A stretch of DNA of 64,000 nt from Arenibacter antarcticus (GTDB lineage Bacteria > Bacteroidota > Bacteroidia > Flavobacteriales > Flavobacteriaceae): the NCBI RefSeq assembly GCF_041320605.1, contig NZ_CP166679.1, forward strand, positions 4,450,001 through 4,514,000, given 5' to 3'. Positions 1-64,000 of the stretch are shown piece by piece. Position 1 is the stretch's first letter, and every line of letters begins with the position of its first letter. Position numbers and translations under genes: made by a program. The notes beneath the pieces were generated by a model. That model had not been told where the DNA came from, did not search any database, and saw only the letters and a program-made list of their open reading frames with translations.

Positions 1-313
1 TATCTGCAGAAATTACGACCAGGGGAATATCGCTATAGAATGCCTCTGAAATGGCGGGATAATAATTTAATAGAGCACTCCCAGAAGTACAAAGAATAAC
101 TACAGGCTCCCGTAGCTGTTGGGCAATACCCAAGGCAAAGAAAGCAGCACACCTTTCATCAACAATGCTGAAGCATTTAAAAAAAGGATCTTCCGTGAAA
201 CCAATGGTCAACGGGGCATTTCTAGAACCAGGGGAAATAACGATGTTTTTAATACCTCTTGCCTTGCAATGGTACACAACGGTTTGGGAAGAAGGAATAG
301 TAGAATATTTCAT
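1..313 (-). CDS. menD: MenD, SEPHCHC synthase (N-terminal part, cut by window edge)
   Basis: Thiamine-diphosphate enzyme of menaquinone synthesis that joins isochorismate and 2-oxoglutarate to give SEPHCHC. Only the first 104 residues are in the window. They match the pyrimidine-binding domain: SPGSRNAPL at residues 28-36, the ThDP-activating Glu at residue 53 in VDERCAAFFALG, and TSGSALLNYYPA after residue 76. The ATG at 313 is directly preceded by an in-frame TGA, so the start is well fixed. It follows menF by 55 bases on the same strand, as expected for a men operon. Identification is from family motifs that I recognise; the rest of the protein lies outside. Confidence 0.93.
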   Translation of the reverse strand, partial: MKYSTIPSSQTVVYHCKARGIKNIVISPGSRNAPLTIGFTEDPFFKCFSIVDERCAAFFALGIAQQLREPVVILCTSGSALLNYYPAISEAFYSDIPLVVISAD

Positions 314-368
314 TCATACAAAAATACAACCTCCTCTTTATTAAATCCAATCCAAATCCCTATTAAGT

Positions 369-1481
369 TTAACTGCGGATAATATTCAGCATAGTGCGAC
401 TTTTATCGCAGGTTTCTTTCCATTCCATTTCTGGATCAGATTCACGTGTAATTCCACCACCAACATATAGAGTAAGCTTATTTTTATGTATTTTCATACA
501 CCTCAAATTTACAAAAAGAGAGGTTTTATTCTTGATAGTCCTATACGCCCTATTCTCTTGATTCCTTCGCTTTGAAGGTCGATTCACTTCTTCCTTGAAA
601 TTTAACTCTCCCAAGAAACCTGTGTAGAATTCTCGGAGATACTTTTCGTTCTTAAGAATAAAATCCTTGGCTTTTAATTTTGGAAGGCCACATACCGCTG
701 GGGTTGGGTGTAAGGAATGGATGATTTCGCTTAATCCGATTTCAGGGGTTGTCATTCCTGATATTGATGTTTTAAGGTGCCACAAATTACCTGCACGGTA
801 ACTCATGGTTTCCGATATAGTCAACAATTTTATTTTGTCTTTTAGGGAATCGGTGATGAATTGGGTAACCATTTGTTGTTCTTCCAACTCTTTGTTGCCC
901 CAAACAGGGCTATCTTCCCCTAGATATTTCTGAGTACCGGCCAAAGACATGGTCTTTAGCCTTTGGTTTTCCATTTCCAATAACATTTCGGGTGTTGCAC
1001 CTAACCAAATACCAACTTTTGGGTGATACCATATATAACAGAATGCCGTAGGATACAGAGACAAGATGTTCTGAAATAATTGTATTGGATCTTTGGAAGT
1101 GGACACCTCCACTTCTCTGGAGAGCACCACCTTATCCAAATTTCCTGCTTTAATTTCATGAATTCCCCGTTGCACCAGGCCTAAGTGAAAAGCCTTGCCA
1201 GCTCCATCGTCCTTCATTGGTTGTGAATCACTGTTTTCACTGGTCTTTTCCGTATTTAAAATTTCAGAATAGGAAGCATCATTCTTTAACAGAATGGCCT
1301 CATCACTTGCATTAAACGGAGCAAAAATAAAACCGCTTTCCCTATAATCTACAACATGGTGCAGTTCCTGATCATTTTGTAGGATCAACCGTACTTCTTC
1401 TTCATTGGGTTTACGGTAGGCCACAAAAGGCAACTGGTTTCCATATTGCTGGGCAATTCGGTCCAAAAAATTTAAAGTCAT
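369..1481 (-). CDS. menF: Isochorismate synthase (MenF/EntC family)
   Basis: Converts chorismate to isochorismate, the step before MenD. The 370-residue protein has the chorismate-binding fold motifs: DKVVLSR with the catalytic-base Lys at residue 117, SLAGTQ at 179-184, HPTPAVCG at 258-265 and GGGITRESDPEMEW at 341-354 carrying the Mg-binding Glu. The start ATG lies one base after the stop of the upstream thioesterase, so the two are translationally coupled. With menD 55 bases downstream, menaquinone rather than siderophore synthesis is the likely role. Length is a little short for MenF but usual for the flavobacterial form. Confidence 0.93.
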   Translation of the reverse strand: MTLNFLDRIAQQYGNQLPFVAYRKPNEEEVRLILQNDQELHHVVDYRESGFIFAPFNASDEAILLKNDASYSEILNTEKTSENSDSQPMKDDGAGKAFHLGLVQRGIHEIKAGNLDKVVLSREVEVSTSKDPIQLFQNILSLYPTAFCYIWYHPKVGIWLGATPEMLLEMENQRLKTMSLAGTQKYLGEDSPVWGNKELEEQQMVTQFITDSLKDKIKLLTISETMSYRAGNLWHLKTSISGMTTPEIGLSEIIHSLHPTPAVCGLPKLKAKDFILKNEKYLREFYTGFLGELNFKEEVNRPSKRRNQENRAYRTIKNKTSLFVNLRCMKIHKNKLTLYVGGGITRESDPEMEWKETCDKSRTMLNIIRS

Positions 1482-1482
1482 A

Positions 1483-1905
1483 CTATTTTCTTGGTAACGC
1501 TATGGTCGTTAATTTACAAATTGAAACTAAATTATTGTCCTGATCGGTAATCTTAATATCCCATATTTGTGTGGTACGGCCCTTATGTACTATGACGGCT
1601 TTGGCAAAGATTTCTCCCTCACTAACACTTTTGACGTGGTTGGCAGAGATTTCCAAACCCCGGATGAAATACTTTTTGGCATCCAAAAAAATATACGAAG
1701 CTGCACTTCCTACACTTTCGGCCAAAGCTACAGTTGCCCCACCATGTAGAACCCCATCTGGTTGATATACTTTTTGGGTAACTGGCATTTTTGCCACTAA
1801 AAAATTGTCGCCAACATCTATAAATTCCATTCCCAAGGTTTCCATTAAGGTTCCTTTACTACTTTCGTTACAAATTCCCAGTATTTTCTCCTTATATCCG
1901 TCCAT
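1483..1905 (-). CDS. Hotdog-fold thioesterase, probable DHNA-CoA thioesterase
   Basis: A 140-residue PaaI/YdiI-type hotdog thioesterase with the HGGATVALAESVGS signature (His 54, Gly 55-56, catalytic Glu 63). It is the first gene of the menI-like/menF/menD run and is coupled to menF with one base between stop and start. Hydrolysis of 1,4-dihydroxy-2-naphthoyl-CoA is a required menaquinone step, and YdiI of E. coli, the same family, does it. The substrate is inferred from the neighbours; the family also includes phenylacetyl-CoA thioesterases, so this could be broader. A 7-bp inverted repeat (1942-1960) lies in the short divergent region upstream. Confidence 0.75.
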   Translation of the reverse strand: MDGYKEKILGICNESSKGTLMETLGMEFIDVGDNFLVAKMPVTQKVYQPDGVLHGGATVALAESVGSAASYIFLDAKKYFIRGLEISANHVKSVSEGEIFAKAVIVHKGRTTQIWDIKITDQDNNLVSICKLTTIALPRK

Positions 1906-1975
1906 GACCTTTTTTTCGTAAAATTAAGCATTAGAAAATCAAATAAAGCGTTACTTTATTCCATATATCACGATT

Positions 1976-2623
1976 ATGGAACCCAAAGAAAAAAACATCT
2001 CCTATACAACAACCAACACCTATCTCTGTTTAAACGAGTTAAACTCGAGCACCAAAAATGTATGGATCGTTCTACATGGGATCGGATTTCTTAGCAAGTA
2101 CTTTTTAAAGTATTTTAAAGGCCTTCCCAAAGAGGAGAATTATATCATTGCTCCTCAGGCACCCTCCAAGTACTACCTAAAATCCAATTATAAGCATGTT
2201 GGCGCCAGCTGGCTCACCAAGGAAAATACGGAAATGGAAACCGAAAATGTTATCCGATATCTAGATCAGGTACTCCTAAATGAAAATATTCCTGAAGATT
2301 GTCGCCTTATTGTTTTAGGGTTTTCTCAGGGCGTATCCATTGCAACACGATGGGTCGCAAAAAGTAAGATTCCATGCAAAGAGCTAATCTTGTATGCAGG
2401 AGGAGTTCCAGCAGAGCTTACTCCCTCCGATTTTGAGTTTCTAATGTCCATGAATCCTGAAGTAAAAATTGTACTGGGCAAGCAGGATGAATATTTGACC
2501 CCCCAGCGTTTACAAAAGGAGCGTCCCAAAATAGATGCTCTATTTCAGGGAAGGGCCAAGTATATACTATTTGAAGGAGGTCATGAAGTAAATATGAACG
2601 TAATAAATAAACTGATAGAGTAA
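1976..2623 (+). CDS. Alpha/beta hydrolase, phospholipase/carboxylesterase-like
   Basis: A 215-residue serine hydrolase of the short carboxylesterase/phospholipase type. Visible features are the LHGIG oxyanion region (33-37), nucleophile elbow GFSQG with Ser 118, Asp 171 in GKQDEYLTP and His 203 in FEGGHEVN, a complete triad in the right order. No signal peptide is seen, so it is probably cytoplasmic. It diverges from the men genes with 70 bases between starts. Substrate unknown; homologues hydrolyse short acyl esters. Confidence 0.8.
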   Translation: MEPKEKNISYTTTNTYLCLNELNSSTKNVWIVLHGIGFLSKYFLKYFKGLPKEENYIIAPQAPSKYYLKSNYKHVGASWLTKENTEMETENVIRYLDQVLLNENIPEDCRLIVLGFSQGVSIATRWVAKSKIPCKELILYAGGVPAELTPSDFEFLMSMNPEVKIVLGKQDEYLTPQRLQKERPKIDALFQGRAKYILFEGGHEVNMNVINKLIE

Positions 2624-2652
2624 AATTTCACGCCTCATAGGCGTAAAATTTT
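2622..2652 (+). terminator. Intrinsic terminator after the hydrolase
   Basis: Fourteen-base arms with one mismatch (AAAATTTCACGCCT / AGGCGTAAAATTTT) around a CAT loop; the 3' arm ends in TTTT. It begins at the hydrolase stop codon. Confidence 0.75.
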
Positions 2653-2870
2653 CATACTCTACAACCCAAAAATATACCTCTAGGGACAACATAAAAATTG
2701 TTGTTAAATAATGAAACCTAGTGACTTGGCCTACATTTTTTTTGTATTTTTAATTGACTTTTCTAAAATAACTATGGAGATTACCAATATGGCTTATCCC
2801 TCTTAAGTGAAATTTTCTATACTTTTTTACCGTACTAAAAGAAATTTAACCTACTTAAAAGAACAAGTAT

Positions 2871-3572
2871 ATGAATTTAAAAAAGTCTACCACATATTTT
2901 GATGAAATTCGGAATAATCCACTTTTTTCCGATATTAATAATGAATCCTTATTGGAATTAATAGCCATTTCAACTCCCTGTAATTGGCCTGAAAAGACCT
3001 GTATCTTACAGTCGGGTCAAGCCTTGCGTAGATTTTACATTATAACTTTCGGAATGGTGAAAGCCTACGACTACGATTCCGAGAACAATAGGGAATTGGT
3101 CTTATCTTTACTGACCAAAAACGATGTTTTAAATATTTGTTCCTTGATCAATGAGGCCAGCACCGATCTATATTATGAAACTCTGTCTCCTACCCAAGTC
3201 CTTTACATCCCTGTGAACCTTATGCGAGATTGGACCACAAAAAACCCCGTTTTTTATAAGCAAATATTAGTTTATGTTTTAAAAAAAATGGATCAATTAG
3301 AGAATGTTGTATCCGACATTTGCCTAAAGGACACCTCAACACGCTTGGCTAAACTTCTGCTGCGTTATATAAATAAATCGACCAATAAAATAGAAGTGAT
3401 CAACGGATTCACCCATGATCAACTGGCAGCATTGATCGGAACAACACGGGCAGTTTTAAATAGACACCTTCAGGATTTTAAAGAAGAGGGCATACTAGAT
3501 ATTAAAAGAAAGCATATAGAAATTATAGATTCCTCCCTTTTACATAAAAAGGTTCCTTCCTACCTCATTTAA
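2871..3572 (+). CDS. Crp/Fnr-family transcriptional regulator
   Basis: A 233-residue regulator with an N-terminal cyclic-nucleotide-binding-like beta barrel (about 20-140) and a C-terminal Crp-type winged helix: HDQLAALIGTTRAVLNRHLQDFKEEGIL around residues 181-208 is the recognition-helix region. No cysteine cluster for an Fnr-type iron-sulfur centre is evident. It stands alone between a hydrolase and a small secreted protein, so the regulon cannot be read from the neighbours. The ligand is unknown; in Bacteroidota such proteins often do not bind cAMP. Confidence 0.87.
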   Translation: MNLKKSTTYFDEIRNNPLFSDINNESLLELIAISTPCNWPEKTCILQSGQALRRFYIITFGMVKAYDYDSENNRELVLSLLTKNDVLNICSLINEASTDLYYETLSPTQVLYIPVNLMRDWTTKNPVFYKQILVYVLKKMDQLENVVSDICLKDTSTRLAKLLLRYINKSTNKIEVINGFTHDQLAALIGTTRAVLNRHLQDFKEEGILDIKRKHIEIIDSSLLHKKVPSYLI

Positions 3573-3698
3573 TAGGTGTTATTATCGTTTTATAACGTTA
3601 AAATTATGATAAAGCATGTGCAAATGCTACTTGGGTAGCACTGGGCGCAAGCGTCAATTAGTAATTTTAGGATATACAAATCATTAAATTCATCAATC

Positions 3699-4226
3699 AT
3701 GAAAAAATCATTTTTTTTAATTACACTATTGTGCCTTGCTGTCATGGGATTTTCGCAATCCAATGATGATGAGACACAGAACAAGGAAGTTAAGCTAGAG
3801 GGTATTACCATTACGCCAATATCCAACTATACGTATCACAGTATGGTCAGCAATGAATCCACACCGGAGTATGTACAGAACCTGCAAAAAGAGGTCGCCA
3901 ATTACGATGTAACCGAAAATCCTAATTTTAAGGGAGATTACGACGATTTTAAGGTGATTTTCTCCCAAACCAATGGCAGAATTATTGCAACTTACGGTAA
4001 CGACGGCAAAGTGATTTCCACTTTTGAAAAATTTAAGGACGTAGCGCCCCCTTTATCGGTGCGCAATGAAATTTTTAAACTTTATCCAAATTGGAAGATT
4101 CATAAAGATATCTATAGAGTAACCTATTACAAGGATAAGGGTGTAAAGAAAGTTTATCAATTACAGATCCAAAATGGAAATGACAAGAAAAATTTGAGGG
4201 TAGACCATGAAGGTAATCTCCTTTAA
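3699..4226 (+). CDS. Secreted PepSY-like small protein
   Basis: A 175-residue protein with a clear signal peptide (MKKSFFLITLLCLAVMGFSQ) and a body typical of periplasmic PepSY-like/DUF2874 proteins: the stretch with DFKVIFSQTNGRIIATYGNDGKVISTFE followed by a helix (VRNEIFKLYPNW) and a beta-rich tail ending in VDHEGNLL. The fold assignment rests on this strand-helix-strand pattern and is moderate. A TGCTAC/GTAGCA hairpin (3625-3640) lies about 60 bases upstream of the start. Function unknown. Confidence 0.65.
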   Translation: MKKSFFLITLLCLAVMGFSQSNDDETQNKEVKLEGITITPISNYTYHSMVSNESTPEYVQNLQKEVANYDVTENPNFKGDYDDFKVIFSQTNGRIIATYGNDGKVISTFEKFKDVAPPLSVRNEIFKLYPNWKIHKDIYRVTYYKDKGVKKVYQLQIQNGNDKKNLRVDHEGNLL

Positions 4227-4239
4227 AAATTAATTAAAA

Positions 4240-4281
4240 AAAAGACATCCTGTACGCTATAAGGCGTATAGGATGTCTTTT
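4240..4281 (+). terminator. Bidirectional terminator between convergent genes
   Basis: Arms AAAAGACATCCTGTACGC and GCGTATAGGATGTCTTTT pair over 18 bases with one G-T wobble, flanked by A-run and T-run. It sits between a plus-strand and a minus-strand gene and can serve both. Confidence 0.85.
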
Positions 4282-4363
4282 GGTCACTAACGGTACTATC
4301 AGAAAGCCGATTAACACGTTCTTTAAAAGCATCGTTATTAATTTTTAAATTTCCCTTCCTTTA

Positions 4364-5311
4364 TTATCTCTTATTTTCTTGGGATTCCACTTTTGTATAA
4401 TAGTGTATTCTACGGGTGATATAGGAATTATCAGGAGTCAAAATTTGTTTGATCCAATTCCCTTTTCCCGCATCGTCATACTGATAATGATAGTTTTTTA
4501 CCCTTTCAAGTTTATTTTTTACAATTTTCACCGATAATATATCTCCTTGCGGATTATACTCATAAAATTCACTTTCGCTCGGTAGAAAAGTTTTTTTGGT
4601 CTTGTTAAACGAAAATTTAACCTCCGAAATCAGTTTCCCCATCTCCGTATACTTCTGTTCCAAGGCCTTATGCGGTTCTCCCTCCAAAAACTGCTTGGTC
4701 AACACTGTTTTTTGAGCTAATTGGTTTTGGTCGCTAGCTTCTGAAACACGAATGGATTTTAAGATAACATCGTTTAAATAATAAGTTTCTGTGGACTCTC
4801 CGTTTTTAACTTCGTAAGTTATAGTAGTTTCATCTATACCACTATCATTGATTCTTTTAATGGAGTTCAGTTTTCCATTCCTACCATAATCATATTGATA
4901 TTGGTCCAAAAACTGCTTGTTGTAGGAAATGATCTTTTCTGTAATTTTCTTACCTTCAGTTGTATCTAATTCGTAAAAGTTGGCAAGAGAAGTATGTTTA
5001 ACAATTATTCCATCCCTGTAATTTTCAACTCGTTTTTCTACTAGTTCATTGCCGTTTAACTTATACGTGGTAATATCATAATCTTCGTCATTATAACGGG
5101 TAATCGCATTGGTTAACAAACCTTTCTCATTAAACTTGTATTGTTCCTTACCATAGTCAGTTATCACCAAACAGGATTTAACAGGACCGCTTAAATCAAA
5201 ATCCCCCACTTTAAATACTTTTATTTCTTGAGCACCAATCTCCGAAGTGCTACTAAGCAACAGAATATTAATTATTCCTAAAAATAAAGTTGTAAAGTGT
5301 TTTTTTACCAT
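4364..5311 (-). CDS. Secreted protein with YD/RHS-like beta repeats
   Basis: A 315-residue exported protein: an N-terminal hydrophobic signal (FTTLFLGIINILLLSS, cleavage likely near GAQE) followed by repeated motifs of the form Y-x-F/Y-N-x-x-G-x-L or YDYGRNGKLNSIKR and YEYNPQGDILSVKI. These resemble degenerate RHS/YD repeats, suggesting a beta-strand-rich extracellular or periplasmic protein. No toxin or catalytic domain is visible. Function unknown. It is monocistronic and convergent with the PepSY-like gene. Confidence 0.6.
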   Translation of the reverse strand: MVKKHFTTLFLGIINILLLSSTSEIGAQEIKVFKVGDFDLSGPVKSCLVITDYGKEQYKFNEKGLLTNAITRYNDEDYDITTYKLNGNELVEKRVENYRDGIIVKHTSLANFYELDTTEGKKITEKIISYNKQFLDQYQYDYGRNGKLNSIKRINDSGIDETTITYEVKNGESTETYYLNDVILKSIRVSEASDQNQLAQKTVLTKQFLEGEPHKALEQKYTEMGKLISEVKFSFNKTKKTFLPSESEFYEYNPQGDILSVKIVKNKLERVKNYHYQYDDAGKGNWIKQILTPDNSYITRRIHYYTKVESQENKR

Positions 5312-5558
5312 AGTACAAAACTAACTATATAAAGCTAGTAAAAAAACAAAATATATAACCTCAACATCCCTTTATTACTGAAGATGGGTTTAGAGGTTCC
5401 AATTAGAATTGAATCGATAATGCACAGAATAACAAAGGATTTATTGGAAAGAGAAAAATCTTCAAAAATCTAAAATCATTTTCAACTTTGAAATCACTTA
5501 GGATATTACATTTAGACTGAACTAGAGTGAAAAGATTTCCGATTTAAGTAACATACCG

Positions 5559-5566
5559 TATATTTG
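5559..5566 (+). promoter_or_regulatory. Candidate -7 promoter box TATATTTG
   Basis: Exact match to the Bacteroidota TAnnTTTG box, 25 bases upstream of the 35-codon ORF at 5592 and therefore also serving the response regulator gene. No clear -33 TTTG at the right spacing. The rest of 5312-5558 shows nothing I can assign. Confidence 0.55.
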
Positions 5567-5591
5567 TAACAGAATAACCCTAAACTCTACT

Positions 5592-5699
5592 ATGGATAAT
5601 GCTGTGTTTTCCAAATGTTCTACGAGAGGGACGTTTGAAGATGCAACTTTCTGCGACTGTTTTCATAATAGTTGTAGTTCTCCTAAGTATTTTATGTAA
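5592..5699 (+). CDS. Putative 35-residue Cys-rich small ORF
   Basis: An ATG-started ORF of 35 codons whose TAA directly abuts the ATG of the response regulator at 5700. The product has four cysteines (residues 9, 21, 23, 28) and a histidine at 25, giving a CxCxHxxC cluster that could bind a metal or form disulfides. A TATATTTG promoter box ends 25 bases upstream, so the ORF is at the right place to be the first translated unit of the mRNA. It may be a leader peptide that couples translation to the regulator, or spurious. I do not recognise a family. Confidence 0.35.
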   Translation: MDNAVFSKCSTRGTFEDATFCDCFHNSCSSPKYFM

Positions 5700-6413
5700 A
5701 TGAACTATATGAAAAGCAGTAAATTAAAATGTATTCTAATAGACGATTCAGCAATTCAGAGACGTGCCATTTCAAAACTGATAAAGGAAAACAAAAGCCT
5801 TGTTTTATTACATGAATTTGGAAATGGTGAAATAGCGAAAGACTTTCTTGCGCTCAACGTTGTCGATTTAATTTTTCTGGATATTGAAATGCCCCTGATC
5901 AGCGGATTTGATCTCCTAGAATCCTTGGACGAAAAGCCACAGATAATTGTAATTTCGGGTAGTGCAGAGCATGCCATGAAAGCTTTTGATTACGATGTTG
6001 CGGATTATTTAAAAAAACCCTTGGACAAAAAAAGATTTGATAACGCGGTCAAAAAAGCGGCTATTAACCACAAAATAGTAAATACCGAGGAAATTGAACA
6101 GGAATTTATTTATATAAATCATCAGTTAAAAAAGACTAAGCTGATTTTAAATGAAATTTTATGGGTCGAAGCCAATGGCGATTATATAAAAATAATTTCC
6201 AAAGAACGAAACATGCTGATCCTATCGACCATGAAAGCTTTTGCCGATAATCTACCCTCAGATAAATTTCTACGGATCCATAAATCCTTTATCGTTAATC
6301 TCGATAAAATAGACAAATTCAATGGCTCCAGTGTTGAAATAGATGGTAAAGTCATTCCTTTAAGTCGACATAAAAAAGAACTATTAAAAAAAGCTCTAAT
6401 AATTATAGAGTAG
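5700..6413 (+). CDS. LytTR-family response regulator
   Basis: A 237-residue two-domain regulator. Residues 9-120 form a receiver domain with acidic pair Asp 15/16, phospho-acceptor Asp 61 in LIFLDIEMP, Ser 87 and Lys 106 in the KKP motif. Residues about 132-235 form a LytTR DNA-binding domain (ILNEILWVEANGDYIKI, LRIHKSFIVNLDKI). LytTR regulators usually pair with a LytS-type histidine kinase, but none lies nearby, so it is an orphan here. ATG at 5700 directly follows the stop of the small ORF; a second in-frame ATG is at 5709. Confidence 0.9.
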   Translation: MNYMKSSKLKCILIDDSAIQRRAISKLIKENKSLVLLHEFGNGEIAKDFLALNVVDLIFLDIEMPLISGFDLLESLDEKPQIIVISGSAEHAMKAFDYDVADYLKKPLDKKRFDNAVKKAAINHKIVNTEEIEQEFIYINHQLKKTKLILNEILWVEANGDYIKIISKERNMLILSTMKAFADNLPSDKFLRIHKSFIVNLDKIDKFNGSSVEIDGKVIPLSRHKKELLKKALIIIE

Positions 6414-6586
6414 TCTAAGCCCACTCTTATTCACATCAATTTATTGTTTTAGTTCTAGTGGAACTAAAGTTCCCCCAATTGATAGATTTTCCCAATAAGG
6501 CAGTGGAATAGACTCTATGCGATTTAGTTTCACTAATTATTAATCTAGAGAAGACAATGGTTAGGTCTTTATCACAAAATTATTTT

Positions 6587-6594
6587 TATATTTG
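6587..6594 (+). promoter_or_regulatory. Candidate -7 box TATATTTG of the metal-efflux operon
   Basis: Exact TAnnTTTG match ending only 7 bases before the ATG at 6602. If it is the real promoter, the transcript would be leaderless or nearly so. Confidence 0.5.
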
Positions 6595-6601
6595 CCGCTA
6601 G

Positions 6602-7000
6602 ATGAGTAAAATATTTTCCATAGCGCTATCATTATTACTTTTATTCCAAAGCCTTCATTTGGACATGGTGAACGTGGCGCAGTTGGATGATTTTTTAACT
6701 CATGCCAACTTCCATAAGCAAAAATATGGAGATAATTTATTCGATTTTGTTTCCAAACATTACGGATCGCTTAAGGAACAACATTATATAGAGCATCAAG
6801 AAGAACACAAAGACCACGAGGATCTTCCCTTTAACCATCAATCTTGTATTCATTCCACTACTGCCTTTGTATTAAACGAAGACAGCTTGATGTTGGCAAA
6901 AACTCCCCATGCCATTGACACCATTTCTGGTTTTTTTTATGAGGAATCCTACGAACAGATAATGTTCACCGATATCTTTCAACCCCCCAAACAAGTATAA
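6602..7000 (+). CDS. Small His-rich exported protein of metal-efflux operon
   Basis: A 132-residue protein with an N-terminal hydrophobic segment (IFSIALSLLLLFQSL) and a His/Glu-rich centre (EQHYIEHQEEHKDHEDLPFNHQ, residues 59-80) plus one Cys, and the C-terminal ending IFQPPK. It lies 73 bases upstream of the RND pump. Similar His-rich small proteins precede heavy-metal efflux genes in Bacteroidota; a periplasmic metal-binding or sensing role is inferred from composition and position only. The start is immediately after a promoter-like box; later ATGs would remove the export signal. Confidence 0.65.
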   Translation: MSKIFSIALSLLLLFQSLHLDMVNVAQLDDFLTHANFHKQKYGDNLFDFVSKHYGSLKEQHYIEHQEEHKDHEDLPFNHQSCIHSTTAFVLNEDSLMLAKTPHAIDTISGFFYEESYEQIMFTDIFQPPKQV

Positions 7001-7073
7001 TTCATTTTAGGTACCGTATTTTTTTTTGAATCAGGCTATACACCATAGTTTGAAAACCTTTTATATATGAATT

Positions 7074-10000
7074 ATGCTATCCAATATTATTCAATTCAGT
7101 TTAAAGAATAAATTAATTGTTCTTTTATTCACCCTATTTATTATAGGTTTTGGACTCTATTCCATTACTCAGATTCCCATTGGTGCCGTCCCAGATATTA
7201 CCAATAACCAGGTACAGGTAATTACCACCTCGAAAAATTTGTCCACTCAGGACATGGAACAATTTATCACCTATCCAGTAGAGTTGGAAATGGCTAATTT
7301 ACCAGGAGTGGTAGAAATTCGTTCGGTTTCCAAATTTGGACTTTCGGTGGTTACCATAGTTTTTGAAGACAAAATGGGCACCTACTTACCCCGCCAGCTA
7401 ATCTCGGAAAAATTAATATCGGCTTCCGAAAAAATACCAGAAGGATTTGGCACCCCAGAAATGGGGCCTATCACCACCGGTTTGGGAGAAATATATCAGT
7501 ATATCCTAGATACGAAACCAGGATATGAGGACAAATATTCCCTTATGGAACTAAGGACCATTCAAGATTGGGTGGTAAAAAGACAGCTATCCGGAATCCC
7601 TGGTGTTGTGGAAGTGAATACTTGGGGTGGTCAGTTGAAGCAATATGAGGTAGCCATCAACACCAATAAGCTGAATGCAATGAATGTTACTATGGCAGAT
7701 ATATTTACTGCCTTGGAAAAGAACAACAGTGTATCTGGGGGTGGGTATATAGAGAAAGTAAATCAGGCTTACTTTATTCGTGGCGATGGACTCATTTCTT
7801 CCTTAGAGGATATAAGGAATATCGCAATTAAAACAACAAACTCCCTACCAGTTTATATTAAGGATATTGCCGAAGTTAGTTTTGGAAGTGCCACACGCTT
7901 TGGAGCCATCACCGGAAACGGTGAGGGTGAAAAGGTACTGGGGCAAATTATGATGTTGAAAGATGCCAATTCCAAAAAGGTCATCGATGCTGTTCACGAA
8001 CGAATTGACCTAATTTCAGAATCCTTGCCAGAAGGGGTCTATATCAACGGATTTTTAGAAAGGAACGAGCTAATTCAAAAAACTACCTACACCATTTCAG
8101 AGAACCTAATCTTGGGATGTTTGATCGTTATTTTTGTAGTGGTTTTGCTCTTGGGGAACCTCCGTTCTGGATTGGTAGTTGCATCGGTAATACCGTTGTG
8201 CCTATTGTTTGCCCTTTCTATGATGTACATTTTTAAGGTAGATGCCAATCTAATGAGCTTGGGCGCTATAGATTTTGGAATAATTATAGACGGAGCCGTA
8301 ATCATAGTGGAATACATTGCCTATCAAATGACCACAAAACGAGACGAACTAGCCAATGTAGCAATAGGCCAAAGGCAGGAATTAAAAAACAAGATTACGT
8401 TTCAGGGTGCCTCAAAAATGATGAACTCGGCCATATTTGGTCAGTTAATTATCCTTATTGTCTTTATTCCCATTCTTTCCCTTAGCGGTGTAGAAGGCAA
8501 GATGTTTAAACCCATGGCACTTACGTTTAGTTTTGCTTTGCTGGGGGCCATGCTCTTATGCTTCACCTATGTGCCTGTAGCCGCCTCCTTATGGATTAAA
8601 CCTTCAGACACTTCCTCTAAAAATATTTCCGTAAGGCTTATGGCTTTATTGAACAGAGGATATGACCCAGTCATAAAATGGTCCTTAAGTCACAAGAAAG
8701 TGGTGTTATCCATCTCTGCTTTGCTTTTGGCGGGTTCCGTATATCTGTTCACTACAATGGGAGGGGAATTTGTTCCAACCTTGGACGAAGGGGATTTTGT
8801 AATACAACCTGTATTAAAAACGGGAACCTCCTTAAGTAAAACGGTTGAGATTACCACAAGAATAGAACAGATCTTACTGGATAATTTTCCCGAGGTAAAA
8901 CAGGTGATTACTAGGATAGGCGCGGCCGAAGTCCCAACAGATCCCATGTCTATGGAAGAAAGCGATGTAATCATTACCCTGAAAAATAAAAAAGAATGGG
9001 TTTCTGCAGAAACCAAGGATGAGTTGGCCGACAAGTTTAAAGAGGCATTATCTGTTATTCCAGGAATGGAAGTAGAATTTACTCAACCTATTGAAATGCG
9101 ATTTAACGAATTGATCACCGGGGTACGTGCCGATATCGCCATAAAGATTTTTGGTGAAGATTTGGAGATTCTACAGGCTAAAGGTAACGAGATAAAAAAC
9201 CTGATTCAAAATGTAGAGGGTGCAGCCGATATAATCGTTGAAAAAGTAGCAGGACTTCCCCAAATGAATGTGAAGTTTGACAGGTCTAAAATTGCTAGAT
9301 ATGGGCTCAACATAGCTGATTTGAACCAAATTATTTCTATGGGTTTTGCTGGAGCCAACCTAGGTAGTGTCTTTGAAGGTGAACAACGGTTTGATTTGAC
9401 CTTACGATTAGATAAAGAAAGTAGGAACGATATCTCTAGCCTTAAAAATTTATATGTAGACACTCCTTCAGGTCAAAAAATTCCCCTTAGTGAACTCGCC
9501 AACATTACCTATACTGAAGGCGCGGCAAAAATCTCAAGGGATGATACCAAGCGCAGGATCGTCGTGGGTGTGAATGTAAGAAACAGAGACCTGCAATCTG
9601 TAGTGGACGATGTTCAAAATCTTATAGACAACACTATAAAGTTGCCGGTAGGATATACCATTGACTATGGGGGACAATTTGAGAACCTACAGAGTGCCAA
9701 AGACCGATTGATGATTGCGGTCCCCGTGGCCTTGATCCTTATATTCATACTACTTTATTTCGCTTTTAAATCGGTTAAAGAGGCGTTATTGATCTATTCT
9801 GCAATTCCATTGTCTGCCGTAGGTGGAATTTTATTGTTGTGGATCAGAGATATGCCGTTTAGTATCTCTGCAGGTGTTGGTTTTATAGCACTATTCGGAA
9901 TTGCCGTTCTAAACGGAATTGTACTGATAGAACACTTTAAGGAATTAAAATTTCAAGGTATGGAACAATCAGATGAACTTATTGTCCAAGGTTCCAAAGA

Positions 10001-11411
10001 CAGATTGCGTGCGGTTTTGCTTACTGCTTCTGCAGCAGCACTCGGATTCTTGCCTATGGCCATCTCAACAAATGTAGGGGCAGAAGTACAACGGCCATTG
10101 GCCACAGTGGTAATTGGCGGACTTATAAGCGCCACTATTTTAACGCTGGTAGTACTTCCAATCTTGTATTCCCTATATCACAAAAAGGATAAAAAGAATA
10201 TGAATAAACTGAATATTAACAAAAACCTCCTCAGTTCAATACTGCTGATAATGTTGGGTGCCGGAGCTATTAATGCTCAGGATTCTGGACTCAATTATGA
10301 TGAGATCCGCAGTTTAGCCCTAAGGAATAATACAGGACTCAAAGCAGCAAACCTAAAGGTTGATGAATCTAAAGCCTTCATAGGAAGCGCGTTTAGTTTT
10401 GATAAGACAGAGGTATACTACCAGTACGATCAAAATAATATGGCCTATAACAACGAGCTCTTAAAAGTATATGGAATTCAACAAAATTTCCTGTTCCCTA
10501 CGATTTACTTTGCCGAAAAAGGGGTAAACAAGGCTCTATATGAAATAGAAAATAGTGCCTATGCCATAAAATTGAACAGTTTACAACAAGAAGTGGCATC
10601 GGCCTATCACGAGTTGCAATACAGTAGGCAAAAGGAAAAAACCTATGGTGAGTTAAACGCAATATATGAACGGTTTTCATATGCAGCGCAACGAAGGTAT
10701 GAACTTGGAGAGAGCAATTATCTGGAGAAAATCACCGCTCAGGCCAAACAAAAAGAACTTCAAGCCCTCTATAAAAAAGCCGTCGAGGATGCTAAAATTG
10801 CCCTCTACGAACTGTCCAAGACCGTGCAACCAGATTCCGTGTTTGTTGTGAAGACCATGCCCATGGAAAAACTAAAATTGGACCAAACCAAGTTGGAAGA
10901 AAATAAAGGCATCCAATATTTCGAAAACAGAAATAAACTTTTTAACGCCAAAAGCAATTTGGAGCAACAGCATTTGTTGCCCGACTTTAGCATTAATTAT
11001 TTTCAGGCTACCAATGCCAACTTAGGGGAAAACCTATATGGATTTCAAGTGGGAGTTAAAATCCCATTATTCTTTAGCGGAAATGCGTCCAAAATAAAGG
11101 CAGCCAAAATAGCCAAAGATGTTGCTAGTAAGGAAATGGAAGATTATACCATACACCTCAAGGCCAAATATGAATCTCTTTTAGGCCAATTAAATAAATA
11201 CAGGGAGGTACTTTCTTATTATGAAAACGAAGGGCAGGGCCTCGCGGATGAAATCATTAAAACGGCGACTTTAAGTTATCAGAGTGGGGAAATCGATTTT
11301 TTTCAATACATCCAAAGTATGGAGAATGGGTATCAAATAACCCTTAGCTATCTAGCGAACCTTAATGCCTATAATCAGACCATCATTGCCATTAATTATC
11401 TTAACTTATAA
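7074..11411 (+). CDS. Heavy-metal efflux RND pump fused to TolC-like outer membrane channel
   Basis: A 1445-residue fusion. Residues 1 to about 1040 form a CzcA/CusA-type RND pump with twelve membrane segments; the proton-relay motif DFGIIIDGAVIIVE is present. About residue 1043 onward is a second export-like hydrophobic segment (LLSSILLIMLGAGAINAQ) and then a TolC-like coiled-coil channel of about 385 residues. Compared with E. coli CusA from memory, the three Cu(I)-binding methionines (573, 623, 672) align with Gln near 575, Glu near 626 (TDPMSMEESD) and Glu near 679 (RFNELITG). This argues for divalent cations such as Zn, Co or Cd rather than copper. The fusion is known in Bacteroidota. 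Confidence 0.93.
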   Translation: MLSNIIQFSLKNKLIVLLFTLFIIGFGLYSITQIPIGAVPDITNNQVQVITTSKNLSTQDMEQFITYPVELEMANLPGVVEIRSVSKFGLSVVTIVFEDKMGTYLPRQLISEKLISASEKIPEGFGTPEMGPITTGLGEIYQYILDTKPGYEDKYSLMELRTIQDWVVKRQLSGIPGVVEVNTWGGQLKQYEVAINTNKLNAMNVTMADIFTALEKNNSVSGGGYIEKVNQAYFIRGDGLISSLEDIRNIAIKTTNSLPVYIKDIAEVSFGSATRFGAITGNGEGEKVLGQIMMLKDANSKKVIDAVHERIDLISESLPEGVYINGFLERNELIQKTTYTISENLILGCLIVIFVVVLLLGNLRSGLVVASVIPLCLLFALSMMYIFKVDANLMSLGAIDFGIIIDGAVIIVEYIAYQMTTKRDELANVAIGQRQELKNKITFQGASKMMNSAIFGQLIILIVFIPILSLSGVEGKMFKPMALTFSFALLGAMLLCFTYVPVAASLWIKPSDTSSKNISVRLMALLNRGYDPVIKWSLSHKKVVLSISALLLAGSVYLFTTMGGEFVPTLDEGDFVIQPVLKTGTSLSKTVEITTRIEQILLDNFPEVKQVITRIGAAEVPTDPMSMEESDVIITLKNKKEWVSAETKDELADKFKEALSVIPGMEVEFTQPIEMRFNELITGVRADIAIKIFGEDLEILQAKGNEIKNLIQNVEGAADIIVEKVAGLPQMNVKFDRSKIARYGLNIADLNQIISMGFAGANLGSVFEGEQRFDLTLRLDKESRNDISSLKNLYVDTPSGQKIPLSELANITYTEGAAKISRDDTKRRIVVGVNVRNRDLQSVVDDVQNLIDNTIKLPVGYTIDYGGQFENLQSAKDRLMIAVPVALILIFILLYFAFKSVKEALLIYSAIPLSAVGGILLLWIRDMPFSISAGVGFIALFGIAVLNGIVLIEHFKELKFQGMEQSDELIVQGSKDRLRAVLLTASAAALGFLPMAISTNVGAEVQRPLATVVIGGLISATILTLVVLPILYSLYHKKDKKNMNKLNINKNLLSSILLIMLGAGAINAQDSGLNYDEIRSLALRNNTGLKAANLKVDESKAFIGSAFSFDKTEVYYQYDQNNMAYNNELLKVYGIQQNFLFPTIYFAEKGVNKALYEIENSAYAIKLNSLQQEVASAYHELQYSRQKEKTYGELNAIYERFSYAAQRRYELGESNYLEKITAQAKQKELQALYKKAVEDAKIALYELSKTVQPDSVFVVKTMPMEKLKLDQTKLEENKGIQYFENRNKLFNAKSNLEQQHLLPDFSINYFQATNANLGENLYGFQVGVKIPLFFSGNASKIKAAKIAKDVASKEMEDYTIHLKAKYESLLGQLNKYREVLSYYENEGQGLADEIIKTATLSYQSGEIDFFQYIQSMENGYQITLSYLANLNAYNQTIIAINYLNL

Positions 11412-11421
11412 AAAAACAACT

Positions 11422-12591
11422 ATGTACCGTATACTATATATCCTTATTACCACTTTTATTTTGCTAAATGTTACAGCATGTGGAAATCAGAACAACATAA
11501 ACAATTCCCCTGACCTTGAGGGAAATGAAGATCAGCACGAGACTAGGATAATGGTTTCCAAAGCACAATTTGAGGGAGAAAATATGGCCTTGGGAAATCT
11601 GGTTGAAAAAGATTTCCCCCTAGTGGTGGAAGTTAGGGGAACTATAGATGTTCCACCTAAAAACAGCGCTGTCATCAGTGCTTTTACAGGGGGCTACATT
11701 AAAAGAACTCCCTTGTTAATTGGCGATAAGGTGAAAAAAGGAGATCCTTTACTTAGCTTGGAAAATCCGTCGTTTATTGAATTGCAACAAGAATACATGG
11801 AATCCGTTGAGCAGCTTGTCTACCTAAAATCGGAGTTTGAGAGACAAGAATCCCTTGTTGAGGAAAAAATAACCTCCCAAAAGAATTTCTTAAGGGCAGA
11901 AAGCGAATACAAGCGGAATTTAGCCATGTACAATGGGCTTCGGAAAAAGTTGCAAATGCTGAACATAACCCCGGAAAATGTTGAAAAGGGACACATAGTC
12001 TCCCAAGTTACCCTTTACGCTCCGATTGATGGGAGCATAACCAAAGTAAATGTTACTCCAGGTATGTATGTAAGCCCGTCTGATGAAATTATGGAGATAA
12101 TAAATACCGATCATATTCATTTAGAATTATCCGTATTTGAGAAAGATATCATGCAAATTAAAAAGGACCAAGGCATACAATTTAAAATCCCAGAAGCTTC
12201 TGAACAGATGTACAACGCAGAGGTATACCTGGTAGGAACTTCCATTGATATGCAAAGTAGAACGGTAAAAGTGCACGGACATTTACATAATGACGAAAAT
12301 CATTCTTTTGCTGTTGGTATGTTTGTAGAAGCGGGAATTATTACTGAAAATAAAAAATTTAAAGCACTACCAGATGATAGTGTTATCACCGTTGATAAAA
12401 AGCAATTTATACTAGTCATGGTATCCCAAGATAATGAAGGCTATGCCTTTGAAGCCAAAGAGGTTGAAATTGGGGAAAGTTATAATGGATTTACCGCTAT
12501 TACCGACTGGGGTAATGTTAAGGATAGTGATAAAGTAATTGTTAAGGGTGGGTTTAATTTGATTGGTGAATCCGAGGGGCATGACCATTAA
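11422..12591 (+). CDS. RND efflux periplasmic adaptor lipoprotein (HlyD/CusB type)
   Basis: A 389-residue membrane-fusion protein that bridges the pump and the outer-membrane channel. The chosen ATG at 11422 gives MYRILYILITTFILLNVTAC, a lipoprotein signal with lipobox VTAC; an upstream in-frame ATG would extend into the pump gene and spoil the signal. A split lipoyl/barrel-sandwich domain (about 55-100 and 190-225) flanks an alpha-helical hairpin (EYMESVEQLVYLKSEFERQESLVEEKI). The C-terminal end is GESEGHDH, a small metal-binding tail. It starts 10 bases after the pump stop. Confidence 0.9.
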   Translation: MYRILYILITTFILLNVTACGNQNNINNSPDLEGNEDQHETRIMVSKAQFEGENMALGNLVEKDFPLVVEVRGTIDVPPKNSAVISAFTGGYIKRTPLLIGDKVKKGDPLLSLENPSFIELQQEYMESVEQLVYLKSEFERQESLVEEKITSQKNFLRAESEYKRNLAMYNGLRKKLQMLNITPENVEKGHIVSQVTLYAPIDGSITKVNVTPGMYVSPSDEIMEIINTDHIHLELSVFEKDIMQIKKDQGIQFKIPEASEQMYNAEVYLVGTSIDMQSRTVKVHGHLHNDENHSFAVGMFVEAGIITENKKFKALPDDSVITVDKKQFILVMVSQDNEGYAFEAKEVEIGESYNGFTAITDWGNVKDSDKVIVKGGFNLIGESEGHDH

Positions 12592-12638
12592 TTCTAATTA
12601 TACGGACCGTAACTAATATTTGCTATTTTATTTAAATC

Positions 12639-12671
12639 GGGTAAAAAATCAAAAGTATCTATTTTTTACCC
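12639..12671 (+). terminator. Terminator between convergent efflux and hydroxyproline operons
   Basis: GGGTAAAAAAT pairs perfectly with ATTTTTTACCC (11 bp, 11-base loop). It lies between convergent genes and may serve both strands. Confidence 0.65.
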
Positions 12672-12701
12672 AAATCCAACCAAAGTGATCCCATGAAGGC
12701 G

Positions 12702-13952
12702 TTAGAATTTTCGGTCTGGTGAGAAGGCATTGATATCCATCCCTATTGTTTTATCGGAAATGATTTCCGATACCAATTTGCCGGTAGCCGGACCTAGACT
12801 CCATCCCATCATGGCATGCCCGGTTGCGAAGGTCAAGTTTTTTATTTGCCCACACTTACCTATATAAGGAAGTCCATCTGGGGAAACTGGCCGCAAGCCA
12901 CTTTGGGCTGCGGCTTTTTCCTCCTGGTTGATCTTAATATCAGGATAAAACCCTGTAACGGCATTTGCAATGGCCGCAACCCGTTCTTTTCTAATAATTG
13001 TATTGATTCCAGAAAACTCCATAGTCCCTGCAAATCTGGTGTATTCCGTCATTGGTGTTACCGCAACTTTGGCTTCCATAAGGATAGCGGGAATAGTAAT
13101 TCCCGTAGGCCTAGCCACATTAATCCGATACCCTTTACCTGCTTGCAATGGAAGCTTGACGTTTATTTTCTTCGATAACTTTTCGCTCCATGAACCGGAA
13201 GCCAAAACCACTTCATCTACTGTATAATTTCCCTTGTCCGTAACCACTTGATCAATGGTTCCGTTTGCCATCAAAAAATCGATCACTTCTTCATTGGGAT
13301 GGATCAACACCCCTGATTTCTTTAAGAAAATTATCATTTTCTCCATAAATTCCGTAGGCGTAGTATGTCCATCGCATTCATAATGAATGGCCCCGCTAAC
13401 ATCCATGTTAACATTGGGCTGTAATAAATCCAGCGCCTTTTTGTCTAAGAATTGCACTTCCAAACCTATAAAAGAGGCCTTTTTAGCCACTTGCATTTCA
13501 TGCTCGGCCTCTTTGTCCGTTTTATAAAGCATTAATAAGCCCTTCCGCTCTAAATGGAAATCCCCCAAATCCCCTGAGCGTTTTATATCCATAAAAAGTT
13601 CCCTGCTCATTAAATTTATTTCCTTGATCAATGGGATCGCCAAATCGACCTTCTCCTTGGTAGACGAGCGGTGAAAGTACCAGGACCATTTAAAGAAATC
13701 GGTATCCCAACGCGGTTTCATATAGAATGGACTAACCGGATTGAACATCCATTTGATTCCCTTGGAAATCATCCCTGGTGAGGCCATAGGAATAATATGA
13801 CTTGGCGTAATATAACCTGCATTTACATATGAGGCTCCGGAACTCATGTCCGACTTATCCAAAACGGTAACCTTATGTCCCTCTTTTTGTAGAAAGTAAG
13901 CTGAACAAAGTCCTACTATTCCCCCACCGATAATTAAGACGTTTTTCTCCAT
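12702..13952 (-). CDS. FAD-dependent D-hydroxyproline dehydrogenase (DadA-like)
   Basis: A 416-residue FAD-dependent amine oxidase of the DAO family, with the dinucleotide-binding motif LIIGGGIVGLCSAYFLQKEGHKV at the N-terminus and LRPVSPDGLPYIGK near the C-terminus. In the hydroxyproline pathway this step oxidises cis-4-hydroxy-D-proline to pyrroline-4-hydroxy-2-carboxylate. The role is inferred from its place as last gene of a four-gene operon; family membership alone would allow D-amino acid dehydrogenase. The start at 13952 is one base after the epimerase stop; the longer frame to 13994 would overlap the epimerase. Confidence 0.83.
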   Translation of the reverse strand: MEKNVLIIGGGIVGLCSAYFLQKEGHKVTVLDKSDMSSGASYVNAGYITPSHIIPMASPGMISKGIKWMFNPVSPFYMKPRWDTDFFKWSWYFHRSSTKEKVDLAIPLIKEINLMSRELFMDIKRSGDLGDFHLERKGLLMLYKTDKEAEHEMQVAKKASFIGLEVQFLDKKALDLLQPNVNMDVSGAIHYECDGHTTPTEFMEKMIIFLKKSGVLIHPNEEVIDFLMANGTIDQVVTDKGNYTVDEVVLASGSWSEKLSKKINVKLPLQAGKGYRINVARPTGITIPAILMEAKVAVTPMTEYTRFAGTMEFSGINTIIRKERVAAIANAVTGFYPDIKINQEEKAAAQSGLRPVSPDGLPYIGKCGQIKNLTFATGHAMMGWSLGPATGKLVSEIISDKTIGMDINAFSPDRKF

Positions 13953-13953
13953 A

Positions 13954-14961
13954 TTATAGTACTTGAAACCCATGGGCATAGGGGTCATCATCATCTATTA
14001 CGATAGTATTATACCCATAAACCTGTGCCCATCCCCTAATGCTAGGTACTATCGCTTTTATCCCATTTAAGGTTGTTTCCCCTTCAATCTTCCCTGTAAA
14101 TTGGGATCCAATATAACTCTCATGGATAAAATTTTCCCCTATTTTCAACTTTCCCTTGGCATGCCATTGCGCCATTCGTGCGGAAGTACCCGTCCCACAG
14201 GGTGACCTGTCGATTGCCTTATCACCATAAAATACGGCATTCCTGGCTGTAGCTTCAGGTGATATAGTAGTTCCAGTCCATTGTATATGGCTTACGCCGT
14301 TAATAGTGGTGTTTTCAGGATGTACAAACTTATCCGGATACTCTAGGTTTATTTTTTGCCTAATTTCCTGACTGTATTCTATCAATTGCGAGGCGGAGTA
14401 TTCCTGAATACCTTTAAAATTTTTTTGAGGGTCAAAAATGGCATAAAAATTTCCACCATAGGCCACGTCAAACACCAATTCCCCCAATTCAGAACTATAT
14501 ATAGTAAGCTCCGAAGCTACCAAATAAGATTTTACATTGGTCAATTGCACCCAATCCACCTTTTTCCCTGCTGTGTGGTATTGGATCTTTACCAATCCGG
14601 CCGGAGTTTCCATATTGATCACTCCAGGAACTTTAGGTGACAATAGTCCTTCCTCTATCCCTATAGTAATTGCACCAATTGTTCCATGTCCGCACATGGG
14701 CAAGCATCCACTGGTCTCCATAAAAAGAATTCCAAAATCATTAGCGGGATCTGATGGTGGATAAAATATACTCCCGCTCATCATATCGTGCCCCCTCGGT
14801 TCGAACATTAGGCCCTTGCGGATCCAATCGTATTCCTTTAAAAAATGTTGGCGTTTATCACTCATGCTCTTCCCGTAGAGTTGTGGACCTCCTCCTACCA
14901 CAACCCTAACCGGATTTCCGCAGGTATGTGCATCTACACAGAAAAATGTTTTTCGCGCCAT
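13954..14961 (-). CDS. 4-hydroxyproline 2-epimerase (proline racemase family)
   Basis: A 335-residue proline-racemase-fold enzyme. Both catalytic cysteines are present: Cys 90 in LPMCGHGTIGA and Cys 255 in DRSPCGTGTSARMA. In this family a Cys/Cys pair goes with epimerases or racemases, whereas trans-3-hydroxyproline dehydratases replace one Cys. With a dehydrogenase, a DapA-like deaminase and a ketoglutarate-semialdehyde dehydrogenase alongside, conversion of trans-4-hydroxy-L-proline to cis-4-hydroxy-D-proline is the best assignment. It starts 6 bases after the upstream aldehyde dehydrogenase stop. Confidence 0.88.
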   Translation of the reverse strand: MARKTFFCVDAHTCGNPVRVVVGGGPQLYGKSMSDKRQHFLKEYDWIRKGLMFEPRGHDMMSGSIFYPPSDPANDFGILFMETSGCLPMCGHGTIGAITIGIEEGLLSPKVPGVINMETPAGLVKIQYHTAGKKVDWVQLTNVKSYLVASELTIYSSELGELVFDVAYGGNFYAIFDPQKNFKGIQEYSASQLIEYSQEIRQKINLEYPDKFVHPENTTINGVSHIQWTGTTISPEATARNAVFYGDKAIDRSPCGTGTSARMAQWHAKGKLKIGENFIHESYIGSQFTGKIEGETTLNGIKAIVPSIRGWAQVYGYNTIVIDDDDPYAHGFQVL

Positions 14962-14967
14962 ACATTT

Positions 14968-16551
14968 TTAAATGTTTCGGTCCGTATATTCGCCATCCAC
15001 TAATCTCATGATTCCTTGGGCATTGCTATTTCGCAAGGCTTCGGGCAATAATTCTTCGGGCCAACTTTGGAAAGATACCGGTCTAACCCATCGTTTAATA
15101 GCCGAGGTCCCAACGGAAGTAAACCTACTGTCAGTAGAAGCTGGAAATGGTCCACCGTGCATCATGGACGGACAGACTTCCACCCCAGTTGGTACCCCGT
15201 TAAATATAATACGCCCCACCCTGTTTACCATGGCATTGGCCACTTCGGGGAAATTCTTTATTTCACCCTCTGTACCCAATATCGTCCCTGTTAATTGTCC
15301 CTCTAAATGATCAATAACTTTCACTAATTCTTCCTTGTCCGTACATTGTACCACTATAGAAAAAGGACCAAAGACTTCCCTGTGCAAAATTGGGTTAGCC
15401 AAGAAATCACCAGCCTCTACAGTTACTACCTTTTGGGCCGCATAGTTAGGGGCAATGGTATCTTTAAAACTAGCTACTTCCTTTATGTTAGGCTGTTTGG
15501 ATAATTCCTGTTTCCCCCTTTCATATCCCTCATGGATATTTGGGTGCAACATACATGTGGGTTCTATTTTCTCTATTTCAGCACTTAATTTTGTAATGAA
15601 GTTGGTGAAACCTGCTCCTTTTATCCCTATTATAAGTCCTGGGTTAGTGCAAAATTGTCCTGCCCCCATAGTAATAGATCCTGCATACTGGGCTGCCCAA
15701 TACGCAGATTTTTCTTCTAAAACTTCTGGTAAGGCCACTACGGGGTTTATGCTCCCCATTTCGGCGAATACAGGTATTGGTTCTCTTCGCTGATTTGCCA
15801 GCCTATACAGGGCCATTCCTCCGTTTATACTCCCTGTAAAACCTACTCCCTTAATTTTGGGGTGCATGGTTAACATTTGGCCAACCTCCACATCACTGCT
15901 GTTCAAGTTAGAGAAGACTCCATCTGGCATTCCCGTTTTTTGTGCGGCCTTAATTATTGCAGAAGCCACTAATTCCCCAGTTCCTGCATGCATAGGGTGA
16001 CTCTTTACAATTACTGGACAACCGGCAGCTAAAGCACTAGCCGTATCTCCCCCTGCAGTAGAAAAGGCTAATGGAAAATTACTGGATCCAAATACAGCGA
16101 TAGGACCAATGGGCAATAACATCTTACGAAGATCTACCTTTGGCATTGGTTCCCTTGCGGGTTGTGCAGTATCTATCGTGGCCTCTACCCAAGAACCCTC
16201 CATCAATAAGGCCGCAAATGCTTTCAATTGCCCCATGGTCCTGCCCCGTTCGCCTCTGGCCCTGCCTTCCGGCATTCCCGATTCCAGCATATATACGGTA
16301 ATCAATTGCTCCCCTAATGCTTCTATTTCACTAGCAATGGTATTTAGAAAGTGGGCCCTTTCAGCTTGTGGAAGTTTGCTATAGGAATCAAACGCCTTGG
16401 TCGCCTTCTCTACTGCGGCATTTATTTCCTCATGATCTGCTTCATAAAAAGTCCATTGCGTGGGAATGTTTAATTTTGGATCAAAGGTTTGATATGTTTT
16501 GTTGCTTTTTGCCGATTGCTCTTCTCCTATGTAATTCTTGCCTGTAATCAT
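14968..16551 (-). CDS. 2-oxoglutarate semialdehyde dehydrogenase (NADP-type ALDH)
   Basis: A 527-residue aldehyde dehydrogenase that oxidises 2,5-dioxopentanoate to 2-oxoglutarate, the last step of hydroxyproline breakdown. Catalytic Cys 301 lies in GAGQFCTNPG and the general-base Glu in VFAEMGSINP; GPIAVFGSSNFPLAFSTAGGDTASALAAGCPVIVK is the typical cofactor-side loop of this subfamily (residues about 150-185). The same enzyme type also serves sugar-acid pathways, so the operon context decides the role. Confidence 0.88.
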   Translation of the reverse strand: MITGKNYIGEEQSAKSNKTYQTFDPKLNIPTQWTFYEADHEEINAAVEKATKAFDSYSKLPQAERAHFLNTIASEIEALGEQLITVYMLESGMPEGRARGERGRTMGQLKAFAALLMEGSWVEATIDTAQPAREPMPKVDLRKMLLPIGPIAVFGSSNFPLAFSTAGGDTASALAAGCPVIVKSHPMHAGTGELVASAIIKAAQKTGMPDGVFSNLNSSDVEVGQMLTMHPKIKGVGFTGSINGGMALYRLANQRREPIPVFAEMGSINPVVALPEVLEEKSAYWAAQYAGSITMGAGQFCTNPGLIIGIKGAGFTNFITKLSAEIEKIEPTCMLHPNIHEGYERGKQELSKQPNIKEVASFKDTIAPNYAAQKVVTVEAGDFLANPILHREVFGPFSIVVQCTDKEELVKVIDHLEGQLTGTILGTEGEIKNFPEVANAMVNRVGRIIFNGVPTGVEVCPSMMHGGPFPASTDSRFTSVGTSAIKRWVRPVSFQSWPEELLPEALRNSNAQGIMRLVDGEYTDRNI

Positions 16552-16681
16552 TATATGTTTCTATTATATTAACCAACTCCCAACGAGTGGATTTTATACC
16601 ACTAATTTAACATTTTAACTTAGCATTCAAAAGGTAGGAAGTATTAAGATTTTGTAAATCCACTGATCTTTAAGTGCCATC

Positions 16682-17587
16682 TTAAATTTGCGTTGGTTTG
16701 GGTCTGGTTTTTACCCCCTCTTCAATAATTTTCAATACTCTTTTTCTCTCTTCACCAGATAATGGTAGTCTTGGGGCACGGACAATCTCTGTTCCCAATC
16801 CAGTGGCCACTTCGGCCAATTTAATATTCTGAACCAATTGCGGGGTGATATCCAATTCCAACAAGGGCAAAAACCAACGGTAAATTGCCAAAGCTTCTTT
16901 AATCCTTCCGGCTTTGGCCAATTTATAGATAGCTACCGTTTCGGCCGGAAATGCACATACAAGGCCTGCCACCCAACCATCTGCCCCCATAAGGATACTC
17001 TCTAACCCAAGGGTATCTACCCCAGTCAAAATCTTTAATCGGTCGCCAAAACGATTTTTCATCCTAGTAATATTTGAAATATCCCGGGTAGACTCCTTAA
17101 CTGCCTGTATATTGTTGATAGACAACAGTTCTTCAAACATATCCAACGTAACCATAATTCCATAATCTACGGGATTATTATACACCATAATTGACAAATC
17201 GGTACTTTTGGCCACGGCCTTAAAATAGGTTACTGTTTCCAAATCGTTTGCCTTATAGCGCATTGGCGGAAGCATCATTAAACCGCTAGCCCCAAATATC
17301 TCTGCCTTATGCGCCGCTGCAATAGCGCCTTTTGTTGTTTGTTCCGCAATATTGATTACAACAGGCACCATCCCGTTAACCATCCTTACCGTTTCTTGAA
17401 TCAATGTGTTTTTTTCTTCATCCGTAAGGGTACTGGCCTCACCAAGGGTACCTCCCAAAATTATTCCGCTAACTCCGGCATTTAATTGAGCATTAATATT
17501 TACCTCGAACATTTCTAAATCTAAGGTGTCCGTCCTAGTAAACTTGGTCGTAACAGCTGGCATTACTCCTTCCCATTTCATCTCCAT
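16682..17587 (-). CDS. DapA-family pyrroline-4-hydroxy-2-carboxylate deaminase
   Basis: A 301-residue TIM-barrel lyase of the dihydrodipicolinate synthase family. The Schiff-base Lys is in IQAVKESTR (residue 164), Tyr 136 is in MVYNNPVDYG, and GGTLGEASTLT is the substrate-carboxylate loop. As first gene of the hydroxyproline operon it most likely deaminates and dehydrates pyrroline-4-hydroxy-2-carboxylate to 2-oxoglutarate semialdehyde. Authentic DapA is less likely because of the neighbours. The first in-frame start is a TTG at 17593; the ATG at 17587, 23 bases after a promoter box, is preferred. Confidence 0.83.
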   Translation of the reverse strand: MEMKWEGVMPAVTTKFTRTDTLDLEMFEVNINAQLNAGVSGIILGGTLGEASTLTDEEKNTLIQETVRMVNGMVPVVINIAEQTTKGAIAAAHKAEIFGASGLMMLPPMRYKANDLETVTYFKAVAKSTDLSIMVYNNPVDYGIMVTLDMFEELLSINNIQAVKESTRDISNITRMKNRFGDRLKILTGVDTLGLESILMGADGWVAGLVCAFPAETVAIYKLAKAGRIKEALAIYRWFLPLLELDITPQLVQNIKLAEVATGLGTEIVRAPRLPLSGEERKRVLKIIEEGVKTRPKPTQI

Positions 17588-17610
17588 ATTCAAAAAATTT
17601 ATACGAACAC

Positions 17611-17618
17611 CAAAATTA
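17611..17618 (-). promoter_or_regulatory. Candidate -7 box TAATTTTG for hydroxyproline operon
   Basis: On the minus strand the sequence matches TAnnTTTG exactly and ends 23 bases before the ATG at 17587. No clear -33 element. Confidence 0.45.
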
Positions 17619-17841
17619 ATCCATACGAAACCAATACTATAAAAGAATAGTAGCTAAAATTGAGCAGATATTACCTTGAAAAATAATCAAAAATGCTAAA
17701 ATGACGGTCTATTAGGTTAAATTAATACCTCTTTAATCTTTAAGGTATAGGCCTTAGCAACTGAATCTGCCCAATGTCATAAGTGCGAATTGTTTGGTTA
17801 GTTTTATAAAAATACTAAGATAGATTCCTTTATATTTTCCC

Positions 17842-17849
17842 TATTTTTG
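17842..17849 (+). promoter_or_regulatory. Candidate -7 box TATTTTTG for M28 peptidase
   Basis: Exact TAnnTTTG match, 30 bases upstream of the peptidase ATG. An ATACCT/AGGTAT inverted repeat lies further upstream (about 17725-17746). Confidence 0.5.
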
Positions 17850-17879
17850 AAAAATTTAGAATTAATTAATAATTAGATA

Positions 17880-19442
17880 ATGAAAAGAATTTTGTTTGTT
17901 GCACTGGGCCTGACTATGGCGTGCAATTCATCGCAAAAAACCGTTACTAAACAGACGGATCAAAAGTTAGCGAATGTAGACCCATTTACCTACGCCGAAA
18001 CAATTACGGAATCGGAATTAAAGGACCATCTATATATCTATGCCTCTGACGAATTTGAAGGTAGGGATACCGGGAAACCAGGACAGAAGATGGCTGTAGA
18101 ATACATAAGGGCGGAATATGTTAAGTTGGGAATCCCAGCTGCAAAAGCGGACGGGGATTATTTTCAAGACGTTCCCTTAAGTATTAACAAATTACCTATA
18201 GGCGGCATCACCATTAACGGGAAGGATTATAGGAATGGTGAAGGAGTCCTCAGTTTTTCCAGTGCCTCGGGTAAATATGATAATTTAGTGTATGTGAGCA
18301 ATGGCATTGAGGAAGAAAATTATTCGGATTATGCAGGATTGGACGTAAAGGGAAAAATAGTTTTGATGAAAGCAGGGGAGCCTGTGAATGCGGATGGCAC
18401 CTACACCCTTTCTGGAAACGACGAAAAATCTGTTTGGAGCAATATGTCCGAATCTATTGGAAAAAGAATGGAATTGGCAGAAGCCAAAGGCGCTCTAGGA
18501 GTACTCTATTTTGATGGTGACAATTACAACAGGTTTAAGAATAGATTCAACTATATGCAGACTAATGATAGTGGGCGTATGGGTCTAAAAGCTGACGATG
18601 CAGGGGATTTTTTCAACTTAATCATAGATGCGACCATTGCAAATGCACTACTGCCCAATATATTGGAAGAGAATAAATCCAAATCGGTCCCTACCCAGCT
18701 AGAGCTGAATATAGAGAGTGATAACGAGGAAATTCATTCCGAAAATGTAGTAGCTTTTATAAAAGGTTCAGAGAAACCTAATGAGTACATTATTATTTCT
18801 TCCCACTTAGATCATGTAGGCGTAAATAAGGAAGGTGAAATTTTCAACGGTGCAGACGATGATGGTTCTGGAACTGTAGGAATGCTGGAAATAGCACAGG
18901 CCTTTAAAGCTGCGGCCGATGCAGGTCATGGTCCAAAAAGATCGATTGTATTTTTACACGTTACAGCGGAGGAGAAAGGTTTGTTGGGATCCAAGTTTTA
19001 TGCAGACTACGACCCTATCTTTCCATTGGCCAACACAGTCGCCAATCTAAATATTGATATGATCGGGAGAATAGACCCAAACCGAAAAGGGGATAGAAAT
19101 TATATTTATCTTATTGGTTCGGACAAGTTAAGTACTGAACTTCATGATCTTTCCGAAGAGGTTAACCAAAAATATATGAATATTGAATTGGATTATACCT
19201 ATAACGATGAGAACGATCCCAACCGTTTTTATTACAGGAGCGACCATTATAATTTTGCCAAGAACAATATTCCGATTATATTTTATTTTAACGGGACTCA
19301 TGAAGATTATCACCTACCTGGAGATACTCCTGATAAAATAAACTATGATCTTTTAGAAAACAGGTCGAGATTGGTATTCCTTACTGCTTGGGAGCTAGCC
19401 AATCGCGACGCAAGGATTATCGTAGACAAGGTGGCTAAATAA
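17880..19442 (+). CDS. M28-family zinc aminopeptidase, lipoprotein
   Basis: A 520-residue metallopeptidase. A lipoprotein signal (FVALGLTMAC, Cys 15) is followed by an inserted PA-like domain (about 110-270) and the M28 catalytic core. Zinc ligands in order: His near 309 (SSHLDHVG), Asp near 326 (GADDDGSG), the Glu pair near 363 (TAEEKG), Asp 392 (NIDMIGR) and His near 456 (YRSDHYNFA). It probably trims peptides outside the cytoplasm. It is divergent from the hydroxyproline operon, which may use its products, but that link is only positional. Confidence 0.88.
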   Translation: MKRILFVALGLTMACNSSQKTVTKQTDQKLANVDPFTYAETITESELKDHLYIYASDEFEGRDTGKPGQKMAVEYIRAEYVKLGIPAAKADGDYFQDVPLSINKLPIGGITINGKDYRNGEGVLSFSSASGKYDNLVYVSNGIEEENYSDYAGLDVKGKIVLMKAGEPVNADGTYTLSGNDEKSVWSNMSESIGKRMELAEAKGALGVLYFDGDNYNRFKNRFNYMQTNDSGRMGLKADDAGDFFNLIIDATIANALLPNILEENKSKSVPTQLELNIESDNEEIHSENVVAFIKGSEKPNEYIIISSHLDHVGVNKEGEIFNGADDDGSGTVGMLEIAQAFKAAADAGHGPKRSIVFLHVTAEEKGLLGSKFYADYDPIFPLANTVANLNIDMIGRIDPNRKGDRNYIYLIGSDKLSTELHDLSEEVNQKYMNIELDYTYNDENDPNRFYYRSDHYNFAKNNIPIIFYFNGTHEDYHLPGDTPDKINYDLLENRSRLVFLTAWELANRDARIIVDKVAK

Positions 19443-19483
19443 TAGGCTAGTATTGTTGTCGTTTCACCTTTGAATAAACACAT

Positions 19484-19523
19484 AAGAACGGGGACCTGAA
19501 ATTAATTTCAAGTCCCCGTTCTT
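19484..19523 (+). terminator. Terminator after M28 peptidase
   Basis: Twenty-base arms (AAGAACGGGGACCTGAAATT and its complement with one mismatch) abutting at the centre, followed by a short T-rich stretch. Confidence 0.75.
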
Positions 19524-19644
19524 TGTTTAGTACAGGTTTACATCACCTTTAATATGGCTAATCGAGTACTGCCTAAAGCACAGGTGTAATGGGAATTCCT
19601 AAGAAAACCAGATAAGGTTATATTCCAAACAATCCTGAACTTTT

Positions 19645-19707
19645 ATGTTGAACATCGTAATTATCACTATATTAATTTCAACAATTTATCAAATCGTTAT
19701 AATTTAG
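19645..19707 (+). CDS. Putative leu operon leader peptide (Ile/Val-rich)
   Basis: A 20-codon ORF 71 bases upstream of leuC. Thirteen of the 19 residues after Met are branched-chain: nine Ile, two Val, two Leu (it contains NIVIITILI and ends IVII). This composition is typical of leader peptides that sense charged Ile/Val/Leu tRNA. The last two sense codons (ATA ATT) can pair with a matching segment just after the stop, as in the ilvD leader of this window. Intergenic AT-richness raises Ile codon frequency by chance, so caution is needed. No good promoter box was found upstream. Confidence 0.45.
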   Translation: MLNIVIITILISTIYQIVII

Positions 19708-19741
19708 CTCCAATTATATTTTCAGGGCAGTTGCCTGTTTT
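19698..19741 (+). promoter_or_regulatory. Possible leuC attenuator hairpins
   Basis: TATAATT (19698-19704, inside the leader ORF) pairs perfectly with AATTATA (19712-19718) across the stop codon. A small GC-rich hairpin, CAGGGCAGTTGCCTG (19723-19737), is followed by TTTT. A weak alternative pairing CAATT (19711-19715) with AGTTG (19729-19733) would compete with both. Stems are short (5-7 bp), so this is much weaker than the ilvD element. Confidence 0.3.
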
Positions 19742-19778
19742 AAATAGTATACAAATAAGTAGTTTATAATATAGTAAA

Positions 19779-21185
19779 ATGAAAAAAACATTATTCGATA
19801 AGGTTTGGGATTCCCATGTTGTACACACCATAGAAAATGGTCCTGACGTACTTTTTATAGATCGCCATATGATACATGAAGTTACTAGTCCTGTAGCTTT
19901 TCTTGGCTTAAAAAGCAGGGGCATTCCTGTGATGTATCCCGAAAAAACCTTTGCGACCGCAGATCACAATACCCCTACCATAAACCAACATTTACCGGTA
20001 GAAGATCCCCTTTCTGCCAATCAGCTTAGGGCATTGGAGGAAAATTCCAAATTACACGGTATCTCCTATTGGGGATTGGGGCATGAAAAAAACGGAATCG
20101 TTCACGTGGTTGGGCCGGAATATGGAATTACACAGCCTGGAGCCACTATAGTTTGTGGGGATTCACATACCTCTACGCATGGTGCTTTTGGTGCCATTGC
20201 CTTTGGTATAGGAACCTCGGAAGTAGAAATGGTATTGGCCACACAATGTATTATGCAACAAAAGGCCAAATCTATGCGGATCAATGTTAACGGGTCCCTA
20301 AGTCGAGGTGTCACCCCAAAAGATGTTGCCCTTTACATTATCTCTAAGCTTTCCACTTCTGGAGCTACTGGGTATTTTGTAGAATATGCTGGCGAAGTGT
20401 TCCGCAATATGAGTATGGAAGGTAGGATGACCGTCTGTAACCTAAGTATAGAAATGGGTGCCCGTGGCGGTATGATTGCTCCTGATGAACAAACCTTTGA
20501 ATATATTAAAGGAAGAGAATTTACGCCAGTTGGAGAAGCTTGGGATAAAGCTATGGCCTATTGGAGTACCTTAAAAACAGACGATGGTGCACAATTTGAT
20601 CAAGAAGTGACTTTTGATGCTGCCGATATTGAACCCATGATTACCTACGGTACCAATCCAGGTATGGGAATGGGAATTTCTAACGGGATACCTATGGCGG
20701 AAGCTGTGGAAGGCGGAGTAGCCACCTATAAAAAATCTCTTCAGTATATGGCCTTTAACGAAGGCGACAACATGATCGGTAAACCAATCGATTTTGTCTT
20801 TTTAGGAAGTTGTACCAACGGTCGTATAGAAGACTTTAGGGCTTTTGCTTCTATTGTAAAAGGAAGGAAGAAGGCTGATAATGTTACCGCATGGCTTGTA
20901 CCGGGATCACATAATGTAGTAACCTCCATACGCGAGGAAGGTATTTTGGATATTTTACACGAAGCAGGATTTGAACTACGCGAACCAGGTTGCTCGGCTT
21001 GTTTGGCTATGAATGATGATAAGGTGCCTACTGGAAAATATGCCGTAAGTACCTCTAACCGAAATTTTGAAGGCAGACAAGGTCCAGGTTCAAGAACACT
21101 TTTGGCTAGTCCATTGGTGGCAGCTGCGGCAGCCGTTACAGGTAAGGTTACGGATCCAAGGGTGCTAATGGAAGAATTGGTTTAA
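19779..21185 (+). CDS. leuC: 3-isopropylmalate dehydratase large subunit
   Basis: Large subunit of isopropylmalate isomerase in leucine synthesis. The 468-residue protein has the 4Fe-4S ligands Cys 345 (GSCTNGR), Cys 405 and Cys 408 (PGCSACLAM), and substrate motifs such as [14 protein letters not shown]. It is first of leuC-leuD-leuA-leuB. The region 19524-19778 between the peptidase terminator and this gene holds the putative leader peptide; nothing else is assignable there. Confidence 0.97.
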
Positions 21186-21258
21186 TAAACCCGAAGCTCC
21201 TATAAAATAAAATACAATTCGCGTAAAGCATAAAGTGCTAAGCATAAAAGTAATAAAA

Positions 21259-21855
21259 ATGGCATACGATAAATTCAATATTTTAAAAACATCTGGAGTC
21301 CCACTTCCTATAGAAAATGTGGACACCGATCAAATAATTCCAGCTCGATTTCTTAAGGCGACCGAACGTAAAGGTTTTGGAGATAATTTATTCCGCGATT
21401 GGAGATACCATCCGGACAATAGCCCAAAATCGGATTTTATTTTAAACAACCCTATTTATGGCGGTAAAATATTGGTGGGCGGAAAGAATTTTGGATCAGG
21501 ATCTTCACGTGAACACGCGGCATGGGCGGTATACGATTATGGTTTCAGATGTGTGGTATCTAGTTTTTTTGCCGATATTTTTAGGAATAACTGCCTTAAT
21601 ATAGGCGTTCTTCCAGTGCAAGTAAGCGCCGACTTCCTGCATAAAATTTATACTGCAATAGAAGCAGATCCCAAGACTGAGATGGTGGTAGACTTACAGG
21701 AACAGACCATCACTCTTGTCGCTACTGGTGAAAAGGAAAGTTTTGATATCAACGACTACAAAAAGCAGAACATGTTAAATGGTTTCGACGATATTGATTA
21801 TTTAATGAACATCAAAGAAAATATTAGGGAATTCGCCAAAAACACACCACTATAA
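21259..21855 (+). CDS. leuD: 3-isopropylmalate dehydratase small subunit
   Basis: Small subunit (198 residues), partner of LeuC. It shows VDTDQIIPARFLK, GGKNFGSGSSREHAAWA and FRNNCLNIGVLPV, all LeuD hallmarks. The ATG at 21259 (MAYDKFNIL) fits the family length of about 200; an in-frame TTG-like start 24 bases upstream would add eight unrelated residues. It follows leuC by 73 bases. Confidence 0.96.
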   Translation: MAYDKFNILKTSGVPLPIENVDTDQIIPARFLKATERKGFGDNLFRDWRYHPDNSPKSDFILNNPIYGGKILVGGKNFGSGSSREHAAWAVYDYGFRCVVSSFFADIFRNNCLNIGVLPVQVSADFLHKIYTAIEADPKTEMVVDLQEQTITLVATGEKESFDINDYKKQNMLNGFDDIDYLMNIKENIREFAKNTPL

Positions 21856-21981
21856 ACCACTATATTTCAGGTAATTCACCTATCGACCTATATTTATTAC
21901 ACTTCGCAAAACACCGAAGTAGGAGGATGTAGTTGGTTATATTACTGGGAAATTAAGGATACCGACACTAGTTCCGCATAA

Positions 21982-23499
21982 ATGAAAAGAAGAAAAATTG
22001 AAATAATGGATACCACCCTCCGCGATGGGGAACAAACTTCTGGGGTATCCTTTTCTGCATCCGAAAAGCTGACCTTGGCAAAATTATTGTTGGAGGAACT
22101 TAAGGTAGACAGGATTGAAGTAGCCTCCGCTAGGGTTTCGGAAGGCGAGCTTTCTGCGGTAAAACAGATAACTGAATGGGCCGGGAAAGTTGGGTATTTG
22201 GACCGAATAGAGGTCCTTACTTTTGTGGATAACGGGGTTTCTCTGGATTGGATGAAAAATGCCGGGGCAAAAGTTCAAAATTTGCTTACCAAAGGTTCTA
22301 TGAACCATTTGATTCATCAGTTAAAAAAAACTCCTGATCAACACTTTAAGGAAATCCAAGCCACTCTTACTGCTGCAGGTGCGGAAGGCATCTCCAGTAA
22401 TATTTATTTGGAGGATTGGAGCAACGGGATGAGAAATTCTAAAGATTATGTTTTTCAATTTTTAGATTTTTTGGCCACCCAACCCGTAAAACGAATTTTA
22501 CTTCCTGATACCTTAGGAATTCTTACCCATACCCAGACACACGAATACATGTCGGAAATAGTAACGCGTTATCCGGAAATGCATTTCGATTTTCATGGAC
22601 ATAACGATTATGACCTAAGTGTTTCCAATGTAATGGAAGCCGTAAAGGCCGGGTGTCACGGTCTCCATCTTACCGTTAACGGCATGGGAGAAAGGGCTGG
22701 TAACGCTCCGATGGCGAGTGTAATAGCAGTCATAAATGATTTCCTACCCGAGGTAGAGGTTACAGTAAACGAATCATCCCTACATAAAGTAAGCAAGGTT
22801 GTATCTGTATTTACAGGATTTGGTATCCCGGCCAACAAACCTATTGTGGGCGACAATGTGTTTACCCAAACAGCAGGAATACATGCTGATGGAGACAATA
22901 AGAAGAATTTATATTTTAACGATTTAATGCCAGAACGCTTTGGTAGGAAGCGAAAATACGCCCTTGGAAAGACATCTGGCAAGGCCAATATTCAAAAGAA
23001 TTTACAGGAACTTGGACTTACCCTGAATGATGAGGAACTCAAAAAGGTTACTGCTAGAATTATTGAACTCGGTGATAAAAAAGAAAAGGTAACCAAAGAC
23101 GACCTACCTTTTATTATTTCCGATGTATTGGACAGTTATACCTACCAACAAAAGGTTTTTATAAAATCGTATGTACTTACACACGCTAAGGGATTAAAGC
23201 CATCCTCTACCCTAGCTATAGAAATAAATGGAGAATTAATAGAGGCCCATGCCCAAGGGGACGGTCAGTATGATGCCTTTATAAATGCGCTTAAAAAGGT
23301 ATACGCCTCAAAAAATCTAAAGTTACCGTTGTTGGTGGACTATGCGGTACGGATTCCTCCAGGGAGTAATTCCGATGCCTTATGCGAAACGATTATCACA
23401 TGGGATTGTAATGGGAAGGAGTTTGTTTCCAGAGGATTGGATTCCGACCAAACGGTATCGGCAATAAAAGCCACAGAAAAAATGTTAAATATTATTTAA
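21982..23499 (+). CDS. 2-isopropylmalate synthase-type enzyme with LeuA regulatory domain
   Basis: A 505-residue HMGL-like acyltransferase: N-terminal TIM barrel with MDTTLRDGEQTSGVSFS, metal-binding FHGHND (His 205, His 207) and GMGERAGNAPMAS, then a C-terminal LeuA-type dimer/regulatory domain (about 370-505). Placed between leuD and leuB it most simply performs 2-isopropylmalate synthesis. Its sequence is of the shorter Bacteroidota type, which also resembles citramalate synthase, so substrate choice is not certain; ilvA in this window makes a citramalate route unnecessary. Confidence 0.85.
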   Translation: MKRRKIEIMDTTLRDGEQTSGVSFSASEKLTLAKLLLEELKVDRIEVASARVSEGELSAVKQITEWAGKVGYLDRIEVLTFVDNGVSLDWMKNAGAKVQNLLTKGSMNHLIHQLKKTPDQHFKEIQATLTAAGAEGISSNIYLEDWSNGMRNSKDYVFQFLDFLATQPVKRILLPDTLGILTHTQTHEYMSEIVTRYPEMHFDFHGHNDYDLSVSNVMEAVKAGCHGLHLTVNGMGERAGNAPMASVIAVINDFLPEVEVTVNESSLHKVSKVVSVFTGFGIPANKPIVGDNVFTQTAGIHADGDNKKNLYFNDLMPERFGRKRKYALGKTSGKANIQKNLQELGLTLNDEELKKVTARIIELGDKKEKVTKDDLPFIISDVLDSYTYQQKVFIKSYVLTHAKGLKPSSTLAIEINGELIEAHAQGDGQYDAFINALKKVYASKNLKLPLLVDYAVRIPPGSNSDALCETIITWDCNGKEFVSRGLDSDQTVSAIKATEKMLNII

Positions 23500-23553
23500 A
23501 GCCAATTAAAATAATTTTCGGCCTTAACAAAATCATAAATAAAAACCTAAATA

Positions 23554-24609
23554 ATGAAACTAAACATTGCCCTTTTAGCAGGAGATGGAATAGGACCTGA
23601 AGTAATTGATCAGGCAGTAAAAGTATCCAATGCGATAGCGAAAAAATATAATCATGAAATCAATTGGAAGCCTGCCCTTACCGGTGCAGCAGCAATAGAT
23701 GCCGTTGGAGAACCCTACCCAGATGAGACACATGCCATTTGCGAGGCTGCAGATGCCGTTTTATTTGGTGCCATAGGACATCCAAAATATGATAACGACC
23801 CTTCTGCCAAGGTGAGGCCTGAACAAGGTTTGCTGAAAATGCGTCAAAAGCTGGGCCTATTCGCCAATGTTAGACCCACCTTTACCTTTCCCTCCCTTAT
23901 AGACAAATCTCCATTAAAACGCGAAAGAATAGAAGGAACAGACTTAATAATTCTGCGCGAACTTACGGGAGGTATCTATTTTGGAAAAAGAGGCAGGGAG
24001 GATAATGGTAATACCGCCTACGATACTTGTACCTATACACGCGAGGAAGTAAAACGTCTGGCAAAAAAAGGATTTGAACTAGCAATGACTCGTTCCAAAA
24101 AATTGTGTTGTGTAGACAAGGCCAATGTCTTGGAAACCTCTCGTTTATGGCGAGAAACCGTTCAAGCTATGGAAAAAGATTATCCAGAGGTAACAGTTTC
24201 CTACGAGTTTGTAGATGCCGTGGCCATGAGATTGGTGCAATGGCCTAATTCTTATGACGTTATGATCACTGAAAATCTTTTTGGAGATATATTAACTGAT
24301 GAAGCTTCTGTTATTTCCGGTTCCATGGGACTAATGCCATCTGCCTCCGTAGGTACCAAGGCCAGATTGTACGAACCTATCCATGGATCCTATCCACAGG
24401 CAGCAGGGAAGGATATTGCCAACCCTTTGGCTACTGTTCTATCCGCAGCTATGATGTTTGAGGACTTTGACCTTGTAGAAGAAGCAAAGGCCATTAGGGA
24501 CGTAGTGAACAAATCTCTAGAAGAAGGAATTGTTTCCGAGGATTTAGCCGAAAATGGAAAAGCATATAAAACTAGTGAAATAGGTGATTGGTTGGCAAAA
24601 AACATATAA
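23554..24609 (+). CDS. leuB: 3-isopropylmalate dehydrogenase
   Basis: NAD-dependent decarboxylating dehydrogenase, third step of leucine synthesis. The 351-residue protein carries LLAGDGIGPEV at the N-terminus, LRELTGGIYFGKRG, the active-site Lys/Asp regions (DKANVLETSRLWR, VDAVAMRLV, TENLFGDILTDEAS) and EPIHGSYPQAAGKDIANPLA. It is last in the leuCDAB operon and is followed by a strong terminator. Confidence 0.97.
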   Translation: MKLNIALLAGDGIGPEVIDQAVKVSNAIAKKYNHEINWKPALTGAAAIDAVGEPYPDETHAICEAADAVLFGAIGHPKYDNDPSAKVRPEQGLLKMRQKLGLFANVRPTFTFPSLIDKSPLKRERIEGTDLIILRELTGGIYFGKRGREDNGNTAYDTCTYTREEVKRLAKKGFELAMTRSKKLCCVDKANVLETSRLWRETVQAMEKDYPEVTVSYEFVDAVAMRLVQWPNSYDVMITENLFGDILTDEASVISGSMGLMPSASVGTKARLYEPIHGSYPQAAGKDIANPLATVLSAAMMFEDFDLVEEAKAIRDVVNKSLEEGIVSEDLAENGKAYKTSEIGDWLAKNI

Positions 24610-24650
24610 GAAACACCCAACAGAACTCTCTATTTCCATTACCACATAAG

Positions 24651-24686
24651 AAAGATCCCAATTGTAAATTTACAATTGGGATCTTT
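24651..24686 (+). terminator. Perfect palindromic terminator between leuB and the MFS gene
   Basis: An 18-bp perfect inverted repeat (AAAGATCCCAATTGTAAA and complement) followed by a T-rich stretch. It lies between convergent genes and can stop both. Confidence 0.88.
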
Positions 24687-24724
24687 CATTTTTTATAACC
24701 TTCTTATTTATCGAAGAACAAAGC

Positions 24725-25927
24725 CTATTGGTCATACACCAGTGCCCTATCCATTCTTCGCTTTTTAGACCTTCTAGTGATAACGATTAGCACCCCGATC
24801 AGCACCCCACTACCTGCCATAACAGCTCCAACTATACTAGGGGCGGTAAAATCGGCGCCCATAGCCAAAGGTAGGCCACCAAAATATGCCCCAGAGGCAT
24901 TTCCCATATTAAATGCACTGTGATTCATGGAAGCTCCCAACATTTCGGAGCCTTTTGCCGATTTAATAAATGCCATTTGGATGGGAGTTGATACGGTAAA
25001 CGATATCATCCCGATCACAAAGGTCCAAATTAAAATACCAGTAGGATTAGTTGCTATAACGCTATTGAGGAGCAGAACGGTCACCATTAAGGATAAACTT
25101 ATAATTACCGCCCTCATAGGACTAAACTTCTCTGCCATTTTAGCGCCAATAAAATTCCCTACCACCATACCGGAGCCAGCGATGATCATCGCGTAGCTTA
25201 CCATTGTTTGTGAATGCCCAGAAACCTCTGTGAGTAAGGGAGCTATATAGCTATACCAGGCAAAAAATCCTCCTGTACCTACAATAGTCAATAAAATGAT
25301 TATCCATAATTCCAAGCTCTTAAAAACCTTTAGGTCTTTGACCATCCCCTTGGAGGAAGAACGCTCTAATTGAGGCATCCAAAAGTAAAGAGCAAGCATG
25401 GTAAACACGCCTACAACACCTACCATTATAAATGAAAGGCTCCAGCTATAATGTTGTCCCAAGTACGTGCCCAAGGGCACACCAACTACATTGGCAACCG
25501 TTAGCCCAGCAAACATAATGGCAATCGCTTGGGCGGCCTTCCCCTTTTTAGCAAGTTTACCCGCTACAACAGCCCCGATGCCAAAAAAGGCACCATGTGG
25601 TAAACCAGATAAAAAGCGGGTAACCAACAACATTTCATAACTACTGGAAAAAGCGGATATTGTATTGAAAACAGTAAACCACAACATCAAAAACAACAAC
25701 ACCTTATGGGCGGACCATCTCCCACTCAACAGCGTTAAGGTAGGAGCCCCAACCACAACCCCTAAGGCATAAGCCGCTATAAAGTGTCCCGCTTGTGGAA
25801 TGGTAATCTGTAAGGACGTGGCAACATTGGGTAAAATACCCATGATTACAAATTCCGTCATTCCTATTCCAAATCCGCCCATGGCTAGAGCAAAAAGTGC
25901 TTTTTTATTCGTTTTATCCGATCCCAT
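24725..25927 (-). CDS. MFS transporter, DHA1 drug/sugar exporter type
   Basis: A 400-residue major facilitator protein with twelve predicted membrane segments. Motifs of the DHA1 (AraJ/YdhP-like) group are visible: GMTEFVIMGILPNVA in TM1, GRWSAHKVLL in the first loop, RFLSGLPHGAFFGIGA in TM4 and GVPLGTYLGQ in TM5. Substrate unknown. The ATG at 25927 is preferred over an in-frame GTG seven codons upstream. No regulator is adjacent. Confidence 0.83.
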   Translation of the reverse strand: MGSDKTNKKALFALAMGGFGIGMTEFVIMGILPNVATSLQITIPQAGHFIAAYALGVVVGAPTLTLLSGRWSAHKVLLFLMLWFTVFNTISAFSSSYEMLLVTRFLSGLPHGAFFGIGAVVAGKLAKKGKAAQAIAIMFAGLTVANVVGVPLGTYLGQHYSWSLSFIMVGVVGVFTMLALYFWMPQLERSSSKGMVKDLKVFKSLELWIIILLTIVGTGGFFAWYSYIAPLLTEVSGHSQTMVSYAMIIAGSGMVVGNFIGAKMAEKFSPMRAVIISLSLMVTVLLLNSVIATNPTGILIWTFVIGMISFTVSTPIQMAFIKSAKGSEMLGASMNHSAFNMGNASGAYFGGLPLAMGADFTAPSIVGAVMAGSGVLIGVLIVITRRSKKRRMDRALVYDQ

Positions 25928-26032
25928 ATTCCTATAATTCCTTCTCACTTACCGTTATTTTTCGACTTTACACCAAAGTATACGAGCAATAAACAGTACT
26001 TGTAAATTCTACCTTTCCGTTTTAAAAGGCCG

Positions 26033-26040
26033 CAAAATTA
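26033..26040 (-). promoter_or_regulatory. Candidate -7 box TAATTTTG for the MFS gene
   Basis: Exact TAnnTTTG match on the minus strand about 105 bases upstream of the MFS start. Apart from this and the gapN terminator, nothing was recognised in 25928-26235. Confidence 0.35.
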
Positions 26041-26174
26041 CGCTCTTTTCAAGCATTTCTAGCCTATTTAACCATTCTTTAAGGCTTCCTGTGGTTTAGA
26101 GTGGCGTACAATTCATTAAAAACCTAAGGCACCTATTGGAGTGCAAGCAAATATTTACCGACAATTACAAAAAA

Positions 26175-26208
26175 AGAGACCTATCAGTTTTAAACCTGAT
26201 AGGTCTCT
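26175..26208 (-). terminator. Terminator after gapN
   Basis: AGAGACCTATCAG pairs perfectly with CTGATAGGTCTCT (13 bp, 8-base loop). On the minus strand it is followed by a run of T. Confidence 0.88.
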
Positions 26209-26235
26209 ATAGTGCCAACTCTAAATCGGTCTACA

Positions 26236-27822
26236 TTATAAAATATAATCGGTACTGATAAAGTTGGACAATTTGGTTTCAAGTAATTGCTCTATCGTCT
26301 CATTGTTAAGATCATTGTCTTTAAATGCAACAAAGGTTCTTATAGAAAACGAGCGTAATGCATCGTAAACACTTAAAGTGGATTGGGCAGAATCTTTGCG
26401 ACCAGTAAACGGATAAACGTCTGGGCCACGCTGACATGAGCTATTAAGGTTTACTCGGCACACTAAATTTGCCAAGGTATCAATTAACGGGGCAAGTGCA
26501 TAGACGTCTTTTCCAAAAAGGCTTACTTGTTGTCCGTAATTGGATTCGGCCATATCGTCCAAAGGCTCTTCTATATCCTTAAAAGTTAAGATGGGTATCA
26601 CTGGACCAAATTGTTCTTCTTGGTACACTCTCATTTGCTTATCAACTGGAAATAATACCGCTGGCCAAATATAATTATCGGAATGTTGTCCGCCCTTTTT
26701 ATTTAATATTTTAGCACCCTTATCCACGGCATCATCGATTAACTCTTGTATATAAGCCGGTTTCCCTGGCTCTGGCAAAGGAGTTAGGTTTACGCCGTTC
26801 TCCCATGGATTTCCAAATTTAAGTGCATCCACTCTTTCTGAGAAACGTTTATTAAATTCACTGGCGATATCCTCATGTACATAGATCACCTTTAAAGCTG
26901 TACACCGCTGTCCGTTAAATGACAAGGTTCCTGCAAGACACTCGTTAATGGTCAAGTCCAAATCAGCATCTGGAAGAATTATGGCCGGATTCTTGGCTTC
27001 CAACCCGAGTACCAATCGCAATCTATTGCTTTTTGGATGTTGGTTCTGTAAGGCATTCGCAGATTTACTGTTCCCAATAAGCGCCAAGACATCTACCTTT
27101 CCTGTCTGCATTATTGGACCAGCTACAGCTCTACCTCGGCCAAAAATTATATTCACCACACCTTTGGGAAAACTAGTCTGAAAAGCTTCCAATAAAGGAG
27201 TTATAAGTAGCACCCCGTGTTTTGCAGGTTTAAAAATAGTGGTGTTCCCCATTATAATTGCAGGGATCAACAGGGCGAATGTTTCGTTCAACGGATAGTT
27301 ATATGGCCCCAAACAGAGCACTACTCCCAATGGGCCCCTTCTAATATGGGCATATACACCGTCATGTTTTTCAAATTTGGCGGCATCACGGTCCATTTTT
27401 TTATAATCTTCAATGGTATCCTCTATGTACTCTACCGTACGATCAAATTCCTTTTGTGAATCGCCAAGGGTTTTACCAATTTCCCACATTAGTAATTTCA
27501 CCACCTCATCTCTTTTGGTCTTCATCTTTATGACAAAGGCCTCCATACATTCAATTCTTTCCTTAACCCTCATGGTGGGCCAAGTACCCTTTCCTTTATC
27601 ATAGGCTTTATCGGCAGCATCCAAAGCTTCTAGTGCTTCATTTTCACCCATATCCGGAATACTTCCCAACAAAGTGGGGGCATACGTATCAGTTGAGGAT
27701 ATGGTGGAGTATACTTCGCTCGATTTTCCAGTCCATTTTTTTAATTCCCCGTTTACCAAATACGCCGTTTGCTGTATTTGACTTGTAATCTCATATTCCT
27801 TTGGTATAGTTGTATTACTCAT
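26236..27822 (-). CDS. gapN: NADP-dependent non-phosphorylating glyceraldehyde-3-phosphate dehydrogenase
   Basis: A 528-residue aldehyde dehydrogenase with the GapN-type active site [10 protein letters not shown] and the C-terminal region [24 protein letters not shown] that distinguishes GapN from other ALDHs. [23 protein letters not shown] is the cofactor-side loop. It oxidises glyceraldehyde-3-phosphate directly to 3-phosphoglycerate and yields NADPH. It is monocistronic, with its own terminator and a LacI-type operator-like palindrome about 120 bases upstream. Assignment to GapN is from these motifs; other ALDH substrates are less likely. Confidence 0.85.
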
Positions 27823-28174
27823 AGATTCTATTTTGATATAAATTATAATGGATTAAAAAATTAACTTTTTCAGCACTAAAATACTAAATGTGGATTTCTT
27901 AAAATACTAAAAAATTGGAGCGCATAGGTAACAGCCAATCGAAAACGGTTTCGTTGCCTACCAAATAATAAAAATACAACAAATTGTTATTAAATTAAGG
28001 TGCACTTTGCTCCGCTAAGTTATATTTCCTAACTATTAGGTTGAAAAACCACGGTAAAAATCTTGCACAGCTGAACACTTTCTCTTTTGTTTTGGAGCTT
28101 TTCCAATACTTAGCTAAACTTTAATGTTATTGGTTAGGCCGGTAAAACATCCACTAATAACGATATTACATTAC
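27823..28174 (-). other. Intergenic region upstream of gapN
   Basis: 352 bases between ilvA and gapN, both minus. It holds the palindrome at 27940-27953. No exact TAnnTTTG box, RNA gene, small ORF of note or strong intrinsic terminator for ilvA was found. Confidence 0.5.
27940..27953. promoter_or_regulatory. LacI-type operator-like palindrome
   Basis: CGAAAACGGTTTCG, a CG-centred near-palindrome (6 of 7 positions symmetric) of the GAAAnCGnTTTC kind bound by LacI/GalR regulators. It lies about 120 bases upstream of gapN. Confidence 0.35.
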
Positions 28175-29428
28175 TTAGATTAGGTATTGAAAAAGATCGG
28201 GCTTGTCGTTTATATAATCACCATAAAAGTTATTTTCCTTCATGCGCTTAACCAAAGGCTCCAAGTCTTCTGGACTTTTTAATTCGATTCCTACGACTGC
28301 TGGTGCATTCTCTTTGCTCGATTTTTTTGAATATTCAAAATGGGTGATATCATCGTCTGGACCTAAAATTTCGGCCACAAACTGTTTCAAGGCACCTGGA
28401 CGCTGGGGGAAACGCACTATAAAATAATGCTTTAACTTTCCATACAAAAGGGCCCTTTCTTTTATTTCTGCAGTTCTGGTTATATCGTTATTACTTCCAC
28501 TGACCACACAGACCACATTTTTGCCCTTAATCTCCTCCTTATAATCATCAAGAACTGTAAGGGTCAGTGCACCTGCCGGTTCTACCACTATGGCGTCCCT
28601 ATTGTATAAATCCAGAATAGTCTGGCAGACCTTCCCTTCTGGTACGGTGACCATATCGTAAAGATAGTCCTTACAGATGTTAAACGTAAAGTCCCCTACC
28701 CGTTTTACTGCAGCTCCATCGACAAATTTATCGATCTGATCCAATTCCGTATTCTTTCCTTTTTCCATTGATGTTTTCATGGAGGGAGCCCCTTCTGGTT
28801 CCACTCCTATGATTTTGGTCTGTGGAGATAGAGCCTTAAAGACAGCGCAAAGTCCAGAAGCCAAACCGCCACCACCAACAGCTACAAAAAGGTAGTCTAT
28901 GGGAACCTTGGATTGCTCTAAAATCTCCAATCCCACGGTTGCCTGACCCTCAATTATTTTGGGATCATCAAACGGATGGATAAAGGTTTTCTTATTGTCG
29001 GAACAATATACCTTAGCTGCTTTGGAAGAATCGTCAAAAGAATCTCCTTCCAACACTACGGTCACCCATTTTCCTCCAAATAACTTTGTCTGCTCCACCT
29101 TTTGTTTTGGTGTCACGGAAGGCATATAAATGATTCCGTTAATTCCTAAATGGTTACAGGCAAAAGCCACGCCCTGTGCATGGTTACCTGCACTAGCACA
29201 AACCACACCGTTAACCAATTGTTCCGGATCCAAAGAACTGATCTTATTAAATGCACCCCTTATTTTATAGCTTCTTACCCGCTGAAGGTCTTCCCGTTTT
29301 AATAAAATATTGGCATCGTATGTTTTGGAATAACGAATACTCTGCATTAATGGGGTAATATCTGCTACTTGACGAACCGTAATCGCCGCCTTCCGAACAT
29401 CTTCAATTTTTGGAAAATACGAATTCAT
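28175..29428 (-). CDS. ilvA: Threonine ammonia-lyase (threonine deaminase)
   Basis: PLP enzyme giving 2-oxobutyrate, the entry to isoleucine synthesis. The 417-residue protein has the PLP Lys 55 in RSYKIRGAF, SAGNHAQG and the phosphate-binding VGGGGLASG, then a C-terminal ACT-like domain (about 325-417) typical of feedback-regulated biosynthetic forms. It is the last gene of the ilv operon. An intrinsic terminator sits immediately before it, so its expression may be lower or separately controlled. Confidence 0.93.
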   Translation of the reverse strand: MNSYFPKIEDVRKAAITVRQVADITPLMQSIRYSKTYDANILLKREDLQRVRSYKIRGAFNKISSLDPEQLVNGVVCASAGNHAQGVAFACNHLGINGIIYMPSVTPKQKVEQTKLFGGKWVTVVLEGDSFDDSSKAAKVYCSDNKKTFIHPFDDPKIIEGQATVGLEILEQSKVPIDYLFVAVGGGGLASGLCAVFKALSPQTKIIGVEPEGAPSMKTSMEKGKNTELDQIDKFVDGAAVKRVGDFTFNICKDYLYDMVTVPEGKVCQTILDLYNRDAIVVEPAGALTLTVLDDYKEEIKGKNVVCVVSGSNNDITRTAEIKERALLYGKLKHYFIVRFPQRPGALKQFVAEILGPDDDITHFEYSKKSSKENAPAVVGIELKSPEDLEPLVKRMKENNFYGDYINDKPDLFQYLI

Positions 29429-29435
29429 AAATGTG

Positions 29436-29477
29436 AAAAAAAAAGACCTGCCCAGTTAAAAATTTCCGACAGGTCTT
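29436..29477 (-). terminator. Intra-operon terminator between ilvC and ilvA
   Basis: On the minus strand AAGACCTGTC pairs with GGCAGGTCTT (10 bp, one wobble, 15-base loop) and runs into nine T. The T-tract ends seven bases before the ilvA ATG. Confidence 0.7.
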
Positions 29478-29496
29478 ATTATACGTTTAATTTATA

Positions 29497-30972
29497 TTAC
29501 ACAATAGGCTTCATAGCGGTCATGGATGCACGCAACCTTGCCCCTACTATTTCTACCGGATGCTCGCGCAATGCCTTGTTTACAGCAATCAACTTAGCAT
29601 TGTCCACTCCTAAATGTTTTTCATCGGCAAAGTGCTTTCCAATGACATCTGTTTCGATGGATGTCATAAAGTCTGCCAACAATGGCTTACAGGCATGGTC
29701 AAATAGGTAACACCCGTACTCGGCAGTATCCGAAATAACCCTGTTCATTTCAAATAATTTCTTTCTAGCAATAGTATTTGCGATCAATGGAGTTTCATGC
29801 AAGGACTCGTAATATGCAGATTCCGCGATTATCCCAGATTCTGTCATTGCTTCAAAAGCCAATTCCACTCCGGCACGTACCATAGCCACCATCAATACCC
29901 CATGGTCATAAAATTCTTGTTCAGAAATTTTATCGGAACTCGCTGGTGTTTTTTCAAAAGCAGTCTCTCCCGTAGCCGCTCTCCAAGTCAATAAGTTCTT
30001 ATCATCATTAGCCCAGTCTTCCATCATGGTTTTGGAGAAATGGCCACTCATGATATCGTCCATATGCTTATGAAAAAGAGGACGCATAATATCCTTCAAT
30101 TCTTCTGAAAGTTCAAACGCCTTTATTTTAGCCGGATTAGACAAACGATCCATCATATGGGTAATTCCACCATATTTTAATCCTTCTGTAACGGTTTCCC
30201 AACCGTACTGTACCAATTTGGAGGCATAGCCTGCATCGATCCCCTTTTCGATCATTTTATCGAAACATAAGATAGAACCGGTTTGCAGCAAGCCACATAA
30301 AATAGTTTGTTCCCCCATTAAATCGGACTTCACTTCAGCTACAAAAGAAGATTCCAAAACTCCCGCTTTGTGACCTCCTGTAGCAACAGCATACGCTTTT
30401 GCCTGTGCCAATCCCTTACCTTCGGGGTCATTATTTGGGTGAACCGCAATCAATGTTGGCACCCCAAATCCTCTTTTATATTCTTCTCTTACTTCAGAAC
30501 CGGGGCATTTTGGAGCCACCATAATAACGGTAAGATCTTCACGGATTTCCATTCCCTCTTCCACCATATTAAAACCATGTGAATACGATAGGGTAGCTCC
30601 CTTTTTCATTAACGGCATAATGGCGGTTACTACGGCCGTATGTTGTTTGTCTGGCGTTAAATTAATTACTAGGTCAGCAGTTGGGATCAATTCTTCATAA
30701 GTTCCTACATTAAAACCATTCTCAGAAGCATTTACAAAAGACTGTCTTTTTTCTTTAATAGCTGCATCCCTAAGGGTATAGGAAATATCCAACCCAGAAT
30801 CGCGCATATTAAGACCTTGGTTCAATCCTTGGGCTCCGCATCCTACTATAACAATTTTTTTTCCTTGTAATGCCGATACCCCGTCAGAAAATTCAGAAGA
30901 TTCCATAAATCTACATTTTCCCAATTGAGTTAATTTCTCCCTTAATGATAGCGTATTAAAATAATTTACCAT
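29497..30972 (-). CDS. ilvC: Ketol-acid reductoisomerase (class II, long form)
   Basis: Mg- and NADPH-dependent enzyme converting acetolactate or acetohydroxybutyrate to the dihydroxy acid. The 491-residue length is the long class II form. [24 protein letters not shown] is the Rossmann motif (about residues 33-56); [22 protein letters not shown] and the repeated C-terminal knotted domain follow. It lies 44 bases after ilvN in the ilv operon. Confidence 0.96.
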
Positions 30973-31016
30973 TTTTTAAAATCGATTTTTATCCTGACGT
31001 TTATCAGGGTTATTAT

Positions 31017-31541
31017 TTATTGATTAAATTCTTTTAGAATTGCCGAAATCTGCATTTCGGCCTTGGAAACGGCTATTCTCCCCGAACGTACAAATTGCAT
31101 GATACCATACGGCTTTAATTGCTGATACATTTCGTCTATTTCATTTCTTCTACCGCTTTTCGCCAAAACAAAATACTCCCTAGAAACAGTCACAATTTGG
31201 GCATTGCTTTCCTTGATTATATTCTGAATATTTCTTTCGTCGAACAATAAGGTAGAAGCCACTTTGAACAATGCAGACTCCTGATAAATAGTCTCCTCAT
31301 CGGTATGGCTAAAGGCTTTAATAACCTCAATTTGTTTTTCAACCTGCCCCACAATATTACGCACCCATTCATCAGTAGTATACACTACAATGGTGAATTT
31401 AGAAACGTTGTCTATTTCTGATTTTGAAACATTTAAGCTCTCTATATTAATATGTCGCTTTAAGAATATTCCTGATATCCTGTTCAGTAACCCTACACTA
31501 TTTTCGGAGTATACTGAAATCGTAAACCATTTTTTTTCCAT
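31017..31541 (-). CDS. ilvN: Acetolactate synthase small regulatory subunit
   Basis: A 174-residue regulatory subunit with an N-terminal ACT domain (TISVYSENSVGLLNRISGIFLKRHINIESLNVS) and the IlvN/IlvH C-terminal domain. It confers valine feedback on IlvB. Unusually, its gene is separated from ilvB by a methyltransferase gene. Confidence 0.93.
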   Translation of the reverse strand: MEKKWFTISVYSENSVGLLNRISGIFLKRHINIESLNVSKSEIDNVSKFTIVVYTTDEWVRNIVGQVEKQIEVIKAFSHTDEETIYQESALFKVASTLLFDERNIQNIIKESNAQIVTVSREYFVLAKSGRRNEIDEMYQQLKPYGIMQFVRSGRIAVSKAEMQISAILKEFNQ

Positions 31542-31607
31542 CTCCCAATATCTTGCCCTTCCGATTATTAAAGGAAACTTTCGGGCAATTTTAAATTAAT
31601 ATTAATT

Positions 31608-32195
31608 CTATTTCCTTACTGCAATGATCAATCCGGTGGACCAATTTATTTTTGTGATGACCAGATCTTTTCTTTTCTCTAGATCAGCCACCAAATTATC
31701 TACATTTTCCTGATGTCCCTCTGGCCAGTTTGGTTGTGCCAATAGATCGTCTATAACATAATAGCCACCCACCTTAATTAGGGCTAATAGTTCGTCTAAC
31801 CGACTGTATTTCCCTGGCCAAGCATCAGCGAAGACCAAATCAAATTTCTCCCCTTTATAACTATTGATCCATTTAGCGCCATCGTCACAAACTATTTGAA
31901 CGCGTTTATCCTGACCAAAAAATCCTTCTGCAATTTTACAGAGTTCAGGATCATTATCCACGGTTATTAGCACTGAATCTTCGTCCATTCCGGCAACCAT
32001 CCAGGATAATGAAAGTCCAATTCCAGTACCCAATTCCAAAAAGCGGGACTTAGGTTTGGAAGCAATCAAGGTTTTCAACAAAGATCCTATATAAAGGTCC
32101 GAAGGCATAGTGAAACCAATCTCGTTAGATTTCATTTCTATTTCAGAATGATACAATGGTCTGTCCAAAATATTAAAATCGTTCATGAGCCCCAT
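31608..32195 (-). CDS. SAM-dependent O-methyltransferase-like protein inside ilv operon
   Basis: A 195-residue class I methyltransferase: motif I FLELGTGIGLSLSW at 52-65, Asp 80 at the end of beta-2 (ITVDND), VFADAWPGKY at 122-130 and the DD pair at 149-150, in the pattern of catechol-type O-methyltransferases. It has about 37 bases to ilvB and 66 to ilvN, so it is co-transcribed. An alternative ATG at 32186 would remove three residues. No known branched-chain step needs a methyltransferase; substrate unknown. Confidence 0.8.
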   Translation of the reverse strand: MGLMNDFNILDRPLYHSEIEMKSNEIGFTMPSDLYIGSLLKTLIASKPKSRFLELGTGIGLSLSWMVAGMDEDSVLITVDNDPELCKIAEGFFGQDKRVQIVCDDGAKWINSYKGEKFDLVFADAWPGKYSRLDELLALIKVGGYYVIDDLLAQPNWPEGHQENVDNLVADLEKRKDLVITKINWSTGLIIAVRK

Positions 32196-32231
32196 TTAAA
32201 ACCTTTAAAAACACAGGTGTATATAGTATTG

Positions 32232-33965
32232 TTATTTCAATCTAATATCCGATACCGATGCCCCTGCAGGAATCATTGGAAAGACATTATCTTCCTTTTC
32301 TACTTTAACTTCTAAAAAGTAAGCGTCTTTGGAGGCCATCATTTCTTGTATGGTTGCCTTTAGGTCCTTGCGTTCACTTACCCGTTTTGCCTGAATATCA
32401 TACCCTTCAGCAATTTTCACAAAGTCTGGATTTACCATTACGGTAGAAGCATATCTACTTTCAAAAAACAATTCCTGCCATTGACGTACCATCCCCAAAT
32501 GATCATTGTTCAATACCACGATTTTTACAGGGGTCTTGTTTTGAAAGATAGTTCCCAACTCCTGAATTGTCATTTGGTATCCTCCATCACCAATAATAGC
32601 CACAACTTCCCTATCCATGGCTCCCATTTTGGCTCCTATTGCCGCTGGTAAAGCAAAACCCATTGTCCCTAATCCACCGGAGGTTACATTACTTTTGCTT
32701 TGTTTAAATTTGGCATATCTACATGCAATCATTTGGTGCTGACCAACATCGGATACTATAATTGCCTTATGCCCGGAGGCAATATTGATTTCCTCTATAA
32801 CTTCGGCCATAGTGAGTTTATCCTTGGTAGGATAAACATCATTTTTTATGACCTGTTCAAATTCTATCTTATATTTTTCCTTAAATTCATTGTGCCAAGA
32901 TTCGTGTTTGTTAGATTTGATCAAAGGCAACAATAAATCCAAGGTCATCTTTGAGTCGCCCAAGACTGCTACATCAGCCTTTACGTTTTTGTTTATTTCC
33001 GCAGGGTCTATGTCGAAATGAATTATTTTTGCCTGTTTTGCATAGGTATCCAAACTTCCGGTAACCCTATCATCAAAACGCATACCGATGGCTATCAACA
33101 CATCACACTCATTAGTCAATAAATTGGGCCCATAATTCCCGTGCATCCCTACCATTCCAACATTTAGGGGATGATCGGTATCCATTGCAGAAAGTCCCAA
33201 AACGGTCCACGCTGCAGGAATTCCCGCCTTTTCCACCAATGCCTTTAATTGTTCCTCAGCTTTCCCTAAAATAACCCCTTGTCCAAACACAATAAATGGC
33301 TTTTTGGCCGCATTGATCAAATCGGCCGCAATTTCGATCGATTTTGGATCTGGCTTTGGGTATGGAATATAGCTACGCACACCCTTGCAATGCTCATAAC
33401 TAAAGTCAAATTCTTCAAATTGCGCGTTTTTGGTAATATCTACCAATACTGGGCCAGGTCTACCTGACCTTGCTATATAAAAAGCCTTGGCTAATACTTT
33501 CGGTATTTCCGAAGCCTCGGTCACTTGACAGTTCCATTTGGTAACTGGTGTAGAGATTCCTATGATATCTGTTTCCTGAAAGGCATCCGAACCCAATAAA
33601 TGGCGAGATACCTGCCCGGTTATACACACCATTGGAGTAGAGTCTATCTGAGCATCCGCCAAACCGGTCACCAAATTGGTTGCACCGGGACCTGAGGTTG
33701 CCACTGCCACCCCTACCTTACCCGTTACCCTTGCATAGCCTTGAGCGGCATGAGTAGCTCCCTGTTCGTGCCGAGTTAGGATATGGGTAAGTTTATCCTG
33801 AAACTTATACAACTCGTCATAGAGCGGCATAATGGCGCCACCGGGATACCCGTAAATTAAATCTACCCCCTCTGCTAAAAGACAATGGATAATAGCTTCG
33901 GCACCACTTATTCTCATGGTAACTTTTTTTACTGATTCTGCTTTTTCCTTTTTCAATGTTTCCAT
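32232..33965 (-). CDS. ilvB: Acetolactate synthase large catalytic subunit
   Basis: ThDP enzyme condensing pyruvate with pyruvate or 2-oxobutyrate. The 577-residue protein has catalytic Glu 67 in TRHEQGATHAAQGYAR, the FAD-domain centre and a ThDP/Mg motif beginning GDGGYQMTIQEL in the C-terminal third, and the GMVRQWQELFFESRY segment typical of AHAS. It follows ilvD by 76 bases. Confidence 0.96.
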   Translation of the reverse strand: METLKKEKAESVKKVTMRISGAEAIIHCLLAEGVDLIYGYPGGAIMPLYDELYKFQDKLTHILTRHEQGATHAAQGYARVTGKVGVAVATSGPGATNLVTGLADAQIDSTPMVCITGQVSRHLLGSDAFQETDIIGISTPVTKWNCQVTEASEIPKVLAKAFYIARSGRPGPVLVDITKNAQFEEFDFSYEHCKGVRSYIPYPKPDPKSIEIAADLINAAKKPFIVFGQGVILGKAEEQLKALVEKAGIPAAWTVLGLSAMDTDHPLNVGMVGMHGNYGPNLLTNECDVLIAIGMRFDDRVTGSLDTYAKQAKIIHFDIDPAEINKNVKADVAVLGDSKMTLDLLLPLIKSNKHESWHNEFKEKYKIEFEQVIKNDVYPTKDKLTMAEVIEEINIASGHKAIIVSDVGQHQMIACRYAKFKQSKSNVTSGGLGTMGFALPAAIGAKMGAMDREVVAIIGDGGYQMTIQELGTIFQNKTPVKIVVLNNDHLGMVRQWQELFFESRYASTVMVNPDFVKIAEGYDIQAKRVSERKDLKATIQEMMASKDAYFLEVKVEKEDNVFPMIPAGASVSDIRLK

Positions 33966-34041
33966 AATCGTAGACCTAATCGGTTAACATATTGGCATCT
34001 CTACCCTTAAATTTCCTTGTTCGGGAAATGTTTGTTTATAA

Positions 34042-35724
34042 TTAAAATTCATCGGTAACGCATCCTTTTGATGCAGATGATACTGTTTTGGCATATTTAT
34101 ATAGGACACCACGCTGAAACTTCAATTTTGGTGCCACCCATTTTGCTCTTCTATGCTGTAATTCTTCGTCTGAAATTTCAATATTTATAGTATTTTTCTC
34201 AGCATCTATCGCAATAATATCCCCATTTTCAACTAAAGCTATATTCCCACCGTCTTGAGCTTCTGGAGCAACATGCCCCACCACAAAACCATGAGAACCA
34301 CCAGAGAAACGACCATCTGTAATTAAAGCTACATCTTTACCTAAACCTGCTCCCATAATAGAAGACGTTGGCTTTAGCATTTCTGGCATTCCCGGCCCTC
34401 CTTTTGGGCCTTCATATCGAATAATAACGACATCACCTTTCTTGACCTTACCATTTTTAATGCCTTCGTTTACAGCATCTTCACCATCAAATACATTTGC
34501 TGTTCCTTTAAAATATAGGCCTTCTTTTCCCGTAATTTTGGCTACAGCACCTTCGGTGGCCAAGTTTCCGAAAAGAATTCGAATGTGCCCTGTTTCTTTT
34601 ATGGGCTTATCCAAGGTCCTTACAATATCCTGACCTTCCAGTAAATTAGGGACGTTTTCTAAGTTTTCGGCCAACGTTTTACCTGTTACGGTTAAACAAT
34701 CACCATGAAGCATATCGTTATCCAATAAGTATTTTAATACCCCTGGAATACCCCCTACGGCATGCAGTTCTTCCATTGAATATTTCCCACTTGGCTTAAG
34801 ATCTGCCAATAAAGGCGTGTTATCACTAAGCCTTTTAAAATCTTCTAAAGTAAATTCTATCTGCGCCGCTTTAGCTATTGCCAAGAAGTGAAGTACCGCA
34901 TTGGTAGAACCACCAAGTACCGTAACCAATCTAAAAGCATTTTCCAAAGACTTCTTTGAAACAATATCTGAAGGCTTAATATCTCTTTCCAACAAAAGAC
35001 GTAACGCTTCACCAGCTTTTATAGATTCTTGTTCTTTTAATTTGCCATCACTTACTGCAGGATTTGAGGAATTATATGGTAATGACATTCCCAAAGCCTC
35101 AATTGCAGAAGCCATAGTGTTTGCTGTATACATACCGCCACAAGCACCTGCGCCTGGACATGCTTTATGAATAACCTCTTTAAATTCTGACTCATCAATG
35201 GTTCCAGCTACTTTTTGACCATAGGCTTCGAAAGCAGAAATAATATCTAATTTTTTTCCGTTATGACACCCTGAAGCTATAGTTCCACCGTACACTAAAA
35301 TGGAAGGTCTATCTAAACGCAACATGGCCATTAAGGCACCAGGCATATTCTTATCACACCCAACAACAGTGATAAGACCATCATAGCTCATCCCCTCTAC
35401 TACGGTTTCCATAGAGTCTGCAATAATATCTCTAGAAGGCAATGAATAACGCATCCCTGGAGTACCATTTGCTATGCCATCACTAACGCCAATTGTATTA
35501 AAAATTAGTCCTATTAAACCAGCATTTTCAGTGCCCTTCTTAATATGAACCGCCAAATCATTTAAATGCATATTACAGGGATTGCCCTCGTAACCAGTAC
35601 TAGCTATTCCTATCAAAGGTTTTTTTAGATCTTCATCCGTTAAACCAATAGCGTGTAACATAGCCTGTGCAGCTGGTAATGTAGGGTCTTGTGTAACAGT
35701 CTTACTGTATTTATTTAATTCCAT
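34042..35724 (-). CDS. ilvD: Dihydroxy-acid dehydratase
   Basis: Iron-sulfur dehydratase, third shared step of Ile/Val synthesis. The 560-residue protein has cluster ligands Cys 50 (YEGNPCNMH), Cys 123 (VGCDKNMPG) and Cys 195 ([15 protein letters not shown]) and the C-terminal [19 protein letters not shown]. It is first of the six-gene ilv operon. Upstream lies 415 bases containing a leader peptide, attenuator-like hairpins and a second promoter candidate close to the gene. Confidence 0.96.
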
Positions 35725-35773
35725 CGATCTGTATTCTTTTCTAATTTTAATACTATGCTTTCACTATGACTTT

Positions 35774-35781
35774 CAAAGATA
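35774..35781 (-). promoter_or_regulatory. Candidate proximal -7 box TATCTTTG for ilvD
   Basis: Exact TAnnTTTG match on the minus strand, 49 bases upstream of the ilvD ATG and downstream of the attenuator. If used, it would bypass attenuation. No -33 TTTG. Confidence 0.35.
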
Positions 35782-35972
35782 ACGGTTTAAAACCCCTATG
35801 TGCTTTAACATAAAAGAATGATTTAAATTCAATTATCTAGATTTGATTTCAAACAGCTCAAAATCAATTAGTTAAAGTTGTAATTCATATCATATTCAGT
35901 AGGATTTATTCTTGTCCTATTTCATTTTATAGATCTCTATTTCCGTAAAAAACTATATTTAAAAATTTTAAT

Positions 35973-36052
35973 AAAAAAAGCCTGCATCAAATGAATCTGA
36001 TACAGGCTTTTTTAATCAAAAGAAATCCGTATCACCCCTTTATGGGATAATA
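35973..36052 (-). promoter_or_regulatory. Putative ribosome-mediated attenuator of the ilv operon
   Basis: Three mutually exclusive pairings are visible on the minus strand. Pair 1:2 joins the last leader codons (36052-36044) to 36038-36030, 9 bp with two G-U and a 5-base loop. Pair 2:3 joins TGATACGG (36034-36027) to CCTGTATCA (36006-35998), 8 bp with one bulge. Pair 3:4 is an intrinsic terminator: GCCTGTATCA (36007-35998) with TGATGCAGGC (35989-35980), followed by seven T. Region 2 is shared by the first two pairs and region 3 by the last two. This is the logic of ilv/trp-type attenuation. The terminator could also end pxpC read-through. Confidence 0.65.
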
Positions 36053-36087
36053 ATGACTACATTGATTATATTCTTATTTATTTTCAT
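36040..36087 (-). CDS. Putative ilv operon leader peptide
   Basis: A 15-codon ORF, MKINKNIINVVIIIP, with six Ile and two Val, seven of them in the final nine residues. It ends 33 bases before the terminator arm and its Ile codons form arm 1 of the attenuator. The end VVIIIP resembles the control region of the enterobacterial ilv leader peptides. It lies between pxpC and ilvD. No Shine-Dalgarno is seen; a promoter-like pair ends 4 bases before the ATG, so the mRNA may be leaderless. Confidence 0.6.
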   Translation of the reverse strand: MKINKNIINVVIIIP

Positions 36088-36091
36088 CGAG

Positions 36092-36122
36092 TAAAACTAG
36101 TAATTAAAAATTAGAACGCAAA
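36092..36122 (-). promoter_or_regulatory. Candidate promoter of ilv leader (TTTG-N19-TAGTTTTA)
   Basis: Minus-strand TTTG (36122-36119), 19-base spacer, then TAGTTTTA (36099-36092), 7 of 8 matches to TAnnTTTG. The spacing is canonical. The predicted start falls at or next to the leader ATG. Confidence 0.4.
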
Positions 36123-36139
36123 AAAATTAGAATCATTTT

Positions 36140-36979
36140 CTATTTTAACATAAAACTGATGTAATCTCCAGATTTTTTTTGAGCCAAAATAGCAATGGAA
36201 CTGTCGGAAAGTTGCAATATTCTAGGATATCCCCCTGTGGTCTGTCCGTCCTTCATAAGAATGATTAATTTTCCCGATGGCGTCAACTGAACTGTCCCCG
36301 GTAAAGTTGCAGAGGTGAGCATAGACATATCGCAGCCGTCTATAGTTTCATTTAATTGGTAAGCCATTCTGTTATTTTCCTTTGCGACAGAAAACTCCAT
36401 GGAAAACAATTTACCCAATTGCCTATCCGTCAATTCCCCAAATTCTGGACCCCTGTATACTTCAAGAGTCATACTGTCTAGTCCTGAATCTACCTTGATC
36501 TCAGAAATTTTCGGATCAAAGTCCTTAAAAGGCACATAGGGCAAACTCACCAATGTTTTTATAGAGTTTCTCTCTGTAACTGGAGCGTAAAAAGACCTAC
36601 TCCCTAAAACAGGTGCAGTCTTAAATCCGTCTTTGACCGCTAAATAGGCACGAAATCCGACCTCCAATTTACCATAGGCCAGTACATCTCCCTTTTTCAC
36701 CTTATAAACCTTGTAGTTTAAAATTCTAATATTGTTCAGGGTGGCCATCATTTCTGCACCGCCTAGGGCAATGTAGGTTTCCTCCTTGAATTCCAAGGTA
36801 GGTCCGGTCATAGTGATTTCCAAAACGGCAGAATTTTCATCATTTTCCAAAATGGCATTGAGCTTGGAAGCTGCATAGGCATCCATTACCCCTGAAACTG
36901 GAACACCCATGTCCCTATATCCAAATCTACCGGAATCCTGCACTGTAGTAAAAAAACCTGGTTTTAAAATATTAAGCAT
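36140..36979 (-). CDS. pxpC: 5-oxoprolinase subunit C (PxpC, biotin-dependent carboxyltransferase-like)
   Basis: A 279-residue KipA/AHS2-domain protein: GFFTTVQDSGRFGYRDMGVPVSGVMD at the N-terminus and QTTGGYPRILQLSDSSIAILAQ near the C-terminus are diagnostic. With PxpA and PxpB it forms the prokaryotic ATP-dependent 5-oxoprolinase that opens pyroglutamate to glutamate. Its start overlaps pxpB by 8 bases. Last gene of the operon. Confidence 0.92.
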   Translation of the reverse strand: MLNILKPGFFTTVQDSGRFGYRDMGVPVSGVMDAYAASKLNAILENDENSAVLEITMTGPTLEFKEETYIALGGAEMMATLNNIRILNYKVYKVKKGDVLAYGKLEVGFRAYLAVKDGFKTAPVLGSRSFYAPVTERNSIKTLVSLPYVPFKDFDPKISEIKVDSGLDSMTLEVYRGPEFGELTDRQLGKLFSMEFSVAKENNRMAYQLNETIDGCDMSMLTSATLPGTVQLTPSGKLIILMKDGQTTGGYPRILQLSDSSIAILAQKKSGDYISFMLK

Positions 36980-37709
36980 CCAACGCTATTTTTTCTATTT
37001 TATAGATTCCGACTTCACTTTCAATTAGATGCAACTGATATTCCCCTTTGGAGATAGGGTAAAATTGAATTTTATCGCCCACCTTTACGAAGCAAGGTTC
37101 TTCTTTTTGAGAATTGAACATTGCAACAGAACAACTCCCTATTATATTCCAACCCCCAGGGGAATCTTGGGGATATACACCCGTTTGTTTCCCTGCAAGT
37201 GCTACAGAACCTTTGAGTACCTTGGCACGTGGGGTAGCTCTCCTAGGCACCTCCAAGGCTTCCGGCACACCTCCTAAATACATGAATCCTGGCAAAAACC
37301 CTATACCGTAAACAGTATAAATGGAAGTTGAGTGCAGTTCTATTATGCGGGCAGTAGTAAGATTTAAGTGAAGCGCGATCTCTTCCAAATCTATTCCAAA
37401 TTCCTGATCATAACACACGGGAAGCCTCCATAGATATCTATCTGATACTAAAACCTCTGTTTTTCGATCGTACCAATCTAAAAATTGTGGTTTTAGACCC
37501 GCGAAATCCAACTCCCTATCCTTACATACCAAAGTAAGGGAATTATAGGCAGGAATAAACTCCCATTCAGTTTCATTTAAGTGGTTATCCTTAAGGTAAC
37601 GGGAAAACTGCAGAATATCCACTAAAATAGCTTCTTCTACTTTTTTTGGCCATTCCACCAAAAGGGCATGTATTCCAAATTGCCGAACCGATATATTGTA
37701 ATTCCTCAA
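36972..37709 (-). CDS. pxpB: 5-oxoprolinase subunit B (PxpB/KipI)
   Basis: A 245-residue AHS1/KipI-domain protein with YGIGFLPGFMYLGGVPEALEVPRRATPRAKVLKGSVALAGKQTGVYPQDSPGGWNIIG, the family signature, at about 133-190. It works with PxpC as the ATP-using half of 5-oxoprolinase. It overlaps pxpA by 4 bases and pxpC by 8, which implies translational coupling. Confidence 0.93.
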   Translation of the reverse strand: MRNYNISVRQFGIHALLVEWPKKVEEAILVDILQFSRYLKDNHLNETEWEFIPAYNSLTLVCKDRELDFAGLKPQFLDWYDRKTEVLVSDRYLWRLPVCYDQEFGIDLEEIALHLNLTTARIIELHSTSIYTVYGIGFLPGFMYLGGVPEALEVPRRATPRAKVLKGSVALAGKQTGVYPQDSPGGWNIIGSCSVAMFNSQKEEPCFVKVGDKIQFYPISKGEYQLHLIESEVGIYKIEKIALDA

Positions 37710-38449
37710 TTTTTTATAAAAATTTTATGCTTTGGTAACTCTTGGGAAAGATACGTTAATATTTGTAATGTAGCGGGTGCATCCCCATGAATACAGTAGG
37801 TATCCGCCAATAATTTTATGGAAGTCCCCGCTACCGTCCTCACCTCTTGTTCCTCAACCATATAACGAATGTGATTTAAAACTGTCACGGGATCCTGGAT
37901 CAATGCATTGTCGTGATTTCGTGACACCAAAGAGCCGTCAGTATTATAATTCCGATCTCCAAAAGCCTCATATTTTATCTTGAAACCGTTTATTAAAGCC
38001 ACCTCTTCCATTTTTGACCCATAGGGCACATACAGTACAACCTTATCCTTAAGATCCGCAATTGCTGAAATAAAAACCTCTGCCATCCTACTATCCCTCG
38101 CAACATCATTATATAAAGCGCCATGAGGTTTTATATGAGTCAATGGAATATGAAGTTCAACGAGCACGCTTTCCAAATCAAGAATTTGAGACTTTATACT
38201 ATTTATCAGCTCCCTATCGGAAATATTTATTGTAGTACGACCAAAATTCTCTTGGTCTGGATAAGATGGGTGTGCCCCTACCAACACCTTGTGTTCCTTG
38301 GCCAGACCAGCTACCCATTTCATCGTTTCCTTGTTGCCGGCATGACCTCCACAGGCAATGTTACAGGAGGTGATATGAGGCATGATCAAGGCTTCATTAT
38401 TAAAACCTTCCCCAAGGTCACAGTTGATATCGATGGAATATGTTTTCAT
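37706..38449 (-). CDS. pxpA: 5-oxoprolinase subunit A (PxpA, LamB/YcsF family)
   Basis: A 247-residue LamB/YcsF protein with IDINCDLGEGF at the N-terminus, TSCNIACGGHAGN, GAHPSYPD and IKPHGALYND, all hallmark motifs. It opens the pyroglutamate ring together with PxpBC. Its ATG shares one base with the stop of the Nramp-like gene, and its end overlaps pxpB. Confidence 0.94.
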   Translation of the reverse strand: MKTYSIDINCDLGEGFNNEALIMPHITSCNIACGGHAGNKETMKWVAGLAKEHKVLVGAHPSYPDQENFGRTTINISDRELINSIKSQILDLESVLVELHIPLTHIKPHGALYNDVARDSRMAEVFISAIADLKDKVVLYVPYGSKMEEVALINGFKIKYEAFGDRNYNTDGSLVSRNHDNALIQDPVTVLNHIRYMVEEQEVRTVAGTSIKLLADTYCIHGDAPATLQILTYLSQELPKHKIFIKN

Positions 38450-39642
38450 TAAAAAAGTCCAAATACGGTGAATATACTCTTTCCTCCTAGTACCAGCGCC
38501 AACAAGATGATTAATACTCCAAGAATGTTTTGAAAATTAGTATTTTGATGCCCTTGCATTACCACTTTTAAGTTTACAACCCACAACAAGAATATCGCAA
38601 TTATAGGTAATAACAAGCCGTTGGCTACTTGTGCAAGTTTAATAATTTCTATGGGTTTTATGCCAAGGGACATAAAAATTACTCCCATAATTATAATTAT
38701 CATCCACACCAATTTGAAACGTAGGTCTTTCAAACCCGCATTCCAACCAAAGCAGCTATTCACAACATACGCGGCCGCAAGAGGTGCCGTAATCGCAGAA
38801 GTGAGTCCTGCTGCACACAAGCCTATCCCCATAAAGTATTTGGCGCTATTGCCATAAAGTGGTTTCAATCCTTCAGCCATATCCATTGCTGTTGTAATCT
38901 CCTTGATCGGGATACCGGATGCGGTAATAATAATGGCCATAGATACCAAGCCTCCCATAAAGATCGAGATTACGGTATCCTTTCTTGCCGATTTTAAATC
39001 GGCTTTGGATTTCCATTTTTCGCTTACTAATGAAGCATGTAAAAACAGGTTATAAGGGACAACCGTAGTTCCGACTAGTGCAATTATGGTGAGTACACTC
39101 CCTTCGGGTATTTGAGGAACAAAGATCCCCTTAAAAACACTTATTATATCGGGTTTGGTAACAATGGCGGTAATTAGAAAGGACAGACTCATAACAACTA
39201 CAAGGGAAACTAAGGACCTTTCCAAGATTTTATAATTGCCGAAAAACAAAAGTAAAAAGGCAACCGCTCCCACAGCATAAGGATAATAGGCCAAAAGCCC
39301 ATCACCAAAAATTGCTTCCAAACCCAATGAGGCACCACCAATATTCCCACCTTCATATGCGGCATTTCCGAGTACAATTGCCCCTAAAATCAACCCTAGA
39401 ACCATATTTCTTATCCATGGCACCGTTAATTGATCCTTAATTACAGTCGCCAGTCCTTTTTGGGTAACCACGCCCAATCTGGCCGCCATTTCCTGTAGCA
39501 CCACTGTAGCAATAACAGAAAGCATCATAGCCCACAAAAGGGAATATCCAAATTGAACACCGGCCAAAGTACATGCTGTAACCGTGCCAGGACCAATAAA
39601 GGCGGCTGCGATCAAAACCCCAGGGCCCATTTTACGGAACAT
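38449..39642 (-). CDS. Non-canonical Nramp-family transporter of the pxp operon
   Basis: A 397-residue membrane protein of the Nramp/LeuT-fold family with about eleven segments. The TM1 metal-site motif DPGN is replaced by GPGT (residues 17-20 in FIGPGTVTAC), and the TM6 motif MPHN by VPYN (195-198). The Asp, Asn and Met that bind Mn/Fe in true Nramp proteins are therefore absent. It is coupled to pxpA by a shared base, and B. subtilis has an Nramp-like gene (ycsG) in its kip/pxp operon. Transport of 5-oxoproline or a related compound is inferred. Confidence 0.8.
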   Translation of the reverse strand: MFRKMGPGVLIAAAFIGPGTVTACTLAGVQFGYSLLWAMMLSVIATVVLQEMAARLGVVTQKGLATVIKDQLTVPWIRNMVLGLILGAIVLGNAAYEGGNIGGASLGLEAIFGDGLLAYYPYAVGAVAFLLLFFGNYKILERSLVSLVVVMSLSFLITAIVTKPDIISVFKGIFVPQIPEGSVLTIIALVGTTVVPYNLFLHASLVSEKWKSKADLKSARKDTVISIFMGGLVSMAIIITASGIPIKEITTAMDMAEGLKPLYGNSAKYFMGIGLCAAGLTSAITAPLAAAYVVNSCFGWNAGLKDLRFKLVWMIIIIMGVIFMSLGIKPIEIIKLAQVANGLLLPIIAIFLLWVVNLKVVMQGHQNTNFQNILGVLIILLALVLGGKSIFTVFGLF

Positions 39643-39643
39643 A

Positions 39644-40747
39644 CTAATGAGCAGAGTTTAGGGCGTACAAGGCAAAACTTCCCAACCAATGGGTGCCACT
39701 ATAATTATCGTCCACAATACTGGGCAGGGAATAAGTAATATGGTCCGCTGCAATAGTTTTAAGGTGTTCGTATTGTGGGAAGGTCTCGGCAATACCGTAT
39801 AAACACCAGGCCCTGCTAAAATTTAATCCATCTAAATGGACCAACTTTCCATCAGCACGGTCACCTACCCTACCAGGTTCCAATGTAAAGTTAGGATCTA
39901 CCAATTGTGGCAGGAATTTATGGAGCCATACCTTAAATTGTTCTTCACTATATACTTTTCTTACAAGATTTGCTTCCTCCAAACAGGGCGACAAAAAATC
40001 AAATCCACTTGGCTCCCAGTTTATTGGGCATTCCGTATCCTGCTTATAAAAACGCGAAACACTGGTGGCTATGGCATTCTTAAGATTGGAATTATTTAAA
40101 GATATCGCATAATCCCATGCCAAGGAAAGTCCAAATGCGGTATTGGTATGCTCCCCTACCCTAATGGGGTAATTTAATTTTGGAAGGAAGTTCATATATG
40201 CCGTAATAATATAATCCGTTAAGGGTTGTAGGTTAGCCTCTAATTCCCTAGCCAAGGGATCCTCCCAAGTATGCAACTCCTCTGCAAGTTTAAGGATCCA
40301 CGCCCAGCCATAGGTACGTTCATAGGTAGCATTTCCCGGCATATTAAAATAACTAATTTCTGCCTCGATATTGTCTTTGGAAATGTTCTGTATCAATTTA
40401 TCTCGTATGGTAGCCGCCTGGTTTAACCTTGGAAATTGTTTTAGCAATGACACCAAGGACCAATGTCCGTGGACAGAGGAATGCCAGTCATAGCATCCGT
40501 AGAATGCAGGGTGCAATTGTTTGGGACTGCCCAAATGTGTGGAATCCTGTAAGGACTGGTTTAATTTATTAGGGTACTCCACTTGAAGACATTCCAGCGG
40601 CAAAAGTGCCAAACGATTGGCTTCGCTAAAAGTGAGCAAAGGTGCGGAATAGGATTCTGAAATATTCAAAACTGCCTTCGTATCGGGTTTGCACGCTATT
40701 GCCAACAAACAAGCCAAAACACTAAAAATAAACGTACCTAACCTCAT
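39644..40747 (-). CDS. DUF2891-family lipoprotein, first gene of pxp operon
   Basis: A 367-residue exported protein; the signal MRLGTFIFSVLACLLAIAC has a lipobox LAIAC. The body carries HPAFYGCYDWHSSVHGHW and EHTNTAFGLSLAWDYA, matching DUF2891, a helical-barrel-like family without a known function. The ATG at 40747 is chosen because a TAAATTTG promoter box lies between it and the more upstream ATG at 40768. One base separates its stop from the Nramp-like start. A periplasmic role in releasing or capturing pyroglutamyl compounds is conceivable but unproven. Confidence 0.78.
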   Translation of the reverse strand: MRLGTFIFSVLACLLAIACKPDTKAVLNISESYSAPLLTFSEANRLALLPLECLQVEYPNKLNQSLQDSTHLGSPKQLHPAFYGCYDWHSSVHGHWSLVSLLKQFPRLNQAATIRDKLIQNISKDNIEAEISYFNMPGNATYERTYGWAWILKLAEELHTWEDPLARELEANLQPLTDYIITAYMNFLPKLNYPIRVGEHTNTAFGLSLAWDYAISLNNSNLKNAIATSVSRFYKQDTECPINWEPSGFDFLSPCLEEANLVRKVYSEEQFKVWLHKFLPQLVDPNFTLEPGRVGDRADGKLVHLDGLNFSRAWCLYGIAETFPQYEHLKTIAADHITYSLPSIVDDNYSGTHWLGSFALYALNSAH

Positions 40748-40755
40748 ATTACCTA

Positions 40756-40763
40756 CAAATTTA
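40756..40763 (-). promoter_or_regulatory. Candidate -7 box TAAATTTG of the pxp operon
   Basis: Exact TAnnTTTG match on the minus strand, ending 8 bases before the chosen ATG at 40747. This would give a leaderless or nearly leaderless mRNA. Confidence 0.45.
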
Positions 40764-40768
40764 TCCAT

Positions 40769-41134
40769 TGGTAAATATATATGGTTATTCCATTAAAAAA
40801 GGATATTGTTCGCCTAAAATATTCAATTGGCCTTACCATAGGTCTCATACCTACTGCCCTTTTGTGCCCAGCGAAACAACACTAGAGCATGAACTCTAGA
40901 TAAGTCACTAATTTAGTGGATTAATAGCTTGTTTGTATTTTTAATTTGGCTGAAGAGTTCCTTAAAATGAGTTTTTTGGATAGGTGAAAATACGTGATTT
41001 ACAGGCTGATTTAATTTTATACTAACGGATTGTTGCAGTTCATCTAAAACTTATCACTTTAACATCATCCCAATATAATAAACCAACAATTATGAGGTTA
41101 TAGTAGTCCCTAATTAATTTTTTAACCTACTTAA
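40769..41134. other. Intergenic region with two adjacent short palindromes
   Basis: Between the divergent pxp operon and the zinc-ribbon gene. CTAGAG/CTCTAG (40882-40899) and CACTAA/TTAGTG (40906-40918) are neighbouring inverted repeats; either could be a regulator site. No RNA gene or convincing small ORF was found. Confidence 0.4.
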
Positions 41135-41578
41135 ATGATCTGTTTAGAATGTAAGAAAACTCTTAATTATATCTACCATAAAAATGCATTGGACATTTTT
41201 GGATTGGAGCTTTGTACCAAGCATAAAATCCGATTGGAGAAAATAATTAAAACGAAAGGCACCTCCAAAGAAGTAATACAATTATACTATGGCTTAAAAG
41301 ATGCGGGCTTAAATCCAATGTTAGAGTGGTGGGATGGAACAAAATCCATTGATATAGCCATCTCTAGGGTAAAGCTTAATATTGAGGTTAGCACCGAATA
41401 TCATAGTATCTCGCATGAACAGGCGATAATTGACCTAGAAGAGGCTATGCATTCATTTAAAAATGGTTTTACGACCATCAGAATTCCACAAGTGCTTATT
41501 AAGTATTATTTAAAAGAAACGGTAATTAATATCACGGGGATCGTGGAAGGATTAAAAGCCAACATTAAGGCTATATAA
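41135..41578 (+). CDS. Zinc-ribbon protein with nuclease-like core
   Basis: A 147-residue protein I do not recognise as a named family. Residues 3-30 contain CxxC (3, 6) and CxxH (27, 30), a probable zinc knuckle. The middle, WWDGTKSIDIAISRVKLNIEVSTEYHSISHEQ (65-96), resembles the D...ExxxxxH core of Vsr/DUF559-type PD-(D/E)XK nucleases, with Asp 73, Glu 84 and His 90, but the usual Lys or Asp after Glu is Ser 86. It is monocistronic. It may be a DNA-binding protein or degenerate nuclease. Confidence 0.5.
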   Translation: MICLECKKTLNYIYHKNALDIFGLELCTKHKIRLEKIIKTKGTSKEVIQLYYGLKDAGLNPMLEWWDGTKSIDIAISRVKLNIEVSTEYHSISHEQAIIDLEEAMHSFKNGFTTIRIPQVLIKYYLKETVINITGIVEGLKANIKAI

Positions 41579-41681
41579 GTCGATTAGCCATTTAATTTTC
41601 GCAAACCGCATTAGTGGGAGGGAGTAGGTGTCCAATGAGCATCCACTCCCTCCATCAATTAATTACGGACTACCGTTATTT

Positions 41682-44237
41682 TTAATTCCCTTCTCTTCTA
41701 AGCACCTCCAATGGCGGGCTCGTTATTACACTTCTACTGTTGGTAAGCCCTATAATCAATACCAGCATTACAATTCCTGGAAATAATATTAAAAATGGTA
41801 CCGTGGAGGGCACAAAAGGAGCATCGAATATCCACCATGCCAAAAACTGACTGCTAACTAAGGAGAGGAGAATTCCGGATAGACTTCCCAAAACTCCAAG
41901 GTACAGATATTCCAAGGCTGTTATTTGCATAATTTGAATACTTCTTGCTCCTAAGGTCCTTAACAACACACTTTCTCTGATACGTTGGTATTTACCAGTA
42001 CGTATTGCCCCTAATAGAACGATTATTCCTGTTAGGATACTAAAGAAGGCCATAAAGTTAATAATCCAGCTTATTTTATTTAAAAGTCCCTCTATCACCG
42101 TCAATATCTGTCTTAGGTCCAATATGGAAATATTGGGAAATTTTCTCACTAAGTCTCGCTGCAATTTGGCGGCTATTGTGGTATTGGGAGCATTGGTGGT
42201 CAACACTCTAAATTGGGGTGCATTTTCCAACACCCCTTTGGGGAAGACGATGGTGAAATTGGGCTGCATCCTACTCCAATCCACAGCCCGTATACTATGG
42301 ACCTTGGCGTCCATAATTACGCCTTGCACATTAAAAATTATTTTATCCCCTAAGGAAACCAAAGCATCCCTTGCAAAATTATCACTTACAGAAATAGGGA
42401 TTTCCTTTCCAGGCATTACTTCTTTTACCCAATTCCCCGACTCCAAAGATTCTGAGGCCGTCATGCTATCGCGATAGGTTACCCGGAACTCATGGTTTAA
42501 AATCCACCTTCTCACCTTGGAAGTTGTATCCTTTCGTATCTCGTTTACAGCAGTCCCTTTTAATTCTTGTATCCTCATTGTTACGATTGGGATATCATCT
42601 AAAACAGAAAGATCATTTTCCCGAATGGTACCAGCAACTGCTTCGCGTTGCTCGCTTTGGACATCTAAGAGTATCATATTAGGACTATCCGCTCCATTTT
42701 CTAAACTGGCTTGTGAGAGCAATAGATCTTTTGTGAAATACAAGGTGCTGATTAAAAAGGTACCTACCCCAATGGCCAATATCAGAATTAGAGTCTGATT
42801 CTGTGGACGAAATAAATTTAATAGGCTCTGCCTGGCCGTAAAGCTCCATGTGGATGGAAAATATAGCTTTATTCCCCGCATCAAAAAATGGGCAACTGCT
42901 GCTAATACCGTAAAGGTTATTAAAATACCACCTACAAATGCCAGCGCATAGCGCCAATCCCTAAGCAACCAGAGCGAAAACAGAAAAATAAATATAAAAA
43001 TACTACCCGACACAAGGATACCAGACAATTTAGAGGCATTAGCGTTCCCATTCCCTATTCGTAATGCTTGCAATGGTGACACATAAAGTGTTCCCATCAA
43101 TGGATATAAGGCAAACAATACCGACATTAACACCCCTAACGACAGCCCCATAAAAATTGCTTGGGGTGCCAATGAAATCTTAACTTCTACAGGTAATAAG
43201 CCTTCTAATATTATAGGGAATCCTTGTTGTAACAGTAAGCCTACCACAGTGCCCATAAGTCCGCCCAAGAAACCTATCACCGCAATTTGGGTTAAATAAA
43301 TCAAGAACGTCTGTCTCTTGGTGGCGCCCAGACACTTTAACACTGCCACATTAGGCAGTTTACTTTTAATATAAACATGAACGGCGCTTGCTATACCAAC
43401 GCAGCCCAACAACAGGGCTATAAATGCGACTAGGTTTAAAAATTTTCCAAAATTGTCGTATCTCCGCCCTAAATTGCGACTGGTTGAAAAATGGGTGTCC
43501 AAATCCGCTTCCTCGGCATCTAAAATAGGGTTCAACGTTTTATCCATCGCCTCCAAATCTAACTCTGGAGCGGCTACAAAATAGTACTCATATTCCAACC
43601 GGCTTCCCTGTTGAATCAACCCTGAATCTTCAATAAAACGATAGGGGATTACCACCGCAGGAGCAATGGAACTAAATACCGAGGAACTCCCTGGAATGGA
43701 ATTTATTGCCCCTGCAATGGGTAAGGTAACCTCCCCCACCTTTATACTATCTCCTGGGACTACTCCCAGTTGAAGCATTACTGTAGCATCAACCAAGGCG
43801 GCCCCATTTTCTTGGTACTGGATTGCTGCTTCTTTAGGGTCTGTATCTATTTCTCCATAAAATGGGAATCCACCTTCAATACCTCGGATCTGCACCAATT
43901 TTGAGCTGCCCTTTGCTACGAATGTCGCCATGGATGGGAAATTGATTTCCTTGGCTTGGGCACCCCCAAGCGAATCCATAATTTCTATAACCCTCTTATT
44001 AGCTGGCCGCTTGCTATCTATAATAAAATCGGCACCCATAAGGGATTTGGACTGTACCGAAATATTTTTCTTAAGGTTGTCTCCAAAGGATTGGATGGAC
44101 ACAACTGCGGCTATTCCAATGACGATAGAGGCCATAAAAAGCACCAACTTTCTGGCACTGGCCTTCCCATCACGCCAAGCCATAATTAGTACCCAAAGAA
44201 AGCCTGCTTTGGAATGATCGTTGGAATTCCTGTTCAC
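41682..44237 (-). CDS. FtsX-like ABC transporter permease (YbbP type)
   Basis: An 851-residue MacB/FtsX-family permease. One N-terminal membrane segment (LVLFMASIVIGIAAVVSIQSFG) precedes a large periplasmic domain, then two blocks of FtsX segments: about residues 265-400 and 735-850, with extra helices around 410-510. This ten-helix arrangement is the YbbP type. It overlaps the ATPase gene by 4 bases. Together they form a lipid- or lipoprotein-handling exporter of unknown substrate, as in the E. coli tesA-ybbA-ybbP locus. Confidence 0.85.
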   Translation of the reverse strand: MNRNSNDHSKAGFLWVLIMAWRDGKASARKLVLFMASIVIGIAAVVSIQSFGDNLKKNISVQSKSLMGADFIIDSKRPANKRVIEIMDSLGGAQAKEINFPSMATFVAKGSSKLVQIRGIEGGFPFYGEIDTDPKEAAIQYQENGAALVDATVMLQLGVVPGDSIKVGEVTLPIAGAINSIPGSSSVFSSIAPAVVIPYRFIEDSGLIQQGSRLEYEYYFVAAPELDLEAMDKTLNPILDAEEADLDTHFSTSRNLGRRYDNFGKFLNLVAFIALLLGCVGIASAVHVYIKSKLPNVAVLKCLGATKRQTFLIYLTQIAVIGFLGGLMGTVVGLLLQQGFPIILEGLLPVEVKISLAPQAIFMGLSLGVLMSVLFALYPLMGTLYVSPLQALRIGNGNANASKLSGILVSGSIFIFIFLFSLWLLRDWRYALAFVGGILITFTVLAAVAHFLMRGIKLYFPSTWSFTARQSLLNLFRPQNQTLILILAIGVGTFLISTLYFTKDLLLSQASLENGADSPNMILLDVQSEQREAVAGTIRENDLSVLDDIPIVTMRIQELKGTAVNEIRKDTTSKVRRWILNHEFRVTYRDSMTASESLESGNWVKEVMPGKEIPISVSDNFARDALVSLGDKIIFNVQGVIMDAKVHSIRAVDWSRMQPNFTIVFPKGVLENAPQFRVLTTNAPNTTIAAKLQRDLVRKFPNISILDLRQILTVIEGLLNKISWIINFMAFFSILTGIIVLLGAIRTGKYQRIRESVLLRTLGARSIQIMQITALEYLYLGVLGSLSGILLSLVSSQFLAWWIFDAPFVPSTVPFLILFPGIVMLVLIIGLTNSRSVITSPPLEVLRREGN

Positions 44238-44923
44238 GATATTGGCGTATTTTGTTCTGTAATTATTTTACCTCCCTTTAATCTAATCTGATGTTGGGTC
44301 ATGTCTGCCAATTCCATATCATGGGTTACGATTACCAAGGTGGTTCCGGTATCTGCATTAAGATCAAAAAGCAAACGAATTATCTTTTCACCAGTTTCGG
44401 CATCTAAGTTGCCCGTTGGTTCATCGGCAAATAAAATTGAAGGTCCATTGGAAAAAGCTCTAGCAACTGCAACCCGCTGTTGCTCCCCACCAGAGAGCTG
44501 TGATGGATAGTGGTGCAAACGATTTGCCAATCCCACCTTCTCCAACAACTCGATCCCTTTTTTCGATGCCTTCTTAACCCCTTGCAACTCCAAGGGGACC
44601 ACTACATTTTCTAAGGCTGTAAGTGTCGGTAACAATTGGAAATCCTGAAATACAAAACCCACTTCCCTACTCCGCAATAGCGCTCTTTCATCTTCACTTA
44701 AAACACCAAGGTTGGTCCCACAAAGTTCGATAATACCGGTATCCGCTCTATCCAAACCGGCACAAAGCCCAAGTAAGGTTGTTTTTCCACTGCCCGAAGG
44801 CCCTACAATGGAAAAGGTATCACCCTTCTCTATCGTAAAGGATATATTTTGAAGTACCTTTAGTTTTTTTGAACCACTGGAGTAAGATTTCTCCAAGTTG
44901 CTTACGTTTAATATCTTTGCCAT
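44234..44923 (-). CDS. ABC transporter ATP-binding protein (YbbA/LolD type)
   Basis: A 229-residue ATPase with Walker A GPSGSGKTT, Q-loop VFQDFQLLPTLTALENV, signature LSGGEQQRVAVARA, Walker B ILFADEPTGNLD and switch His in VTHD. It is the motor of the FtsX-like permease encoded directly after it with a 4-base overlap. Divergent from the SGNH esterase gene, with 81 bases between. Confidence 0.92.
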   Translation of the reverse strand: MAKILNVSNLEKSYSSGSKKLKVLQNISFTIEKGDTFSIVGPSGSGKTTLLGLCAGLDRADTGIIELCGTNLGVLSEDERALLRSREVGFVFQDFQLLPTLTALENVVVPLELQGVKKASKKGIELLEKVGLANRLHHYPSQLSGGEQQRVAVARAFSNGPSILFADEPTGNLDAETGEKIIRLLFDLNADTGTTLVIVTHDMELADMTQHQIRLKGGKIITEQNTPIS

Positions 44924-45004
44924 TATTCTTCTAATGTTGCTTTTGTTTCCTTAGTTGCAATTAGGCAAAATAAGAAAATGAATTTGAATTAAATCCATTA
45001 TCAC

Positions 45005-45697
45005 ATGCGAACCTTGTTAAGCTTTTGTTATTTAATTATTTTGACCTCGTTTATTTCCTGCGGGGAAAAAACACAAAACAAAACTGAGGATAATGCGGTG
45101 ATAAGCGAACAGGACACCACGGAAATAATGGATTCTGTAAACAATAAGGTTGTTTTGTTCTATGGAAATAGCCTAACTGCAGGAATGGGCCTAGATCCCA
45201 ATGAAGCGTTTCCGGCGCTTATTCAGGAAAAACTAGACACCCTTGGCATGGAATATAAGGTAATAAATGCTGGACTTAGTGGGGAAACATCGGCCAGTGG
45301 GAAGAATAGAGTTTCTTGGGTCCTAAAACAAAAGGTGGATGTGTTTATTTTGGAATTGGGTGCCAATGATGGATTAAGAGGAATCCCGTTGAGTGAAACC
45401 AAGAAAAACTTACAAGATATTATTGATACAGTAAAATCAGAAAACCCGGATACGGTCATTATTTTGGCAGGAATGCAGATTCCACCTAATATGGGCCCGG
45501 AGTACTCTGCTGAATTTAAAAATCTATTTCCCCAATTAGCAACACTAAACAATTTGATGTTGATCCCATTTTTGTTGGAGAACGTGGCCGGAATACCAGA
45601 ACTCAATCAACCAGATGGAATTCACCCTACAGCGGAAGGACAGCGAATTATCGCTAGGAACATTTGGCCCATTATACAGAAAGCTATCTCGGAATAA
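45005..45697 (+). CDS. SGNH-family esterase, TesA-like lipoprotein
   Basis: A 230-residue lysophospholipase/arylesterase-type hydrolase. It has a lipoprotein signal (LIILTSFISC) and the SGNH blocks: FYGNSLTAGMG with the nucleophile Ser near 56, NAGLSGETSASG, ELGANDGLRG and DGIHPTAEG with the catalytic Asp and His. Divergent pairing with ybbA/ybbP-like genes mirrors the E. coli tesA locus and supports a role in envelope lipid turnover. Confidence 0.85.
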   Translation: MRTLLSFCYLIILTSFISCGEKTQNKTEDNAVISEQDTTEIMDSVNNKVVLFYGNSLTAGMGLDPNEAFPALIQEKLDTLGMEYKVINAGLSGETSASGKNRVSWVLKQKVDVFILELGANDGLRGIPLSETKKNLQDIIDTVKSENPDTVIILAGMQIPPNMGPEYSAEFKNLFPQLATLNNLMLIPFLLENVAGIPELNQPDGIHPTAEGQRIIARNIWPIIQKAISE

Positions 45698-45733
45698 ATG
45701 TGCATTTAACTACTTTGCAACAACTAATTCAAT

Positions 45734-46282
45734 TTGCAATTGACAAAAGCATCGACCTTAAAAACAATTGATTACTTGGCTTTTCTCTCTAAAGAAATCT
45801 ATACGCCTTGCGGTATGGAGCTAAACAATATTTGCCTCTCCCCGGAAAGCACGGAATACCAAGCATGTACCTATCAACTTAACCATAAGCCGATTATGGG
45901 GAGAATGGCTAAAATTACTCCTCAAAAAATAGGTCAGTTTGTAACCTTATGGAAAAGAACCGAGCAAGGAACCACTACCCCATTTACTGACGGGGACAAC
46001 ATTGATCTGTTTGTAATTAATGTGCAATATAATAGCCAACACGGGCAATTTGTCTTTCCTAGATCTGTATTGCTGGAGCAGGGTATTATCACCGGAGACA
46101 AAAGGCAAGGGAAACGGGGTTTTCGAGTTTATCCCGCATGGGATCACCCCATTAATAGTACGGCAAAAAAAACACAAAAATGGCAACTTGAGTATTTTTT
46201 GACCATAAGATTAAACTTTAAAACCGACCTTCACAGGGTCCGTAAGCTATTCGCTAACGGAATAACTGCTTCCACTGATTAG
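45734..46282 (+). CDS. MepB family protein
   Basis: A 182-residue protein matching the MepB family: EYQACTYQLNHKPIMGRMAKITPQKIGQFVTLWKR followed by GQFVFPRSVLLEQGI and KGKRGFRVYPAWD. MepB was named from the S. aureus mepRAB operon; its biochemical role is not known. The first possible start is a TTG at 45734; the first ATG would cut 27 residues that look like part of the conserved domain, so the TTG or a nearby start is preferred. Confidence 0.75.
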   Translation: MQLTKASTLKTIDYLAFLSKEIYTPCGMELNNICLSPESTEYQACTYQLNHKPIMGRMAKITPQKIGQFVTLWKRTEQGTTTPFTDGDNIDLFVINVQYNSQHGQFVFPRSVLLEQGIITGDKRQGKRGFRVYPAWDHPINSTAKKTQKWQLEYFLTIRLNFKTDLHRVRKLFANGITASTD

Positions 46283-46311
46283 GACAACGAAACCTATAAT
46301 AAAAGATTTAA

Positions 46312-47037
46312 ATGTTTAGACATCAAGGCAAATATAGAACTGCCAAACACAATTTAAAAATCGCTTCTTTACTTTCCTTTGTTGCAGGAATTGTAAATGT
46401 TACTGGTTTTTTGTCCATCCACAAGCTCACCACAAATGTAACAGGTCATTTTGCGTTTTTTATCGATGAAATCCATAGATGGGAACCATGGCAGGGAAGC
46501 GTTTATTTGCTCTATATCCTTTCCTTCCTTTTTGGTTCCTTTATTTCAAGTACCTTAATAGAGCTGACCGATATTCGCGAAAGAATAAACATTTATGTGC
46601 TCCCTACACTTTTGGAGGCAGGGACACTGGTAATGATCGCTGTCCTAGTACAGACACTAAGCGATCCGTCTGCAAGTTTAATTGCCTGTCTTTTGCTTTT
46701 CGCTATGGGGGTCCAAAACTCATTTGTTACCAAAATATCAGATGCAGTAGTGCGTACTACCCACTTAACCGGACTCTTCACAGATTTAGGTATAGAGCTA
46801 TCCTATTTAATGTTCCCCAAAAAGCATCTGAACAGGCACCATATTAAAACCAACATTAGATTGCGACTCTATATCATAAGCTTTTTCTTTTTAGGAGGTA
46901 TTTTTGGTGGGTACCTATATACCTTGATCCAATTTAATGTTCTTTTGGTGGCTGCTGCGCTTCTTATTTCCGGTTTAATGTATAGTCGTTTAAAATTTAA
47001 GGCGATTTTGGTCAGGAGAAAATATCAAAATAGATAA
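46312..47037 (+). CDS. DUF1275 (YoaK) family membrane protein
   Basis: A 241-residue membrane protein with about six segments and the DUF1275 pattern: SFVAGIVNVTGFLSIHKLTTNVTGHFAFF, LLFAMGVQNSFVTKISDAVVRTTHLTGLFTDLGIEL. Function unknown for the family. It follows the MepB gene by 29 bases on the same strand, so the two may be co-transcribed. Confidence 0.85.
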   Translation: MFRHQGKYRTAKHNLKIASLLSFVAGIVNVTGFLSIHKLTTNVTGHFAFFIDEIHRWEPWQGSVYLLYILSFLFGSFISSTLIELTDIRERINIYVLPTLLEAGTLVMIAVLVQTLSDPSASLIACLLLFAMGVQNSFVTKISDAVVRTTHLTGLFTDLGIELSYLMFPKKHLNRHHIKTNIRLRLYIISFFFLGGIFGGYLYTLIQFNVLLVAAALLISGLMYSRLKFKAILVRRKYQNR

Positions 47038-47140
47038 GCTAGACCCTAATTTCATATTCCGATATAAAATCACCCTTAAAAACAAGGTTTTAAATAGTTT
47101 TATTAAAATACTCGACTACTAAATATTTAATTTTTACACT

Positions 47141-48994
47141 ATGAACAAAAAAGTTAACCTCACTCTTTGTCTCTCTTTTATTTTTGGGATTATATGCCTC
47201 GTAAATGCCCAGACAAAAGAGGTTTCGCAAGCTAAAAAAACTCTCCCGGTATTTGAAAATGGAGAAGCCCAGATTGTACCTGAATTTAAAGATGCCACAA
47301 AATGGATACGGCACGACCTCTGGGTTGAAACCGAATTTGATACTGATGGCGATGGAAAAAAAGACCGTATGCATGTTGCCGTTACAAGGCCTTATCAAAC
47401 AGATACCGAAAATCTAAAATTGCCAATTATATATATCACCAGTCCTTATTTTGCTGGTGTAGCTCCCTTTTTGGAAGGAAGTTTTTGGGATGTAAGGCAT
47501 GAACTAGGGGAACCTGCTCCCCCACGGGTTCACCCCGAGGTAGTCCGTACTGGAAAAAGACCCATTATCTCTAATTCCCATATCGATACCTGGGTCCCTA
47601 GAGGCTATATCGTGGTCCACTCCTCCTCACCAGGAACAGGTCTTTCACAAGGGTCCCCTACCGTTGGTGGAGAGAACGAATCTTTGGCCCCCAAAGCAGT
47701 TATAGATTGGCTATGTGGCCGCGCAAAAGGATATACGGAACCCTATGGCAAGGAAAGGGTGAAGGCCAATTGGTCTACAGGCAAAGTAGGAATGACCGGT
47801 ACCAGTTATAACGGAACCCTGCCCTTGGCAGCGGCAACAACGGGAGTAAAGGGATTAGAAGCAATCATTCCGATCGCTCCAAACACCTCCTACTATCATT
47901 ATTACAGATCTAACGGACTAGTAAGGTCGCCAGGGGGCTATCTTGGAGAGGATATAGATGTATTATACGATTTTATACATAGCGGTGATGAAAGCAAACG
48001 TCCTTATAACAATGCTAATGTAAGGGATATAGAGATGAAAAATGGAATGGATAGGATATCGGGGGACTATAACGATTTCTGGGCCGGACGCGATTATTTA
48101 AATCAAATGGGACCGATGAAAGCCGCCCTATTGATGGCGCATGGGTTTAACGATTGGAACGTGATGCCAGAACACAGTTATAGGATCTATAAGGCCGCTA
48201 AGGAAAAGGGGCTGCCTGTACAAACGTATTACCATCAAAATGGTCACGGTGGAGAGCCACCATTAACGATGATGAACCGATGGTTCAGCCGTTATTTACA
48301 CGGAATTGAAAACGGTGTGGAAAACGATGCTAAGGCATGGATAGTTCGCGAAAACGATGCTAGAGACCAACCAACACCCTATGCTGAATATCCAAATCCC
48401 CAAGCTTTACCGGTAACCTTGTATTTAGAAAAAGGAGCGCCAGCCACAGGAGGACTATCCCTAGATAAATCCATAGATAAAGGAAAGGAAAAACTAATTG
48501 ATAACTACTCATTTTCGGGAGCTGTATTAGCGCAGGCAGAAAATACAGATCACCGGCTACTTTATGTAACTCCTAAATTATCCCAAGATCTTCATATTTC
48601 CGGAACAGCAAAAGTAACCATTTCACTAGCAAGTACTAAAACCGCGGCCAACCTGTCCGTTTGGTTGGTCTCCCTTCCATGGAACAATGCCCATAATGCC
48701 AAGATTACCGATAACATTATTACCAGAGGTTGGGCCGACCCTCAAAATCACAGCTCCTTAACCCAGGGTGAACCGTTAAATCCAGGAGAATTTTATGAGG
48801 TTTCCTTTAATTTAATGCCAGATGATCAAATTATTCCCCTAGGACAGCAAATAGGATTAATGATTTTTTCCAGTGATAGGGAGTTTACTCTTTGGCCGGA
48901 ACCGGGAACCGAATTAACAATAGACTTGGCCAACACCAATCTTGTAATCCCTGTGGTAGGTGGTGTAGAAGGCTTTAAAAAAGCTATCAAGTAA
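47141..48994 (+). CDS. Secreted Xaa-Pro dipeptidyl-peptidase (S15/CocE family)
   Basis: A 617-residue exported serine peptidase. After the signal (about 1-22) comes the alpha/beta core with Ser 223 in GMTGTSYNGTLPLAAA, a later MAHGFNDWNV carrying the acid residue and His in YYHQNGHGGEPP, then a C-terminal jelly-roll domain (about 400-610). The sequence is closest in motif order to Xaa-Pro dipeptidyl-peptidases, which release X-Pro dipeptides. It would supply proline-rich peptides; glutaryl-7-ACA acylase/CocE activity is an alternative. Confidence 0.85.
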   Translation: MNKKVNLTLCLSFIFGIICLVNAQTKEVSQAKKTLPVFENGEAQIVPEFKDATKWIRHDLWVETEFDTDGDGKKDRMHVAVTRPYQTDTENLKLPIIYITSPYFAGVAPFLEGSFWDVRHELGEPAPPRVHPEVVRTGKRPIISNSHIDTWVPRGYIVVHSSSPGTGLSQGSPTVGGENESLAPKAVIDWLCGRAKGYTEPYGKERVKANWSTGKVGMTGTSYNGTLPLAAATTGVKGLEAIIPIAPNTSYYHYYRSNGLVRSPGGYLGEDIDVLYDFIHSGDESKRPYNNANVRDIEMKNGMDRISGDYNDFWAGRDYLNQMGPMKAALLMAHGFNDWNVMPEHSYRIYKAAKEKGLPVQTYYHQNGHGGEPPLTMMNRWFSRYLHGIENGVENDAKAWIVRENDARDQPTPYAEYPNPQALPVTLYLEKGAPATGGLSLDKSIDKGKEKLIDNYSFSGAVLAQAENTDHRLLYVTPKLSQDLHISGTAKVTISLASTKTAANLSVWLVSLPWNNAHNAKITDNIITRGWADPQNHSSLTQGEPLNPGEFYEVSFNLMPDDQIIPLGQQIGLMIFSSDREFTLWPEPGTELTIDLANTNLVIPVVGGVEGFKKAIK

Positions 48995-49029
48995 TATTTG
49001 ATAAAAAAATAAATTGCATTTTGAGATAA

Positions 49030-49068
49030 AAAAACTCCTTTGCCACTATATTGGGCAAAGGAGTTTTT
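49030..49068 (+). terminator. Terminator between convergent peptidase gene and carB
   Basis: AAAAACTCCTTTGCC pairs perfectly with GGCAAAGGAGTTTTT (15 bp, 9-base spacer), followed by T-rich sequence; symmetric A-run on the other side. Confidence 0.88.
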
Positions 49069-49108
49069 TATTATCTGGGGACAGCCCCACGGAAATGTAA
49101 TGGCAAGC

Positions 49109-51961
49109 TTACTTACTCAAATACATTTTACGCCTAGCGTACAAGTTGTAAAATTGATCATCCTTTAAACTATCGATAAACAAAATACTTTCTCCAGTAC
49201 TCTTCATCTCTGGCCCTAAGTTCTTGTTTACATTAGGGAATTTATCAAATGAGAATACTGGTTGCTTAATTGCAAAACCTTCCAATTTAGGGTTAAAATT
49301 AAAGTCTTTAACTTTTTTCTCCCCTAGCATTACTTTAGTTGCATAGTTTACATAAGGTTCCTTATACGCTTTTGCAATAAAAGGTACCGTTCTAGAGGCT
49401 CTAGGGTTGGCTTCAATAATATACACCACATCCTCCTTAATGGCGAATTGTATATTGATTAAACCTACTGTATTTAAGGCCAAGGCTATTTTCTTGGTAT
49501 GGTCCTTTATCTGCTGCATAACCAATTCACCTAGATTAAAAGGTGGTAAGATAGCATTGGAATCGCCCGAGTGTATTCCACAAGGCTCTATATGCTCCAT
49601 AATCCCGATGATATAAACATCTTCTCCATCACAAATAGCGTCTGCTTCCGCTTCGATAGCACCATCTAAGTAGTGATCTAACAATAATTTATTGTTGGGG
49701 ATCTTTCTTAAAAGATCTACTACATGCGCTTCCAACTCCTCTTTGTTGATGACAATTTTCATTCCTTGTCCACCCAACACATAAGAAGGTCGTACTAGAA
49801 GCGGGAAATCCAACTCATCGGCAAGCCTCAGTGCATCATCTGCAGTTTCGGCCACTCCAAATTGTGGGAATGGAATATTGTTTTCCGCTAAAAGATTGGA
49901 AAAACTTCCACGATCTTCTGCTAGATCTAGTGATTTATAGCTTGTCCCAATAATCTTGATACCGTATTTATCTAGCTTTTCTGCAAGTTTAAGCGCGGTT
50001 TGTCCTCCTAATTGCACAATAACCCCTTCAGGCTTTTCGTGTCTAATAATATCATAGATATGTTCCCAGAAAACAGGTTCAAAATAAAGCTTGTCCGAAA
50101 CATCAAAATCGGTAGATACAGTTTCTGGGTTACAATTGATCATAATGGTCTCGTACCCACATTCGGCTGCAGCCAACACGCCGTGTACGCAACAGTAGTC
50201 AAACTCTATCCCTTGTCCGATCCTATTTGGTCCAGAACCAAGTACCACAATTTTTTTCTTATCACTTACCACGCTATCGTTCTGCACATATTTTGTGCCG
50301 TCCGGTTTTTCTATTTCAGCTTCAAAGGTAGAATAGTAATACGGGGTCATTGCCTCAAATTCTGCCGCACAAGTATCCACCAACTTATAGACCCTATTAA
50401 TATTTAGGGCAACACGTTTGTTGTATACCTCACTTTCGTAGCAATCTACCATATGGGCAATCTGCCTATCGGCGAAACCTTTTTGTTTAGCCTCCAACAA
50501 GAGATCCTTTGGAAGTGATTCTATACTGTATTTGGAAATTTCTTTCTCTAACTGATAAAGTTCTTCATACTGACGAAGGAACCACATATCAATTTTGGTG
50601 ATCTCGTGGATCCTGCTAAGCGGAATCCCCATTTGTATGGCGTCGTAGATTACAAATACACGGTCCCAACTTGGTACGGTAAGTTTTTGTATAATTTCAT
50701 CATAATTGGTATACCCTTTTCCATCTGCACCCAGTCCGTTCCTTTTAATTTCCAAGGATTGCGTAGCTTTGTGCAAGGCTTCTTGAAAAGATCGGCCTAT
50801 TCCCATAACCTCACCAACAGATTTCATCTGAAGTCCCAACGTACGATCCGATCCTTCAAATTTATCGAAGTTCCATCGCGGTATTTTAACAATCACATAA
50901 TCTAAACTTGGCTCAAACAAGGCAGAAGTAGACTTGGTAATCTGATTGCTAAGTTCATTTAAGTTGTAACCAATTGCCAATTTAGCGGCAATTTTTGCAA
51001 TGGGATAACCAGTAGCTTTGGAGGCCAAGGCTGAAGAACGTGATACACGAGGATTGATCTCTATGGCAATAATATCTTCCTTTTCATCCGGACTTACGGC
51101 AAACTGAACATTACAGCCACCAGCAAAATCCCCGATACTCCGCATCATTTTAATGGCCATATCTCGCATTCTTTGGAAAGTGCTATCAGATAGGGTCATT
51201 GCCGGTGCAACGGTTATAGAATCACCGGTATGGATTCCCATGGGGTCCATATTTTCAATGGTACAGATGATAACTACATTATCATTCTTATCGCGTAGTA
51301 GTTCCAATTCATACTCCTTCCATCCCATTAAGGCCTTATCTATCATGACCTCGTGAATAGGTGAAATTTCGAGTCCAAGGGAAAGCATCTCGTCAAAATC
51401 TTCTGGCTTATACACAATAGATGCTCCAGCACCTCCTAAGGTGTAGGAAGCTCTAATTACCAATGGGAATCCAAACTTCTGGGCAATTTCCTTCCCTTTC
51501 AGAAAAGAGGTTGCAGTAGCCTGTGGCGCCATACCAATCCCAATTTTAAGCATAAGTTCCCGAAATTTTTCGCGATCTTCAGTAATATTGATAGCATCTA
51601 TATCTACCCCAATGATCTTCACTCCAAACTCTTCCCAAATTCCCTTATTATCCGCCTCTATACATAGGTTTAATGCGGTCTGACCACCCATAGTAGGTAA
51701 TACGGCGTCTATATTGGGATGTTTTTCCAATATTTCCCGAATAGAATTGGTAGTCAAGGGTTTTAAATATACATGATCGGCCATAGTAGGATCCGTCATG
51801 ATCGTCGCTGGGTTACTATTAATCAGTACTGTTTCTATTCCATCTTCCCTTAAGGACCGAAGTGCCTGTGTACCAGCATAATCAAATTCACACGCCTGAC
51901 CTATTACGATGGGACCAGAACCAATAATTAAAATAGAGTTTAAATCTTTTCTTTTGGGCAT
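49109..51961 (-). CDS. carB: Carbamoyl-phosphate synthase large subunit, short form
   Basis: Two ATP-grasp halves (residues 1 to about 550 and 551 to 950) make carbamoyl phosphate from bicarbonate, ammonia and two ATP for arginine and pyrimidine synthesis. Visible motifs are IGSGPIVIGQACEFDYAG, the repeated EINPR/EANPRASR metal-binding strands and LGPEMKSTGE. At 950 residues it ends just after the second carbamate domain and lacks the roughly 120-residue MGS-like allosteric domain of E. coli CarB. No leftover frame follows, so this is not a frameshift. I recall such short forms in flavobacteria. carA is not in the window. Confidence 0.94.
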   Translation of the reverse strand: MPKRKDLNSILIIGSGPIVIGQACEFDYAGTQALRSLREDGIETVLINSNPATIMTDPTMADHVYLKPLTTNSIREILEKHPNIDAVLPTMGGQTALNLCIEADNKGIWEEFGVKIIGVDIDAINITEDREKFRELMLKIGIGMAPQATATSFLKGKEIAQKFGFPLVIRASYTLGGAGASIVYKPEDFDEMLSLGLEISPIHEVMIDKALMGWKEYELELLRDKNDNVVIICTIENMDPMGIHTGDSITVAPAMTLSDSTFQRMRDMAIKMMRSIGDFAGGCNVQFAVSPDEKEDIIAIEINPRVSRSSALASKATGYPIAKIAAKLAIGYNLNELSNQITKSTSALFEPSLDYVIVKIPRWNFDKFEGSDRTLGLQMKSVGEVMGIGRSFQEALHKATQSLEIKRNGLGADGKGYTNYDEIIQKLTVPSWDRVFVIYDAIQMGIPLSRIHEITKIDMWFLRQYEELYQLEKEISKYSIESLPKDLLLEAKQKGFADRQIAHMVDCYESEVYNKRVALNINRVYKLVDTCAAEFEAMTPYYYSTFEAEIEKPDGTKYVQNDSVVSDKKKIVVLGSGPNRIGQGIEFDYCCVHGVLAAAECGYETIMINCNPETVSTDFDVSDKLYFEPVFWEHIYDIIRHEKPEGVIVQLGGQTALKLAEKLDKYGIKIIGTSYKSLDLAEDRGSFSNLLAENNIPFPQFGVAETADDALRLADELDFPLLVRPSYVLGGQGMKIVINKEELEAHVVDLLRKIPNNKLLLDHYLDGAIEAEADAICDGEDVYIIGIMEHIEPCGIHSGDSNAILPPFNLGELVMQQIKDHTKKIALALNTVGLINIQFAIKEDVVYIIEANPRASRTVPFIAKAYKEPYVNYATKVMLGEKKVKDFNFNPKLEGFAIKQPVFSFDKFPNVNKNLGPEMKSTGESILFIDSLKDDQFYNLYARRKMYLSK

Positions 51962-52001
51962 TATAGTGAGTATTAAAAATATAAAACAAATTGGTCAAAA
52001 A

Positions 52002-52033
52002 AAAGGTGTTACTCTGTAAAAAGTAACACCTTT
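52002..52033 (-). terminator. Terminator after rpmH
   Basis: AAAGGTGTTACT pairs with AGTAACACCTTT (12 bp, 8-base loop), followed on the minus strand by T-tract; lies between rpmH and carB. Confidence 0.85.
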
Positions 52034-52058
52034 GAAATTTTAAAAAACAATATTCCCA

Positions 52059-52220
52059 TTATTTTTTATGCTTCAGTTCAGAAGATACAGATAATTTCTT
52101 TCTTCCTTTTGCACGTCTTCTAGCTAGAACTTTTCTACCATTGGCAGTAGCCATACGTTCTCTAAAACCATGTTTGTTTTTTCTCTTCCTTTTTGATGGT
52201 TGAAATGTTCTTTTGCTCAT
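52059..52220 (-). CDS. rpmH: 50S ribosomal protein L34
   Basis: A 53-residue, very basic protein reading [19 protein letters not shown] and then [20 protein letters not shown], the standard L34 sequence. It is a component of the large ribosomal subunit. The gene has a near-perfect Bacteroidota promoter 90-120 bases upstream and its own terminator before carB. dnaA, its usual neighbour in other bacteria, is not present. Confidence 0.97.
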
Positions 52221-52308
52221 CGTGGCCTATTTTTATGATCTACTTAAGTTTCTATTGACAATTATTTGGCATTGGAATTTTGTAAAAGTCTTAGACAAAA
52301 TCCGGCTG

Positions 52309-52339
52309 CAAATATACAAAGAGTTTTTGCTTTGACAAA
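52309..52339 (-). promoter_or_regulatory. Strong Bacteroidota promoter of rpmH (TTTG-N19-TATATTTG)
   Basis: On the minus strand TTTG (52339-52336) is 19 bases from TATATTTG (52316-52309), a perfect match to the -33/-7 consensus. The leader to rpmH would be about 80 bases. Confidence 0.8.
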
Positions 52340-52397
52340 TCTAATTAAAAAAATATTTTTTTTAGAATTGTCCACCTACATGCCCGTTCTATTTTAT

Positions 52398-52405
52398 TAC
52401 TTTTG
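52398..52405 (+). promoter_or_regulatory. Candidate -7 box TACTTTTG for the DUF6263-like gene
   Basis: Exact TAnnTTTG match 29 bases upstream of the ATG at 52435; divergent from the rpmH promoter. Confidence 0.5.
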
Positions 52406-52434
52406 CAACGGCTTAACGAGAATCAATTATTAAC

Positions 52435-53340
52435 ATGAAGCGCTTTGTTATTTTATCTGTTTTTACCCTTTGGCACATAGCGGGCTTAGGGCAAGTGACC
52501 TTGGCATATCATTTAAAAAAAGGAGATATCTATAAGGTAAAACAGAAAGCCGAGCAAATCATTACACAGGAATTAGATGGAGCCACCCATGTAATTACCA
52601 ATCACATTGACGGTGTTTTGGAGTTTAGAGTACTATCTGAGGTAGCGCAGGGGTACGAAATAGCACTCACATTTAAAGATTTAAATCTTATCATAACTTC
52701 TAGCATTGAGGGGGAATTAATGAATGTGAAGGCCAAAGAGGTTATTCAAGGGGATATTCAATCTAAAATATTCAATACTATTTTGGAGAACCCGGTGAAA
52801 TTAATATTGTCAAAAACTGGAGATATCCTTAAAGTACAAGGCGGGGATAGCCTTGTGTCCAAAATGGCAAATGCCTCTGGACTTAAAGACGATTTTGCAA
52901 TTAACTTGATGAAAAATTCCTTAAAAAAGGAGTTTGGGTCAGAAGCTCTGTCCAATAGCTACAAACAGATGACCTTTATATATCCGATCCAGAAAGTAAG
53001 CATCAACGATAAGTGGAAAAATTCCTATAACGGAAAATTAACGACAACCAACACTTGGACCTTGATAGGAATTGCGGACCAAAAAGCAACTATACATGGC
53101 AAGGCCAATGTTACCGTGTATAATAAGGATCCCAACACCACCATGAAACTAAAGGGAACTCAAAACACAAGGATTATCTCCAATATCAATACAGGTTTCA
53201 TTATTAAGATGACTGTGGAAGGAATTTCAACTGGAGTATCCAACTTAGTGCAATTAGGCGATCAGGAATTGCCCACTACTATAAAATCTAAAATAACTTA
53301 CGAATTAATTAAAAAGGAACATGTTCAACAAAAACTTTAA
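52435..53340 (+). CDS. Secreted DUF6263-like protein
   Basis: A 301-residue exported protein with a signal peptide (FVILSVFTLWHIAGLGQ). The body begins with YHLKKGDIYKVKQKAEQIITQ and continues as long beta-strand segments ending with an RIISNINTGFIIKMTVEG strand, as in the DUF6263 family of Bacteroidota. Function unknown. Its end overlaps the next gene by 20 bases, so the two are translationally linked. Confidence 0.65.
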   Translation: MKRFVILSVFTLWHIAGLGQVTLAYHLKKGDIYKVKQKAEQIITQELDGATHVITNHIDGVLEFRVLSEVAQGYEIALTFKDLNLIITSSIEGELMNVKAKEVIQGDIQSKIFNTILENPVKLILSKTGDILKVQGGDSLVSKMANASGLKDDFAINLMKNSLKKEFGSEALSNSYKQMTFIYPIQKVSINDKWKNSYNGKLTTTNTWTLIGIADQKATIHGKANVTVYNKDPNTTMKLKGTQNTRIISNINTGFIIKMTVEGISTGVSNLVQLGDQELPTTIKSKITYELIKKEHVQQKL

Positions 53341-53836
53341 GCTGATCATTGCTGCGTTAATAATTGCTTATGCGGTATACCAATTTGTAGAAGGCAACAT
53401 AGGAAACGGAATTTCCCTGATCTTTTTGGCTTCTATTTTTGTATTTCTTTACTTTAGGAACGAAATTATTCTTTTGGCCTTCTTAAAAATGAGGAAGCAG
53501 GACCTTGCAGGCACAAAAAAATGGTTGGATAAGATTAAAAACCCAGAAGGTGCACTAACCCAGAAACAACATGGGTACTACAACTACCTTAACGGAATAA
53601 TTTTCTCCCAGACCAATCTTACTCAGGCGGAAAAATATTTTAAAAAGGCTCTTAAATTAGGCCTTAATATGGATTATGATGTGGCTATGGCGAAATTGAG
53701 CCTCGCTGGTATTGCTATGCAAAAACGCAGAAAGCGAGAAGCTACTACTCTGCTAAACGAAGCCAAAAAACTGGACAAACAGAATATGCTTACAGATCAG
53801 ATTAAAATGATGCAACAGCAAATGAAAAAGATATAG
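53321..53836 (+). CDS. Small membrane protein with TPR-like helices
   Basis: A 171-residue protein with two N-terminal membrane segments (LIIAALIIAYAVYQFV and GISLIFLASIFVFLYF) and a helical tail containing TPR-like repeats (YLNGIIFSQTNLTQAEKYFKKALKLG, AKLSLAGIAMQKRRKREATTLLNEAKKL). It overlaps the DUF6263-like gene by 20 bases. A scaffold role is likely from the repeats; no specific function can be named. Confidence 0.65.
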   Translation: MFNKNFKLIIAALIIAYAVYQFVEGNIGNGISLIFLASIFVFLYFRNEIILLAFLKMRKQDLAGTKKWLDKIKNPEGALTQKQHGYYNYLNGIIFSQTNLTQAEKYFKKALKLGLNMDYDVAMAKLSLAGIAMQKRRKREATTLLNEAKKLDKQNMLTDQIKMMQQQMKKI

Positions 53837-53944
53837 TAATTAGATAGCATGAAACGCTACATATTATTTAGAAATAACAATCGTATTTCACACTAGTAAT
53901 CCACAGTTTCCAGTGTAGAAAAAATAATCCATATTGCATTTATG

Positions 53945-53983
53945 ATTGCCAATACAAGACTTCCTTAGTCTTGTATTGGCAAT
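53945..53983. repeat. Perfect 16-bp inverted repeat without T-tract
   Basis: ATTGCCAATACAAGAC and its exact complement surround a 7-base loop between convergent genes. Neither side has a T-run, so it is not a standard intrinsic terminator. Confidence 0.6.
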
Positions 53984-54012
53984 TGGTTTATAAATGGATA
54001 TCTACCTGCATA

Positions 54013-55476
54013 TTACATTAACGGCGCCCACAACCTACTAAAAGATTCCTTAAGCTTTCGCAGTATTCCTCTATTCTCCCATCGCTCTAGAGTAACCTCA
54101 TCGCAATCTAGCAAGTCTTGATTAAACTGCTCTACCATTTGTTGATTGACCTCTTTATTATAAAGGAGGGCATTGATTTCAAAATTCATGGAAAAGCTCC
54201 TATAGTCCATATTGGCCGTTCCTATACTGGAGAACATATCATCAATGACCAGGGTCTTGGCATGCACAAACCCCTTGTTATACCTATAAATATGGATTCC
54301 CGAATTTAAACACTCCTCTATATAGGAATCGGTTGCGTATTGAGCTGCCATTGAATCCGATTCGTAGGGGATAATAACCTTCACCTCCACTCCACTCCTC
54401 GCTGCTGTAGTCAGCGCTGTTAGAATAGAAGAGTTGGGCATAAAATAGGGTGTTGTGATTAGGATTCGATCCATAGCCGAGTTGATAGCACAAAATATAG
54501 CCTCCATAATATTTGCCCAATCACTGTCTGGTCCACTTGCCGCAATCTGGATGGCAACTGGTTTTTTGATATTTGCTTTCTTTTTAGGCAAAAGAATTTC
54601 CTCAATTTCCAGCTCCTCTTTGGAGACAAAGTTCCAGCTCAAAACAAAGGAGGATTGTAGTGCACCAACCGCACCCCCCATTATTCGGAGATGGGTATCC
54701 CTCCAATATTTATCATTGTCATAGGAATTATCATATTTTTGATCCAGATTAATTCCGCCTACATACCCTATCTGTCCATCAATAACTATAATCTTTCTAT
54801 GATCCCTATAATTGAGTTTGCTAGTGGAATTGGAAAATAGAACAGGGAGAAATGCAAAGTGCTCCACTCCGCTCTTTGTAAGCTTCTTTTTGTTCTTAGA
54901 AGAAATACTGCTTCCTACATCATCATAAATCAACCTAACCAAAACTCCTTCTTCCGCTTTACTACATAGGATATTAATAATTTCGCTCCCCAATTCATTA
55001 TCGAAGAGGACAAAATATTCCATATGTATATGATGCTTGGCGAGGGCCAAATCATTTCTGAGCTGCTTAAATTTCTCTTCCCCGTTAATAAGTATCTCCA
55101 CTTCATTATCAAAAGTAAGAACTGCATTTTCGTTGTTTCTCAACAAGCGATAGATCTTGAGTATCCCTTCGCCAAAAAGGTCCTCTAAATCTTGCCTTTC
55201 CTCCTTGTTCAGGCTAAATTTGTTACGCCACTTAATTAACCGATCATTGTCTAGGATATACTTTTTTTCAAATATCTTATCCTTTCTATAATCCTGTCCA
55301 AAAAAATAGTACACCAATAGTCCCACAAAAGGCAATACGGCCAAAACAAATATATACGAAAGTGTTTTGACTGGGTTCTTATTCTTAAGAACAATCAAAA
55401 TTGAAAAGGCTATTACCAATAAATAATTTACTCCCAAAAGAATCTTCCAAATATTATCTTTTAGGAAGTCGAACAT
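54013..55476 (-). CDS. cls: Cardiolipin synthase
   Basis: A 487-residue phospholipase-D-type enzyme that condenses phosphatidylglycerol to cardiolipin. Two N-terminal membrane helices (about 10-28 and 35-60) precede two HKD sites: HRKIIVIDGQIGYVGG and HAKTLVIDDMFSSIGT. Length and topology are those of ClsA. It directly follows the lytic transglycosylase gene with no intergenic base beyond the stop. Confidence 0.93.
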   Translation of the reverse strand: MFDFLKDNIWKILLGVNYLLVIAFSILIVLKNKNPVKTLSYIFVLAVLPFVGLLVYYFFGQDYRKDKIFEKKYILDNDRLIKWRNKFSLNKEERQDLEDLFGEGILKIYRLLRNNENAVLTFDNEVEILINGEEKFKQLRNDLALAKHHIHMEYFVLFDNELGSEIINILCSKAEEGVLVRLIYDDVGSSISSKNKKKLTKSGVEHFAFLPVLFSNSTSKLNYRDHRKIIVIDGQIGYVGGINLDQKYDNSYDNDKYWRDTHLRIMGGAVGALQSSFVLSWNFVSKEELEIEEILLPKKKANIKKPVAIQIAASGPDSDWANIMEAIFCAINSAMDRILITTPYFMPNSSILTALTTAARSGVEVKVIIPYESDSMAAQYATDSYIEECLNSGIHIYRYNKGFVHAKTLVIDDMFSSIGTANMDYRSFSMNFEINALLYNKEVNQQMVEQFNQDLLDCDEVTLERWENRGILRKLKESFSRLWAPLM

Positions 55477-56433
55477 CTATTTGGAGATTTTATAATATCC
55501 TTTGTTGGGAATTTCAATAGTATACTTCTTGTTGCTGCTATTATTAAGGTGTGGTTCTCTTAACCAAGGATTATGTCGCTTTAAAATTTTATAATTTATT
55601 TCATACAGATGAGCGAAATCGGCAAAATCTGCTACTGGTTCGTCAATTTCAACGGTAAAGGTTGGCACAGCAGAGTACATATCCTCAGGTTCTAAATGAA
55701 ACCCATATTTCTCAGGGTTTGAAAGAATCTCCTTAATCGCCAGTATCCGGAACACATAGCGTCCGGTCTCTTCTCCAAGAAGAAGGTCGTAATACTTATC
55801 AGCTTTCTGAACCCCCATATATCTTTGAATACCTGCTGGTCCGGCGTTATATGCTGCAGCAGCTAAAGTCCAGCTTCCAAATCTTTCTTTAGATTTTATA
55901 AGGTACCTACACGCTACTTCTGTAGATTTCTCTACATGGTATCTTTCGTCCACATTTTTATTTATTTCCAATCCGTAATCCTTGCCTGTTCCACTCATTA
56001 TTTGCCAAAATCCCGTTGCTCCTGCTGGGGAAACTACATTTTGAAGACCACTTTCGGCTAGGGCCAAATACTTGAAATCGTCTGGAATGCCGTTTTTAGC
56101 CAAAATAGGCTCTATAAGTGGGAAAAACTTATGAGCTCTTTTCATCAGCAATAAGGCGTTGGACTGCCAGTAGGTATTCACCAAAAACTCCCGATCTACA
56201 CGCTCCATAATTTCTGGATCCTCAAAAGGAACAGCTTCTCCAGCAAAATTTAAATCTTCTGGAATTTCTATGGCTGTAATACGATATCCCGCATTGTCGC
56301 TTGTAACTGCTTTGGAATTGTCAGGTTCCACTGCCATCGCAATTTCCTTATTGTTGCTTTGCACAGCAAAAATCAAAGTGCTGCCCACAAAAAGCACTCC
56401 CAAAATCATCAAAATATTCTTCAAAATTTTCAT
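55477..56433 (-). CDS. MltD-like lytic transglycosylase
   Basis: A 318-residue exported murein lytic transglycosylase. An N-terminal membrane anchor or signal (MILGVLFVGSTLIFAV) is followed by an SLT domain with catalytic Glu 127 in LALAESGLQN, the ATGFWQIM motif, and AAAAYNAGPAGIQRYM. The C-terminal 60 residues resemble a degenerate LysM-type region. It cleaves peptidoglycan glycan strands; pairing with cls suggests an envelope-remodelling transcription unit. Confidence 0.88.
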   Translation of the reverse strand: MKILKNILMILGVLFVGSTLIFAVQSNNKEIAMAVEPDNSKAVTSDNAGYRITAIEIPEDLNFAGEAVPFEDPEIMERVDREFLVNTYWQSNALLLMKRAHKFFPLIEPILAKNGIPDDFKYLALAESGLQNVVSPAGATGFWQIMSGTGKDYGLEINKNVDERYHVEKSTEVACRYLIKSKERFGSWTLAAAAYNAGPAGIQRYMGVQKADKYYDLLLGEETGRYVFRILAIKEILSNPEKYGFHLEPEDMYSAVPTFTVEIDEPVADFADFAHLYEINYKILKRHNPWLREPHLNNSSNKKYTIEIPNKGYYKISK

Positions 56434-56553
56434 ATAGCTCGTTTTATTTATTTCTAATACTTGTTATTTAGATTGCTTTAAGCCCTACTATTATGGCACT
56501 CCACTCTTCACTACGGGTACCTATACATGTCAAAGATATTAAATACATCTCCC

Positions 56554-57216
56554 TTATTGTAAAATAATTGTGGGCAAGTGTTCATTAAACCACTTATATC
56601 TGTGAATTATCATCGTATGGGTGCCATTTTTCACCAAAATACATTGCTTAATATGTCCTATTGGAAAAACGGGGTCTTTCTCTCCGTGTATATGCACCAA
56701 ATTTTCTGAGCATTCGGATTGTGGCCAATTCACAATTTTATCTATACACCAATCCAAATAGTATTTATCCCTTACAGACAGATATTGCTCATATAGTGCC
56801 AAGCGCTTGGTCGCCGCTTCCCCAAAAGCGTATTTGGCCAGCAACTCCATATTATTCACCAATCCTGTTGGTAATAGTTTGTGGAATTTGGTGTATTTGG
56901 CAAAAATCATCCGCTTAGGCAATTCGAACTTACTTTTTACACTCGAAATAATAATTACCTTTCTTACGGATACATGTTTAGCCATCTCTTGCACCAAAAT
57001 GCCTCCGAAGGAAACTCCGATAAGAACCGGATTTGCATGTTTTATATGTTTACACATTTCCAAAGCATAATCTTCCAAGCTAATATCCTTACTAGGAATA
57101 AACCAATCCAAATAATGCTGGACGAAGGTTTCTTCAGGTAAATGTATCTTATCGAAAATTGAAATATTCGCAGCCATTCCGGGTACGAAATACACATGTA
57201 TTTTATTATTAGTCAT
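56554..57216 (-). CDS. Alpha/beta hydrolase
   Basis: A 220-residue hydrolase with the nucleophile elbow GVSFGG (Ser 69), an Asp in HIHGEKDPVFPI (about residue 178) and His in KNGTHTMI (about 195), a complete triad in usual order. No signal peptide. It is monocistronic and 120 bases from the transglycosylase gene. Substrate unknown. Confidence 0.75.
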   Translation of the reverse strand: MTNNKIHVYFVPGMAANISIFDKIHLPEETFVQHYLDWFIPSKDISLEDYALEMCKHIKHANPVLIGVSFGGILVQEMAKHVSVRKVIIISSVKSKFELPKRMIFAKYTKFHKLLPTGLVNNMELLAKYAFGEAATKRLALYEQYLSVRDKYYLDWCIDKIVNWPQSECSENLVHIHGEKDPVFPIGHIKQCILVKNGTHTMIIHRYKWFNEHLPTIILQ

Positions 57217-57263
57217 TAAAATAAGGATATGCTATATAAATAGGAAAATAACATTTTTTTTAT

Positions 57264-57271
57264 TAAATTTG
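57264..57271 (+). promoter_or_regulatory. Candidate -7 box TAAATTTG for small acetyltransferase-like gene
   Basis: Exact TAnnTTTG match about 105 bases upstream of the ATG at 57376. Confidence 0.4.
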
Positions 57272-57375
57272 CTGTCCGGCTTTTTTTAAACACTACTTAT
57301 TTTTAACTATTGTTTTACGATTATAATTTCTCAACATTATAATCCAAAACTAATGAATAAATAAAATCAATTTAT

Positions 57376-57669
57376 ATGAATGAAGTAGAAATTAAGGACA
57401 ATAGTTTCTTGCGTCAATTTGAAGCTAATATCAATGGTCATTTAGCTAAAATTGAGTACTCTTCCCAAGAACGCAAGGTATTTTTAACGAAACTAGTTAT
57501 TCCTGAGGAGATTATCGATATAGGATTTCAGGAAGATTTTATTAAAAGTGTTTTAAACCACTTACAAGAACAAAATCTACGTGTAGTACCTACCAGTCCA
57601 GAAATTGCGGGCTTTTTGAGAAAAAACAGACAGTACAAGGAAATGCTCCCTGTAGGGATTAGGATATAA
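57376..57669 (+). CDS. Small GNAT-like (YjdJ/Acetyltransf_CG-type) protein
   Basis: A 97-residue protein with the outline of the minimal GCN5-related family PF14542: a beta strand pair (ANINGHLAKIEYSSQERKVFLTKLVIPEE), a helix (DFIKSVLNHLQEQNLRVVPTSPEIAGFLRKN) and the terminal QYKEMLP, which corresponds to the hPEY-type motif. The glycine-rich CoA loop normally seen before the helix is poor (IDIGFQEDFIK), so activity is doubtful. It has its own terminator. Confidence 0.6.
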   Translation: MNEVEIKDNSFLRQFEANINGHLAKIEYSSQERKVFLTKLVIPEEIIDIGFQEDFIKSVLNHLQEQNLRVVPTSPEIAGFLRKNRQYKEMLPVGIRI

Positions 57670-57672
57670 TAT

Positions 57673-57701
57673 AAAACCTCTCTTATCGAGAGGTTTTTTT
57701 T
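57673..57701 (+). terminator. Terminator after small GNAT-like gene
   Basis: AAAACCTCTC / GAGAGGTTTT, 10 bp perfect, 5-base loop, then T-run. Confidence 0.9.
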
Positions 57702-57748
57702 GGTCTTGTTTTATTTCTAAAGTTTGAAAAGAACTCTGCCAAATACAC

Positions 57749-59083
57749 TTATAGTGCGGTTGCGCCAACCTGCTCCATTATGGTACATTTTACCAATCCG
57801 TCTTCCGCAATATCATTTAATTTCACAACTTGTAAGGTATTGATCAAATTGGGATCCCAAGGGAATTTTACCTTTACGTAGTTCTCAGTAAACCCATTAA
57901 TGTAGCCTTCCTTGTTCTCACCTTCAAACAATACAGTACGAGTTGTCCCCAGTTGTCCTTCATAAAATGCCCTCCGTTTTTTCACCGAAAGTCCGCGTAA
58001 CATCTTAGACCTTTTACTCCTAACTCTTTTTGGAACCACCCCATCCATTTCCGCAGCCTTAGTATTATCTCTTTCAGAATAGGTAAATACATGTAAATAG
58101 GAAATATCTAAATCGTTTAAAAAATTATAGGTTTTCAAAAAATGCTCCTCAGTTTCTCCTGGAAAACCAACTATTACATCCACCCCAATACAAGCATCTG
58201 GCATTATTTCCTTTATTTTATTTACCCGATCCACATATAGATCGGTTAAATAACGTCTTCTCATCAGTTTTAACACCTCATCGCTACCACTTTGTAATGG
58301 AATGTGAAAATGAGGAACAAAAGAATTGCTGCCCCCAACAAATTCTATAGTTTCATTTTTGAGCAGATTAGGTTCGATAGAAGAAATTCTTAGGCGATGA
58401 ATCCCATCAACCCCATCTAATGCCTTTACCAAGTCCAAAAAGGTGTGTTCGTGTTTTTTATTTCCAAATTCTCCCTTGCCGTAATCCCCAATATTTACAC
58501 CAGTAAGGACAATCTCTTTGATTCCTTTTTCCGAAATTTCCTTGGCATTGTCCAATACATTCTGCAAAACATCACTACGGGATATCCCGCGCGCCAAAGG
58601 AATGGTACAATAGGTACATTTATAATCGCAACCGTCCTGCACCTTTAAAAATGCCCTTGTCCGATCGCCAATGGCGTAACTGCCCACGTAAAAATCAGCC
58701 TCCTCAATTTCACAGGAGTGCACCTCCCCATAATCATTCTTAGAAAGATCGTTTACATAATCGGCGATATTGAATTTCTCTGTAGCCCCCAAAACAAGGT
58801 CAACCCCATCTACAGCCGCCAAATCTTCAGGTTTTAACTGAGCATAACAACCTATTGCCGCAACAAATGCATCTGGATTAACTTTTTGCGCTTGCTTTAC
58901 AATGGATTTAAAACGTTTATCAGCATTATCTGTTACCGAGCAGGTATTAATGACATACATATCTGCCCGCTCCGTAAAATCAACCCGTAAAAACCCCTCG
59001 TCGGTTAGGTTACGCGCTATCGTAGAAGTTTCTGAAAAATTGAGCTTACAGCCCAATGTGTAGAAAGCGACCTTTTTTTTCAT
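57749..59083 (-). CDS. mtaB: tRNA t6A37 methylthiotransferase MtaB
   Basis: A radical-SAM enzyme of 444 residues that adds a methylthio group to t6A37. Domain order is typical: MTTase N-terminal domain (FYTLGCKLNFSE, INTCSVTDNADKR, AAIGCYAQ), radical SAM CxxxCxxC in DGCDYKCTYCTIP, and a C-terminal TRAM domain (about 375-440). The frame opens to 59170, but a TATATTTG box at 59151-59158 would lie within that extension, so a downstream start is favoured: ATG at 59083 (MKKKVAFYTLGC) or 59089. Confidence 0.92.
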   Translation of the reverse strand: MKKKVAFYTLGCKLNFSETSTIARNLTDEGFLRVDFTERADMYVINTCSVTDNADKRFKSIVKQAQKVNPDAFVAAIGCYAQLKPEDLAAVDGVDLVLGATEKFNIADYVNDLSKNDYGEVHSCEIEEADFYVGSYAIGDRTRAFLKVQDGCDYKCTYCTIPLARGISRSDVLQNVLDNAKEISEKGIKEIVLTGVNIGDYGKGEFGNKKHEHTFLDLVKALDGVDGIHRLRISSIEPNLLKNETIEFVGGSNSFVPHFHIPLQSGSDEVLKLMRRRYLTDLYVDRVNKIKEIMPDACIGVDVIVGFPGETEEHFLKTYNFLNDLDISYLHVFTYSERDNTKAAEMDGVVPKRVRSKRSKMLRGLSVKKRRAFYEGQLGTTRTVLFEGENKEGYINGFTENYVKVKFPWDPNLINTLQVVKLNDIAEDGLVKCTIMEQVGATAL

Positions 59084-59150
59084 ATCCATCTCTCTTTCAC
59101 CAAATTGAACTCCAATCTGGTACCCATTAAAATTCTTGTTAATTGAGATG

Positions 59151-59158
59151 CAAATATA
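59151..59158 (-). promoter_or_regulatory. Candidate -7 box TATATTTG for mtaB
   Basis: Exact minus-strand match 60-70 bases upstream of the chosen mtaB start; supports rejecting the longer reading frame. Confidence 0.55.
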
Positions 59159-59337
59159 CCAATAATCCAAAACCTTGCGGCAAGTTATAGTTAAATAACG
59201 AACAAGGAAATCGTGGGTTTTACAGCAGATCTTGGCATAAAACGGATAGGATTGTGTGATAATGTCGGCTTAACTTAACATTTACCCTTAGAATACCCTT
59301 AGTGTATTCATAGAATTCTATTAAAACCGGTTCCGCC

Positions 59338-60513
59338 TTATTCGTTACGCCATTTTTTTGTTTCCTCAAAGACATGGGTAAGGATTTTGGCCTCCATATC
59401 ATTAAATTCTACGCCCCTCCTGGCCATCATCACTTTGGCTGCCTCAAATGCTTTTTCAGGAAGGTAGGTATTAAAACCCGTAGCTCCGCCCCAGCTAAAA
59501 CTAGGAATGAAGTTCCTCGGGAACCCGGGAACATATATATTGCAATTTACCCCTATCACTGTCCCCGTATTGAACATGGTATTTATAGCCGTTTTACTGT
59601 GATCGCCCATCATTAGCCCACAAAACTGCAATCCTGTCTGATCAAAAGTTTCGGTTTCATAATTCCACAATCTAACCTTGGCATAATTGTTCTTTAAGTT
59701 AGAATTATTGGAGCTAGCCCCAATATTACACCATTCTCCCAAAACGGAATTGCCTAAATAACCCTCATGCCCTTTACTGGAATATCCAAATATTACGGTA
59801 TTACTAAGCTCCCCAGACACTTTACTATAAGGTCCCACGGTAGTGGCCCCATAGATCATGGTTCCCATTTTCACTACTGCTTTTTCACAGAGGGCAAAAC
59901 CTCCACGGATAAGGTTTCCTTCCCATACCTCGGAATTCTTACCCAAATAAATTGGTCCGTCCGTAGCATTCAAAATGCTAAACTCCACTTTAGCTCCTTC
60001 TTCAAGGAATATATTTTCTGGACAGATAAGGTCGTTTGTTTTTGAAATTGGAGCACTTTCCCTCCCTTCCGTTATAAGGTCGAAATCTGCCTGCAAAGCT
60101 TCGGCATTTTTAGAGAAAATATCCCAGGTGTTCTCTATCCGTAAAACATCACCCTCATACTTTATATGCCTATAAATGGAAAAATCTATTTCTTCCTGTG
60201 TTTCTTTAGCGTAAAAGGCAATTAGCTCATCATTATAAAAAACAACCTCGTTTTGTTTCAGTTTAGAAACCAATTCCACCAATGAGGCATTAGGCAAAAA
60301 GGAAGCATTGATTAACACATTATCTTCCATTTCCACCAATGGGAATTTCTCCGACAAATAGTCCTCCGTAATCGTAGTAGTTGTACTTCCCAAATACTTT
60401 TCCCATTTTTCTCGGATAGTCAAAATACCAATCCGAATTTCCGCAACGGGCCTAGTATAGGTAAAGGGCAACAATGCTTTTCTTACGGTACCGTCAAAGA
60501 GGATGTAGTTCAT
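59338..60513 (-). CDS. GlmU-like putative sugar nucleotidyltransferase/acyltransferase
   Basis: A 391-residue protein with a degenerate nucleotidyltransferase-like N-terminal half (MNYILFDGTVRKALLPFTYTRPVAEIRIG) and a C-terminal left-handed beta-helix with hexapeptide repeats (about 185-350). In Bacteroidota it is annotated as a GlmU-family protein and often sits next to rpmE2, as here. The exact substrate is unknown; the normal GlmU GxGxGxRM motif is absent, so it is not the main GlmU. Confidence 0.8.
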   Translation of the reverse strand: MNYILFDGTVRKALLPFTYTRPVAEIRIGILTIREKWEKYLGSTTTTITEDYLSEKFPLVEMEDNVLINASFLPNASLVELVSKLKQNEVVFYNDELIAFYAKETQEEIDFSIYRHIKYEGDVLRIENTWDIFSKNAEALQADFDLITEGRESAPISKTNDLICPENIFLEEGAKVEFSILNATDGPIYLGKNSEVWEGNLIRGGFALCEKAVVKMGTMIYGATTVGPYSKVSGELSNTVIFGYSSKGHEGYLGNSVLGEWCNIGASSNNSNLKNNYAKVRLWNYETETFDQTGLQFCGLMMGDHSKTAINTMFNTGTVIGVNCNIYVPGFPRNFIPSFSWGGATGFNTYLPEKAFEAAKVMMARRGVEFNDMEAKILTHVFEETKKWRNE

Positions 60514-60531
60514 ACAACTAATTTAAAACAA

Positions 60532-60559
60532 AAAAAGTCACGCTTATGCGTGACTTTTT
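60532..60559 (-). terminator. Terminator after rpmE2
   Basis: AAAAAGTCACGC / GCGTGACTTTTT, 12 bp perfect with a 4-base loop and T-tract on the minus strand. Confidence 0.9.
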
Positions 60560-60581
60560 ATCTTTTTTATAAAAAAAAAGA

Positions 60582-60833
60582 TTATTTCTTGAATTTGTTG
60601 TATTTGTTCTTGAATTTATCAATACGACCTGCCGTATCAATTAATTTGGCCTTACCGGTATAAAACGGATGAGACGTTCTAGAAATCTCTAATTTTATTA
60701 CGGGGTATTCCACTCCATCAACATCCAAAGTCTCCTTTGTGTCTGCGGCTGATTTGGTAATAAAAACATCTTCATTGGACATGTCCTTAAAGGCTACCAA
60801 TCTATAATTTGCTGGGTGTATATCTTTTTTCAT
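60582..60833 (-). CDS. rpmE2: 50S ribosomal protein L31, type B
   Basis: An 83-residue ribosomal protein: MKKDIHPANYRLVAFKDMS, then ISRTSHPFYTGKAKLIDTAGRIDKFKNKY. It lacks the CxxC zinc cysteines of the A-type, so it is the zinc-independent B form. It is the only L31 in the window. A promoter box lies about 35 bases upstream and it has its own terminator. Confidence 0.96.
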   Translation of the reverse strand: MKKDIHPANYRLVAFKDMSNEDVFITKSAADTKETLDVDGVEYPVIKLEISRTSHPFYTGKAKLIDTAGRIDKFKNKYNKFKK

Positions 60834-60868
60834 TGTAAAAACGTTAATTCCTTCTTGATTTCAAGCTG

Positions 60869-60876
60869 CAAATTTA
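60869..60876 (-). promoter_or_regulatory. Promoter box TAAATTTG of rpmE2
   Basis: Exact TAnnTTTG on the minus strand, 35 bases from the ATG, with TTG 18 bases further upstream. Confidence 0.6.
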
Positions 60877-60998
60877 GTTAATTTTCTGAAATGAACAATT
60901 TATAATCTCAAAAAAGAAAAATAAAATTTACTTATCTTTAATTGTAACAAATATAGTGAAACCAATACTAACCAAAAAACAACTAAATCTTTTCAAAA

Positions 60999-61523
60999 AT
61001 GGAAGTTAACAAACCTAATACGGGAAAATTCGCTTTAACCTATGGCCTTATCCTCGGTGCAATAAGCGTTGTATTTGCATTAATGCTATTTTCCTTGGAT
61101 ATGCATTACCAGGGAGGCATGATGGTTCTTGCTGTAAGTCTCATAATTACTATTTCCATTATAATCCTAGGGATGATCCAGTTTAAAAAGGCAAACAACG
61201 GTTTTATGTCATTTTCCCAAGGAGTAAAAATTGGTGTAGGCATCGGTCTTGTAGGTGGTATCATCGGTATATTATTTAACCAGTTGATGGCAGGGGTAAT
61301 AGATCCTGAGATGATGGAAAAAGCTATGACCTACCAAAAGGGTTTACTTTTAGAAACTACCAAAATGACCCCAGAGCAAGTGGATGCACAATTGGAAGTG
61401 GGCAAAAAATTCACCACTCCGTCTATGCAAATTGTTTTTGGGCTAATTTATAGTATAGTCGCCAGTTCTGTATTATCATTAATACCAGCTTTAATTTTAA
61501 AAAAGACGGAAACTATTCAGTAA
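60999..61523 (+). CDS. DUF4199 membrane protein
   Basis: A 174-residue integral membrane protein with four hydrophobic segments (about 12-32, 38-60, 78-98, 145-168) and the DUF4199 pattern around FMSFSQGVKIGVGIGLVGGIIGILFN and SMQIVFGLIYSIVASSVLSLI. Function unknown. It precedes a GT2 glycosyltransferase by 35 bases, an arrangement I recognise from other flavobacteria, so a shared envelope role is likely. Confidence 0.82.
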   Translation: MEVNKPNTGKFALTYGLILGAISVVFALMLFSLDMHYQGGMMVLAVSLIITISIIILGMIQFKKANNGFMSFSQGVKIGVGIGLVGGIIGILFNQLMAGVIDPEMMEKAMTYQKGLLLETTKMTPEQVDAQLEVGKKFTTPSMQIVFGLIYSIVASSVLSLIPALILKKTETIQ

Positions 61524-61527
61524 TTTG

Positions 61528-61535
61528 TACTTTTG
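61528..61535 (+). promoter_or_regulatory. Candidate -7 box TACTTTTG for GT2 gene
   Basis: Exact TAnnTTTG match 23 bases upstream of the GT2 ATG, within the 35-base gap after DUF4199. Confidence 0.45.
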
Positions 61536-61558
61536 AAAATATTTTGCATTAGTACCGA

Positions 61559-62518
61559 ATGAATATATCTATAATAATTCCCTTACTGAACGAAGAAGAA
61601 TCGTTAACAGAACTACATGATTGGATTGTACGCGTAATGCAATCCAATCATTTTTTATACGAAATACTGTTTATTGATGATGGGAGCTGGGATAGCTCCT
61701 GGCAGATAATAACCCAACTAGGAGAGACCAATCCCAATGTAAAGGGGATTCGGTTTTTAAAAAATTTCGGAAAGTCCCAAGCCTTACATGCGGGCTTTAA
61801 AGCAGCTCAAGGTGATGTTATTATAACCATGGATGCCGATTTACAGGATAATCCAGAAGAAATTCCCGAACTCTATAGATTGATCCACGAGGATGGTTTT
61901 GATCTTATATCTGGCTGGAAGAAAAAAAGATACGATTCCATTCTCTCTAAAAACCTTCCCTCCAAATTATTCAATTGGGCTGCTAGGAAAACCTCTGGGG
62001 TACACCTTCACGATTTTAATTGTGGCCTAAAAGCCTACAAGAAAGATGTGGTAAAGACCATTGAAGTCTCTGGTGAAATGCACCGTTACATTCCCGTATT
62101 GGTGAAATCAGCAGGATTTTCCAAAATAGATGAAAAAGTAGTACAACACCAAGCACGGAAATACGGAAAAACAAAATTTGGCATGGAACGCTTTATCAAT
62201 GGGTTCCTAGACTTGATTACCATCTGGTTTGTATCCAAATTTGCCCGTAGGCCCATGCACCTTTTTGGTGCCCTCGGGGTACTTATGTTCACTATTGGAT
62301 TTGGATTTGCCATTTACCTTGGGATAGATAAATTATTTTTAAACCCCTTCGGGAGACTACTTACCGATCGCCCACAGTTCTTTATCGCCCTGATAGCCAT
62401 GGTGATAGGATCGCAATTATTTCTAGCCGGCTTTCTCGGTGAAATTATGGTGAGATCTAGAAAAAATGAAACACGGTATACTATTTCAGAAGAGGTAAAT
62501 CTTAAACCTAATAAATAA
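61559..62518 (+). CDS. Family 2 glycosyltransferase, polyprenyl-phosphate type
   Basis: A 319-residue membrane-bound GT2 similar to GtrB/DPM1 enzymes. The catalytic domain shows SIIIPLLNEEESL, FIDDGSWDSSW and the DXD-like MDADLQDNPEE; two C-terminal hydrophobic helices (about 228-252 and 275-298) anchor it. It probably transfers a hexose from a nucleotide sugar to undecaprenyl phosphate. The sugar and destination are unknown. Confidence 0.87.
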   Translation: MNISIIIPLLNEEESLTELHDWIVRVMQSNHFLYEILFIDDGSWDSSWQIITQLGETNPNVKGIRFLKNFGKSQALHAGFKAAQGDVIITMDADLQDNPEEIPELYRLIHEDGFDLISGWKKKRYDSILSKNLPSKLFNWAARKTSGVHLHDFNCGLKAYKKDVVKTIEVSGEMHRYIPVLVKSAGFSKIDEKVVQHQARKYGKTKFGMERFINGFLDLITIWFVSKFARRPMHLFGALGVLMFTIGFGFAIYLGIDKLFLNPFGRLLTDRPQFFIALIAMVIGSQLFLAGFLGEIMVRSRKNETRYTISEEVNLKPNK

Positions 62519-62561
62519 TAATTCTTCGTATTTTTAAATATATAATCAATCCAAAGAAACT

Positions 62562-64000
62562 ATGGAAGCTATCCTAAATAACGCCAAGAGCTGGTTAACC
62601 GATTTTTTTGATTCCAAGACCAAAGAAGAAATAAAGACTCTAATTGAGCAAAATACTGAAGAATTAAAAGATCGCTTTTATAAGGATTTGGAGTTTGGCA
62701 CAGGGGGAATGCGTGGTATAATGGGCGCTGGCACCAATAGAATAAATAAATACACCTTGGGAAAAAGCACTCAGGGACTTAGTAACTTCCTTAAAAAAGC
62801 ATATCCCAATACCGACCTTAAAGTGGTCATAGCCTATGACTGTAGGCATAACAGCGATACTTTAGCCCGTACGGTAGCCGAAGTTTTTTCGGCAAACGGA
62901 ATTCAGGTTTATCTATTTTCCGAATTGCGGACCACTCCAGAGCTTTCCTTTGCCGTACGATATCTAAATTGTCATGCAGGTATTGTGTTGACCGCTTCCC
63001 ACAACCCACCCGAGTATAATGGATACAAAGTGTATTGGACCGATGGCGGACAAATAGTTCCCCCGCAGGACGGAAAGATTATTGCAGAAATAAATAGCCT
63101 TGCTTTTGAAGATATTAAGTTCGAAGCAAAAGAGGAACTTATAAAACTCATAGGCAAGGAAGTAGACGAGGCCTTTATAAATGCCTGCGTTGAGAACGGA
63201 AACTTTAACGCTAAGGAGAAGGACAACTATAAGGTGGTATTTACCTCCCTTCACGGAACCTCTATAACAGCGGTTCCAGAAGTATTAAAAAGAGCAGGAT
63301 ATAAAAACGTTACCATAATTGAGGAGCAAGCAAAACCAGATGGGAATTTCCCAACGGTAAAATCCCCCAATCCAGAAGAGCCCGAAGCCTTATCCATAGC
63401 TATAAAAAAGGCTGAGGAAATAGGCGCAGATATCGTTATAGGAACAGATCCCGACTGCGATCGTTTAGGAGTAGCGGTACGGAATTTAGAAGGGAAGATG
63501 GAAATTCTGAACGGAAACCAATCCATGATCATGATGACCAAATTTTTATTGGATCAGCGAAAGGCCAAAGGAATTAATGGGAACGAGTTTGTTGCTTCCA
63601 CCATTGTATCTACCCCAATGATGGATTCACTTGCCAAAGCTTATGGAGTGGAGTGCAAAACCGCATTAACAGGCTTTAAATGGATTGCTAAAATGATTAA
63701 GGACTTCCCGGAACAACCCTTTATTGGTGGCGGAGAAGAGAGCTTTGGATTTATGGTCGGCGACTTTGTTCGCGACAAAGACGCGGTTACCTCTACCCTG
63801 CTGGCCTGTGAAATCGGAGCCAACGCCAAAGCCAATGGCAGTTCCTTTTACAAGGACTTAATAGAATGCTATGTGGACTACGGATTTTACAAAGAAAAGT
63901 TAATCTCGCTTACCAAAAAAGGCATGCAAGGTGCCGAGGAAATCAAACAAATGATGATTGATTTTAAGGAAAATCCCGTAGAATCGATCGACGGTTCCAA
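62562..64000 (+). CDS. Phosphoglucomutase/phosphomannomutase (C-terminus cut by window edge)
   Basis: The first 479 residues of an alpha-D-phosphohexomutase. Catalytic Ser 146 lies in LTASHNPPEYNGYK, the metal loop is GTDPDCDRLG (about 292-301), and the sugar-binding GGGEESFGF motif is present in domain 3. The N-terminal EFGTGGMRGIMGAGTNRIN is the PgmB/YhxB-type signature. It interconverts hexose 1- and 6-phosphates. Only the fourth domain's end is missing. Confidence 0.93.
   Translation, partial: MEAILNNAKSWLTDFFDSKTKEEIKTLIEQNTEELKDRFYKDLEFGTGGMRGIMGAGTNRINKYTLGKSTQGLSNFLKKAYPNTDLKVVIAYDCRHNSDTLARTVAEVFSANGIQVYLFSELRTTPELSFAVRYLNCHAGIVLTASHNPPEYNGYKVYWTDGGQIVPPQDGKIIAEINSLAFEDIKFEAKEELIKLIGKEVDEAFINACVENGNFNAKEKDNYKVVFTSLHGTSITAVPEVLKRAGYKNVTIIEEQAKPDGNFPTVKSPNPEEPEALSIAIKKAEEIGADIVIGTDPDCDRLGVAVRNLEGKMEILNGNQSMIMMTKFLLDQRKAKGINGNEFVASTIVSTPMMDSLAKAYGVECKTALTGFKWIAKMIKDFPEQPFIGGGEESFGFMVGDFVRDKDAVTSTLLACEIGANAKANGSSFYKDLIECYVDYGFYKEKLISLTKKGMQGAEEIKQMMIDFKENPVESIDGS

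Follow-up and report, generated by a model that had tools for sequence, protein, structure and literature searches.

The ilvD locus and its neighbourhood

The genome of Arenibacter antarcticus measures 4.69 Mb and forms a single contig, of which one stretch of 64,000 nucleotides (referred to below as the window) was analysed. Its minus strand carries the following genes, which presumably constitute one operon, ilvD-ilvB-(methyltransferase)-ilvN-ilvC-ilvA:

34042-35724, minus strand: ilvD (TIGR00110), opening the operon presumed to be controlled
28175-33965, minus strand: ilvB, an O-methyltransferase-like gene, ilvN, ilvC and ilvA, 3' of ilvD in that order

The O-methyltransferase-like gene (PF01596; 31608-32195, minus strand) sits between ilvB and ilvN. 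The leader region that is the subject of this work is located on the same strand between pxpC (end 36140) and ilvD (start 35724); the NCBIfam matches of pxpC are 5-oxoprolinase subunit C and relatives, every one of them below cut-off. Among named IlvD proteins, the one from Arenibacter latericius is the closest (93%); the region upstream of ilvD in that species (L003) is identical in the alignment to the congener locus L097. Elsewhere in the window, a gene between leuD and leuB (21982-23499, plus strand) scores 659 bits against (R)-citramalate synthase CimA, below the cut-off of 950, and at most 313 bits against 2-isopropylmalate synthase models, far under the CimA score; this CimA-like gene may feed the formation of isoleucine from pyruvate. 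In a 700-nt stretch spanning the beginning of leuCDAB (19101-19800), the detector described below found no leader rich in isoleucine, leucine and valine (ILV-rich).

A leader peptide directly behind a promoter-like box

Upstream of ilvD a promoter-like pair of elements, designated P1, precedes a short open reading frame:

36119-36122, minus strand: TTTG, the -33-like element of P1, spaced 19 nt from the -7-like box in 18/18 genus sequences
36092-36099, minus strand: TAGTTTTA, the -7-like box of P1 (TAnnTTTG type, 5/6), with 4 nt between its end and the leader AUG
36040-36087, minus strand: leader peptide ORF MKINKNIINVVIIIP, stop TAA, predicted to begin no more than 1 nt from the transcript 5' end

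The ORF runs from the ATG at 36087 to the TAA at 36040 and comprises 15 codons, among which six specify isoleucine and two valine (8/15): ATG AAA ATA AAT AAG AAT ATA ATC AAT GTA GTC ATT ATT ATC CCA TAA. Only the tetranucleotide CTCG forms the spacer between the P1 box and the ATG. The architecture TTTG-N19-TAnn(T/A)TT(A/G), ending 4-5 nt 5' of the leader ATG, is found in all 18 genus sequences, and a box matching at least 5/6 positions at this gap of 4-5 nt occurs in 18/18 of them as compared with 4.2% of shuffled upstream regions. Note that a box anywhere within 48 nt occurs in 62% of shuffles, and that only the fixed gap is informative. In Flavobacterium psychrophilum the TAnnTTTG box is described as occupying positions -12 to -5 (PMC9723704), which places the predicted start site in the window at the first base of the leader AUG. 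With the promoter box this close to the AUG (4-5 nt away in 18/18 sequences), the message begun at P1 is probably leaderless.

Three alternative hairpins

From the Ile codons onward, the following segments can be recognized:

36044-36052, minus strand: segment 1 (Ile codons), pairing with 36038-36030
36027-36038, minus strand: segment 2, of which 36038-36030 pairs with segment 1 and 36034-36027 with segment 3
35998-36007, minus strand: segment 3, the terminator 5' arm GCCTGTATCA, of which 36005-35998 is used in the antiterminator
35980-35989, minus strand: segment 4, the terminator 3' arm TGATGCAGGC, pairing with segment 3
35973-35979, minus strand: T7 tract of the intrinsic terminator, read from the sequence

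Stem 1:2 (36052-36044 with 36038-36030) comprises 9 bp, two G-U among them, and stem 2:3 (36034-36027 with 36005-35998) comprises 8 bp, one of them G-U, and the terminator core 3:4 joins 36007-35998 to 35989-35980 before the T7 tract. In the window, the TAA of the leader is 5 nt from 36034. The leader region folds at -41.4 kcal/mol as compared with a shuffled mean of -18.2 (z = -7.7; 0/200 shuffles as low). The individual free energies are -10.7 kcal/mol for 1:2, -23.0 kcal/mol for 3:4 and, computed without segment 4, -10.0 kcal/mol for 2:3 (4/300 shuffles as low). Stem 3:4 is thus favoured on energy alone once segment 4 has been made, and antitermination would have to be kinetic, as in classical systems. 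A generic promoter and terminator scan was uninformative: for 34000-37000 it reported one terminator, fewer than the shuffled mean of 1.8, and this was the 1:2 hairpin, the 3:4 hairpin being absent from its list. The case for an attenuator therefore rests mainly on comparative evidence.

Much of this arrangement had been proposed in an earlier note, made from the sequence of the window. The promoter-like pair, the 15-codon ORF ending in Val and Ile codons and a Pro codon, the 9-bp pairing of the Ile codons with the bases after the stop and the intrinsic terminator at 36007-35980 with its seven T are all found as it described them. The 8-bp pairing that it proposed between segment 2 and the terminator also exists and does share segment 2; however, its segment 3 had been drawn one base too long, beginning at 36006 instead of 36005.

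Occurrence in the genus, the family and beyond

Among 199 genomes of the family that were searched, 164 contained an IlvD match. A total of 150 places were listed, nearly all representing one genome per genus; the own genome, a congener (G015) and G024, G031, G068 and G092 were omitted from these, for reasons including nearness to contig ends and partial or contaminated sequence. From this list 144 regions were prepared and 140 used, each covering 720 nt 5' of the match start and a further 61 nt. The detector required an intrinsic terminator together with a 9-40-codon ORF, no more than 110 nt 5' of it, in which 6/10 residues or more were I, L or V. Such an ILV-rich leader and terminator were found in 65/140 family regions, twice in 10 of these, as compared with 0/140 in each of five dinucleotide shuffles and 6/140 on the reverse strand. 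When all 1140 amino-acid triples were ranked, ILV came out on top (65), followed by INV (64) and FIV (62); as these next-best triples also contain I and V, it is these two residues that carry the signal. The remaining 75/140 loci have no attenuator by this detector, and some of them are misses, such as A. latericius L003, the terminator loop of which is longer than permitted. A looser version permitting longer loops gave 66/140 (shuffles 0-1, reverse strand 6), and a relaxed threshold of at least 5/10 ILV residues gave 69/140 (reverse strand 14). In the set of named loci the detector was positive in 31/80; the named and family sets overlap (for instance, L019 and L207 carry the same leader) and their counts are not additive. 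The named positives include Saprospiraceae metagenome-assembled genomes (MAGs), an Ignavibacteriae MAG and Elizabethkingia, and elements of this kind therefore extend beyond Flavobacteriaceae.

An RNA model of the element matches the site in 18/18 genus genomes (own genome included; nine were used in building the model). When 296 genomes of the phylum were searched with it, 43 had a match at E <= 0.001. Only four sites, that of the window and three others from its family, scored above 80 bits. Scores of 56-65 were obtained for two sites in genome G460 and one further site in the own genome, and the remainder gave 35-49 bits, several of them lying on the strand opposite to another match. The weak sites are taken as chance matches or generic terminators. 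Four weaker matches in the own genome (L275-L278) have no ILV-rich leader by the detector.

The attenuators were grouped according to the sequence of their terminator arm: class A has CCTTC/CTTCC, class B has a CCTGTATC-like arm, and the rest are unclassed; these labels are coined here. P1-type spacing, with a gap of 4-5 nt, is seen in 19/25 single class-B loci when later in-frame ATGs are permitted, and in class-A leaders standing in first position the box lies 8-11 nt 5' of the ATG in 31/55.

Covariation and pairing specificity

Pairing was evaluated in an alignment (A2) of 29 class-B leaders, consisting of the window, 8/17 congeners and 20/36 other class-B leaders (16 from the family set, four named). 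It left out 16 others: 12 tandem second leaders, three with long upstream extensions (L125, L146 and L184) and L019, the double of L207. In stem 1:2, 95.4% of the cells are paired, with two-sided changes at 5/9 pairs (15 cells), a value reached by 0/500 shuffles; inside the genus (18 sequences) 100% of its cells are paired, the changes being one-sided only, with no double compensation. Stem 3:4 is paired in 98.6% of the cells (n = 29) and has three doubly changed pairs. In stem 2:3, 98.3% of the cells are paired though 6/8 pairs vary, always on one side, and slid versions of this stem reach at most 44% pairing. Double compensatory changes in stem 2:3 were seen at 0/8 pairs of the 29 sequences, and the shuffle control for this stem is uninformative. 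In these sequences, stem 2:3 is consequently supported by retained pairing and not by covariation.

The specificity of the antiterminator pairing can also be judged by exchanging partners. Paired with its own terminator arm, segment 2 gave a stronger duplex than it did on average with other-class arms in 37/37 cases of class B, 37/56 of class A and 12/18 unclassed; the native duplex was also stronger than that of shuffled segment 2 in 36/37, 49/56 and 14/18, respectively. Segment 2 opens with the TGA stop codon of the leader in 22/29 class-B loci of the family. Given the footprint of a ribosome, this placement of the stop codon would let a terminating ribosome mask the segment.

Loss of the ORF or of the stems in relatives had been named beforehand as evidence that would speak against an attenuator; both are retained throughout the 18 genomes of the genus, the own one among them, as well as in another 16 genera of the family and in four named loci. 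Of the three stems for which covariation had been anticipated, 1:2 shows it, and pairing is retained in 98% of the cells of 2:3 and of 3:4. This analysis provides a defined, covariation-supported element of Bacteroidota with named segments.

Proposed mechanism

Very probably, the element upstream of ilvD controls the ilvD-ilvB-(methyltransferase)-ilvN-ilvC-ilvA operon as a ribosome-mediated transcription attenuator of the leader-peptide type. Transcription would begin at P1 on the leader AUG, and the ribosome would load onto the leaderless message. With ample charged tRNA-Ile and tRNA-Val, it would reach the stop codon and cover segment 2, the 2:3 antiterminator could not form, and the 3:4 terminator would end transcription. 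When isoleucine or valine is short, the ribosome would be expected to stall within GTA GTC ATT ATT ATC, covering segment 1, so that segment 2 would pair with segment 3 and read-through to ilvD would follow. If the leader were not translated at all, 1:2 and 3:4 would both form and transcription would stop. Control by charged tRNA, and with it translation, stalling and read-through, is what we infer from the arrangement of the codons, the stop and the stems.

A promoter-like module between the terminator and ilvD

Between the terminator and ilvD, a further set of conserved elements, designated P2, occupies 35774-35899:

35888-35899, minus strand: P2 motif 1 (CTGAATATGATA), found as TTGAAYATSATA with at most one mismatch in 74/140 family loci (shuffles 1.7%)
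35821-35832, minus strand: P2 motif 2 (TTGAATTTAAAT), conserved in the aligned sequences and included in the family scan
35774-35781, minus strand: P2 -7-like box TATCTTTG, 57 nt before ilvD

Motif 2 with at most two mismatches is present in 49/140 family loci (shuffles 12%), and the final 110 nt contain TAnnTTTG without mismatch in 66/140 (shuffles 12%). In class-B loci the P2 elements mostly start 66-67 and 50-52 nt apart (for instance in L143, L148, L163, L194 and L209), L117 deviating from this spacing. P2 is probably an independent promoter, active irrespective of the attenuator, and it is probably regulated. If P2 is active, attenuator-independent transcription would arise between the terminator and ilvD, and the attenuator would govern only those transcripts that begin upstream. 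The attenuator reading of the earlier note therefore stands as regards the conserved ORF and stems, but its view that transcription reaches ilvD through read-through would hold for transcripts from the upstream promoter only.

It is conceivable, if rather unlikely, that the attenuator is real but secondary, with most ilvD transcription coming from P2 under a regulator acting on motifs 1 and 2. Such an arrangement would account for the invariance of TATCTTTG in 19/19 aligned sequences (those of the 18 genus genomes and that of the named A. latericius, a duplicate of one of the 18), for the presence of motif 1 in 33/75 loci without a detected attenuator, and for the fact that the two-motif pattern occurs only once in the own genome, at ilvD. 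However, P1, the leader and the stems are strongly conserved as well, which a marginal element would not need, and the window sequence has no TTTG at the 19-nt distance 5' of the P2 box.

A very improbable alternative is that the leader senses a ligand, a tRNA or a protein directly, as a riboswitch, a T-box or a target of an RNA-binding protein, the ORF being untranslated. A premature terminator combined with an alternative structure is indeed typical of such elements, but a search with 4227 Rfam families, including leader families, T-box and riboswitch aptamers, gave no match at gathering score in the window; moreover, direct sensing would explain neither why ILV is the best of all triples in the short ORFs nor why the position of the stop codon is tied to segment 2. 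Least probable of all, and rejected here, is the notion that the hairpin merely terminates the upstream pxp operon behind an accidental ORF: pxpC does end on the same strand about 130 nt before the terminator core and also lies upstream in 9/65 family attenuator loci, but it is absent from the 720 nt upstream in the other 56/65, the promoter box stands directly before the leader throughout the genus, and the ILV codon content and the 1:2 covariation would be left unexplained.

Tandem attenuators

At 14/97 attenuator loci (family and named sets plus the window) two attenuators follow each other, while ilvD of the window has a single one only. The order is class A then class B in 11 of these tandems and B then A in none, and three have unclassed arms (OB, OA and OO). 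The second leaders of 12 tandems, which are of class B, have no box in a fixed place (none at all in six, scattered in the others), and in L012 the second leader begins directly 3' of the T-tract of the first terminator; for these two reasons, tandem second leaders probably depend on read-through of the first terminator. Tandem pairs of leaders and attenuators are also present in an uncultured Aquimarina (L023) and in the Ignavibacteriae MAG (L032), and in genome G460 (L279) two matches of the RNA model lie side by side.

'Tandem attenuators' is already an established term. The mgtCBR leader of Salmonella (PMC3641672) is described as containing two short ORFs, each linked to attenuation, as in the tandems reported here; unlike in mgtCBR as it is described there, the same residues abound in both ORFs of the present tandems, which precede genes of amino-acid synthesis. 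Since relatives have tandem versions, one-stage and two-stage attenuators of the same operon can be compared as they occur in nature.

At about even odds, control of ilvD in Flavobacteriaceae may be layered. Messages from P1, leaderless or nearly so, would pass two attenuator stages in series, the first with a class-A (GCCTTCC) and the second with a class-B (GCCTGTATCA) terminator, which would multiply stringency; an independent P2 would follow, its two operator motifs set a nearly constant distance apart. Individual lineages would have lost one stage or the other, the window keeping P1, stage B and P2.

Comparison with known attenuators

Enterobacterial ilv and leu attenuators consist of a branched-chain leader peptide, mutually exclusive 1:2, 2:3 and 3:4 pairings and an intrinsic terminator. 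The Arenibacter element resembles them in its branched-chain codons, its three pairings, its terminator and its position before a biosynthetic operon. It differs from them in having a leader of 15 codons with only Ile and Val among the branched-chain residues, no room for a Shine-Dalgarno sequence (the message being predicted leaderless), a Bacteroidota-type promoter box, a conserved second promoter-like module downstream and no Rfam match.

Leader peptides on leaderless messages have precedents. In Streptomyces lividans, RNA-seq revealed attenuator leader peptides (ilvL, trpL1 and leuL) on leaderless transcripts (PMC8079986), so that the principle is not new. According to the description given there, these leaders belong to Actinobacteria and have other sequences, and their start was mapped whereas that of Arenibacter is predicted. 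A further likeness is found in the Corynebacterium ilvB-II motif, described as a branched-chain-rich upstream ORF of mostly 15-17 codons before an ilv operon, likewise with terminator and antiterminator (PMC10272879); it differs, as described, in phylum and sequence, and it precedes ilvBNC there, whereas ilvD comes first in Arenibacter. A survey published in 2010 stated that, before its own case in Firmicutes and to its authors' knowledge, no leader-peptide system had been shown outside Proteobacteria and Actinobacteria (PMC2965389). In Bacteroides, small ORFs have been described as reminiscent of leader peptides (PMC7366714), and leader-peptide attenuation in Bacteroidota has already been suggested in print.

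Within the family Flavobacteriaceae itself, a close counterpart is leader-peptide attenuation in F. psychrophilum, where structured 5' elements are described at hisG and pheA (PMC9723704), in passages that give no peptide, operon list or stem model. This species is described there as being without Shine-Dalgarno sequences, and only 5.5% of its 890 mapped mRNAs are leaderless (PMC9723704). Whether attenuation by leader peptides operates on leaderless messages in F. psychrophilum can thus be tested directly. No paper describing the ilvD element was found among the ranked listings of one open-access collection, and an earlier description elsewhere is possible. The present analysis adds the defined ilvD element with its covariation and a start predicted to be leaderless, together with the A-B order of the tandems and the P2 module.

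Other leaders of the Arenibacter antarcticus genome

A second ilvB/ilvN locus of the own genome carries two branched-chain-rich leaders, MKNITIISSIISAIVIIASAEGKL and MKTSAIISIIIICPSG, each with its own terminator, and His and Trp leaders are found in front of hisG and trpE:

L274:2097-2350, at about 652.6-652.85 kb of contig C1, minus strand: tandem leaders of the second ilvB, found by the detector
L286:1184-1297, plus strand: His leader MKNNRTHHHHFFTFVQAS (HHHH) with intrinsic terminator, before hisG, own genome
L288 up to 1400, reverse complement: Trp leader MKNSISNTWWWNNLRKTS (WWW) with terminator at 1372-1400, before trpE, own genome

Given these leaders at the second ilvB, hisG and trpE, leader-peptide attenuation looks like a habit of Arenibacter antarcticus.
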